39,487 bases of DNA from Candidatus Zambryskiibacteriota bacterium. Its GTDB lineage: Bacteria; Patescibacteriota; Minisyncoccia; Phycocordibacterales; Zambryskibacteraceae. The stretch is from assembly GCA_016180955.1 (NCBI GenBank), contig JACPAD010000003.1, forward strand, positions 45,316 to 84,802, read 5' to 3'. The position numbers and the translations under genes were made by a program. Under the pieces are notes generated by a model. The model worked only from the letters and a program-made list of their open reading frames with translations, did not search any database and had not been told where the DNA came from. This document shows, one piece after another, positions 1 to 39,487 of the stretch (position 1 is its first letter; every line of letters starts with the position of its first letter).

Positions 1-1014
<1,014 letters not shown>

Positions 1015-2009
1015 TCTGGAACTTTCTAAAGAAGGTTTCAGAAGGACTGGGACCGTTTGGATACGGAATAAACAGTTGAATGATTGAATTACACAAAAAG
1101 CTATCTCTTCTTACAGTGATGTAAGAATGGTCCTAAAAAAACACATGGCCGTATGCTGAGAAATCTGTGCACAACAGTGCTGTAGACTCACACTACTAAG
1201 GTATACTATAACCATAGTAACAAAGTGATGAGAGCAGAAAATCAGCAGGAAAGATTAAGAATTGAACAATGGATTCTTGGATTCACAGACGGGGAAGGGT
1301 GCTTCTCGGTAAGTTTTATCAAAAATAAAACTACAAAAACCGGATGGCAAATTTTTCCAGAATTTGTGATTACCCAAGGAGCTAAAAGTTTGCCCGCACT
1401 GGAAATAATAAAAAACTATTTCGATTGCGGAAATCTGTTCGTAAACAAGAGGAGTGATAACCACAAAGAGCACCTTTATCGATATTGCGTAAGGTCTCTG
1501 GATGACTTAAAAACAAAAGTCATTCCGTTCTTTAAGAAAAACTCATTAAAGACATATAAGAGAAATGATTTTGAGATATTCTCAAGAATCGTGGAAATGA
1601 TGTCTGAAAGAATTCATCTAAAAGAAAGCGGAAGAAATAAAATCGCAAAACTTGTAGAAGGTATGAACAGAAAAAAGCAATCTAGATTCTTAAAATCCTC
1701 AGATACCATACGTCGTGCCTGAATTGAAGTTGAAAAGAGGGATCGCTCTCCCCTCAGAAGGAGCACTCCTGTATCCGTGGCTTAGCGGGGAGGAGCAATG
1801 AGTAGGTGTGGGGTAATGGATTCTAAAATCCATTAGGCTAAGCCATGTAATCCCTACGGTAGGCAGCCCCTACCGTTTGGAATTGACCACAAATCAGTTC
1901 CGACCTCAAGGGAGCCGCCACACCCGACTTTCTGCGTGAGAAGGAAAATCTCGCGCCCTCTTTTCAGCTTCAATTCAAGAAGATATGGTACCGTTTTAAG
2001 GAATAACGC
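1015..2009 (+). other. Group I-like intron in 23S rRNA at E. coli ~1931/1932, containing an LHE gene
   Basis: Interrupts the universal CCUAAGGU/AGCGAAAUUCC. Group I R/S-like elements CAGATACCATACGTCG (~1699) and AAGATATGGTACC (~1980) can pair as P7 (TACCATA/TATGGTA). Between them is a 21-bp P8-like helix GAATTGAAGTTGAAAAGAGGG/CCCTCTTTTCAGCTTCAATTC. Exact 3' boundary uncertain. Confidence 0.75.
1225..1722 (+). CDS. LAGLIDADG homing endonuclease (23S intron-encoded), GTG start or ATG at 1228
   Basis: Motif WILGFTDGEGCFSVSF plus family-typical FKKNSLKTYKRNDFEIFSRIVEMM; lies inside the 23S interruption. Confidence 0.88.
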   Translation: MMRAENQQERLRIEQWILGFTDGEGCFSVSFIKNKTTKTGWQIFPEFVITQGAKSLPALEIIKNYFDCGNLFVNKRSDNHKEHLYRYCVRSLDDLKTKVIPFFKKNSLKTYKRNDFEIFSRIVEMMSERIHLKESGRNKIAKLVEGMNRKKQSRFLKSSDTIRRA

Positions 2010-2965
<956 letters not shown>

Positions 2966-3130
2966 GGAAACTAATACATCACTGAAATTTTCCCTGAACC
3001 GCATTGGGTTCAGGGCCGTGCATCCCATGTGGTGCACGGGTCCTGCTAAATGGAATCAACCCCTCGACTCTCGCCTGCGGTGAGCGCAGTCGAACCGCTC
3101 GGGGTAAACTACAATAATTAAATATTTTGC

Positions 3131-3216
3131 CTTGGTGGCTTAACGTAGTGGAACCGCCCGTTCTTACTGTGCCCGCCATAGCCTTCGGTGTCGGCGGGTT
3201 TCGAACCCCAGTAGCA
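3131..3216 (+). rRNA. 5'-half of a second (outer) 5S-like rRNA, with a palindromic insert
   Basis: CTTGGTGGCTTAACGTAGTGGAACCGCCCGTTCTTAC...TTTCGAACCCCAGTAG resembles the intact 5S 5' half. Hairpin CCCGCC...GGCGGG (~3172-3198) is inserted. Confidence 0.55.
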
Positions 3217-3286
3217 GAGCAAGGCTCGCTACGGGACGAAGCACGGAAGCATGTCCCGTACTGAGAAAAATTGTTTAGTGTTGTGT

Positions 3287-3393
3287 TTTGGTGCCTTAAC
3301 GTGAGGGTCACACCTGTTCTCATTCCGAACACAGAAGTTAAGCCTCATAGTGCCGATGATACTCCTTCGGGGGAAAGTAGGTAGGCGCCAGAA
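3287..3393 (+). rRNA. rrf: 5S rRNA (complete, inner copy)
   Basis: TTTGGTGCCTTAACGTGAGGGTCACACCTGTTCTCATTCCGAACACAGAAGTTAAGCCTCATAGTGCCGATGATACTCC...GTAGGTAGGCGCCAGA; termini pair TGGTGCCT/AGGCGCCA. Confidence 0.93.
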
Positions 3394-3432
3394 CAGAGTA
3401 CTAAACAAAGTTAATTTTTCTCTAGTACTGAG

Positions 3433-3488
3433 ACTAAACACAGTAGTGCCGATGATAGTGGCAACGCGAAAGTAGGTAGCCGCCAGAC
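3433..3488 (+). rRNA. 3'-half of the second (outer) 5S-like rRNA
   Basis: ACTAAACACAGTAGTGCCGATGATAGTGGCAACGCGAAAGTAGGTAGCCGCCAGA matches the 3' half of the intact 5S. AGCCGCCA can pair with TGGTGGCT at ~3133 (one G-U). Confidence 0.6.
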
Positions 3489-3504
3489 TAAAATATTGAA
3501 TTGA

Positions 3505-3536
3505 CAAAAAATAGCCTGAAATAAGGCTATTTTTTG
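3505..3536 (+). terminator. Rho-independent terminator of the 23S-5S unit
   Basis: AAAAAATAGCC-TGAAATAA-GGCTATTTTTT. Confidence 0.85.
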
Positions 3537-3561
3537 TACGCCAGAAAGATTGACTTTTAAG

Positions 3562-3595
3562 TTTAAAGGGTGTATAATGTAGAAAGGAGGTCGAC
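3562..3595 (+). promoter_or_regulatory. Sigma70-like promoter (partial) and strong SD for the 3596 ORF
   Basis: -35 TTGACT just upstream (~3550), -10 TATAAT (~3574), then AAAGGAGGT 5 nt before ATG. Confidence 0.7.
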
Positions 3596-3874
3596 ATGGT
3601 TTTGATATACATCATTCTCGTAGCCATTGGTTTTGCGAGTTATAAACTTGTTGGGCTAGTGGCAGCGACAATCATTACGGCTACGGTGGCTGTAGTAGGT
3701 TACGTCACCGCGCTGATCCTTATGAGATTTTTCCCCGATACGTGTGTAAAGTGTGGGGGCACTCGTCTCCAGGAAAACTCTTACACTAGTCTGTTTGTGC
3801 CGTGCATTTGGACTCAGCTACAGTGTCTCGAGTGCGGCGCGATCCAGTACGAGGAAGTCTCGAACGACGAGTAG
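3596..3874 (+). CDS. Small membrane protein with C-terminal zinc-ribbon-like CxxC pairs
   Basis: Two hydrophobic segments, then CVKCGG...LQCLECGA; strong SD. Confidence 0.7.
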   Translation: MVLIYIILVAIGFASYKLVGLVAATIITATVAVVGYVTALILMRFFPDTCVKCGGTRLQENSYTSLFVPCIWTQLQCLECGAIQYEEVSNDE

Positions 3875-3884
3875 TGCGGAAATA

Positions 3885-3920
3885 ATCGGTCAGACGACTT
3901 GCGCGTTTGACCGATTTCTA
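3885..3920 (+). terminator. Terminator-like hairpin after the 3596 ORF
   Basis: AATCGGTCA-GACGACTTGCGCGTT-TGACCGATT then T-rich. Confidence 0.6.
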
Positions 3921-3951
3921 TTTGTCTTAATTCTGCTAAAATTATATATAT

Positions 3952-4740
3952 ATGAATTCATGGTCTCGTGCCCGCAAGAGAATTATTTTAGCGATTGCGC
4001 TTTTTGTAGTTGTTGTGCTTATTGGGGTGCCGCTTTATTTTCTTTTCTACCAGAAGCCAACATGTTTTGATAAAAAGTTGAATGGCGATGAGACCGGAAT
4101 TGACTGCGGCGGCTCATGCCAACTTCTCTGCAACGCCGAGTCCCTGCCGTTGATTGCTCGCGGCGATCCCAGAGTGCTCGCTGTAGCCGAAAATGTTTTC
4201 GAGGTTATTGTCCTAGTTGAGAATCCCAATGTGGCGGCAGAAATTTATCGCGCCAAATATATTTTCAAGGTCTACGGTTCCTCAAGCACCACTCCTGTAA
4301 AAATTATCAAAGGAGAAACTTTTGTTCCCAAGGGTACAACTTTTGCCATCTTCGAAGGGCCATTTACACTTGAGGGCAGAGTGTTACCCACCCGGGCGAC
4401 ATTCGAATGGCAGAAAGAAACTCTTATCTGGCAAAGAAATGATGCTCCTGTCCAGGAAATTGCCGTCAAAGACCAGATTCTATCCCAGGCCGACTCAAGC
4501 CCGAGAATCGAAGTCACAGTAGAAAATCTCTCGCCTAAGAGGGTTTCCAGTATAGATTTGGTCGCTCTAGTTTCTGATAAGAATGGCAATGTTTTTGCCG
4601 CCTCCAAAACGTTTCTTGATTCTTTAGCTTCTAACGACGAAGCGGTCGCAGTCTTTACTTGGCCGCGGCCGTTTAGTACGCAGACAGCCACTATCGACAT
4701 CTATACTCGCATTCTGCCGGACAGAAGTTTCTTAAGATAA
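3952..4740 (+). CDS. Conserved membrane-anchored protein with Cys-rich NGDETGIDCGGSC motif
   Basis: N-terminal TM helix, CFDKKLNGDETGIDCGGSCQLLC, beta-rich ectodomain. Confidence 0.75.
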   Translation: MNSWSRARKRIILAIALFVVVVLIGVPLYFLFYQKPTCFDKKLNGDETGIDCGGSCQLLCNAESLPLIARGDPRVLAVAENVFEVIVLVENPNVAAEIYRAKYIFKVYGSSSTTPVKIIKGETFVPKGTTFAIFEGPFTLEGRVLPTRATFEWQKETLIWQRNDAPVQEIAVKDQILSQADSSPRIEVTVENLSPKRVSSIDLVALVSDKNGNVFAASKTFLDSLASNDEAVAVFTWPRPFSTQTATIDIYTRILPDRSFLR

Positions 4741-5850
4741 ATGCAGCAGTCTTTCAAAACACTTTTGAATCGGGTAGAGCTCGACTGGTATCTTTTTATA
4801 CCGGCGCTCTTACTCTCACTGGCTGGGCTTATCACTATGAATTCTTTTGCAGGAGACAATTACTTTTTCATGCGACAGAGTGTATGGATTCTGGTATCGA
4901 TAATTATTTTTCTAGTTGCCACGATCGTCGACTGGAGATTTCTACGCCGGACTTCTGTTCTGGTGCCGGTCTTTCTTGTGGCTGTGGCTATGCTCGCGGC
5001 ACTTCTTGTCGCCGGAGAGACGACAAGAGGGGTACAAAGCTGGTTTCAATTCGGTCCCCTTGCTTTCCAACCTTCGGACGCAGCCAAACTCATTATCATT
5101 CTTATGCTCTCGAAATATTTTTCGCGCCGGCACATTGAGATTAAAAACGTGCGCCACATTCTCCTCTCCGGTTTCTACGCTCTGATAATCTTTGTTCTGA
5201 TTTTCCTTCAACCGGACTTTGGCGGAGCGATAGTAGTATTTGGAATCTGGCTGGGGATGGTGTTAGTTTCAGGAATTTCTAAAAAGCATCTCGCTTATGT
5301 TGCCCTTCTGGGAGCGCTTATTTCCGCTTCCCTTTGGCTTTTTGTCTTTGTACCTTACCAGAAAGCGCGTATCCTCTCTTTCATCCATCCACTTGAGGAT
5401 GTTAGGGGAGCTGGCTATAACGCTTATCAGTCGACGATTGCGGTTGGTTCCGGAGAGATTTGGGGCAAGGGGATCGGGCAGGGCAGCCAGTCGAAGCTTC
5501 AGTATCTGCCAGAATATGAAACGGACTTTATCTTTGCCGCTTTTGCCGAAGAATGGGGTTTCGTCGGCACGACCATACTGCTCGGTCTTTGTCTCGTCCT
5601 GTTATATCGGCTGGTCAGTAATGCCAAACTTGCCACCACAAATTTCGAAACTTTTTTCGGTTTAGGAGTAGCTATTTTGTTTGCACTTCATATCGGCATT
5701 CACGCCGGCATGAATATGGGGATGCTTCCTGTGACCGGCATTACCTTCCCTTTTATGAGTTATGGCGGGTCGCATTTGCTGATGGAGTGGCTTGCTTTAG
5801 GCATTCTCTCAAGCACGAAGCGCCATTCGCAAGGTCCGCGGCTTCTATAA
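4741..5850 (+). CDS. rodA: FtsW/RodA/SpoVE-family protein (RodA-like)
   Basis: Polytopic; FQPSDAAKLIIILMLSKYF, LQPDFGGAIVVFGIW, LPEYETDFIFAAFAEEWGFVG, FPFMSYGGSHLL. Confidence 0.92.
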   Translation: MQQSFKTLLNRVELDWYLFIPALLLSLAGLITMNSFAGDNYFFMRQSVWILVSIIIFLVATIVDWRFLRRTSVLVPVFLVAVAMLAALLVAGETTRGVQSWFQFGPLAFQPSDAAKLIIILMLSKYFSRRHIEIKNVRHILLSGFYALIIFVLIFLQPDFGGAIVVFGIWLGMVLVSGISKKHLAYVALLGALISASLWLFVFVPYQKARILSFIHPLEDVRGAGYNAYQSTIAVGSGEIWGKGIGQGSQSKLQYLPEYETDFIFAAFAEEWGFVGTTILLGLCLVLLYRLVSNAKLATTNFETFFGLGVAILFALHIGIHAGMNMGMLPVTGITFPFMSYGGSHLLMEWLALGILSSTKRHSQGPRLL

Positions 5851-6378
5851 GTAAACTCTTAAGGTTTCTTCAACCATTTTCTTAACCGGGAAGTTTTTCA
5901 AAACAGTTTCTTTCAAATTTGTACCTAAACGTTTTCTTAAATCTTTACTTTCGGCAAAGAGAAGTAGGGTAGAGAAAAGTTCCTCGGAATTCTCCGGTTC
6001 TACCAGCGCTCCGTTTATTCCGTTTTCAATGACTTCCGGTATACCCCCAACCTTGGTAGCGACCACCGGTAATCCAGCCGCGCCCGCTTCAAGGAGACTA
6101 TATGGCAATGCTTCCGAGCGTGAGGGTAGGCAGAAGATGTCGAAAGTGGAGAGATATTCTTTGACATTATTTACATAGCCGGGAAATTTTACTGACCCAC
6201 TAATGTCAAGCGTTTTGGCGAGTGCTTTCAAATTACCCCTTTCTTCTCCGTCTCCCAGTATTTGCAATTCCGCGTTAGGATATTTCGCAATAAATCTTGC
6301 CCAAGCATAAAGCAGGATATCAAGACCCTTGACTTTGTGAAGCTCTGCTACAGTGCCGATTATAAGTTTAGATTCCAT
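5845..6378 (-). CDS. Glycosyltransferase family 4-like, C-terminal (donor-binding) half only
   Basis: IIGTVAELHKVKGLDILLYAW...SRSEALPYSLLEAGAAGLPVVATKVGGIPEVIENGINGALVEPEN. Confidence 0.82.
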   Translation of the reverse strand: MESKLIIGTVAELHKVKGLDILLYAWARFIAKYPNAELQILGDGEERGNLKALAKTLDISGSVKFPGYVNNVKEYLSTFDIFCLPSRSEALPYSLLEAGAAGLPVVATKVGGIPEVIENGINGALVEPENSEELFSTLLLFAESKDLRKRLGTNLKETVLKNFPVKKMVEETLRVYL

Positions 6379-6898
6379 TGTATATTACAATCAATTTGTT
6401 TTTAACAAAAGGCCATCCGGAGACGTCTCTTTTCGTCTTTTCCGAAACGCAAATAGTTTTGTGCGAGAAGAGAATGGTAAGCCAAGTAAGTATTTTAATC
6501 GGGATTTTCTGCCAAAATGGTCTTGGCTCATTGAAAGCCCAGCCGTGAGTGGTAAAAATGACTTTTTTGACTCCCGCTAAGCGCGCTGCCAGATTACCAA
6601 TGCCCCCCATCTTGGAACTGTTGGTATGGAATACGTCCGGCTTCTCCTCATATAGAGTCCTAAAGATGAAGTGAAGAGAACGAAGCTCCTCGACGAGAGA
6701 AATGTCTCTTTTCATCCCTCTTATCTCTATTACTCTTATATTTTCTTTATTTAACTTTTCTACTAATATCCCGCCTTCCCCGCACATGACGGCGACTTCA
6801 TGCCCGGCCGCCCAGGCGTTTTTGGCAAGGTCGAAAACATAGCGCTGCGCGCCTCCAAAATTGGATTTTGTGATGCCGTAAATAATCTTCATTGACAT
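6368..6898 (-). CDS. Glycosyltransferase family 4-like, N-terminal (acceptor) half only
   Basis: KSNFGGAQRYVFDLAKNAWAAGHEVAVMCGEGG...DVFHTNSSKMGGIGNLAARLAGVKKVIFTTHGWAF...KLIVIYNGI, stop; 11-nt overlap with the downstream half. Confidence 0.82.
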   Translation of the reverse strand: MSMKIIYGITKSNFGGAQRYVFDLAKNAWAAGHEVAVMCGEGGILVEKLNKENIRVIEIRGMKRDISLVEELRSLHFIFRTLYEEKPDVFHTNSSKMGGIGNLAARLAGVKKVIFTTHGWAFNEPRPFWQKIPIKILTWLTILFSHKTICVSEKTKRDVSGWPFVKNKLIVIYNGI

Positions 6899-7071
6899 TT
6901 TCTACTTTAACATATATAATTACAAATGGAAGGAGTAGGGGGATGAGTAGATATTCGAGTATACACAGATGACGTTCAGCATCCTGGGGATTACTGCCGC
7001 TTTGGTTCTGTACTATGGCGCGCTTCCACACATGCATGCAGTACTTCACCAGGTAGCAAACTTTTATTATC

Positions 7072-7117
7072 TACGATATAATTCTCCTGCCGTCTAATTA
7101 TATCGTATACATCACTA
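7072..7117. repeat. Dispersed inverted-repeat motif, copy A
   Basis: TACGATATAATTCTCCTGCCGTCTAATTATATCGTATACATCACTA; arms ACGATATAAT/ATTATATCGT; identical to 31166-31211. Confidence 0.85.
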
Positions 7118-7687
7118 AGTATTGTAAAGATCATAATGAGCTCTAAGGTATTTATCGTCTTCTATCTCGTCAGCTATTACATACAAGACTTCTTTACCTA
7201 TCCCCAACTCGGTTTTAAGAAGGCCTATTATATCTTCACAATCGTACGGATAAACCCAAACACTTTCTTGCAGTCGATATAATCCTGCCCGCTCAAAAAT
7301 TTCGGATATTTTGTTCCTCATTTTTCGTTTCCTTTCAGGTATATCAAAAATTATCATTCTCCATTTTTTGTCCCATCTCTTAGGTTTCTTGAAGCCGTAA
7401 TCGTTTATATTCCACCATTCTAAAATTTTCTCACCCTCTTTCGTAAGTTCGTAATGATCATTTTTAAAATTCAACAATCCTTTTTTCGCTAACTTTGCTG
7501 CTGATGAAGAAATATACTCCTTCTGCCTCTTCTTTGGCATGAACCCAAGTTCTTCTAGGGCCTGTATTGCATTTGGGGCAAGAAGAGCAACACTTAATAT
7601 CCCCGCCAACTTAATGGATTCTAGTATTACTTTGTGAGTTCTGGTTCTTCTTACTCTCTTTTTGTTTCTCTGCTCTATTTCTCCCAT
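7115..7687 (-). CDS. HTH (PaaX-like) protein with Cas2-like C-terminal domain
   Basis: N-terminal winged-helix-like region; C-term KWRMIIFDIPERKRKMRNKISEIFERAGLYRLQESVWVYPYDCEDIIGLLKTELGIGKEVLYVIADEIEDD resembles PaaX-C/Cas2-like ferredoxin folds. Confidence 0.75.
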   Translation of the reverse strand: MGEIEQRNKKRVRRTRTHKVILESIKLAGILSVALLAPNAIQALEELGFMPKKRQKEYISSSAAKLAKKGLLNFKNDHYELTKEGEKILEWWNINDYGFKKPKRWDKKWRMIIFDIPERKRKMRNKISEIFERAGLYRLQESVWVYPYDCEDIIGLLKTELGIGKEVLYVIADEIEDDKYLRAHYDLYNT

Positions 7688-7729
7688 ACGATATAATCTG
7701 CCTGCCGTCTAATTGTATCGTATTTACAG
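7687..7729. repeat. Dispersed inverted-repeat motif, copy C (diverged)
   Basis: TACGATATAATCTGCCTGCCGTCTAATTGTATCGTATTTACAG; overlaps the start codon of the Cas2/PaaX-like ORF. Confidence 0.75.
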
Positions 7730-7802
7730 TTGAAATAGTAATTGACCCGGTAAATAATCACCGACTTTTATTTTGGAAATTATTGTTGTATAATGCACAC
7801 TC

Positions 7803-9122
7803 ATGAGTTCACTCAACCGAAAAGAGCCCTTGGTGCTTCTTTTGGGCGATATACTCTTTTTTCTTGCAGCTTTGTGGCTGACACTCCTTTTACGTAACAT
7901 CGAGCCTCCGACAAAGGAGCTTTTTCTCACTCACCTCCTGCCCTTTAGCATGCTCTTTGCCGCTTGGGTCATCGTCTTCTATATCGCCGGACTTTACGAG
8001 AAGCATACCGTTATCCTGAAATCCAGACTCCCTAATACCCTTGCCGCCGCCCAGCTCACGAATTCTGCCTTGGCCGTTATCTTCTTCTACTTTGTGCCGT
8101 TCTTTCTCATTACACCCAAGACAATTTTGTTCATCTACCTCTTTGTCTCATTTACCCTTATTCTTTTCTGGCGCACTCATGGTTACTTTGCTATCGGGCA
8201 CCGCAGAGCAAGTAACGCAATACTGATCGGTTCGGGAGAGGAAATGAAAGAACTTTTAAACGAAGTTAACAATAATCCCATCTACAATCTTAAGTTCGTT
8301 TCCTCCGTCGACCTCAACCGCACTGATGAGAACGGTTTCTGGAACGAAATTGTCTCGCGCGTCTATTCCGAAGACGTGTCCGTCATTGCCATCGACTTAG
8401 CTCATGAGAATGCCGAACCAGTGCTACCGCATCTCTATAACCTCATCTTCTCCAAAGTAGATTTCATAGATATGCATAAGGTTTACGAAGACATTTTCAA
8501 TCGCGTGCCGCTGTCTCTCTTGCGTTATAACTGGTTCCTCGAGAATGTCTCTGCTACGCCGCGCATCGCCTATGACGCGCTCAAGCGTATTATGGATGTT
8601 TCCGTATCGCTTATTCTCTTTCTCATCTCACTTACCATTTATCCCTTCATTTATCTTGCCGTCAAGCTCGATGACAGCGGAGAGCTCTTCTTTACCCAAG
8701 AGCGCGTCGGCGAGGACAACAAGGTCATCAAGATTCTTAAATTCCGTAGCATGTCTGATGAAGAAAACGTCACAAGAATTGGGAAGTTTTTACGCAAGTC
8801 ACGCATAGATGAGTTGCCACAGCTCTGGAGCGTATTGAAAGGGGACCTCTCGCTCATCGGTCCGCGGCCGGAATTGCCTCAATTCGTCAAACAATACACT
8901 GAGCAGATACCGTACTACAATATCCGTCACATCATCAAGCCGGGGCTCTCTGGCTGGGCACAGATATACCACGACACACATCCGCATCATTTGCCAGATA
9001 CTCTTGAAACTAAGCATAAACTTTCTTATGACCTCTATTACATCAAGAATCGCTCACTCCTTCTTGATTTAAAAATCGCTCTGCGCACCTTAAGGACGCT
9101 GGTTTCTTTGGTTGGCAGATAG
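7803..9122 (+). CDS. Polyprenyl glycosylphosphotransferase (undecaprenyl-phosphate sugar-1-phosphate transferase)
   Basis: N-terminal TM segments; LFFTQERVGEDNKVIKILKFRSM...RKSRIDELPQLWSVLKGDLSLIGPRPELP...KPGLSGWAQI. Confidence 0.93.
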   Translation: MSSLNRKEPLVLLLGDILFFLAALWLTLLLRNIEPPTKELFLTHLLPFSMLFAAWVIVFYIAGLYEKHTVILKSRLPNTLAAAQLTNSALAVIFFYFVPFFLITPKTILFIYLFVSFTLILFWRTHGYFAIGHRRASNAILIGSGEEMKELLNEVNNNPIYNLKFVSSVDLNRTDENGFWNEIVSRVYSEDVSVIAIDLAHENAEPVLPHLYNLIFSKVDFIDMHKVYEDIFNRVPLSLLRYNWFLENVSATPRIAYDALKRIMDVSVSLILFLISLTIYPFIYLAVKLDDSGELFFTQERVGEDNKVIKILKFRSMSDEENVTRIGKFLRKSRIDELPQLWSVLKGDLSLIGPRPELPQFVKQYTEQIPYYNIRHIIKPGLSGWAQIYHDTHPHHLPDTLETKHKLSYDLYYIKNRSLLLDLKIALRTLRTLVSLVGR

Positions 9123-9161
9123 CGGTTCGACAAACTCACCATAAATAATATAATGGCCCTA

Positions 9162-10481
9162 ATGCGTAAATATGCAGTTTGGTCAGCGATTCTTCTTGCT
9201 GTTTTTGCCATTATCGGCTATTTTTTCTTAAAGCCTTCCAGCCAGCCGTTCCGCTTCGGACTTGATCTAGTGGGCGGTACTGAGCTTGTCTATCGGGCCG
9301 ACACCTCGAATATTGAAGATGTCGGGGCAGCAATGGAAATTCTCAAAGAGGTGATCGAGAGACGAATTAACATCTTCGGTGTCTCGGAACCACTGGTACA
9401 AACAGAAAGTGCGGGATTGGTTTCCGGCAATCCTGATGAGCGTCTCATTGTGGAGTTGCCGGGTGTGACAGATATAAACAAAGCTATGGCACTTATCGGC
9501 GAGACTCCGATTTTGGAATTTCGCCTGGCTAAGGAAAATTTTCAGAAAATTCTGGAAGATAATCCAGAAGCTACTGTCGATGAGCTATTTACCCCGACAG
9601 AGTTGACAGGCAGGTATCTCTCGCGGGCAAGAGTAGAATTTGATCCTAATGCTCGGCAAGCGCTGGTCGGACTTGAATTTAATAAAGAAGGCGGCAGCCT
9701 CTTTGCTGAGCTTACGCGCGTTCACAAAGGAGAGATCTTGGCTATTATTCTGGATGGCGGGCTTCTCTCCGCACCTGTCATTCAGGACGAGATTCGCGAC
9801 GGCAAGGCCCAGATTACTGGTACCTTTACTCCCGATGAAGCGAAGGCGTTAGTGAGAAATCTTAATTATGGTGCTTTGCCTGTACCGATCGAACTTATAA
9901 CATCACAGACAATCGGCGCCTCACTTGGAGAACAAGTGCTTAATGCAGGCATTGTCGCCGGCACCATGGGCTTTATTGCTCTATCCGTCTTTCTTATCTT
10001 CTGGTACAGATTGCCGGGGGTAGTCTCCGTGGTAGCCCTTGTTTCTTACATTATCCTTTCGCTCACTATCTTTAAATTAATTCCAGTGACGCTTACTGCT
10101 GCCGGAGTCGCAGGTTTTATCCTCTCGATTGGTATGGCGGTGGATGCTAACGTGCTTATATTTGAGAGGGCCAAAGAAGAGCTTAAGAAAGGCAAGTCTA
10201 TTCATAATGCCCTGCACGAGGGCTTCCATAGAGCATGGCTCTCAATTCGGGATTCCAATATTTCATCAATTATCACTGCCATCATCCTCTTCTGGCTTGG
10301 CACCTCGGCGGTGAAAGGTTTTGCGCTTACTCTGGGTATCGGAGTACTTATCTCGATGTTTACGGCAATCACGGTTTCCCGCACATTCCTCTTTGCTACT
10401 TGCCCTGAGCTTGTCGAAGGGTCGCGCGAATCTAGATTTAAAAGATTTTTATTCTCAAACGGCTTCCATGTTCGTAATTAA
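9162..10481 (+). CDS. secD: Protein translocase subunit SecD (ORF track starts at 9153, but that ATG overlaps a TATAAT box)
   Basis: FRFGLDLVGGTELVY...ERRINIFGVSEPLVQ...GMAVDANVLIFERAKEEL. Confidence 0.93.
   Translation: MRKYAVWSAILLAVFAIIGYFFLKPSSQPFRFGLDLVGGTELVYRADTSNIEDVGAAMEILKEVIERRINIFGVSEPLVQTESAGLVSGNPDERLIVELPGVTDINKAMALIGETPILEFRLAKENFQKILEDNPEATVDELFTPTELTGRYLSRARVEFDPNARQALVGLEFNKEGGSLFAELTRVHKGEILAIILDGGLLSAPVIQDEIRDGKAQITGTFTPDEAKALVRNLNYGALPVPIELITSQTIGASLGEQVLNAGIVAGTMGFIALSVFLIFWYRLPGVVSVVALVSYIILSLTIFKLIPVTLTAAGVAGFILSIGMAVDANVLIFERAKEELKKGKSIHNALHEGFHRAWLSIRDSNISSIITAIILFWLGTSAVKGFALTLGIGVLISMFTAITVSRTFLFATCPELVEGSRESRFKRFLFSNGFHVRN
10403..10421. repeat. Short palindromic repeat inside secD
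   Basis: CCCTGAGCTTGTCGAAGGG, translated as CPELVEGS in SecD. Confidence 0.7.
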
Positions 10482-11364
10482 ATACAAAAAAATCTGGTAC
10501 TCGCTCTCGGCCTTGCTTCTGGCTCTTTCAGGCTGGGCAATGCTTACATACGGCTTCAATCTCTCAATCGATTTCAAGGGTGGCACTATCACCGAAGTTA
10601 AATATACAGAAAGGTCGGAGAAGACACTGATTGAATCCAATATAGAAAAGCTTGATATTGGGGGATTCTCGGTAAGGCCGTCAGGAAATACTAATTATAT
10701 TATTCGCACCAAAGAACTTTCGGCAGATGAGAAAGAACAATTGCTCGGAGCTCTCGGCCACCCGCTTACTAAATTAACTATTGAAAGACAAAATACTATC
10801 GGCCCGACAGCCGGTAGAGAACTCCAGAGTAAGGCGGTCAAAGCTATCACGGTCGTGGTGCTTATGATTGTTTTGTTCGTTACATTCGCATTTCGCAAAG
10901 TTTCCAGACCCGTAAGTTCTTGGAAGTATGGACTAGCTACGATAATTGCTCTTGCTCATGACGTTATTATACCTACAGGAATTTTCGTATACCTCGGCCA
11001 TGTTCTAGGGATTGAAATTGATTTACTTTTCGTTACAGGACTTTTGGCGATTCTCGGCTACTCTGTTCACGATACTATCGTGGTGTTCGATCGGGTACGG
11101 GAGAATCTTCGAGTGAATCAGGAAACGAATACTAGAGAAGAGTTCGAAACAGTAGTAGGGAAGTCAGTTGCCCAGACCTTCGCCCGCTCTATCAATACCT
11201 CTCTCACTATCTTCATTGTTCTTCTTGCGCTCTATCTCTACGGCTCTGTCGCCACCCAAACCTTCGCACTACTCCTCATCATCGGACTCATCGCCGGTAC
11301 TTACTCCTCGATCTTCATCGCCTCTCCGCTTCTTGTGACTTTCTACAAGTGGCAGAAGAAATAG
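10468..11364 (+). CDS. secF: Protein translocase subunit SecF (ATG at 10468; upstream part of the 10321 ORF overlaps secD)
   Basis: YGFNLSIDFKGGTITEVKY...LLAILGYSVHDTIVVFDRVRENLR...ARSINTSLTIFIVLLALYLYG. Confidence 0.93.
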   Translation: MFVIKYKKIWYSLSALLLALSGWAMLTYGFNLSIDFKGGTITEVKYTERSEKTLIESNIEKLDIGGFSVRPSGNTNYIIRTKELSADEKEQLLGALGHPLTKLTIERQNTIGPTAGRELQSKAVKAITVVVLMIVLFVTFAFRKVSRPVSSWKYGLATIIALAHDVIIPTGIFVYLGHVLGIEIDLLFVTGLLAILGYSVHDTIVVFDRVRENLRVNQETNTREEFETVVGKSVAQTFARSINTSLTIFIVLLALYLYGSVATQTFALLLIIGLIAGTYSSIFIASPLLVTFYKWQKK

Positions 11365-11431
11365 ACCTCACCCGTGTCAATCTGCTAAATTGCCGCACCT
11401 CTCATCGATGTAAGGAGAGGGTGAAAGCCAT

Positions 11432-11494
11432 ATACGTTATTATTTGCCTATAGGCAATAAGTAACGTATAGCGGTATATCGCTATTTTAAGTAA
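11432..11494. terminator. Imperfect long hairpin plus second hairpin after secF
   Basis: ATACGTTATTATTTGCC-TATA-GGCAATAAGTAACGTAT then TAGCGGTATATCGCTATTTTA. Confidence 0.5.
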
Positions 11495-11565
11495 ATTTAA
11501 GGAGAAATGGTTTAAACCTTGAATGATACAGCCCGTCTCCCTTTTCGTTTGGCTTTAATAAGGGG

Positions 11566-11593
11566 TTGCAAACTATCTTGCGATAGGTATAAT
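11566..11593 (+). promoter_or_regulatory. Putative sigma70-type promoter for 16S rRNA
   Basis: TTGCAA - 16 nt - TATAAT about 350 nt upstream of the mature 16S 5' end. Confidence 0.6.
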
Positions 11594-11819
11594 GGTGCCC
11601 ACGTCTTAACTAACGAATAAATCCGTCCAGTTGAGACGGGGTCGTCTTCGCTTTTGAAAAAGCTACGACGTGCCAAAGTACTTTGAAAATTGACCCCGTA
11701 AAAGCGTTTCGCGCTCACGGGGCTAGATAGAGAACATGTGTAAGAACCAGTTTGATTCCTATCCGCCGTCGCTAAAGCTATGGCGGAGACACTAGGATCT
11801 GAGTGAGCAAAATAGAAAT

Positions 11820-11842
11820 ATCGTTTTCTCTTTTGTTCCGTT
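11820..11842 (+). other. 5' strand of the 16S precursor processing stem
   Basis: ATCGTTTTCTCTTTTGTTCCGTT pairs with AACGGAACAAAATAGAGAACGAT at 14607-14629 (23 positions, 1 mismatch, 1 wobble). Confidence 0.85.
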
Positions 11843-11946
11843 CGATTACGAAGTAATCGTACTGCGTAGCTTTACGCGAAGCAGTACAGGTTACCCTACT
11901 TCGCCCTCACGGGCTTCGAAGGGTAATTTTAATTTATTTCGTAAAT

Positions 11947-13472
<1,526 letters not shown>

Positions 13473-14320
13473 AATAAAAGCGCGCAGCAGCTTAGTAATC
13501 TAGGTGGTTAAAGTCCATCTCCAAACAATGCGTTTGGATAGCAGAAAGATAGTCCCAATCCGCGAGGATTTGGATGGAGGATCTGAATGCAAAAGACAGC
13601 CGTACGTAAAAAAGCCAGTTGACCTACTAGTGGGCGGTGAGGGTAGGGAAAACTCACAGAAAAGCTTGTACGGATGCCCGGAATAGAATACTGGGTGACC
13701 TGTGGAGATCTGATGCTGTTATCTTGCAAAAGCAGGATATAATTAAACTGACGCAGCGTCAGAAGTCAGCTGAGTCATAGTACCCCAGAATAAAAAACTG
13801 AGGGAAGGAACTCACTCAAATGCAAAGTCTTACGCCAGACTATATTGTGGGCCTTGTGGACGGTGAAGGAAGCTTCACTGTCTACATTAGAGATGTCGAT
13901 GTGGAAAAGAAAGCTGTCAGGCGGGTAACCGCCGAGCCGAAGTTCTACATCAAGCTTATCGAACGCGATAAGAACATCCTCTACGCTCTGAAGGAATTCT
14001 TTGGGTGCGGCAGTGTATACTTTCAAAAAGATACGAGGCCAAACCATCAGAATTGCTACAGATTCGAGGTCTACAATCGCGATGACTTACAAAAAGTCAT
14101 CATTCCGTTTTTCAAGAAGCACGAACTCAAATTCAATTCCAAAAGAAAAGACTTTAAGACATTTTGCGTCTTGATGGAGATGATGAAAAACGAAGAGCAT
14201 CGCACCAAAGCTGGTTTAAGAAAGATGTTTGCTATCAAGCAGACAATGCATTGAGCTCGCTGCATACGGGAAATCTGTCTGTGCAGTGGGAACGGAAATT
14301 CATAGTTTGATGAATCCAAT
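13473..14320 (+). other. Insertion in 16S between ~E. coli 1399 and 1400; 5' part resembles a group II intron, encodes an LHE
   Basis: Splits CUUGUACUCAC/CGCCCGUC. Segment GCGCGCAGCAGC...GGTGGTTAAAGTCCATC...GATAGTCCCAATCCGCGAGGATTTGGATGG...ACAGCCGTACG...CTTGTACGGATGCCCGG...CTGGGTGACC resembles group II domain I. Confidence 0.6.
13820..14254 (+). CDS. LAGLIDADG homing endonuclease (16S insertion-encoded)
   Basis: PDYIVGLVDGEGSFTVYI ... RFEVYNRDDLQKVIIPFFKKHELKFNSKRKDFKTFCVLMEMM. Confidence 0.9.
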   Translation: MQSLTPDYIVGLVDGEGSFTVYIRDVDVEKKAVRRVTAEPKFYIKLIERDKNILYALKEFFGCGSVYFQKDTRPNHQNCYRFEVYNRDDLQKVIIPFFKKHELKFNSKRKDFKTFCVLMEMMKNEEHRTKAGLRKMFAIKQTMH

Positions 14321-14451
14321 CGCCCGTCAACTCAAGGGAGATGGGAGTACCCGAAGTATCACGTATGTGGTCCCACGGTAAGCTCATCGACAGGGAGTAA
14401 GTCGTAACAAGGCACGGGTAGCGGAAGCTGCTCGTGGAGTAATTCAATTCG
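14321..14451 (+). rRNA. rrs: 16S rRNA, exon 2 (3' terminus approximate)
   Basis: CGCCCGTCAACTCAAGGGAG...AGTAAGTCGTAACAAGG, h45 CACGGGTAGC-GGAA-GCTGCTCGTG, then GAGTAATTCAATTCG. Confidence 0.93.
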
Positions 14452-14606
14452 AAAATCTCTGACGTAATGTTGGAGTGATAGAGTCGATCGATGTTTATAC
14501 ATTGAGTTTGGTAGAAACTTAGAACTACATGACTAACAAAGTGTTGGCGAGAGTCCACCTTCGACAAGGCTACGGTGGATGCTCAATTCGATAAATCGAA
14601 TTGGCA

Positions 14607-14629
14607 AACGGAACAAAATAGAGAACGAT
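14607..14629 (+). other. 3' strand of the 16S precursor processing stem
   Basis: Complement of 11820-11842. Confidence 0.85.
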
Positions 14630-14632
14630 ACG

Positions 14633-14662
14633 CAAAAAACTCGCCTGAGGGCGAGTTTTTTG
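14633..14662 (+). terminator. Rho-independent terminator of the 16S unit
   Basis: AAAAAACTCGCC-TGA-GGGCGAGTTTTTT. Confidence 0.9.
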
Positions 14663-14740
14663 CTATATTCATAGCCACCTAGCCTTCGCTTATCTTCCGC
14701 GCGTTTCGCGTCGCCGAAGCCAAGCTACGGCTTGGCGAAG

Positions 14741-14816
14741 GCGCGCGTAGCTCAGCTGGTAGAGCATTCGACTGATACTCGAAAGGTCTCAGGTTCGACC
14801 CCTGACGCGCGCACCA
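14741..14816 (+). tRNA. tRNA-Ile (anticodon GAT), CCA encoded
   Basis: GCGCGCG acceptor, D arm GCTCAGCTGGTAGAGC, anticodon arm TTCGA-CTGATAC-TCGAA, T arm CAGGTTCGACCCCTG, CGCGCGC-A-CCA. Confidence 0.96.
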
Positions 14817-14834
14817 CTCTGCTATAATATTTCC

Positions 14835-15080
14835 ATGCCGAAAAATAAGATTATTCTCGTTATTGGTGTATTGGTTGCTCTCCTGCCCGTACTTGGATTC
14901 CCAAGAGCGTGGGAGTCATTTTTCCAAGTCTTGGCGGGTCTCTCTATTATCCTTCTTTCTGTCTGGACGACTATAGACAGAAAGCTGAAGCTTCAACACA
15001 AAGCTCAATTGCGCCAGCAACACAAGGTGGCTACCGTTGACCCCAGTCCTATTAGTAGTCCGGATGATACAGGACTCTAA
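14835..15080 (+). CDS. Small membrane protein
   Basis: Two hydrophobic segments; TGCTATAAT 6 nt upstream of ATG; overlaps the next start codon. Confidence 0.65.
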   Translation: MPKNKIILVIGVLVALLPVLGFPRAWESFFQVLAGLSIILLSVWTTIDRKLKLQHKAQLRQQHKVATVDPSPISSPDDTGL

Positions 15081-16225
15081 TGGCAAAAGAGGAGGGTGAT
15101 ATTGCGTGGATTGGAGTGGCAGTTCTCCTTTTTGTTTTGATTATTATCACGACGCTTCCTTATTTTTTTAAAATCACTTACAGTGCTGAACCTATCAGCA
15201 GCGAAAATTTTCCAGCTTCGAGTGGATCAGAGCTAGTTACACATCTTCCAACACCAGATTCTCTCAAAGCTCTTTATATGACCGCATGCGTCGCGGCTAC
15301 TCCCAGCTGGCGAGAAGGTCTTACAGATCTCATTGACACGACGGAACTGAATTCGATAATCATAGATATTAAGGATTATTCCGGAAACATTTCTTTCGAA
15401 ACTAGCGCCAACTGTTACATCAAAGACCTCAAAGAATTCATTGGCGAACTTCATGAAGCGCGAATCTATGTCATTGGCCGGATTACGGTATTTCAAGATC
15501 CATATTACGCGAATCTCCATCCAGAACTTTCTGTACGTTCGAAGTCTAGCGGCGGAGTCTGGAAAGATTACAAGGGACTTTCCTTCATTGATGTCGGGGC
15601 CAGACCTTACTGGGATTATATTTTAGAAATCTCGAAGGAGGCCTATGAGCTTGGCTTCGATGAACTAAATTACGATTACGTGCGCTACCCGTCCGACGGC
15701 AACATGGAGGATGCGCAACTCTCTTGGACAGTCAGCACTTCTACTAAAGCAGAAATGCTAGAAAGTTTTTTCTCTTATCTTCGTGACCAACTCAAAGATA
15801 CGGGAGTAAAGACTTCTGTCGATCTTTTCGGTATGACTACTACTGTCGAGAGCGACATGAATATTGGCCAAATACTTGAACGTACTTTGCCGTACTTCGA
15901 CTTCGTATCTCCGATGGTCTATCCTTCGCATTATCCGCCGACTTGGAATGGTTTTGTGAATCCTGCTGAATACCCGTATGAGGTGGTAAAGATTTCCATA
16001 ACGAGAGCTATTGAACGTGAACAAGCCCTGAATATTTTGAATGGTTTAGCTACATCAACCCCATCCAAGTTTCGCCCATGGCTCCAAGATTTTAATCTTG
16101 GCGCTACCTACGATGCTTCAAAAGTTCGAGCGCAGATCCAAGCTACTTATGATACCGGCTTAACTAGCTGGATGCTCTGGAGTGCTGCTAATAAATATAC
16201 AGAGGAAGCATTGCTTCCAAATTGA
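15080..16225 (+). CDS. Putative glycoside hydrolase-like protein (DUF4015-type)
   Basis: LNSIIIDIKDYSGNISFETS...IYVIGRITVFQDPYYANLHPE...GFDELNYDYVRYPSDG...FDFVSPMVYPSHYPPTWNGF. Confidence 0.82.
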   Translation: MAKEEGDIAWIGVAVLLFVLIIITTLPYFFKITYSAEPISSENFPASSGSELVTHLPTPDSLKALYMTACVAATPSWREGLTDLIDTTELNSIIIDIKDYSGNISFETSANCYIKDLKEFIGELHEARIYVIGRITVFQDPYYANLHPELSVRSKSSGGVWKDYKGLSFIDVGARPYWDYILEISKEAYELGFDELNYDYVRYPSDGNMEDAQLSWTVSTSTKAEMLESFFSYLRDQLKDTGVKTSVDLFGMTTTVESDMNIGQILERTLPYFDFVSPMVYPSHYPPTWNGFVNPAEYPYEVVKISITRAIEREQALNILNGLATSTPSKFRPWLQDFNLGATYDASKVRAQIQATYDTGLTSWMLWSAANKYTEEALLPN

Positions 16226-16264
16226 CCTAATTATTCTAATCTCTAAATAAAGTCTAAAGAAAAA

Positions 16265-16304
16265 ATCATACTAATTACTAGCGGTCGCTAGTAATTAGTA
16301 TGAT
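16265..16304. repeat. Perfect 19-bp inverted repeat with 2-nt spacer (possible bidirectional terminator)
   Basis: ATCATACTAATTACTAGCG-GT-CGCTAGTAATTAGTATGAT. Confidence 0.85.
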
Positions 16305-16375
16305 TGTGTTTATTTGCAAGTGGAAAAATAATGTGATATAGTTTAAAAAGACAGTAATTCAGCTGCGGAGGTTAT

Positions 16376-17068
16376 ATGACACTTTCAGAACTGATCTGGC
16401 AGCGCGGTTCAGCGCGAGAGATCATGCGAGAAGCGCGGGAGCGTTTTCGAGACAGTATCGGTTTACCTGCTGGGAAGCACGTAGCACTTGCGAGCGTACA
16501 TTACTCGCTCACGAAGCGCTACCTAGACCGGTGGTGGCAAATACCACTGGCCTGGTGGCATTCTTGGCGAGCCGTAATCCATGCCAGGAAGGCATACGCC
16601 ATGGGTGTCACTGACTACAATCAGGCGGACGTTGTCTCAAGAATCCTTTCCAAAGGGATTACCCGCGACCGCCGTCGGGCAATGGAAATTCTTCAGCAGG
16701 TGCTAAGCTATATACCCGCTTCAGAATCGGCGGAGTTACTCCCGCATGCGCGGGCACTCATGCTCTGCACGTTGGGAGAGCTTGAGTGGCGGAGAGGCAA
16801 CACGCACTTGGCGCGGAGAAATTACTACGACGCTCTGCAACTTGTGCCAGCAATCGAACAAGAACTCTCCGATGACCGAGAAAGGCAGCTGGTGCGGGTG
16901 CTTAAAGCGATCGTGTTCTTCTACCTCGACCACGGCGACAGCAACGATATCTACATGTTAGGTGTCGAGTTACTCAAGCGAACGCTCGAACTTACTCGCC
17001 GTGTTTCGAAGGATCAGGAAGAAAAAGTTCTCGCTGGCTGTCGGCGCCGCGGCATTAGCATCGAGTAG
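16376..17068 (+). CDS. Uncharacterised alpha-helical (TPR-like?) protein
   Basis: GCGGAGGTTAT SD; Arg/Trp-rich, long helices; no family recognised. Confidence 0.65.
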   Translation: MTLSELIWQRGSAREIMREARERFRDSIGLPAGKHVALASVHYSLTKRYLDRWWQIPLAWWHSWRAVIHARKAYAMGVTDYNQADVVSRILSKGITRDRRRAMEILQQVLSYIPASESAELLPHARALMLCTLGELEWRRGNTHLARRNYYDALQLVPAIEQELSDDRERQLVRVLKAIVFFYLDHGDSNDIYMLGVELLKRTLELTRRVSKDQEEKVLAGCRRRGISIE

Positions 17069-17078
17069 GTAGGGCTCG

Positions 17079-17135
17079 GGCCGAAGCTGTCACGTGATCG
17101 CTGTGCGATTTTACGTGACAGCTTCGGCCTTTCCT
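17079..17135 (+). terminator. Strong intrinsic terminator
   Basis: GGCCGAAGCTGTCACGT-loop-ACGTGACAGCTTCGGCC then TTTCC. Confidence 0.85.
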
Positions 17136-17158
17136 GTTTTTATTGTATAATTGAAAAA

Positions 17159-18760
17159 ATGCCTGAAGATCCTAATAAAGTAACCTATTTCGCCGAGACA
17201 GACTCGCGGCATGACCATAAGAAGTTCGGTATTAAGAGCGCGGACCGCTCTAAGCATATCTATGTCATCGGTAAAACCGGCATGGGCAAATCAACCCTGC
17301 TTGAGAACATGGCCATTCAGGATATCCAAAGTGGCAATGGCATCGCCTTCATCGACCCGCACGGCGGCACGGCGGAGAAGCTCCTCGAGTACGTGCCGGA
17401 GGAGCGGATTAAGGATGTTATCTATTTTGCTCCCTTCGACATGGATTATCCGGTGGCCTTTAACATCATGGAAGATGTGGGTGCCACCAAGCGCCATCTA
17501 GTCGTCAACGGTCTTATGTCAGTGTTCGAAAAAATCTGGGAAGACGCTTGGAGTGCCCGCATGGCCTACATTTTACAAAATACCCTGCTTGCTCTCCTCG
17601 AATATCCCGACGCCACGCTTCTGGCAGTCAACAGAATGTATACCGACAAAGAATTCAGAAACAAAGTGGTCGAGAACGTCACCGACATCTCCGTCAAAAG
17701 CTTCTGGGTCGACGAATACGCCAAGTATACCGACAAGTATGCTCAGGAAGCGACACCCGCTATTCAAAACAAGGTCGGTCAGTTTGCTGGCAATCCCTTG
17801 ATTCGAAATATTATCGGTCAATCAAAATCGAGTTTCGATCTAAGAAAGGTCATGGACGAGAAGAAGATAATGATAGTCAATCTCTCAAAGGGCCGAGTCG
17901 GCGAGGGTAATGCCCACCTTTTGGGCTCGATGCTGATCACCAAGCTATATTTGGCTGCCATGAGTCGCGCCGACGAAAGTGCCATCTCGCTCTCCAAGCT
18001 CCCGCAATTTTATCTCTTCGTGGATGAGTTCCAATCTTTTGCCGACAAATCTTTCGCCGAAATTCTCTCTGAGGCTAGGAAGTACAAGTTGAATCTTACT
18101 ATGGCTCATCAGTATATCGAGCAGATGGAAGAAGAAGTGAGGGATGCCGTCTTCGGCAACGTCGGCACCATGATCACTTTCCGCGTTGGCGCCTACGACG
18201 CCGAAGTACTGGAAAAAGAATTCGCTCCGACTTTTACTGCTGAAGATTTGGTCAACTTAGGCCTGCGCCAGATTTATCTTAAGCTGATGATTGACTCAGT
18301 GACCTCACAGCCCTTCTCGGCCACGACCTTGCCACCCATTGCCGTGCCGGCCGTCTCTTATGTTGAAGAAATTCTCGCCAATTCTCGAAGGACTTATGCC
18401 CGGCCAAAAAGCGTGGTAGAGAAAGCGATTACCGATTGGCATGGCTCCACCACCGACACTAGAAATATTATCGCCGCCAAGCCTAAGCCTATAGTTCCAC
18501 CTCCTCCAAAAATTTCTCTAGAGAGCCTCAAGAATAAAAACAATAACCAGAGGAAGCCCGATGTGAAAAATGTCTCCGCTCTGCGCGATGCGCTGAAGTC
18601 AGTGATGGGGAATCAGCCAAAGGAGAATGCCCAAGCTCCAATGCCCAATGTCCAACCTATCTTGCCGAGTCAAGGCGGGTCAAATCCAAAGCCACAAAGC
18701 CCCAAACCTCAAAATGGTCCAAGTCCGGAAGAGTTGAAAAAGCTGCTCGGAGTAGAATGA
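17159..18760 (+). CDS. VirD4/TraG-like or HerA-like type IV secretion-type ATPase
   Basis: Walker A GKTGMGKSTL, FIDPHGG, LPQFYLFVDEFQSFADKSFAEILSEARKYKLNLTMAHQYIEQM. Confidence 0.88.
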   Translation: MPEDPNKVTYFAETDSRHDHKKFGIKSADRSKHIYVIGKTGMGKSTLLENMAIQDIQSGNGIAFIDPHGGTAEKLLEYVPEERIKDVIYFAPFDMDYPVAFNIMEDVGATKRHLVVNGLMSVFEKIWEDAWSARMAYILQNTLLALLEYPDATLLAVNRMYTDKEFRNKVVENVTDISVKSFWVDEYAKYTDKYAQEATPAIQNKVGQFAGNPLIRNIIGQSKSSFDLRKVMDEKKIMIVNLSKGRVGEGNAHLLGSMLITKLYLAAMSRADESAISLSKLPQFYLFVDEFQSFADKSFAEILSEARKYKLNLTMAHQYIEQMEEEVRDAVFGNVGTMITFRVGAYDAEVLEKEFAPTFTAEDLVNLGLRQIYLKLMIDSVTSQPFSATTLPPIAVPAVSYVEEILANSRRTYARPKSVVEKAITDWHGSTTDTRNIIAAKPKPIVPPPPKISLESLKNKNNNQRKPDVKNVSALRDALKSVMGNQPKENAQAPMPNVQPILPSQGGSNPKPQSPKPQNGPSPEELKKLLGVE

Positions 18761-19635
18761 TAGACTTAAAGGAAAAAAGAACCATATTGGTGACAGGCGG
18801 AGCCGGATTTATCGGCTCGCATCTTTGTGAAAAGCTTGTTTCTCTTGGCCACATGGTCATTTCTCTCGATGACTACTCGACTGGTTCGGAGAAGAATCAC
18901 GTGGCGGAACCGCAATATCGGCGAGGGCATACAACAGAAATAGAGAAACGTATTCCGGAAACAGTCGATCTGGTTTTCCACCTTGGAGAGTATTCGCGCA
19001 CCTCGCAAAGCTTCAAAGACCTTCCAAGGGTCTGGCACTCCAATATGGACGGTACTTTTGCCGTGCTTGAGTACTGTCGACTGCGCAAGGTGCCGATAGT
19101 ATACGCCGGCTCAAGCACCAAGTTTGGGGATGATAATACCGGCTATCTGCAGTCCCCGTACGCCTGGACCAAAACCCACAATACGGGGCTCCTGGCACGC
19201 TACGGAGAGTGGTTCTCTCTTCCGTACGTCATAACTTATTTTTACAACGTCTATGGCGGCCGGGAATCAAGCGATCCGGAATACGGAACCCTAATCGCTA
19301 TTTACAAAAAACTTTATCAAGAAGGAGCAAGAACTATTCCAGTGGTTAAACCGGGTACTCAAGAGCGCAACTTTACCCACGTTGATGATATCGTGGAAGG
19401 ACTGATACGTGCAGCAGAGAAGGGAAGTGGGGACGGATATTGTTTCGGCTCGCCGGAAGTTTTTACGATAGAAGCTGTGGCCAAGATGTTTGGTAATGAA
19501 ATTAAGTATCTCCCTTACCGGCCGGGGGACAGAATGCGGGCCAGTATCGATTTGAGCAAAACAGAGAAAAAGTTAGGCTGGAAAGCAACTCGTCATCTTG
19601 CGGATTATATAGCCGAGATAAAAGCCCATGCCTAA
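18757..19635 (+). CDS. NAD-dependent epimerase/dehydratase (extended SDR)
   Basis: ILVTGGAGFIGSHLCEKL; RNFTHVDDIVEGLIRA. Confidence 0.9.
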   Translation: MIDLKEKRTILVTGGAGFIGSHLCEKLVSLGHMVISLDDYSTGSEKNHVAEPQYRRGHTTEIEKRIPETVDLVFHLGEYSRTSQSFKDLPRVWHSNMDGTFAVLEYCRLRKVPIVYAGSSTKFGDDNTGYLQSPYAWTKTHNTGLLARYGEWFSLPYVITYFYNVYGGRESSDPEYGTLIAIYKKLYQEGARTIPVVKPGTQERNFTHVDDIVEGLIRAAEKGSGDGYCFGSPEVFTIEAVAKMFGNEIKYLPYRPGDRMRASIDLSKTEKKLGWKATRHLADYIAEIKAHA

Positions 19636-20731
19636 GAAAGTTCTCATTTTTTCTCTGTCATATTTCCCGATGAGCGGCGGCGCGGAAGTGGCGCTCAAAG
19701 AAATCACGTCACGAATTTCCGCGAATAAGAGCGAGTTTGATATGGTTACGATGAGGTTTGATAAATCCCATCTAAAATTTGAAAAGCTCGGCAATATAAA
19801 TATTTACAGAATAAGCGGGGGCTCTGGCTATTTGAGCAAAATTCTTTTTATACCGCAAGCTACATTTTTTGCGTTAAGGAGAAAATACGATTTCTACTGG
19901 GCAATGATGACCTATATGCTTTTCCCAGTCGTACTTCTGCGTCTTCTCGGCAAAAAGATTCCTTATTTACTCACTCTTCAGGATGGAGATCCATATGAGC
20001 ATGTTTTTGCCAGATTACGCATCTTGCCATTCTTGCCGATGCTTATATACGGCTTTCGTCATGCCAGTAAAATTCAGGCCATCTCAAATTTTCTAGCCGA
20101 GTGGGCGAAACAAATGGGGTATAGAGGGGAAGTGGAAGTTATACCTAATGGGGTTGATATCAAGAAATTTGAAATTCAGGACTTAAGATTTAAGAATGAA
20201 GACGAAGTCGTGCTGATTACAACTTCCAGATTGGTGAAGAAAAACGGGGTTGGCGACGTGATTGAAGCCATGAAGTTTCTGCCGGAGAATGTTAAGTTCA
20301 GGATCCTCGGCACTGGCCCGCTCGAGAAAGGTTTGAAGCTAAAAGTTAACAGTTTACAGCTTCAACATAAAGTCGAATTTCTGGGAGAAATTCCACACTT
20401 TGATATATCAAAGTGCTTGCACGAAGCTGATATTTTCATCCGGCCTTCGCTCTCGGAAGGACAGGGTATCTCATTCCTAGAAGGTATGGCCGCCGGACTG
20501 CCGGTTATCGCTACACCAGTCGGTGGTATACCTGATTTTCTCAAAGACGGGGAAACCGGAATCTTTTGTGAACCGAACAATCCCGCAAGCATTGCTAGGG
20601 CGGTACAACGGCTCATCGCTGACGAGCCGTTAAAAAAAAGGATTGTCGACAATGCTTCGCGCATGGTCAGAGAGAAATATGACTGGGATTTGATTGCTCA
20701 AGAAATGAAGAGTAGGGTATTTAACATATGA
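19628..20731 (+). CDS. Glycosyltransferase family 4
   Basis: PMSGGAEVALKEI...VIPNGVDIKKF...RPSLSEGQGISFLEGMAAGLPVIATPVGGIPDFL. Confidence 0.9.
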   Translation: MPKKVLIFSLSYFPMSGGAEVALKEITSRISANKSEFDMVTMRFDKSHLKFEKLGNINIYRISGGSGYLSKILFIPQATFFALRRKYDFYWAMMTYMLFPVVLLRLLGKKIPYLLTLQDGDPYEHVFARLRILPFLPMLIYGFRHASKIQAISNFLAEWAKQMGYRGEVEVIPNGVDIKKFEIQDLRFKNEDEVVLITTSRLVKKNGVGDVIEAMKFLPENVKFRILGTGPLEKGLKLKVNSLQLQHKVEFLGEIPHFDISKCLHEADIFIRPSLSEGQGISFLEGMAAGLPVIATPVGGIPDFLKDGETGIFCEPNNPASIARAVQRLIADEPLKKRIVDNASRMVREKYDWDLIAQEMKSRVFNI

Positions 20732-21789
20732 AGGTTTTAATCGCTGCGGGAATCTATCCACCCGATGCCGGCGGTCCGGCTATCCACGCCAAGGCGCAAT
20801 TTGAAGGATTTCCAAAATTCGGAATTAAAACCGGTTTAGTGACGTTTGCTCATTATCGTAAGTGGCCTATGGGAGTCAGGCATTTTTTGTATTTTCTCGC
20901 CTTACTCGCCAGAGTTTCCGGGTACGACCTGGTCTACGCGCATGATGCGCTGGGCACAGGTATACCGGCACTCATGGCTGCAAAAATTTTCGGCAAGAAA
21001 TTTATGGTACGTATCGGCGGGGATATTGCATGGGAAAGCGAATCTTTAAAGTCGCGTCTTTCAATGAAAGAGTGGTATGAGAAAGGCGAGTATCTGAAAA
21101 GCCTCAGATTCAAACTCTCCCGATGGCTTATGAGGCATGCTGATATTATCGCTACTACATCTCCAATAATGAATGATCTCTATGCTACTTATTATGGGAT
21201 TTCTAGAGATAAGATTAAGCTCTTGCCAAATCCCGTGTCAGAAACTCCTCAGTACTCTGTTTCAAAGGGTAACACCATTATTTTCGCCAGTCGTCTTACA
21301 GCTTATAAAAATCTCTCATTTGTTCTTAAAGTATTAGCTGAAATATTTCCAAATGAGCCGGCACTCAAACTTATGATAATGGGCGATGGGCCGGAGAAAA
21401 GGAATCTCGAGAAGCTTGCGTATGATTTAGGAATACAAAATAATGTCATCTTTACCGGCGCTGTTTCTCTTGATGAGGTGCTGAAGAGAACGGCGGCATG
21501 TCTTTTTGTCATTGCTCCGGCGCTGACCGAGTTCAACCCCAACTACGTTTTGCAGGGTGTCAGTTTTGGCAAACCCTTTCTTATAAGCCGGGAACATGGT
21601 TTACCATTCGCCGTACCGGATAGTCTCACTTTTAACCCCCGAAATGTCCACGAACTAAAAGAGAAGATAGTATCCCTTCTGGAACCAGCTCATTACGCTC
21701 GGATGTCTCAAGAAGCACGGAATATAGGATTTAAAATGTCATGGGATGATAACCTGAAGATGAATAAAGAGCTTATAATGTCGCTATGA
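20728..21789 (+). CDS. Glycosyltransferase family 4
   Basis: AGIYPPDAGGPAIHAKA...LLPNPV...FASRLTAYKNLSFVLKVLAEI. Confidence 0.88.
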   Translation: MKVLIAAGIYPPDAGGPAIHAKAQFEGFPKFGIKTGLVTFAHYRKWPMGVRHFLYFLALLARVSGYDLVYAHDALGTGIPALMAAKIFGKKFMVRIGGDIAWESESLKSRLSMKEWYEKGEYLKSLRFKLSRWLMRHADIIATTSPIMNDLYATYYGISRDKIKLLPNPVSETPQYSVSKGNTIIFASRLTAYKNLSFVLKVLAEIFPNEPALKLMIMGDGPEKRNLEKLAYDLGIQNNVIFTGAVSLDEVLKRTAACLFVIAPALTEFNPNYVLQGVSFGKPFLISREHGLPFAVPDSLTFNPRNVHELKEKIVSLLEPAHYARMSQEARNIGFKMSWDDNLKMNKELIMSL

Positions 21790-22952
21790 ACACGCGAGAA
21801 TTAAAGGTCTTAATGATATCAAGCGATAGAAATATATTAGTTTCTGGAAGCGCAGTTTCGGAGCGGATGAAAGAGTACGGCGCGCTTGTCGAAGAGCTCC
21901 ATATCGTGCTTCTTTCTGATAGCTCTTACAAGCTCAAGGATGTACAGTTGTCTCCGAATGTTTGGGTTTATCCGACCAATTCTTCATTTAAATTTTCCCG
22001 CCCTCTGGATGCCGTGCGCATCGGCAAGAAAGTTGTCTTCGAGAAGAAGTTCGTGCGCGGTAAGGGAGTCATTACCGCTCAGGATCCATTTGAATGTGGC
22101 TGGGCAGCTATGAAGATCAAGAGAAAGTGGAGACTCCCTCTTGAAATCCAGCTCCACACCGACCCGTTCTCCCCGTATTTTTCCGGATTCCAGAACAAAG
22201 TGCGCAAGTTTTTCGCAAGAACCGTTCTTGCGAAAGCTGATAGCGTGAGGGCAGTATCGGAAAATCTTAAATCCAGAATCTTAAATCTTAAATCCAATGC
22301 CGATATTTCTGTTCTCCCCATTTATGTTGATAAAGAAAAAATCGAAAATGCACCAATCAAATTTGATCTTCACGCGCGATATCCTTGGCGCTTTATCGTT
22401 CTTACGGTAGCACGCTTAGCTCCGGAGAAGAATCTTAATCTGGCGATGCGGGCGCTCGCCTTAGCCAGACAAAAATTCCCCGATATCGGACTTGTTGTTG
22501 TCGGTAACGGCTCTGAAGAAAGCCACCTTAAGTCATTGGTTAAAAAGTTGAAGTTAGAAGGAGCGGTAGAGTTTGCCGGCTGGCAGGACAATCTCACTTC
22601 TTTTTACAAAACCGCCAACGTCTTCATTCAAACCTCTTTGTTTGAGGGCTATGGTCTGTCACTTGTAGAGGCTGGCCTTTCAGGACTGCCAGTAGTGACT
22701 ACGCCAGTTGGTATTGCTCTTGAGCTTGAGCATGGCAAGGATGCCTACATTTATCCCCTCGACTCCGCTCGGGACAAGCCGGCAGAACTTTTCGCCGACG
22801 GGATAGTGGAACTAATTGAAAGTAACCAAAAGCGCGAGAATTTGAAAATGAATCTGAAAAGAACCCTCGAATCCAAGCTTTTGTCTAAAGAAGAATATTT
22901 AACTCATCTTAAGGTTAACTGGGAAGAAACTGCTAAAAAAGTCAAAGTATGA
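21786..22952 (+). CDS. Glycosyltransferase family 4
   Basis: LTVARLAPEKNLNLAMRAL...VFIQTSLFEGYGLSLVEAGLSGLPVVTTPVG. Confidence 0.9.
   Translation: MNTRELKVLMISSDRNILVSGSAVSERMKEYGALVEELHIVLLSDSSYKLKDVQLSPNVWVYPTNSSFKFSRPLDAVRIGKKVVFEKKFVRGKGVITAQDPFECGWAAMKIKRKWRLPLEIQLHTDPFSPYFSGFQNKVRKFFARTVLAKADSVRAVSENLKSRILNLKSNADISVLPIYVDKEKIENAPIKFDLHARYPWRFIVLTVARLAPEKNLNLAMRALALARQKFPDIGLVVVGNGSEESHLKSLVKKLKLEGAVEFAGWQDNLTSFYKTANVFIQTSLFEGYGLSLVEAGLSGLPVVTTPVGIALELEHGKDAYIYPLDSARDKPAELFADGIVELIESNQKRENLKMNLKRTLESKLLSKEEYLTHLKVNWEETAKKVKV
22755..22775. repeat. Short palindromic repeat inside a glycosyltransferase CDS
   Basis: CCCCTCGACTCCGCTCGGGAC, translated PLDSARD. Confidence 0.55.
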
Positions 22953-23830
22953 AGCTTTTAATCATTACTCAAAAAATGGCTAAAAATGACCCTATTTTGG
23001 GTTTCTTCCACCGCTGGTTGGAAGAATTTGCCAAAAATTTCGAAAAAGTGACAGTGATTTGTCTTGAGAAAGGAGAGTTTAATTTACCGACGGTAAAAGT
23101 GTTATCTCTAGGCAAAGAGTCTGGAGAGTCAAAAATAAAATATCTCTGGAATTTTTATAAATATATCTGGCACGAAAGAAAAAATTACGACGCAGTTTTT
23201 GTGCATATGAACCAGGAGTACGTCTTACTTGGATGGAAGTTTTGGAAGCTTTGGGGTAAGAAGATATACTTGTGGCGCAATCATGCCAAAGGAAATATTT
23301 TTACCGATCTGGCAGTTCTTTTATCTCACAAGGTATTTTGCACTTCGCCTAGTTCTTACACAGCGCGATTCAAGAAGACTACCCTGATGCCTGTTGGCGT
23401 TGACACTGATTTTTTCAAACCCAATCCATCCGTTCCCAAGATTCCGAATTCAGTCCTTTTTCTAGGCCGCATCACGCCGGTAAAAAGAGTCTTAGAGTTC
23501 ATTAACTGGGTTAAAGGTACTCAATACCAAGCAACTATTGCCGGCCCTGTTTTGTCGGAGGATAGGGAATATGGAGAACAGGTCAAGCGGAATCTTACGG
23601 ATAAAATTAAATTCATCGGTCCGGTTACTCGAGAAGAGGCTTTAAAGCTCTATCAGACACACGAACTCTATGTGAATAAAACTCCGGCAGGCAGCTTCGA
23701 CAAAACCATCTTTGAAGCAGTTGCCTGTGGAATGAAGCTCATGGTGGATAATCCAGATGCTCAAAACGTCAATGTCGAGGGGCATAGTCTAAAGAGGCTG
23801 ATGCAGGGATTGACTGAAGAAATACGATGA
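22949..23830 (+). CDS. Glycosyltransferase (GT-B, GT1/GT4-like)
   Basis: NSVLFLGRITPVKRVLEFINWV...FDKTIFEAVACGMKLMV. Confidence 0.82.
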   Translation: MKLLIITQKMAKNDPILGFFHRWLEEFAKNFEKVTVICLEKGEFNLPTVKVLSLGKESGESKIKYLWNFYKYIWHERKNYDAVFVHMNQEYVLLGWKFWKLWGKKIYLWRNHAKGNIFTDLAVLLSHKVFCTSPSSYTARFKKTTLMPVGVDTDFFKPNPSVPKIPNSVLFLGRITPVKRVLEFINWVKGTQYQATIAGPVLSEDREYGEQVKRNLTDKIKFIGPVTREEALKLYQTHELYVNKTPAGSFDKTIFEAVACGMKLMVDNPDAQNVNVEGHSLKRLMQGLTEEIR

Positions 23831-24702
23831 AGAAAAGCACTTCGATACATGCTCTTAATGCTGATAAAGGTTTAAGTAAGTTTCAGAAGCTTTTGTATCT
23901 CTTACTCAACTGGGTAAATAACCTGTTTCCTTATTACCATGTTGATCGGCGCATAAGGTTCGAACGTCTGAAATTACCAAACTGGCAAAAAGAATGGGAG
24001 AAAACTTATCCCGACAGTTCCGCGGCACGCAAGCTCTCGGATTTGTTCTGGCGCACACTGCCGTGGCAGAAAATAAGAGACGAACTTGGCGAGATTCACG
24101 TCTTCGATACCGGTTGCGGGCAAGGCAACTACAGCTTACGTCTTTGGAGCGGTATTAAAAGCTATACCGGACTTGATACCAAAAAGCATCCCAATTGGGA
24201 TGTGCTTAAGAAAGAGCACCCGAACTTCCGCTTCATCGAGTCCAGTTCAAACAACATTTTGCCTCTTATCCCGCCTGAGACAAATCTTTTCATTACCCAG
24301 TCAGCCATAGAACATTTCGACGAGGACCTTTTATTTTTTGAGCAGATTTGTGAATACATTAAAAAAAGAAATAAGCCTGTCATGCAAGTCCACCTTTTCC
24401 CGGCCGCAGCCACTCTGCCGCTTTACCTCTTTCATGGCTTACGGCAATATACTCCGCGCACTATCTCGAAGGTCACTCGGCTGTTTGGCAATGCAGAACT
24501 CTCTCTCTATGGTCTTGGTGGCAGCGCTTCGAAGAAGTTGCAATTCAAGTATTTCACTTGGCCGGTTTTGATCACCAGAAGATATCCCGGACCCACTTTT
24601 GATGTAAATATTTATGAGCCGGCGTTAAGGAAAGCAATAGAGTATGATATATTGCATCCTTCAAGGTCGCCCTTATTCTGGGCGCTTATTATCAAATCAT
24701 GA
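23827..24702 (+). CDS. SAM-dependent methyltransferase
   Basis: VFDTGCGQGNYSLRLWSG...LFITQSAIEHFDEDLLFF. Confidence 0.82.
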   Translation: MKKSTSIHALNADKGLSKFQKLLYLLLNWVNNLFPYYHVDRRIRFERLKLPNWQKEWEKTYPDSSAARKLSDLFWRTLPWQKIRDELGEIHVFDTGCGQGNYSLRLWSGIKSYTGLDTKKHPNWDVLKKEHPNFRFIESSSNNILPLIPPETNLFITQSAIEHFDEDLLFFEQICEYIKKRNKPVMQVHLFPAAATLPLYLFHGLRQYTPRTISKVTRLFGNAELSLYGLGGSASKKLQFKYFTWPVLITRRYPGPTFDVNIYEPALRKAIEYDILHPSRSPLFWALIIKS

Positions 24703-25763
24703 AAATAGCGGTTGTTGGGGCAGGGATATTCGGAGTGACAACAGCGGTCAAGCTCGCACAAGCGGGCTACAAAGTGAACCTGTACGAGAAGAACTCCGAT
24801 ATTCTCTCTGCCGCTTCCGGTATCAATCAATACCGGCTTCATCGCGGCTACCATTATCCAAGGAGCAAATCTACCGCCCTTTCGTCAAAATACGCGGAAG
24901 ACTCATTTCGCGGAGAATACGGAGAAGCAGTTATCAAGGATAATGAACATTATTACGCTGTTGCTAAAGAGGACAGCAAGATAACGGGAGAAGAGTTCCT
25001 GAATTTTTGCAAAGAATGCGAGCTTGAACATCAAGAAGTTGAACTCGACGAACATTTAAACCCGGAACACATCAGCCTCATCATTAAGGGGGTAGAGTCG
25101 CTCATTGACCCATTGAAGCTTCGGGAACTTTCTTATAAAAAGATCAAGGAATCAGGAGTAAATCTTTTATTGAATAAACTCTTCCTTCCCAAACATATAG
25201 ACGAGTATGATTGGGTGGTAAATTGTACCTACGCCAACTCAAATTTTATTCTTGAAAAGTATCCCGAAGCTCAAAGGGATTACCAGTTCGAGGTATGCGA
25301 AAAACCGCTCCTTTCTTTACCGGAGAAGTATAGGAATAAAAGTATCGTAGTGCTTGATGGCCCGTTCTTCTGCATTGATCCGTACAGTGATACCGGGCTA
25401 CATGTAATGGGTAACGTAGTGCATGCCATCCACGCCACTAACATTGGCCCGTTTCCAATCGTACCCGAGGAGATAAAACTGCTCCTGAATAAAGGTGTGA
25501 TAAAAAATCCTTCCGTAACAAACATCAAATACTTCCTGAAAGTGGCACAGAAATTCATGCCGGATTTCAAGAACGCAGAACACTTCGGCTCAATGTATAC
25601 CGTGCGCACCGTGCTTCCAAATGTCGAGAAGACAGACGAGAGGCCGACATTAGTGTCGAAAGCAGGAGACAAGGTAGTTAACGTCTTTTCGGGCAAGATT
25701 GGCAACTGCGTCGAAGCCGCTCACGAAGTAGTCAAGATGATTAAGACCGGACCTTCTCAATAG
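24699..25763 (+). CDS. FAD-dependent oxidoreductase (DAO-like)
   Basis: MKIAVVGAGIFGVTTAVKLAQAGYKVNLYEKN. Confidence 0.88.
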   Translation: MKIAVVGAGIFGVTTAVKLAQAGYKVNLYEKNSDILSAASGINQYRLHRGYHYPRSKSTALSSKYAEDSFRGEYGEAVIKDNEHYYAVAKEDSKITGEEFLNFCKECELEHQEVELDEHLNPEHISLIIKGVESLIDPLKLRELSYKKIKESGVNLLLNKLFLPKHIDEYDWVVNCTYANSNFILEKYPEAQRDYQFEVCEKPLLSLPEKYRNKSIVVLDGPFFCIDPYSDTGLHVMGNVVHAIHATNIGPFPIVPEEIKLLLNKGVIKNPSVTNIKYFLKVAQKFMPDFKNAEHFGSMYTVRTVLPNVEKTDERPTLVSKAGDKVVNVFSGKIGNCVEAAHEVVKMIKTGPSQ

Positions 25764-26541
25764 TCCTGAATATCTCCAGAGCGAAACTACCGTTGGAGAG
25801 CGGAGTATCGGATGTCAGAAAATCTCTGATTTCGGCAGAAATCGGAGTAATTTCCAGAAGCTCGATTTTCTCGAGAGATTGTGTTTCGAAGTTTATCGAG
25901 AATAGCTCGTGGTTGCTCCAGATGTAGCCACTGTCGTCGAGTAGAACAGTTACAGTTTTTTGTTTTATAGGGCTTACTCTATTTATCCTAGAACTAATGC
26001 CTTCGAATTCAGTTTCCACAATATCTGAGTCGGAAATAATTTTAGTTTTCTTGCAGGATAATGGCTTTAACTCAAATCCTAAGAACTTTGCTATGGAAAC
26101 TTCATGGCAGAGAAGATGTATCACAGCATCGTCCTTGAAAGTTCCCCATTTTTGCCAGTCGAAATGTATGCTTCTGATTTTTTTATCGCTTACCAAACTC
26201 TTAAGTTTCTGTGCTGCCGGATGGTGGGGAAATTCGTAGCCGATAGCAAGTTTCAGCTTCTTAGCTTCGGCAAGCTTCACCAGCTTCTCCAGATCAGAAC
26301 TTCTTGTTGTACCGGGTTTTTCGAGGAAGACGTGCTTGCCAGCTTCGAGTGCTTTTTGAGCGATTTCAAAGTGTGTTTCTGTTGGAGTGGCAATGAATAC
26401 AGTCTCAACTTCCGGATCATTGAAAATCTGTCCCAAGTCAGTTTTGCTGTCGCATTGGTATTTGACCCCTGCTAATTTTGAAAGTTCTCCCAAAAGAACT
26501 TTCCCCCAGCGTCCAAGTCCGATCAGGGCGACTTTTGTCAT
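25741..26541 (-). CDS. Gfo/Idh/MocA-family oxidoreductase
   Basis: KVALIGLGRWGKVLL...TVFIATPTETHFEIAQKALEAGKHVFLEKPGT. Confidence 0.9.
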   Translation of the reverse strand: MTKVALIGLGRWGKVLLGELSKLAGVKYQCDSKTDLGQIFNDPEVETVFIATPTETHFEIAQKALEAGKHVFLEKPGTTRSSDLEKLVKLAEAKKLKLAIGYEFPHHPAAQKLKSLVSDKKIRSIHFDWQKWGTFKDDAVIHLLCHEVSIAKFLGFELKPLSCKKTKIISDSDIVETEFEGISSRINRVSPIKQKTVTVLLDDSGYIWSNHELFSINFETQSLEKIELLEITPISAEIRDFLTSDTPLSNGSFALEIFRTIEKVRS

Positions 26542-27458
26542 ATCTTTAATACTTTCCTTATCTCGAATTTTGTAAGAGTAATGATGAACTTGAAATATTT
26601 CGACCAGATGCCGATGGTTTCTGTCATTCCCGGATGCTCTTTTTTAATAAAGGCAATTGCGGCTTGGCAATAAAGTATTATGCCGACTATGAACTCAAAG
26701 GGAGAAAGCATTTTTTCCTGTCGAAGATGAATGATGAAATCTTTCTCGCTCTGGCTTAAGTTGATATAGTGTCCAACATTTTTGATGGTGTTGTGCGCGG
26801 AGAGAGCGCGTCTATCAAGATTTAGCGTCTGGGTAAATGATTGCGGGTAGATGCGATATTTAAGAAGCGGTTTCCTGATATTGGCGAACTTTACATCCGT
26901 CTCGAAGAGAAGTCTACTCCAGAGCTCGTAGTCCTCTGAATTCGAAAAAGTTTCGTTGAAGTGGTGGCTTTTGAAGATCTCCTTTCGGCCCATGACCGTC
27001 GGGTGATACATCGGCGTGGAAAAAAGACTTGAGAATTTGATTCCGAGATGACTCTCGGACCTATTATGTACAGCGACTCTCCGTCCGCTCTCGTTCATAA
27101 TGATAATGCTTGAGCCGACAATACCGATGTAGGGCTTCCTCTCTAGAAATAAGAATTGCTCTGCGAATCTTTCCGGCAGCGAGACGTCGTCCGCATCCAT
27201 TCTGGCGATATACTTGCCTCTTGCGACCTCAATACCCTTGTTATAAGAAGCTGCCAAACCAAGATTCTTACTGTTATTAATATAAACTATGCGGGGGTCT
27301 TTGAAAGACTTTATAATTTCTTCAGTTTTGTCCATCGAGCCATCGTTGATAATAATCAACTCGAAATCAGCGAGGGTCTGGTCAAGGATACTCCGAATCG
27401 CCTCTGAGAGATATTTCTCTCCGTTAAGTACCGGTAAAATTACTGAGATTTTCGGCAT
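26538..27458 (-). CDS. Glycosyltransferase family 2
   Basis: ISVILPVLNGEKYLSEAIRSILDQTLADFELIIINDGSMDKTEEI...YIARMDADDVSLPERF. Confidence 0.93.
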   Translation of the reverse strand: MPKISVILPVLNGEKYLSEAIRSILDQTLADFELIIINDGSMDKTEEIIKSFKDPRIVYINNSKNLGLAASYNKGIEVARGKYIARMDADDVSLPERFAEQFLFLERKPYIGIVGSSIIIMNESGRRVAVHNRSESHLGIKFSSLFSTPMYHPTVMGRKEIFKSHHFNETFSNSEDYELWSRLLFETDVKFANIRKPLLKYRIYPQSFTQTLNLDRRALSAHNTIKNVGHYINLSQSEKDFIIHLRQEKMLSPFEFIVGIILYCQAAIAFIKKEHPGMTETIGIWSKYFKFIITLTKFEIRKVLKI

Positions 27459-28510
27459 AGGTGGTTGAAAATTTCTTCGTGCTTATCGAGCCAAACTTCT
27501 TTATCGAATTTCAAAGCTTGTTTTCTGGCATTCTCACTATACTCTTTATAACTTTCTTTTACCTTAACAATTGCACTGGCCACTTCTCCAGCACTAGGGT
27601 AGTGAAGATTCTCAAAATCCTCGACAACCGGAATCAGTACTCCGGATTTGTTATCAACCATTTCCGGCAAACCACCACTTGCAGAAGATATCACTGGCAG
27701 GCCGCAGGCCATGGCCTCGAGAACGAGGGTGGGGCACGGGTCTAAGTATTTTAAATGCAATAGAAGATGAGCTTTCTGATAAAGTCGCGGTGCTTCCTCT
27801 TGGGTAAACGCTCCTGTTTTTTCTATCCATTCTTCTTGCATCTCGTAATCTGCCTCCCCGATTATTATTAATTTTGTATTGATACCGCGCTCCCCAAGCT
27901 CTCTTATGGCTCCCACAGATATATCCATTCTTTCTTTCGATTCGAAGTGATTGCCTGACATTATTATCATCAGCGGCTCATCCGGCAGAGCCGTTTCCCT
28001 TGGCTTGAAATGCTTTGTATCTACAGGATTGATAATTACAGAAGAAGCTCCCTTGAATTCCCCGAGATATTTATCGGCACATCTTTTTACAAACTCGGTC
28101 TGATAAATTACATAATCGGCTTTATGCATTGGCCGCATCAGGCCATTGATTCTCTCAACTGTTTTTTCCGGATAGAGCGCCCGATAGGCTACGCCGTTCT
28201 GGTTCCAGAAAATCTTGACGCCGAATAGTTTATAAATCTTGATCCAGAGATTTGGAGCGAAGGGCAGGCCGCTGCTAACGAGATAGGCAAGATTAAATCT
28301 TTTCCAAGTGTCACCAAACCTCTCACGCAAATGCAAGAGTTTTACCTTCCCGCCGTGAACTACCTTTAAGCTTTCTTTCGACGGCAATACTCCGGCAAGA
28401 TTTAAAGCAATGGTCTTTTTCGGCAGTCCGCGCAATATGCATCGATACAGGATATAAGCTGTAATGAGCGGGTACTTCAGAAATTTGGGAATATAGCCTT
28501 TAATATTCAT
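27440..28510 (-). CDS. Glycosyltransferase family 4
   Basis: FVKRCADKYLGEFKGASSVIINPVDTKHF...LVLEAMACGLPVISSASGGLPEMV. Confidence 0.88.
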   Translation of the reverse strand: MNIKGYIPKFLKYPLITAYILYRCILRGLPKKTIALNLAGVLPSKESLKVVHGGKVKLLHLRERFGDTWKRFNLAYLVSSGLPFAPNLWIKIYKLFGVKIFWNQNGVAYRALYPEKTVERINGLMRPMHKADYVIYQTEFVKRCADKYLGEFKGASSVIINPVDTKHFKPRETALPDEPLMIIMSGNHFESKERMDISVGAIRELGERGINTKLIIIGEADYEMQEEWIEKTGAFTQEEAPRLYQKAHLLLHLKYLDPCPTLVLEAMACGLPVISSASGGLPEMVDNKSGVLIPVVEDFENLHYPSAGEVASAIVKVKESYKEYSENARKQALKFDKEVWLDKHEEIFNHLCRKSQ

Positions 28511-28516
28511 GCTGAT

Positions 28517-29215
28517 TTAGGCCCAGTTGAAGTCGACGTTTCTAATCTTATTATCAAAAACTCTTTTTCTCAAAGCTCCCGTTGAAGCTTTGAGAGACGG
28601 TATTCTCTCATGGGTTTCTACCAGTATATTCCGGATTCTGCGGACGAGGCCCTTGTCTATGAGCGAATTCAAAATTTTTACCTCTTCGCCCTCAACATCG
28701 ATTTTTAAGATTCCGATAGGATCGTTTAAATGCGAGATGAAGTCGGAAAGATCAACGACTTCACAAATGATAAAGTTGTCCTTATCAATGTTTCCTTTAT
28801 CTTCCAGAAGAGACGAGCCGGCTGAAAACTCGGCAGGATTATCGGCGCGGTTTTGGTGGAAATATAATTTTGCCTGTCCGGCGTGGTCAGAAACTGCCTT
28901 GTTGATAGAGATAATGTCTGGATTATCTCGAAATTTTTCTTTCAATATTTCAAAAGCTTGCGGGTCCGGCTCAAAAGCGTAAACCCTTACCCCCGGTTTT
29001 ACCATTCTTTTGGTAACGACCCCGATATTGGCGCCGCAATCGATAGCGACTTCTCCCGACTGTAGAGAATCAAAAGCATTTTTATAAGCCCGTTTCCGAA
29101 AATGCGGTCCGATTTTCGGAAGGTCGTAGAGCCATTTCCTGAAATTCGCATAAACTTTATGGATAAAATACATGCAGGTAGCGGTCGACAGTCTCTTTAA
29201 GAGTGGGATTCTCAA
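28517..29215 (-). CDS. FkbM-family methyltransferase (start may be 29173)
   Basis: GEVAIDCGANIGVVTKRMVKPGVRVYAFEPDPQAFEIL...IGILKIDVEGEEVKIL. Confidence 0.9.
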   Translation of the reverse strand: MRIPLLKRLSTATCMYFIHKVYANFRKWLYDLPKIGPHFRKRAYKNAFDSLQSGEVAIDCGANIGVVTKRMVKPGVRVYAFEPDPQAFEILKEKFRDNPDIISINKAVSDHAGQAKLYFHQNRADNPAEFSAGSSLLEDKGNIDKDNFIICEVVDLSDFISHLNDPIGILKIDVEGEEVKILNSLIDKGLVRRIRNILVETHERIPSLKASTGALRKRVFDNKIRNVDFNWA

Positions 29216-30104
29216 TCTTATTCTGATATTCCTTGTAGTTTGCGGCGACCGTATCTATCGCTTTAAGGGCTTCCTCTTCGTTTGAAAATCCCACTCCGGC
29301 GTCTTTAACAAGCTCTGGATGCCCGCCGGAGCGTACGAATACGGCAGGCAGGCCACAAGTGAGCGCCTCCACCAATGCGTTTGAACACGGATCGTCAAGG
29401 CTCGGGGCAATATAAATGTCATGCTGCCTCAAAATTTCCGCAAGTTCTTCGGAAGGCACCGGCGCTATGACTTTTGCTCCTTTAAATTCCACTTTCGTTC
29501 TACCGACAAAAGTCAATTCGTACTTTGTATGGTCAAGATGCTTGTCAAGCCAAGAGAGAAGCGGTCCACCCTTTCTCGGATTGTCAGACCATGCGGTGGC
29601 TATCAGCTTTACTTTTCTTTTCCCATCGGGAGGGGCAATGCGGCCTTGGCGGTGGAAAATATCCGGATCGGAGGCGTTTAAAATAACGTGTGGCTCTTTG
29701 AAGATGAGGCCGATCTCCTTGTACTTATTGTATGACCATTCGGAGATAAAGACAGTTGCGTCCGCATACTCGCTATTGAGGGCCCAGAGGTCTTTGTCTA
29801 TCTCAATGTTCTCTCCGCGATAGACGCCGATAGGGCCGGCCAGCCGCTGAAGCATTCTTGTAGCGTACTTTCTCCTGTACCGCTTCATCTTCTCCTTGTT
29901 GAACTCAAAAGAGTTAAAGAGACCGGCTTTGGTATTCTTGCCTAATGTATTATTGCCGACATCATAGCCGCGACTCTTGAGCTCCTTGGTCAAGGCAAGC
30001 AGGAACTGATTGCCGCCGCCATAAGGCGGCTTCTGGAATTTGTGGAAGATAGTGATCTCCGGACCGTTTAACCATCTATCAATTTTCTTAAATATTCCCG
30101 CCAT
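29157..30104 (-). CDS. Glycosyltransferase
   Basis: FHKFQKPPYGGGNQFLLALTKELKSRGYDV...YIAPSLDDPCSNALVEALTCGLPAVFVRSGGHPELV. Confidence 0.86.
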   Translation of the reverse strand: MAGIFKKIDRWLNGPEITIFHKFQKPPYGGGNQFLLALTKELKSRGYDVGNNTLGKNTKAGLFNSFEFNKEKMKRYRRKYATRMLQRLAGPIGVYRGENIEIDKDLWALNSEYADATVFISEWSYNKYKEIGLIFKEPHVILNASDPDIFHRQGRIAPPDGKRKVKLIATAWSDNPRKGGPLLSWLDKHLDHTKYELTFVGRTKVEFKGAKVIAPVPSEELAEILRQHDIYIAPSLDDPCSNALVEALTCGLPAVFVRSGGHPELVKDAGVGFSNEEEALKAIDTVAANYKEYQNKIENPTLKETVDRYLHVFYP

Positions 30105-31108
30105 AACGGCAATTGTGAGTCGAAGCTGTTTCCTCTGACTGTTTTCAGGCCTTTGTTTATCAGTTTTTCTCTCAAGTTTTGGTCTCTCAAAGCTTGAAGG
30201 GAGAGAGCATATAAGCCGGAAACGTCATCTATCGGAGCCATCATAGCATTTTCCCCGCTTATTACTAAGTCCTTACATTGGCCTACAGCGGTTGTTACCA
30301 AAGGCACGCCCTTAGCCATTGACTGGAGACAGCTCTTCGGCCCGCCTTCTTCGCGCGAAGTGATTAAATATAAGTCTAATGCGTCATATAAATCTGATAC
30401 ATAAGATGATTCTTTGAAGTATTTGTGCCGGTAAGGGATGCCGAGTTTTTCTAACCCGCTCTTCACATATCCGCGCGAAGGACCTGATAGTAAAACCCAG
30501 AGATTCGGAACATCGTTTTTTAATTTCTCAATTACTTTCAGGAATATATCCGGCCCCTTGATGGGTTTGGGTTCAAAGCCCTCGCCCCAGCCGACGCCGT
30601 CTTTCTGGAAAGAGCCGATCACCACGGTATTCTCTGGGATGCCATATTCCCGCCTCACCTTCAATTTGTTTTCCGCCGTTTGTGGCATGAAAATGCTCGT
30701 ATCAATGCCGAGAGGAATGCGCATAACCTTGATTGGATCGATAATACTTTTGATAAGTCTTTCCATGTCGCTATTTGAGACGCGGACTTGGGTGATCTTA
30801 TCTTGGTGACTCTTCAGTGCTTCGAAGCATTTGCGAAAGCTCTCCTGTGTCTCCGGGTTGCCGTGATAGTAGTCAACAGAAATCCTGTTCTTGCTCTTAT
30901 AAATATTATCCAAGAGAAGCGAGAATTGAGAAGTGTAGTGGACCGCTTGAGGTAAGTTTAAGTACATCCTCTTCACTATCTCTACTGGTACACCAAGCTT
31001 GACAGCAAAATTCTTAAGATCTTTCGCATCATCATCAGTAGACCAGCCAGAATTATCACCCACAATGAAGAGCTTACTATAAGGCTTAGAAAAAATATCT
31101 TTCAGCAT
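30068..31108 (-). CDS. Glycosyltransferase family 4
   Basis: RIPLGIDTSIF...YLITSREEGGPKSCLQSMAKGVPLVTTAVGQCKDLV. Confidence 0.88.
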   Translation of the reverse strand: MLKDIFSKPYSKLFIVGDNSGWSTDDDAKDLKNFAVKLGVPVEIVKRMYLNLPQAVHYTSQFSLLLDNIYKSKNRISVDYYHGNPETQESFRKCFEALKSHQDKITQVRVSNSDMERLIKSIIDPIKVMRIPLGIDTSIFMPQTAENKLKVRREYGIPENTVVIGSFQKDGVGWGEGFEPKPIKGPDIFLKVIEKLKNDVPNLWVLLSGPSRGYVKSGLEKLGIPYRHKYFKESSYVSDLYDALDLYLITSREEGGPKSCLQSMAKGVPLVTTAVGQCKDLVISGENAMMAPIDDVSGLYALSLQALRDQNLREKLINKGLKTVRGNSFDSQLPLWREYLRKLIDG

Positions 31109-31165
31109 AAATTCTACGCGTTGACAACCTACATTTTAGCATACTGGCACCTTTTTCTTATTACC

Positions 31166-31211
31166 TACGATATAATTCTCCTGCCGTCTAATTATATCGT
31201 ATACATCACTA
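31166..31211. repeat. Dispersed inverted-repeat motif, copy B (solitary)
   Basis: 46-nt exact copy of 7072-7117. Confidence 0.88.
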
Positions 31212-31242
31212 TTAACTAAGAGATTAAACTTAGTTGTTTTTA

Positions 31243-33018
31243 TTATCTTATGGATTCTAATAAATGTTTCTTGGAGTGATTTGAGAATACAGTATTACCG
31301 ACAATTACTAAATCGAGTTCAGTTTTATCAAGCATTTCAAGACCCACTGCGCAGAAGTTCAATATCGGCTCGCCGGCGGGGTTGAAAGAAGTATTAAGCA
31401 TAATCGGCATTCCCTTAATCTTTTCAAACTCCTTGAGAGTTTTGTAAATGAACGGATTCTGGCTCATGCTAATGGTCTGAATCCTAGCACTGCCATCAAC
31501 ATGCGTAATCGACGGCAATTTATCCCTGAAATCTTGCCGCGTATCGCAAATGACGGACATGTAAGGCACTGGCGCTTTGTTGGTGAAGTATTTTTGAGAA
31601 TCTTCCTCCGTCACTATCGGAGCGAAGGGTCGGTACCATTCGCGATGCTTTACTTTGTCATTGAGGATGTTGCGCATCTCCGGATTGAGGGGATTACAAA
31701 GTATGGAACGGTTGCCGAGAGCCCGCGGCCCGACTTCATAGTTCCCTCGGATTAAACCGACAGTCAGATCTTGGGAGATAAGTTTCGCCAGAACGAGAGG
31801 CAAGTTTTCTTCCGGTATTGTTTTATTTGGATATTTTTTCTTCAAATCTTCGAGCTTATCTATATCAAAGGATTTTGAGCCTAGATACGGAGAAAAATAT
31901 TCTTTTGATCCGGAAAAATTGTTGCTGTGCACGCAATAATAAACGTACAGCGCCGCGCCTCCGGCCAAACCACAGTCAGAGGGATTTGGAATAAAATGAG
32001 TCTTTTCGAACAGCCCGCTTTTCTCAATGACATAATTGGTCGTGCCGTTCAAAGCACAGCCGCCGACAACGCAGAGATTTCTCGATTGTCCTTTGTTTTC
32101 CCTAATCAGTCGCAAGACTTCTTCCGTCCAAGCTTCTTGGACTGTGGCCGCCAGGTCCTGCGAATCCTTATCTTTAGGTCCGCCGAGACGGAGCTCGTCT
32201 TGTCTCAAGAGACCAAGCCAGAGTTTAATCCTGTCTTTTATACCGGACAGTTCCAAGGGGTATTTCCTAGGCGTCAGATACTTTCTAAGTTCTGGTATAT
32301 CCCGTAAACCTAGGTCATTTATCCTGTGTCCCAAGCCTCTAGCTTGAAGGTCTGCAAGCTCGGCGTAGGGAATCTTTTTATACTCCCTTACGTATTTTTT
32401 TGCATAAGGCAGCCAATCTTTGTGCACCTCTCCATAAGAAGTAAGTCCCATAGTTTTGCCAGAAGTAGTACCTTCTATTTCCGGATTAATGCCTAAGATG
32501 TAGCCTAAATTATTATAGCTTTGGCCGAAGGCGATGGGAATATTTTTCAGATACTCGAGTTTATTTTCAGCCGCTTTGAAAAAAACCGTTTTGCCGTCAT
32601 TGCCTATGCCGTCGTAGCTTAAAATCAGCGCTTTATCAAAAGGACTTGTGAAATATGAAAGCGCCGCGTGTGAAAGATGGTGGTCAATATGGTGAATATT
32701 TTTATATTCTATGCCCGCTTCCTTCAAAAGGATTTTTAAATTCTTAAATTCCTCTTCGCGTCCTTGATTCTGGACTGCTACGGCGTCGAATTCCGAGCCC
32801 CACTCCTTTTTTACAAGATTAAGAAACAGTTTCAGGTCTTCTATATCCGTATATTGAAAAGTGCTTTTAAACTTCCCCCGCTCGAGTGTTTGTGCCGAGA
32901 GCTTATAGCGTTTTTGGCGGAAATATCTTTCCGCCTCCATAACGGCAGTAATTTTCCCGTCTTCAACGAGGGCGAGATTCGAATCATGTCCTAAAGATAT
33001 GCCGAGTATTTTCATCAT
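31243..33018 (-). CDS. NodU/CmcH/TobZ-type carbamoyltransferase (ORF track begins at 33090; ATG at 33018 overlaps upstream stop)
   Basis: MKILGISLGHDSNLALVEDGKI...GLIRGNYEVGPRALGNRSILCNP...REWYRPFAPIV...MLNTSFNPAGEPI. Confidence 0.93.
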   Translation of the reverse strand: MMKILGISLGHDSNLALVEDGKITAVMEAERYFRQKRYKLSAQTLERGKFKSTFQYTDIEDLKLFLNLVKKEWGSEFDAVAVQNQGREEEFKNLKILLKEAGIEYKNIHHIDHHLSHAALSYFTSPFDKALILSYDGIGNDGKTVFFKAAENKLEYLKNIPIAFGQSYNNLGYILGINPEIEGTTSGKTMGLTSYGEVHKDWLPYAKKYVREYKKIPYAELADLQARGLGHRINDLGLRDIPELRKYLTPRKYPLELSGIKDRIKLWLGLLRQDELRLGGPKDKDSQDLAATVQEAWTEEVLRLIRENKGQSRNLCVVGGCALNGTTNYVIEKSGLFEKTHFIPNPSDCGLAGGAALYVYYCVHSNNFSGSKEYFSPYLGSKSFDIDKLEDLKKKYPNKTIPEENLPLVLAKLISQDLTVGLIRGNYEVGPRALGNRSILCNPLNPEMRNILNDKVKHREWYRPFAPIVTEEDSQKYFTNKAPVPYMSVICDTRQDFRDKLPSITHVDGSARIQTISMSQNPFIYKTLKEFEKIKGMPIMLNTSFNPAGEPILNFCAVGLEMLDKTELDLVIVGNTVFSNHSKKHLLESIR

Positions 33019-33653
33019 TTCTTTAATACGATACCGTATCCGGTCGTCCACGCTCTCAAAGTCTTGTTTGTAGTCTTCTTGTCTAACCACAAGAGAATTT
33101 TAATAAGCGGTATCTGGATCGGGCGCCACGATACTTCCTTGGCAAGGAAAATATGCTGGATCATCAGTGCCATAACTGCAAAAATAGTCCCTTGAGACTC
33201 TATTTCAATTTTAAAATCCAAGTCTTGCGCCGCCTTCTTCCAAAAGTGGTCAGTGTACCGACCGAAGTCGAACGGGTCAGCGTGTAAAGGATACATGAAT
33301 GGGACGGTTGCGAGGACTATGCCTCCCGGCCGCAGCAGCCGTCGAGCCTCCTTAAGTACCTTCAGCGGATCAGGAACGTGTTCTAAAAGCTCGGCTGCTA
33401 TCGCCACGTCATATGAGTTGTCCGGAAGCGGGATAGTTGCCGCGTCTGCGAGAATATCGGGTTCGTCCCTCTTTTCAATATTGACGTAAATCACTTCAAC
33501 GCCGAGCTTATCTATGTCGAAGGAGCCGCGCTTATTTTTCTTTTTGCCGCCAATGTCTACTACTTTCCCTTTAATTAAACTACTTTTAGAAAAGAAAAAC
33601 TCGTCAATGAAATAACGGCGGACCGAGGTAGAAATAGAAGTACGACCTTTCAT
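33015..33653 (-). CDS. Class I SAM-dependent methyltransferase
   Basis: VVDIGGKKKNKRGSFDID...YDVAIAAELLEHVPDPLKVLKEARRLLRPGGIVLATVPFMYPLH. Confidence 0.88.
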   Translation of the reverse strand: MKGRTSISTSVRRYFIDEFFFSKSSLIKGKVVDIGGKKKNKRGSFDIDKLGVEVIYVNIEKRDEPDILADAATIPLPDNSYDVAIAAELLEHVPDPLKVLKEARRLLRPGGIVLATVPFMYPLHADPFDFGRYTDHFWKKAAQDLDFKIEIESQGTIFAVMALMIQHIFLAKEVSWRPIQIPLIKILLWLDKKTTNKTLRAWTTGYGIVLKK

Positions 33654-34933
33654 GACGTTTTAGTTAAGCGCCTGAACTCTATTTCCCAGATTATCAATCC
33701 AATCACAGCATTAATGATATGCGAGGCGATGGATGCGGCAACGAGGCCCCATATCTGCCACAGCCAGCCGAAAGTGACGAAGAGAATTATCCTTGCGATA
33801 TGGTTGCCAATGCTTAAGGCGTAGTTTGCCTTGAGCATGTTCTGAGTTGAGAAAACACTTCCTATGTAGATTGCCGCCGGCGCTATGATAAGACTAAGAG
33901 CCTGTACTTGAGAGTAGATGATAGCGTCGAGATAGCGCGGGAGAAATAATTTGAAAAGAAGAGGTGCCAAAAAGAAGTATAAAAGCGCCAAGACGAGACC
34001 AATAAAGAGCGAGAAGCCTATCCTCTGGTAGAGAACTTGGCGGATTTGGAGAAGCGAGCTCTGGGCTAGACGCGGCAGAGCTATGCTCATCCAGTTCTTT
34101 ATCAAGCTTTTCAATCTCTCTGGTCCGGCTATAGCAAAGCTATAGACGGCAAGAGTAGCGGGCCCTGCTACTTGGAACAGGATAATTTTATCGATATAAC
34201 TGGCGATGACTCCAATAATACCGGCGCCGGTCATATGGAAGGATGTTCGTCTCATCTCGGCCACTTGCTCGGGATTAGGCGCTGATTTGTCGATATTTTT
34301 AGTGGCTACCTTATAGGCAATGATTTTTGGAAAAAGAGACGTTGAAGCATAAACAGCGACCAGAATGAGAATATTATCGGTAATGAGCAACGCCACGACG
34401 GTTGCCAAAGCTCCGGTCAAAGTAATAGCGCTTGTGATTTTGGCCATAAGGTCGAAGCGCTTTCTACCGGTTAGAACTTGTACATAGATATGGAAAGCCT
34501 CGGCGACAGGATAGGCGACAGCCAGCATCAAAAGAGAGCCGGCAAAAAGCATGTTGCCTCTCACTCCATAATAGATAGCGGCAACAAGGACTGTGATGAT
34601 GGCTAAAGAGTTGTACTTAAGTTGCAGTCGCAAAGCAAGGCGGACCACGTTCTCGTAGCCTCTGGCCACCGCGCGCAATACTCCAGTACCGGCGCCGGTA
34701 AGCGTGAGAAATGAAAGCGAAGCGCCAAGAGAGAGAAGATAATTGTAAATACCGAAAGTTTCGCGCGGCAAAAGGTTACCGAAGGCAACCATAGTGATAA
34801 TTGAAGAGAGGAAGCCTACAATAAAAGAAAGGGTAGTCCACAAGCTACTCTGGGCCAGATAGTCCACATCCAGCTTAAAAAAGCGCTCCAAGAGGCGCGA
34901 TAATCGGGGGGCTTTATTTTTAAGGTTTTCCAT
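33650..34933 (-). CDS. Wzx-like polysaccharide flippase
   Basis: Polytopic; FGNLLPRETFGIYNYLLSLGASLSFLTLTG; glycan locus context. Confidence 0.85.
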   Translation of the reverse strand: MENLKNKAPRLSRLLERFFKLDVDYLAQSSLWTTLSFIVGFLSSIITMVAFGNLLPRETFGIYNYLLSLGASLSFLTLTGAGTGVLRAVARGYENVVRLALRLQLKYNSLAIITVLVAAIYYGVRGNMLFAGSLLMLAVAYPVAEAFHIYVQVLTGRKRFDLMAKITSAITLTGALATVVALLITDNILILVAVYASTSLFPKIIAYKVATKNIDKSAPNPEQVAEMRRTSFHMTGAGIIGVIASYIDKIILFQVAGPATLAVYSFAIAGPERLKSLIKNWMSIALPRLAQSSLLQIRQVLYQRIGFSLFIGLVLALLYFFLAPLLFKLFLPRYLDAIIYSQVQALSLIIAPAAIYIGSVFSTQNMLKANYALSIGNHIARIILFVTFGWLWQIWGLVAASIASHIINAVIGLIIWEIEFRRLTKTS

Positions 34934-34961
34934 ACACCCTTACTGTGCTATCCTAGCACAC

Positions 34962-35432
34962 ATGATGAAGCCGAAAAACTTCATAATCGACGTGGATGGA
35001 GTCTTTACCACCGGGCAATTTCTATACACCGAGGAAGGGAAATTTGCAAAGATTTTCGGTCCCCACGACAACGATGGCATAAAGCTCTTAGGCAAACTTA
35101 TGAATATTCAGACTATCTCGGCTGATAAAAGGGGATTTGGAATAACCAAAAAACGCATTGCAGATGATATGCATCTAAAGCTCGAATTAGTAAGCGAAGA
35201 AGATCGTCTGAACTGGCTCAAAAAGAATTTCAATCTTGATGAATCAGTATTTATGGGGGATAGCATGCATGATGCCAGACTCTTTGAACTTGTAGGATAT
35301 AGTATCGCTCCGGCCAGCGCTTTCTATCTTGCCCGTGAAAAAGCGGACTTTGTCACCAGTCACAAAGCTGGTGAAGGAGCGGTAGCCGAAGCATGCCTCC
35401 ATATAATAGACAAATTCTTTAAATCAGTGTAG
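34962..35432 (+). CDS. KdsC-like HAD phosphatase
   Basis: NFIIDVDGVFTTGQFLYTEEGKFAKIFGPHDNDGIKLL...FMGDSMHDARLFELVGYSIAPASA. Confidence 0.85.
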   Translation: MMKPKNFIIDVDGVFTTGQFLYTEEGKFAKIFGPHDNDGIKLLGKLMNIQTISADKRGFGITKKRIADDMHLKLELVSEEDRLNWLKKNFNLDESVFMGDSMHDARLFELVGYSIAPASAFYLAREKADFVTSHKAGEGAVAEACLHIIDKFFKSV

Positions 35433-35473
35433 CGTAACGCAAGATTGTAAAGTGTTCGCACAAGGAGTGTGAC

Positions 35474-36211
35474 ATGCTTCAAGGCAAAACAGTTCTCGTT
35501 ACGGGCTCATCCCGCGGCATCGGGGCTGTCATCGCAAGGCTCGCCAAGCGATACGGCGCCGAAGTAATCCTCCACGGACGTTTGGAATCAAAGGAGCTTA
35601 CCGCTCTCGCAAAAGAGCTTGACGCTCCATTCGTGACTTTCGATGTTTCCGACGATGAAGCAGTGAGATGGGAAATGTCGAAGCTGGGAAAGATTGATGT
35701 TCTGGTCAACAACGCCGGCATCAATCCGTCGAAGACCTTCCAGAATCTCACGAACAACGACTGGAAGGAGATTTTTGGTATCAATTTCTTTGGCGCCGTG
35801 AACGTCTCTCGAGTTGTGCTCGAGGGAATGACGAGGAGAAAGAATGGTGCAATCATCAACATTGCGTCCATCAAGGGCTTCCCGTACGTTGCCGGTAAAC
35901 CAGCTTACGCTGCCTCGAAGGCGGCGCTCATCCAGTTCACCGCAAGGATGGCGGAGGAATTCGCTCCGCAAGGCATCCGCATCAACGCAGTTGCGCCGGG
36001 CTTCACCGAAACGGAACTGACAACAGGGACGCTCCGGCAGGAAGAGGCGCAAGGTAAGACGGTCCTCTGCGACCAGATCGCGAAGATTCCAATGAAGCGC
36101 ATGGCCAATCCGCAAGAGATTGCGGAGGTTGTGCTCTTCCTCGCCAGCGACAAGGCAAGCTATATCAACGGACAATGCCTAGCCGTCGACGGCGGTCTGA
36201 GCATTGTCTGA
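35474..36211 (+). CDS. Short-chain dehydrogenase/reductase
   Basis: KTVLVTGSSRGIGAVIARLAKRYG...VNNAGINPSKTF...YAASKAALIQFTARMAEEFAPQGIRINAVAPGF. Confidence 0.93.
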   Translation: MLQGKTVLVTGSSRGIGAVIARLAKRYGAEVILHGRLESKELTALAKELDAPFVTFDVSDDEAVRWEMSKLGKIDVLVNNAGINPSKTFQNLTNNDWKEIFGINFFGAVNVSRVVLEGMTRRKNGAIINIASIKGFPYVAGKPAYAASKAALIQFTARMAEEFAPQGIRINAVAPGFTETELTTGTLRQEEAQGKTVLCDQIAKIPMKRMANPQEIAEVVLFLASDKASYINGQCLAVDGGLSIV

Positions 36212-36222
36212 GAGGAAAGAAT

Positions 36223-36609
36223 ATGAATGAGCCGAAGATTGTAAACAAACCCTGGGGCCGGGAAGTCTGGCTCGAGCTCAACGATCGGTACTGCTACAAG
36301 CGCATCGAGATGAAGGCTGGCCATCGGTCATCACTCCAACATCACGAGCGTAAGCTCGAGACAAATTACATCGAGTCTGGCGAGGTTGAGCTTCGCCTCC
36401 AGGATGAGCACGGCGAGATGCAAGTGCATCAGCTCAAGGCTGGAGAGCACTTCACCGTCCTGCCGCCCCGCGTTCACCGCGTGGTGGCGCTTACTGATAT
36501 CGTCCTGATGGAGGTTTCCACTCCGGAAGTCGACGATGTTCATCGCCTCGAGGACGACACTGGTCGCGGTGACGGGCGGATCCAGAGCGAACACGATAAC
36601 GAAGGGTAG
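36223..36609 (+). CDS. Cupin (mannose-6-phosphate isomerase type II-like)
   Basis: NKPWGREVWLEL...HERKLETNYIESGEVELRL...GEHFTVLPPRVHRVVAL. Confidence 0.85.
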   Translation: MNEPKIVNKPWGREVWLELNDRYCYKRIEMKAGHRSSLQHHERKLETNYIESGEVELRLQDEHGEMQVHQLKAGEHFTVLPPRVHRVVALTDIVLMEVSTPEVDDVHRLEDDTGRGDGRIQSEHDNEG

Positions 36610-36615
36610 AACGCG

Positions 36616-36682
36616 CCGGCAGCATTGCGCCACGCCCGAATGACCATTCGGTCGGGCGGGCTTGCAATGCTGCCGGTTTTCT
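36616..36682 (+). terminator. Long-stem intrinsic terminator
   Basis: GCCGGCAGCATTGC...GCAATGCTGCCGGTTTTCTG. Confidence 0.8.
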
Positions 36683-36720
36683 GTTTAATAAGGCTCAGAA
36701 AGCATTCAAAGGAGGCATTA

Positions 36721-37365
36721 GTGCAAACTTCAGAAAGCTTGGTAGGTCTCTACATCGACGAGCAGATGGGGATTGCCCGAGCCTTTCCCGTGGCGGCAGC
36801 GGCTCGTTTCTGCAACTTTGTTCTCGAGGCGTATGACAGGGGTTCGACCATCTACATGGCGGCCAACGGCGGACCGGCCGGCTTCTGCGATAATTTCGCA
36901 ACGGATCTCTACTTCCACCCGTTCGTCTCCGACGATAAGTCAAAGCCAGTGCCGACAAACGTCAAGAGGATGAAGGTGGTTAATCTCACAGCTTCCTCGG
37001 CAATGCTTACCAGCGTGATGAACGATCTGGGTGCGAATCTCGTCTTCGCTCAACAACTCGAGGGGCATATGAAGGATGGCGACATCTTCCTCGGCTTCTC
37101 GGGTAGCGGCAATTCGGCAAACATTCTCGAAGCGATAGCGGTCGCGAAGAAGTGCGGTGCCATAGCCGTAGCCATCACCAGAGGTAGCGGCGGCAAGTGC
37201 AAAGAGTTCGCAGACCTTTGCATCGTTATCCCCGGCACCTCGACTTTCCCCGGTCAAATCGGGAAAAACAACAACAACTTCCACTTCGAGGATTGCCTCT
37301 CTTCCATCTCGCACATGGCGGTGGGTATTCTTCAAAAGCATGTGCGGGAGAAGTACGGACTCTAA
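36721..37365 (+). CDS. SIS-domain sugar-phosphate isomerase (GmhA-like), GTG start
   Basis: AAAGGAGG SD; GSTIYMAANGGPAGFCDNFATDLYFHPF...GDIFLGFSGSGNSANILEAIAVAKK. Confidence 0.85.
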   Translation: MQTSESLVGLYIDEQMGIARAFPVAAAARFCNFVLEAYDRGSTIYMAANGGPAGFCDNFATDLYFHPFVSDDKSKPVPTNVKRMKVVNLTASSAMLTSVMNDLGANLVFAQQLEGHMKDGDIFLGFSGSGNSANILEAIAVAKKCGAIAVAITRGSGGKCKEFADLCIVIPGTSTFPGQIGKNNNNFHFEDCLSSISHMAVGILQKHVREKYGL

Positions 37366-37373
37366 GAGTTCCA

Positions 37374-37406
37374 AGCCCCGTCGCTCGTAAGCGACGGGGC
37401 TTTCTG
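37374..37406 (+). terminator. Intrinsic terminator
   Basis: AGCCCCGTCGCTCGTAAGCGACGGGGCTTTCT. Confidence 0.8.
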
Positions 37407-37423
37407 TTATATTGGGGGTGCTT

Positions 37424-38323
37424 ATGAAGCACAAGTTCGCAATTTCAACCGGCAAGAATCTGCCTAAACCCGGCGAATCAATCTCCTTTAAGAATGGTCT
37501 GGTTATCAAACACTTTGATGATGGAAAGATAGTGGCAGATAGAGTCGAGAGAGCGAAGATCTTGGGCAACATCGTTCCTAAAATAGTTCAGAGCTCCAAA
37601 TATTCTTATGCTTATAAGTTTATTGATGGAGAGTTAATCAGTAAAATCAATGATGTTAAAAAGTTTGAAGAATTTTTGGTATTCTGCAAGAAGAATTTAT
37701 GGAAGAAGCGCTCTCGACTGGACTCGGGGCAAGCAAAAGAATTCCTAGAAAAAACTAAGAAATTCTATTTCGATAAAACTCATAAGCGTCTTAGAAAATT
37801 TTACGCCGATACTGGCATCAAGGATCAAGCGGAAGTGATTAATGGCAAGAAAGTACCAACTCTCAAGAGTTTATTGAAGAAAATCGATTGGAACTGGTTG
37901 ACTAAGGGCGTGCCGGTCCTCTTCCACGGCGATCTCCAGCCGGAAAATATTTTGGTTACATCTAAAGGATTCAAACTTCTCGATTGGCGACACGACTTCG
38001 AGGGATTGAAGGCTTATGGCGACATTTATTACGATTTCGCTAAGCTCTACCATGCCCTCATCATCTCGCATGAAGTAATCCGCAAAGAAGAGTATAGTGT
38101 GAAAGAGGAGGATCAAGACATTGAATTCCAGTTTCTTATGAAGAGCAATCTCTTAGAGTTCAAAGATGTCTTCGAAAATTGGCTTATTAAAAATGACTAC
38201 GATCTAAGGAAGGTGAAAGTGCTTTCAGCTATGATTTACCTTAATATTGCTCCGCTCCATCATTATCCTTATAATAAGCTCCTCTATTATTTGGGGAAGA
38301 GAAGTTTATATGACATCCTATGA
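37424..38323 (+). CDS. Aminoglycoside/choline-kinase-like phosphotransferase
   Basis: VLFHGDLQPENILVTSKGFKLLDWRHDFEGLKAYGDIYYDFAKLYH. Confidence 0.83.
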   Translation: MKHKFAISTGKNLPKPGESISFKNGLVIKHFDDGKIVADRVERAKILGNIVPKIVQSSKYSYAYKFIDGELISKINDVKKFEEFLVFCKKNLWKKRSRLDSGQAKEFLEKTKKFYFDKTHKRLRKFYADTGIKDQAEVINGKKVPTLKSLLKKIDWNWLTKGVPVLFHGDLQPENILVTSKGFKLLDWRHDFEGLKAYGDIYYDFAKLYHALIISHEVIRKEEYSVKEEDQDIEFQFLMKSNLLEFKDVFENWLIKNDYDLRKVKVLSAMIYLNIAPLHHYPYNKLLYYLGKRSLYDIL

Positions 38324-39179
38324 TTCTATAAGAAAGTTGAATCTCCTGGCTGCGGAGGTACGCCTTGCCACTCTCGATTCTATTTACAAAGCCGGCTCCG
38401 GACACAGTGGTACGGCGCTCTCAATCGTTGACATCGTTACTGTGCTCCTTTTCCATAGATTGAATTGGGATAAATTTCTGGAAAATGTTAAAGAAAAATC
38501 GACCGATGAACAGTGGCAATATTGGCAAAATCCAGAGCTTCCTCGCGACCGCTTCGTGCTCTCTAAGGGTCACGGCGTGCCAAGCTGGTATGCGGCTTTG
38601 GCAGTGGGAGGTTACATAGAAAAAGACGAACTCGGAACTCTAAGAATTTTGGGCAGCCGCTTGCAGGGTCATCCGGAGCGCAAGCGGTTTCCGTTCATCG
38701 ACGGCACTACCGGCTCTCTGGGGCAAGGGCAGTCAGTAGCTTTGGGTTATGCCTTAGCCAATAAACTCAAAGGCAGGGAAGAAAAGGTATATTGCATCAT
38801 AGGCGACGGGGAATGCAACGAGGGACAAGTCTGGGAGTCTGCTATGTCCGCGCCAAAGTTTAAGTTAGACAATCTCATCTACATCATTGACTTCAATAAA
38901 AAACAGAGCGAAGGAACGAATGAAGATATTATGAACGTCGAGTGGCTTCACCACAGGTGGAAAGTTTTCAAGTGGCATATCCAACGCATTGATGGACATG
39001 ACATGAGAGCTCTGCTCGGAGCGCTTGAAGAAGTAGATAGGGTGAAAGACAAACCCCATGTCATCATTGCCGATACTCATAAAGGTTATCTAGGTGCCAG
39101 TGAAGTGTTTATGGGCGGGGGACACAATCCGGTCATCGACAAGGAAAATTTTGATAAGGGCTCTTATGGATCCCATTAG
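38312..39179 (+). CDS. Transketolase, N-terminal (TPP-binding) subunit
   Basis: GSGHSGTALSIVDIVTVL...LSKGHGVPSWYAALA...CIIGDGECNEGQVWESAMSAPKFKLDNLIYIIDFNKKQSEG. Confidence 0.94.
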
Positions 39180-39249
39180 AAGCTCACTAGTACAAGTCAT
39201 GAACTTACATTATTATCAGAGGGTTATAAGTAATAGCTTCTAACGGGAT
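39170..39249 (+). promoter_or_regulatory. 15-bp inverted repeat spanning the transketolase subunit junction
   Basis: ATCCCATTAGAAGCT (39170-39184) / AGCTTCTAACGGGAT (39235-39249); 3' arm contains the AU of the downstream ATG. Confidence 0.75.
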
Positions 39250-39487
39250 GGAGCCTAAACCGCTTAGAGAAGCCTTCGGCGAAGCCTTGGCCAAATTGGG
39301 TGCTGAATATCCAGAAATTGTCGTGGTCGACTGCGACTTGGCTGGCGCCACTAAAGTAGATAAATTTAAAGCCGCATATCCTACACGCTTTTTCCAATTT
39401 GGTATTCAGGAAGCCAATGCGGTGGGCGTTGCGGCGGGGCTTGCTAACTCCGGATTCAGGCCGTTCGTGGCAAGCTTTGCCGCCTTC
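39248..39487 (+). CDS. Transketolase, C-terminal subunit (truncated by window end)
   Basis: MEPKPLREAFGEALAKLGAEYPEIVVVDCDLAGATKVDKF...FFQFGIQEANAVGVAAGLANSGFRPFVASFAAF. Confidence 0.92.
   Translation, partial: MEPKPLREAFGEALAKLGAEYPEIVVVDCDLAGATKVDKFKAAYPTRFFQFGIQEANAVGVAAGLANSGFRPFVASFAAF

Follow-up and report, generated by a model that had tools for sequence, protein, structure and literature searches.

A 5S rRNA gene nested within an interrupted 5S rRNA gene in a Candidatus Zambryskiibacteriota bacterium and its relatives

Here, we describe an intact 5S rRNA gene that lies inside a second 5S rRNA gene, the two halves of which flank it, and we find the same kind of nesting in related genomes. 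The analysis concerned a stretch of 39,487 nucleotides from a Candidatus Zambryskiibacteriota bacterium (contig JACPAD010000003.1, positions 45,316 to 84,802), which we call the window. An earlier note on this DNA had pointed to the arrangement; its observation is correct, and the phenomenon is larger than it claimed. We consider it likely that the outer halves are a former resident 5S gene broken by a palindromic cassette bearing a replacement 5S, that the replacement is processed from the hairpin formed by the cassette, and that such replacement from within has recurred. Insertions in rRNA genes are usually introns that are removed, intervening sequences that are excised or expansions that are tolerated; here the insertion would carry the very gene that it destroys. 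Nested insertion would allow an essential single-copy RNA gene to be exchanged in a single step, at its own locus and still under the transcription of the rRNA operon.

Two copies of 5S in the window

The window begins inside a 23S rRNA gene (1-2969), and the 5S region comes next (Table 1). The source genome G000 comprises 488 kb in 7 contigs and is about 85% complete; genomes and loci of the comparison are given by G and L numbers. The inner 5S is the sole RF00001 match in this genome, with 77.3 bits against a gathering cut-off of 38, and no match outside 3287-3393 was found even at E 10. The outer copy, which is interrupted, falls below the gathering cut-off as it stands. A covariance model built only from the 3' halves of intact 5S genes found the outer 3' half alone in a search of the whole genome (G000:C4:48740-48800, window 3425-3485; 52.6 bits, E 1.5e-10). 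The outer 5' half alone is weak (30.6 bits, z 9 against 200 dinucleotide shuffles). Using a profile of 142 5S sequences of the same order instead of RF00001, the join of 3131-3216 and 3433-3488 scored 58.3 bits (z 20.6; shuffles 14.0, sd 2.1), the join freed of both hairpin inserts 94.2 bits (z 42; shuffles 13.3, sd 1.9) and the intact inner gene 148 bits, and none of the shuffles in the outer-half tests exceeded 22 bits. The earlier note had claimed that 5S-like halves flank an intact gene, and would have given up its reading if the joined halves scored like shuffled sequence. This claim is borne out, because the joined halves score 20 to 42 standard deviations above the shuffles.

With the inserts removed, 25 of the 27 scored pairs of the outer copy form, including all seven of helix I between piece 1 and the outer 3' end. 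The predicted fold of the 391-nt region 3115-3505 (z -6.2 against shuffles) is closed by the outer helix I and the flanking stem, in which AATATTTTGC pairs with AAAATATT near 3490-3497. Thus the outer copy's helix I and flanking stem, as well as the long stem that encloses the inner 5S, all of which had been read from the letters before, are present in the predicted fold. For 3250-3433, the predicted structure is a single hairpin (-64.4 kcal/mol) that bears the 5S at its apex. Two boundaries had to be moved: the host 5' half at 3131-3216 is real 5S, but it extends to 3249 and contains two hairpin inserts, and the inserted block is real, but its limits are those in the table and not a flanking repeat. 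Automatic alignment places piece 2 slightly differently. Profile column 32, where insert A resides, holds other hairpins in L004, L058 and L100.

Table 1. Parts of the nested 5S locus and its 3' border (window coordinates)
Feature	Position	Strand	Basis
Outer 5S flanking stem, 5' side, AATATTTTGC	3121..3130	+	read directly
Outer 5S piece 1: 5' strands of helices I and II, helix III start	3131..3165	+	5S profile columns 1-32
Hairpin insert A in outer 5S, GCCCGCC...GGCGGG	3166..3198	+	fold -16.9 kcal/mol; not in 5S consensus
Outer 5S piece 2, TTTCGAA, loop C (consensus ATTCCGAA)	3199..3205	+	comparison with 5S profile
Hairpin insert B in outer 5S, REP-like and reversely oriented, CCCCAGTAGC..GCTACGGGACGAAG	3206..3241	+	fold -16.8 kcal/mol
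Outer 5S piece 3, CACGGAAG, helix III 3' strand	3242..3249	+	joint GGAAG|TTAAG, compare L004 and L181
Putative inserted cassette: intact 5S with its precursor stem on either side, between REP-like left end CATGTCCCGTACTGAG and decayed right end	3250..3433	+	one-hairpin fold
Intact inner 5S rRNA gene	3287..3393	+	RF00001 77.3 bits
Outer 5S piece 4: 3' strands of helices II and I, with helices IV-V between them	3434..3487	+	covariance model R1 52.6 bits, E 1.5e-10; nhmmer E 2.1e-7
Outer flanking stem, 3' side, CTAAAATATT	3488..3497	+	fold of 3115-3505
Probable intrinsic terminator AAAAAATAGCCT..AGGCTATTTTTT, 3' of outer 5S	3506..3536	+	sequence read by eye, no tool score

Nesting among relatives, its joints and its ends

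For comparison, we used the 5S genes of the genus, family and order together with 1.5 kb of flanking DNA; most of the genomes are draft assemblies. Across the order, nhmmer found extra 5S pieces in the flanks of 24 of 134 loci, on the same strand throughout. All 11 upstream pieces are 5' parts, and the downstream pieces are 3' parts, save a full tandem copy in L095 and a nearly full one in L091. Joining the flanks across the intact gene gave more than 40 bits at 24 of 133 loci, compared with 0 of 133 for reverse-complemented flanks (maximum 35.9). In every nested case the innermost copy is the intact one. Three genomes of a single genus (L001, L003, L004) show nesting in differing forms, which suggests that it arose independently in each. 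Nesting was also seen in L181 and in L209 (G478), the latter from another order of the same class. A phylum sample of 389 genomes contained 14 with at least two 3'-half matches; among the resolved multi-match genomes outside the order only G478 has two matches close together. Carriers include Ca. Taylorbacteria RIFCSPHIGHO2_02_FULL_43_32b (L100) and Ca. Paceibacterota CRAIB_MAG27 (L003). The 3'-half covariance model detected no interrupted-only 5S in genomes that lack any 5S match, and these genomes are probably missing the contig. A contig scan with the pattern GGGGACASRGMAGTTAAGC returned four matches, three of them the known loci L003, L063 and L100; the fourth, in Algimonas, was judged to be due to chance. 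In L095 (G042) the intact 5S is followed by a full-length degenerate tandem 5S with 5 of 45 conserved positions changed.

Two sites predominate among the joints. Site 1, CCGA|ACACGG in helix III, is occupied in L003, L022, L058, L063, L100 and at the outermost level of L004, and site 2, GGAAG|TTAAG at the foot of helix III, in the window, L004 and L181. The ends of the halves, located independently, fall on adjacent profile columns 40/41 in L003, L058 and L063, and on 49/51 in the window. Removal of the block gives back the consensus, for example CATTCCGA joined to ACACGGAAGTTAAGC in L003. The clearest joints are exact, with neither duplication nor loss, and no target-site duplication was found at the joints of L003, L004, L022, L100 and L181. 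Mobilisation of the IS200/IS605 type (Y1/HUH) inserts precisely, and no duplication is expected from it. Three concentric levels are apparent by eye in L004, where the halves of the middle pair are chimeric and mismatch in helix I; therefore, copies also recombine with one another.

The 9-bp direct repeat GTACTGAGA (3258-3266 and 3425-3433) had been proposed to bound the inserted block, possibly as a target-site duplication. The repeat does exist, but it sits within the cassette ends and not in the target, and it includes the four bases GTAC, a self-complementary part of the stem. We rejected it as a target-site duplication because no well-preserved relative carries a flanking duplication and chance repeats are plausible, about 0.3 pairs of 9 bp being expected in 400 nt by our own estimate, which is not a tool result.

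In the block, the inner 5S and its usual precursor stem are followed outwards by a further stem, the ends of which are conserved: C[AT]TG[CT]CCCGT.. to the left and ..GGGG to the right (L003, L004, L100, L106, L181); the left end in the window, CATGTCCCGTACTGAG, matches CATGYCCCGTA of the relatives. At six loci, all nested, such REP-like ends border the intact 5S on either side, and they do so at none of the remaining loci. It counts against a cassette that only these six nested loci keep recognisable ends on both sides and that the right end in the window is decayed, with TGAGA where GGGG is expected. These ends are also those of a short hairpin, CCCCGTAG-loop-CTACTGGGG, which is dispersed in 63 copies over 32 of 249 genomes, compared with a single copy for the reversed-pattern control, and CCCCGTAG is preceded by CYYG in 25 of the 30 copies inspected. 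REP-like hairpins without a 5S are also inserted in outer 5S copies: at 3206-3241 of the window and, likewise at CCGAA|CA, in L126 and L049. The motif CNTGYCCCGTAG was rejected as a dispersed marker, since it gave 17 matches against 9 for its reversed pattern.

REP elements and IS200/IS605 ends, which Y1/HUH transposases handle in single-stranded form, have as their hallmark a tetranucleotide at the hairpin foot (PMC6006769, PMC3733652). Like REP elements, the CCCCGTAG hairpin is a dispersed, short, imperfect palindrome. Its conserved foot is CYYG, not GT[AG]G or CGTC, and therefore it is a REP-like element and not a GTAG or CGTC REP. Y1 proteins are encoded in 23 of 31 genomes of the family, with three in G000. 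The CCCCGTAG hairpin flanks none of the 20 Y1 (RAYT) transposase loci examined, several of which are flanked by other hairpins, and no Y1 transposase was detected in the nested genomes G013 and G029. Because none of these 20 loci is flanked by it, its foot is not GT[AG]G and G013 and G029 gave no Y1 match, we call the family REP-like and treat its mobilisation by a single-strand transposase of the Y1/HUH type as only inferred.

Two further kinds of element were seen. L170, L177 and L178 are Y1 (IS200-like) genes with a short, gene-specific hairpin on both sides, REPtron-like units in CPR bacteria. Outer 5S copies also share another recurring insert, GTCACGCATAATTTTCTGCTGAAAATTTGCGCGACCCCGCCTCGC...CTCCGGC, which is about 80-130 nt long and in most cases follows GGTCA or CACC (L003 1356-1443, L009 1636-1715, L022 about 1730-1850, L055, L075, L091, L100 1674-1759); in L091 it lies upstream in the opposite orientation.

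Origin and fate of the outer copies

If the outer halves are the two parts of one gene, they should fit each other. In the outer 5S of the window, 18 of the 20 gap-spanning pairs of helices I, II and III are standard. Combining the outer 5' half with the inner 3' half gives 15 of 20, and combination with 132 other 3' halves gives a mean pairing of 77%, with 3 of the 132 matching the level of its own half. The outer copies of L003 and L100 each form 20 of 20 cross-half pairs. Therefore, in the window, L003 and L100 the outer halves each represent one former gene. Among the 11 outer copies with both halves, cross-half pairing is 86.7%, and 75.5% when halves are swapped among them.

The pieces might instead be partial tandem duplications or decayed tandem arrays, with the 5' half copied upstream and the 3' half downstream independently, so that the nesting is apparent only. 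Partial duplication would yield the same order of 5' pieces upstream and 3' pieces downstream, and the loci with a single half (L009, L078, L107), the degenerate tandem copy of L095 and the chimeric outer halves of L004 with their helix I mismatch would be in line with it. Yet the joints are exact and complementary in independent cases, the block is bounded by REP-like ends, and the outer halves of the window, L003 and L100 pair with one another better than with nearly all other 3' halves. We therefore regard this explanation as unlikely.

In the window, helix I is fully paired in both copies, with different bases (outer GGTGGCT/AGCCGCC, inner GGTGCCT/AGGCGCC). These are two genes that diverged while both were working, before nesting. 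Inner and outer copies of nested loci differ at 8-24% of positions. As to a possible foreign origin of the inner 5S, the outer copy of the window is closer to the 5S of 36 other genomes than to its own inner 5S, although genus-mates do not separate the two; in L014, L057, L080 and L118 the own inner 5S is the closest to the outer copy. At conserved columns 0-2 of about 44 positions deviate in outer copies, compared with about 1% in intact genes, a comparison that leans to agreement since the chained alignment permits long gaps. With so few deviations, some outer copies may be of very recent date or remain under constraint, which counts against the reading as relics. This alignment is generous for the insert-rich loci L058, L063 and L072.

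Intact 5S genes show 98.7-99.7% pairing per helix. Compared with this, the 86.7% of the outer copies indicates that they are decaying as a class. Since the innermost copy is always intact, while outer copies lose pairs and gain inserts, the inner one is probably the working copy and the outer one a relic of variable age. The outer copies of L003 and L100 look undamaged apart from their inserts and are thus either young or constrained in some way.

An outer 5S that still functions would need the inserts, including the inner 5S, to be removed and its pieces to be spliced or held as a fragmented 5S. Fragmented rRNA that stays unligated is known for 23S intervening sequences (PMC11270868), the cross-half pairs of L003 and L100 are perfect after removal of three inserts each, and the conserved columns of outer copies are nearly intact. 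However, pairing is reduced in the class of outer copies, the inner copy is complete without exception, and inserts in the core of outer copies are absent from intact genes. No splicing element was recognised: in 2990-3600 no group I or II intron core was detected, with no intron family at E<=10 and none above threshold. We hold a functional outer 5S to be improbable. The same evidence, an innermost copy that is always intact beside outer copies with lost pairs and added inserts, speaks against the earlier suggestion of an outer RNA reassembled after excision of the inner one; the other suggestion, a dead host copy, gains support from relatives nested at other 5S positions with exact joints. 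Chance similarity or an artefact of metagenome assembly can practically be dismissed, since, even though most genomes are draft assemblies and the inner 5S of L181 contains an N gap, the same layout occurs in many families and in independent studies (for example the carriers of L100 and L003), the scores lie 20-42 sd above shuffles and the inner and outer copies are 8-24% different.

We favour interruption of a resident 5S by a cassette, which could proceed as follows. A palindromic cassette would enter a resident 5S gene at GGAAG|TTAAG, the foot of helix III, and split it. The cassette would bring a second, complete 5S with its own processing stem, and its ends resemble the CYYG-CCCCGTAG...CTACTGGGG hairpin family. 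Co-transcribed with the 23S rRNA, it would fold into one long hairpin. Given this fold with the 5S at the tip, the inner 5S could be released by ordinary stem-specific processing. The inner 5S would then serve the ribosome, and the outer halves would be thrown away and decay. Such insertion has taken place many times in the lineage, sometimes within the newer copy, as the three apparent levels of L004 suggest; by repeated insertion, also into newer copies, the 5S gene would be replaced from within.

The REP-bounded 5S units were seen only inside 5S genes, and 5S makes up about 0.02% of such a genome (our own estimate, not a tool result), which points to targeting, local origin or strong survivorship. 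We tentatively raise the possibility, less probable than the general scheme, of a self-propagating cassette, in which a REP-like palindrome with a captured 5S enters resident 5S genes specifically, breaks them and replaces them. If true, this would be a protein-free natural analogue of cleave-and-rescue, in which one cassette after another takes over an essential single-copy gene. A mobile cassette would be a rare example of a small mobile element with a ribosomal RNA gene as its cargo.

Relation to known insertions

Expansion segments of 13-109 nt are known from 5S rRNAs, such as the 108-nt segment of Halococcus and those of 41-46 nt in Thermoanaerobacter (Stepanov and Fox 2021, PMC7812874). 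They have been reported from Clostridia, Pseudoalteromonas and Halobacteria, not from CPR bacteria (PMC7812874). With the nested loci they share hairpin inserts at tolerant bulges of 5S, and the Thermoanaerobacter expansion is rooted in bulge 52/53, which by our own numbering adjoins GGAAG|TTAAG. However, expansion segments hold no gene and leave one 5S that retains the insert, whereas the cassette itself bears a 5S. L182, L183 and L185 (G108, G053, G112), with 5S start at 1463, carry expansions of roughly 60-140 nt in the helix IV/V loop; such CPR expansions are absent from the published accounts compared.

The cassette also resembles the bacterial 23S intervening sequences cleaved by RNase III. 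Both are stem-forming inserts in an rRNA gene, as the fold of 3250-3433 illustrates, with excision expected to occur without ligation. Intervening sequences bear no rRNA, whereas the cassette brings along the very gene into which it is inserted, and the copy that it splits appears abandoned. We file it as an rRNA intervening sequence of a new kind, one that brings a replacement for the interrupted gene. The 16S and 23S genes of CPR bacteria are rich in insertion sequences, either introns of group I/II or other insertions no shorter than 100 bp, and none was reported in any of 645 5S genes, for which cmsearch with RF00001 was used (Tsurumaki 2024, PMC11270868). As RF00001 reports the intact copy only, this would explain why nesting was missed in that survey; for the same reason, annotation misses 5S fragments beside 5S genes, the presence of which nested insertion explains. 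The cassette shares with the CPR rRNA introns the bacterial group and the insert-rich rRNA genes, but it is without a homing endonuclease gene.

REP and IS200/IS605 systems likewise have dispersed short palindromes with a tetranucleotide at the hairpin foot (PMC6006769, PMC3733652). Unlike in REP elements with GT[AG]G or CGTC, the foot here is CYYG, no transposase gene flanked by the hairpin was found and the apical part is replaced by a 5S gene. A literature search, which was incomplete and covered few subscription papers, yielded no previous account of one 5S inside another. Integrative elements that enter tRNA genes restore the gene that they enter. They resemble the cassette in that an essential RNA gene is entered and a working copy is supplied, but the cassette has neither integrase nor attachment duplication, and it carries a whole gene rather than a 3' end.

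The window contains other features of its rRNA genes. An ORF for a LAGLIDADG_1 homing endonuclease lies at 1225-1722 within the 23S rRNA gene (Pfam 7e-23), which is what one would expect of a CPR 23S intron. The region 13731-14254, directly 3' of the 16S gene, holds a group-II-D1D4-1 match of marginal score (36.8 bits, cut-off 35) and a second LAGLIDADG_1 ORF (13820-14254, Pfam 3.5e-17), ahead of tRNA-Ile. The rRNA operon is unlinked, with 23S-5S (1-3500) ahead of 16S-tRNA-Ile (11947-14816) on the same strand, at a distance of about 8.5 kb.

Follow-up and report, generated by a model that had tools for sequence, protein, structure and literature searches.

A 16S rRNA 3′ tail without an anti-Shine-Dalgarno sequence across an order of CPR bacteria

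Layout of the 16S rRNA gene and its 3′ end

The window, that is, the whole 39,487-nt stretch of DNA analysed, with coordinates counted from its first letter, belongs to a genome of 488 kb in seven contigs that is 84.9% complete. It carries a 16S rRNA gene split by an insertion and enclosed by a processing stem, with the following features:

11819..11842, + strand: pre-16S processing stem, 5′ arm, pairing with 14607-14630 with one mismatch
11947..13472, + strand: 16S rRNA, first part, from the 5′ end to ...GTACTCAC (Rfam RF00177, 1195 bits)
13473..14320, + strand: 16S insertion, group II intron-like, ~848 bp, ends approximate (Rfam group-II-D1D4-1)
13820..14254, + strand: LAGLIDADG endonuclease ORF within the insertion (Pfam LAGLIDADG_1, E=3.5e-17)
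14321..14436, + strand: 16S rRNA, second part, through the end of helix 45, conserved in relatives
14413..14436, + strand: helix 45 with GGAA loop, 10 of 10 positions in standard pairs, two of them G-U
14437..14449, + strand: predicted mature 3′ tail GAGTAATTCAATT, ~11-13 nt with its end estimated, replacing GATCACCTCCTTA; no anti-SD
14443..14453, + strand: precursor hairpin bridging the predicted mature end, here TTC...GAA, covarying across the order
14607..14630, + strand: pre-16S processing stem, 3′ arm, bounding the trailer and pairing with 11819-11842

The end of the first part was set by joining GTACTCAC to CGCCCGTC, which without the insertion gives normal 16S sequence. Directly before CGCCCGTC, the insertion presented an Rfam group-II-D1D4-1 match above the cut-off (13731-13810); its intron type is uncertain because no GUGYG start was found in it. 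The ORF inside encodes a LAGLIDADG endonuclease, not a reverse transcriptase. The 23S gene likewise carries insertions, and a second LAGLIDADG endonuclease ORF lies within it (window 1225-1722; Pfam E=7e-23). In two relatives (G011 and G034) the 16S 3′ end matched as two pieces with a gap of ~1 kb, the break falling between bases 85 and 86 of the query, which corresponds to a further insertion shortly upstream of helix 45 (window position ~14405). The seemingly full-length match of the Rfam 16S model ended at 13522 inside the insertion, its last columns being forced onto inserted bases ~900 bases short of the real 3′ end at ~14449, so that automatic annotation would miss that end; annotations of this kind would conceal anti-SD losses.

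The 3′ region reads GTCGTAACAAGG followed by helix 45 (CACGGGTAGC-GGAA-GCTGCTCGTG), and from 14437 the tail is GAGTAATTCAATTCG in place of GATCACCTCC. Neither CCTCC nor CTCC occurred anywhere in 14401-14750. The processing stem is formed by 11819-11829 with 14620-14630 and 11831-11842 with 14607-14618, with one mismatch between the two blocks, and no CCTCC was present up to its 3′ arm at 14607-14630; thus the entire precursor trailer is devoid of an anti-SD, and a CCTCC located further downstream in the precursor was discarded as an explanation. A preliminary description had reported a 16S 3′ end without anti-SD behind a clean helix 45 and no CCTCC before a processing stem, and on each of these points the present results agree with it. 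It had also considered a second 16S gene with CCUCC; the search of this 84.9% complete genome gave a single 16S match and no GATCACCTCC. From the sequence, the mature 3′ end would lie near 14447-14449. The same description had spoken of the loss in CPR lineages with rRNA insertions, and here no tie between the two was visible: four relatives (G017, G032, G056, and G186) have a tail of this kind on an uninterrupted 16S gene of ~1.5 kb, and the insertion was consequently rejected as the cause of the change.

Distribution of the tail across the order, class and phylum

The 3′ ends of other genomes presented the same tail in independent members of the genus, family and order. In a set of 61 genomes formed by the own genome and its relatives, the 135-base 3′ end had a match in 51, which in many of them extended through the tail. 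When 128 order genomes were scanned, a readable 3′ end (helix 45 plus GGA found) was obtained for 91, and 90 of these lacked CCTCC; most order tails share GGA-WYA-WTTCAA. At least 119 stretches of the same pattern occurred in named genomes, many labelled Nomura-, Zambryski-, Taylor-, Adler- or Wolfebacteria. An assembly or binning error at this 16S 3′ end might be suspected in a genome obtained in seven contigs from metagenome-like material, but since dozens of genomes and contigs obtained independently carry this tail, such an explanation, also envisaged in the preliminary description, has a negligible likelihood.

At the phylum level the exact CCTCC pattern was found in 157 of 381 genomes (own order 1/18, rest of the class 2/15, elsewhere 154/348), all of them lower bounds owing to the strictness of the pattern. 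In the class outside the order, CCTCC was kept in 31 of the 86 genomes with a readable end, as counted from the result rows, and the others presented GGATCATCTCC, GGAACATTTCC, GGATTTTCTCC and similar forms, or wholly different tails. The class shows graded anti-SD states, around one third being intact and the remainder eroded or lost. A 16S tree from which the tail was left out grouped the sampled order members in one clade (SH-aLRT 93-97). This clade was nested in a larger one (18 rows, support 99) with no intact core in any of its sampled genomes. Presence or absence of CCTCC required seven changes on this tree, at least two of which are forced by well-supported branches; according to these sequences, loss probably occurred repeatedly within the class.

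CCTCC-bearing 16S 3′ ends appeared in four order genomes (contig C68 of G473, C18 of G523, C36 of G485, and C6 of G237), as an extra copy in three of them and as the only match in the other. Three of the four ends start with GTCGTCACAAGG, one foreign-looking type, and the contigs that bear them are probably contamination.

These contigs, together with the 84.9% completeness of the own genome, could nevertheless favour the view that CCUCC is supplied from elsewhere, by an unassembled second 16S or by a separate RNA, which would also account for the properly spaced SD-like motifs found at accessory genes (see below). However, for three of the four genomes the extra matches belong to that single foreign-looking type; near-complete relatives (G032 and G501, each in one contig or close to it) as well as G186 have a 16S without anti-SD and no GATCACCTCC; and the lack of SD in conserved genes would be surprising with a working anti-SD. 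We consider this supply from elsewhere quite unlikely. The possibility that an intron separates helix 45 from its anti-SD was also rejected, the few downstream CCTCC of relatives being at scattered positions. As the best explanation, the anti-SD has probably been truly lost from this 16S, as in nearly all of the order, and initiation would take place without pairing between the mRNA and the 16S tail.

Constraint on the new tail and ribosome assembly factors

In the 77 order tails compared, the columns GGA-WYA-WTTCAA were conserved, up to ~14447, and the bases following were far less so. Judging from this drop in conservation, the mature tail would be ~12 nt long; the positions of the former tail would have been retained but recoded to GGA-WYA-WUUCAA. 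CPR tails with anti-SD read CACCTCCTTTCTAAGGAG, whose CTCC is able to pair with a GGAG in the trailer. In relatives, the hairpin is formed by TTCAA/TTGAA or by TTCCAA/TTGGAA, so the alternatives between tail and trailer are TCC/GGA and TCA/TGA. The arms covaried: a TCC arm faced GGA in 11 of 15 cases, and a TCA arm faced GGA in 1 of 53 (Fisher p=1e-8, a value that is optimistic since the sequences are related, although the TCC arm was nonetheless present under many family codes). Energy folding of the isolated tail gave a weak stem only. The hairpin likely spans the mature 3′ end and would be needed for maturation, and the recoding is probably due to a continuing requirement of the precursor for a hairpin across that end.

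The keeping of a covarying tail-trailer hairpin indicated that the new tail is not decayed sequence. The claim of the preliminary description that the tail had been replaced in an otherwise sound gene gained support in this way, as the surrounding rRNA is intact, the tail is conserved order-wide and the hairpin covaries. A plain relaxed decay, in which the tail drifted once SD pairing became dispensable and the likeness within the order reflects shared descent only, would agree with the weak SD use already present in class members with CCTCC and with the diversity of lost tails elsewhere in the class. Under such decay, though, neither the much higher conservation of the order's tail columns than of the adjoining trailer nor the matching of arm changes in the opposite arm would be expected, and both point to constraint, even if not on mRNA pairing; relaxed decay is therefore regarded as rather unlikely.

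Two assembly factors were considered along with the tail. Era recognises GAUCACCUCC (PMC10582724), and Paceibacteria are reported to be mostly devoid of era (PMC12641178). In the 80 class genomes searched, Era was under the family cut-off in every case, with the anti-SD present or absent, and the matches obtained corresponded to other GTPases only. Protein bS21, which is positioned near the anti-SD, was detected in 14 of 34 order genomes without anti-SD vs. 21 of 27 class genomes with CCTCC (p=0.005), being rarer, or present below the cut-off only, in the former. Such lower detection may reflect either loss or divergence, which look alike at the sequence level. The loss of the anti-SD would have come after that of Era and after SD use had become weak.

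Initiation signals and relation to known systems

Initiation signals were studied in sampled stretches from 20 genomes, using ORFs with well-defined ATG starts. SD motifs among first genes amounted to 7-41% in CPR outside the class with CCTCC, 10-17% in class members with CCTCC, and 4-15% in genomes without anti-SD. Conserved genes, defined as those with a homologue in another sampled genome, displayed SD in 3.4% of cases vs. a background of 6.1% in anti-SD-less genomes, as compared with 20% vs. 4.4% in the phylum set. Accessory genes (no homologue in the sample) of anti-SD-less genomes presented SD-like motifs in 14.6% of cases vs. 7.1% background, and five-letter SD words occurred in 48 of 378 accessory vs. 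11 of 413 conserved genes (p=5e-8). These motifs are AAGGAGG at normal spacing. The own genome (G000) contains accessory genes with AAAGGAGG-like motifs at normal spacing at 3596-3874, 16376-17068 and 35474-36211. The accessory motifs would most simply be accounted for if these genes had been acquired recently from bacteria or phages that use SD; less simply, they might be read in some other way.

The conservation of the tail across the order could be taken to mean that it is an altered anti-SD pairing with a new TTGAA-like SD in the leaders. At SD distance, TTGAA-type words showed no enrichment, and leaders hybridised with the new tail just as controls did (-2.54 vs. -2.50 kcal/mol); leaders complementary to the variant tail were thus not found, and an altered pair of this kind is highly improbable.

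A strong upstream signal in anti-SD-less genomes, and the strongest one before conserved genes, was a TATAAT starting at -12 (73 of 722 genes vs. 5.5 expected), which in the own genome was found in 24 of 235 genes vs. 1.6 expected. A -35 signal was weakly enriched at these promoters. Examples of this geometry in the window are:

14823..14828, + strand: TATAAT at -12 of ORF 14835-15080
17146..17151, + strand: TATAAT at -13 of ORF 17159-18760
7789..7794, + strand: TATAAT at -14 of ORF 7803-9122

A TATAAT at -12 occupies the position predicted for a -10 box if transcription begins on the AUG. In many genes the box is set in this way, as in leaderless initiators, and for a considerable fraction of the core genes the A of AUG would be the first transcribed base, giving a leaderless mRNA. 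The majority of genes had neither SD nor a -10 box at -12; genes within operons likewise displayed no SD excess, and would probably be initiated by coupling to the upstream gene, or at unstructured A-rich starts. The TATAAT signal is not specific to anti-SD loss: it was also found in CPR outside the class with CCTCC (19 of 294 genes vs. 1.5 expected) and weakly in class members with CCTCC (6 of 288 vs. 2.1). Because the same peak is present in CPR with CCTCC, leaderless starts look older than the loss and may have been a preparation for it. Tentatively, and with more doubt than for the loss itself, the ribosomes of the order could be considered to bear a selectively maintained tail, GGA-WYA-WUUCAA, with a role in maturation or protein contact, the core genes being leaderless or coupled and the SD motifs of newly acquired genes being useless or otherwise read.

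In mammalian mitochondria, messages are leaderless or near-leaderless. Their small-subunit rRNA is likewise without anti-SD in a bacterial-type ribosome (PMC10582724), whereas here a free genome with operons is concerned and the loss is of separate origin. In Flavobacterium johnsoniae and other Bacteroidia most genes also initiate without SD pairing, but these bacteria keep CCUCC, hidden in a bS21-bS18-bS6 pocket (PMC9976891); in the order studied here CCUCC is gone, which does not fit sequestration of this type, and bS21 is less often detected. Mycobacterium has many genes with the start codon at the 5′ end of the transcript, a condition that here is deduced from the -10 box, and in contrast to our case it retains the anti-SD, and SD for many other genes (PMC4633059, PMC3160421).

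A total of 128 organisms are known to have lost CCUCC, among them many Flavobacteriia, mycoplasmas and insect endosymbionts (PMC6107228, 2018), and a 2024 survey reported as CCUCC-less one Campbellbacteria genome, one Wolfebacteria genome, two SR1 and Peribacter (PMC10783764). With no CCUCC after an intact helix 45, SD in conserved genes at or below background, and one 16S copy (own genome 84.9% complete) together with the agreement of 90 of 91 order genomes, our case corresponds to category iv of that survey. It resembles the known CCUCC-less bacteria in the intact helix 45, a tail variant shared by relatives and little SD in leaders; unlike them, it presents loss throughout an order, all erosion stages within its class, a conserved replacement tail, a covarying precursor hairpin, and SD motifs at accessory genes. 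The preliminary description had left open whether such a loss in CPR had been published: it has been for a few genomes (PMC10783764), so that the novelty lies in the extent and the accompanying features, not in the bare loss. In the open-access literature we found no report of the clade-wide extent, the conserved tail, the hairpin or the leaderless link, and no paper joining anti-Shine-Dalgarno with Parcubacteria or Patescibacteria; with Nomurabacteria, an Era review alone was retrieved. The known kind is therefore the SD-scarce bacterium without CCUCC, and what is new is its clade-wide conserved replacement, covarying hairpin and leaderless geometry.

Few stretches of bacterial rRNA are as conserved as the anti-SD, and most of its known losses concern Flavobacteriia, mycoplasmas and insect endosymbionts. 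In the present clade, errors will arise both from gene finders trained on SD motifs and from rRNA annotation that presupposes CCUCC. A large environmental clade in which the anti-SD passes from intact to eroded to replaced allows one to ask which was lost before which among SD use, Era, bS21 and the anti-SD itself.
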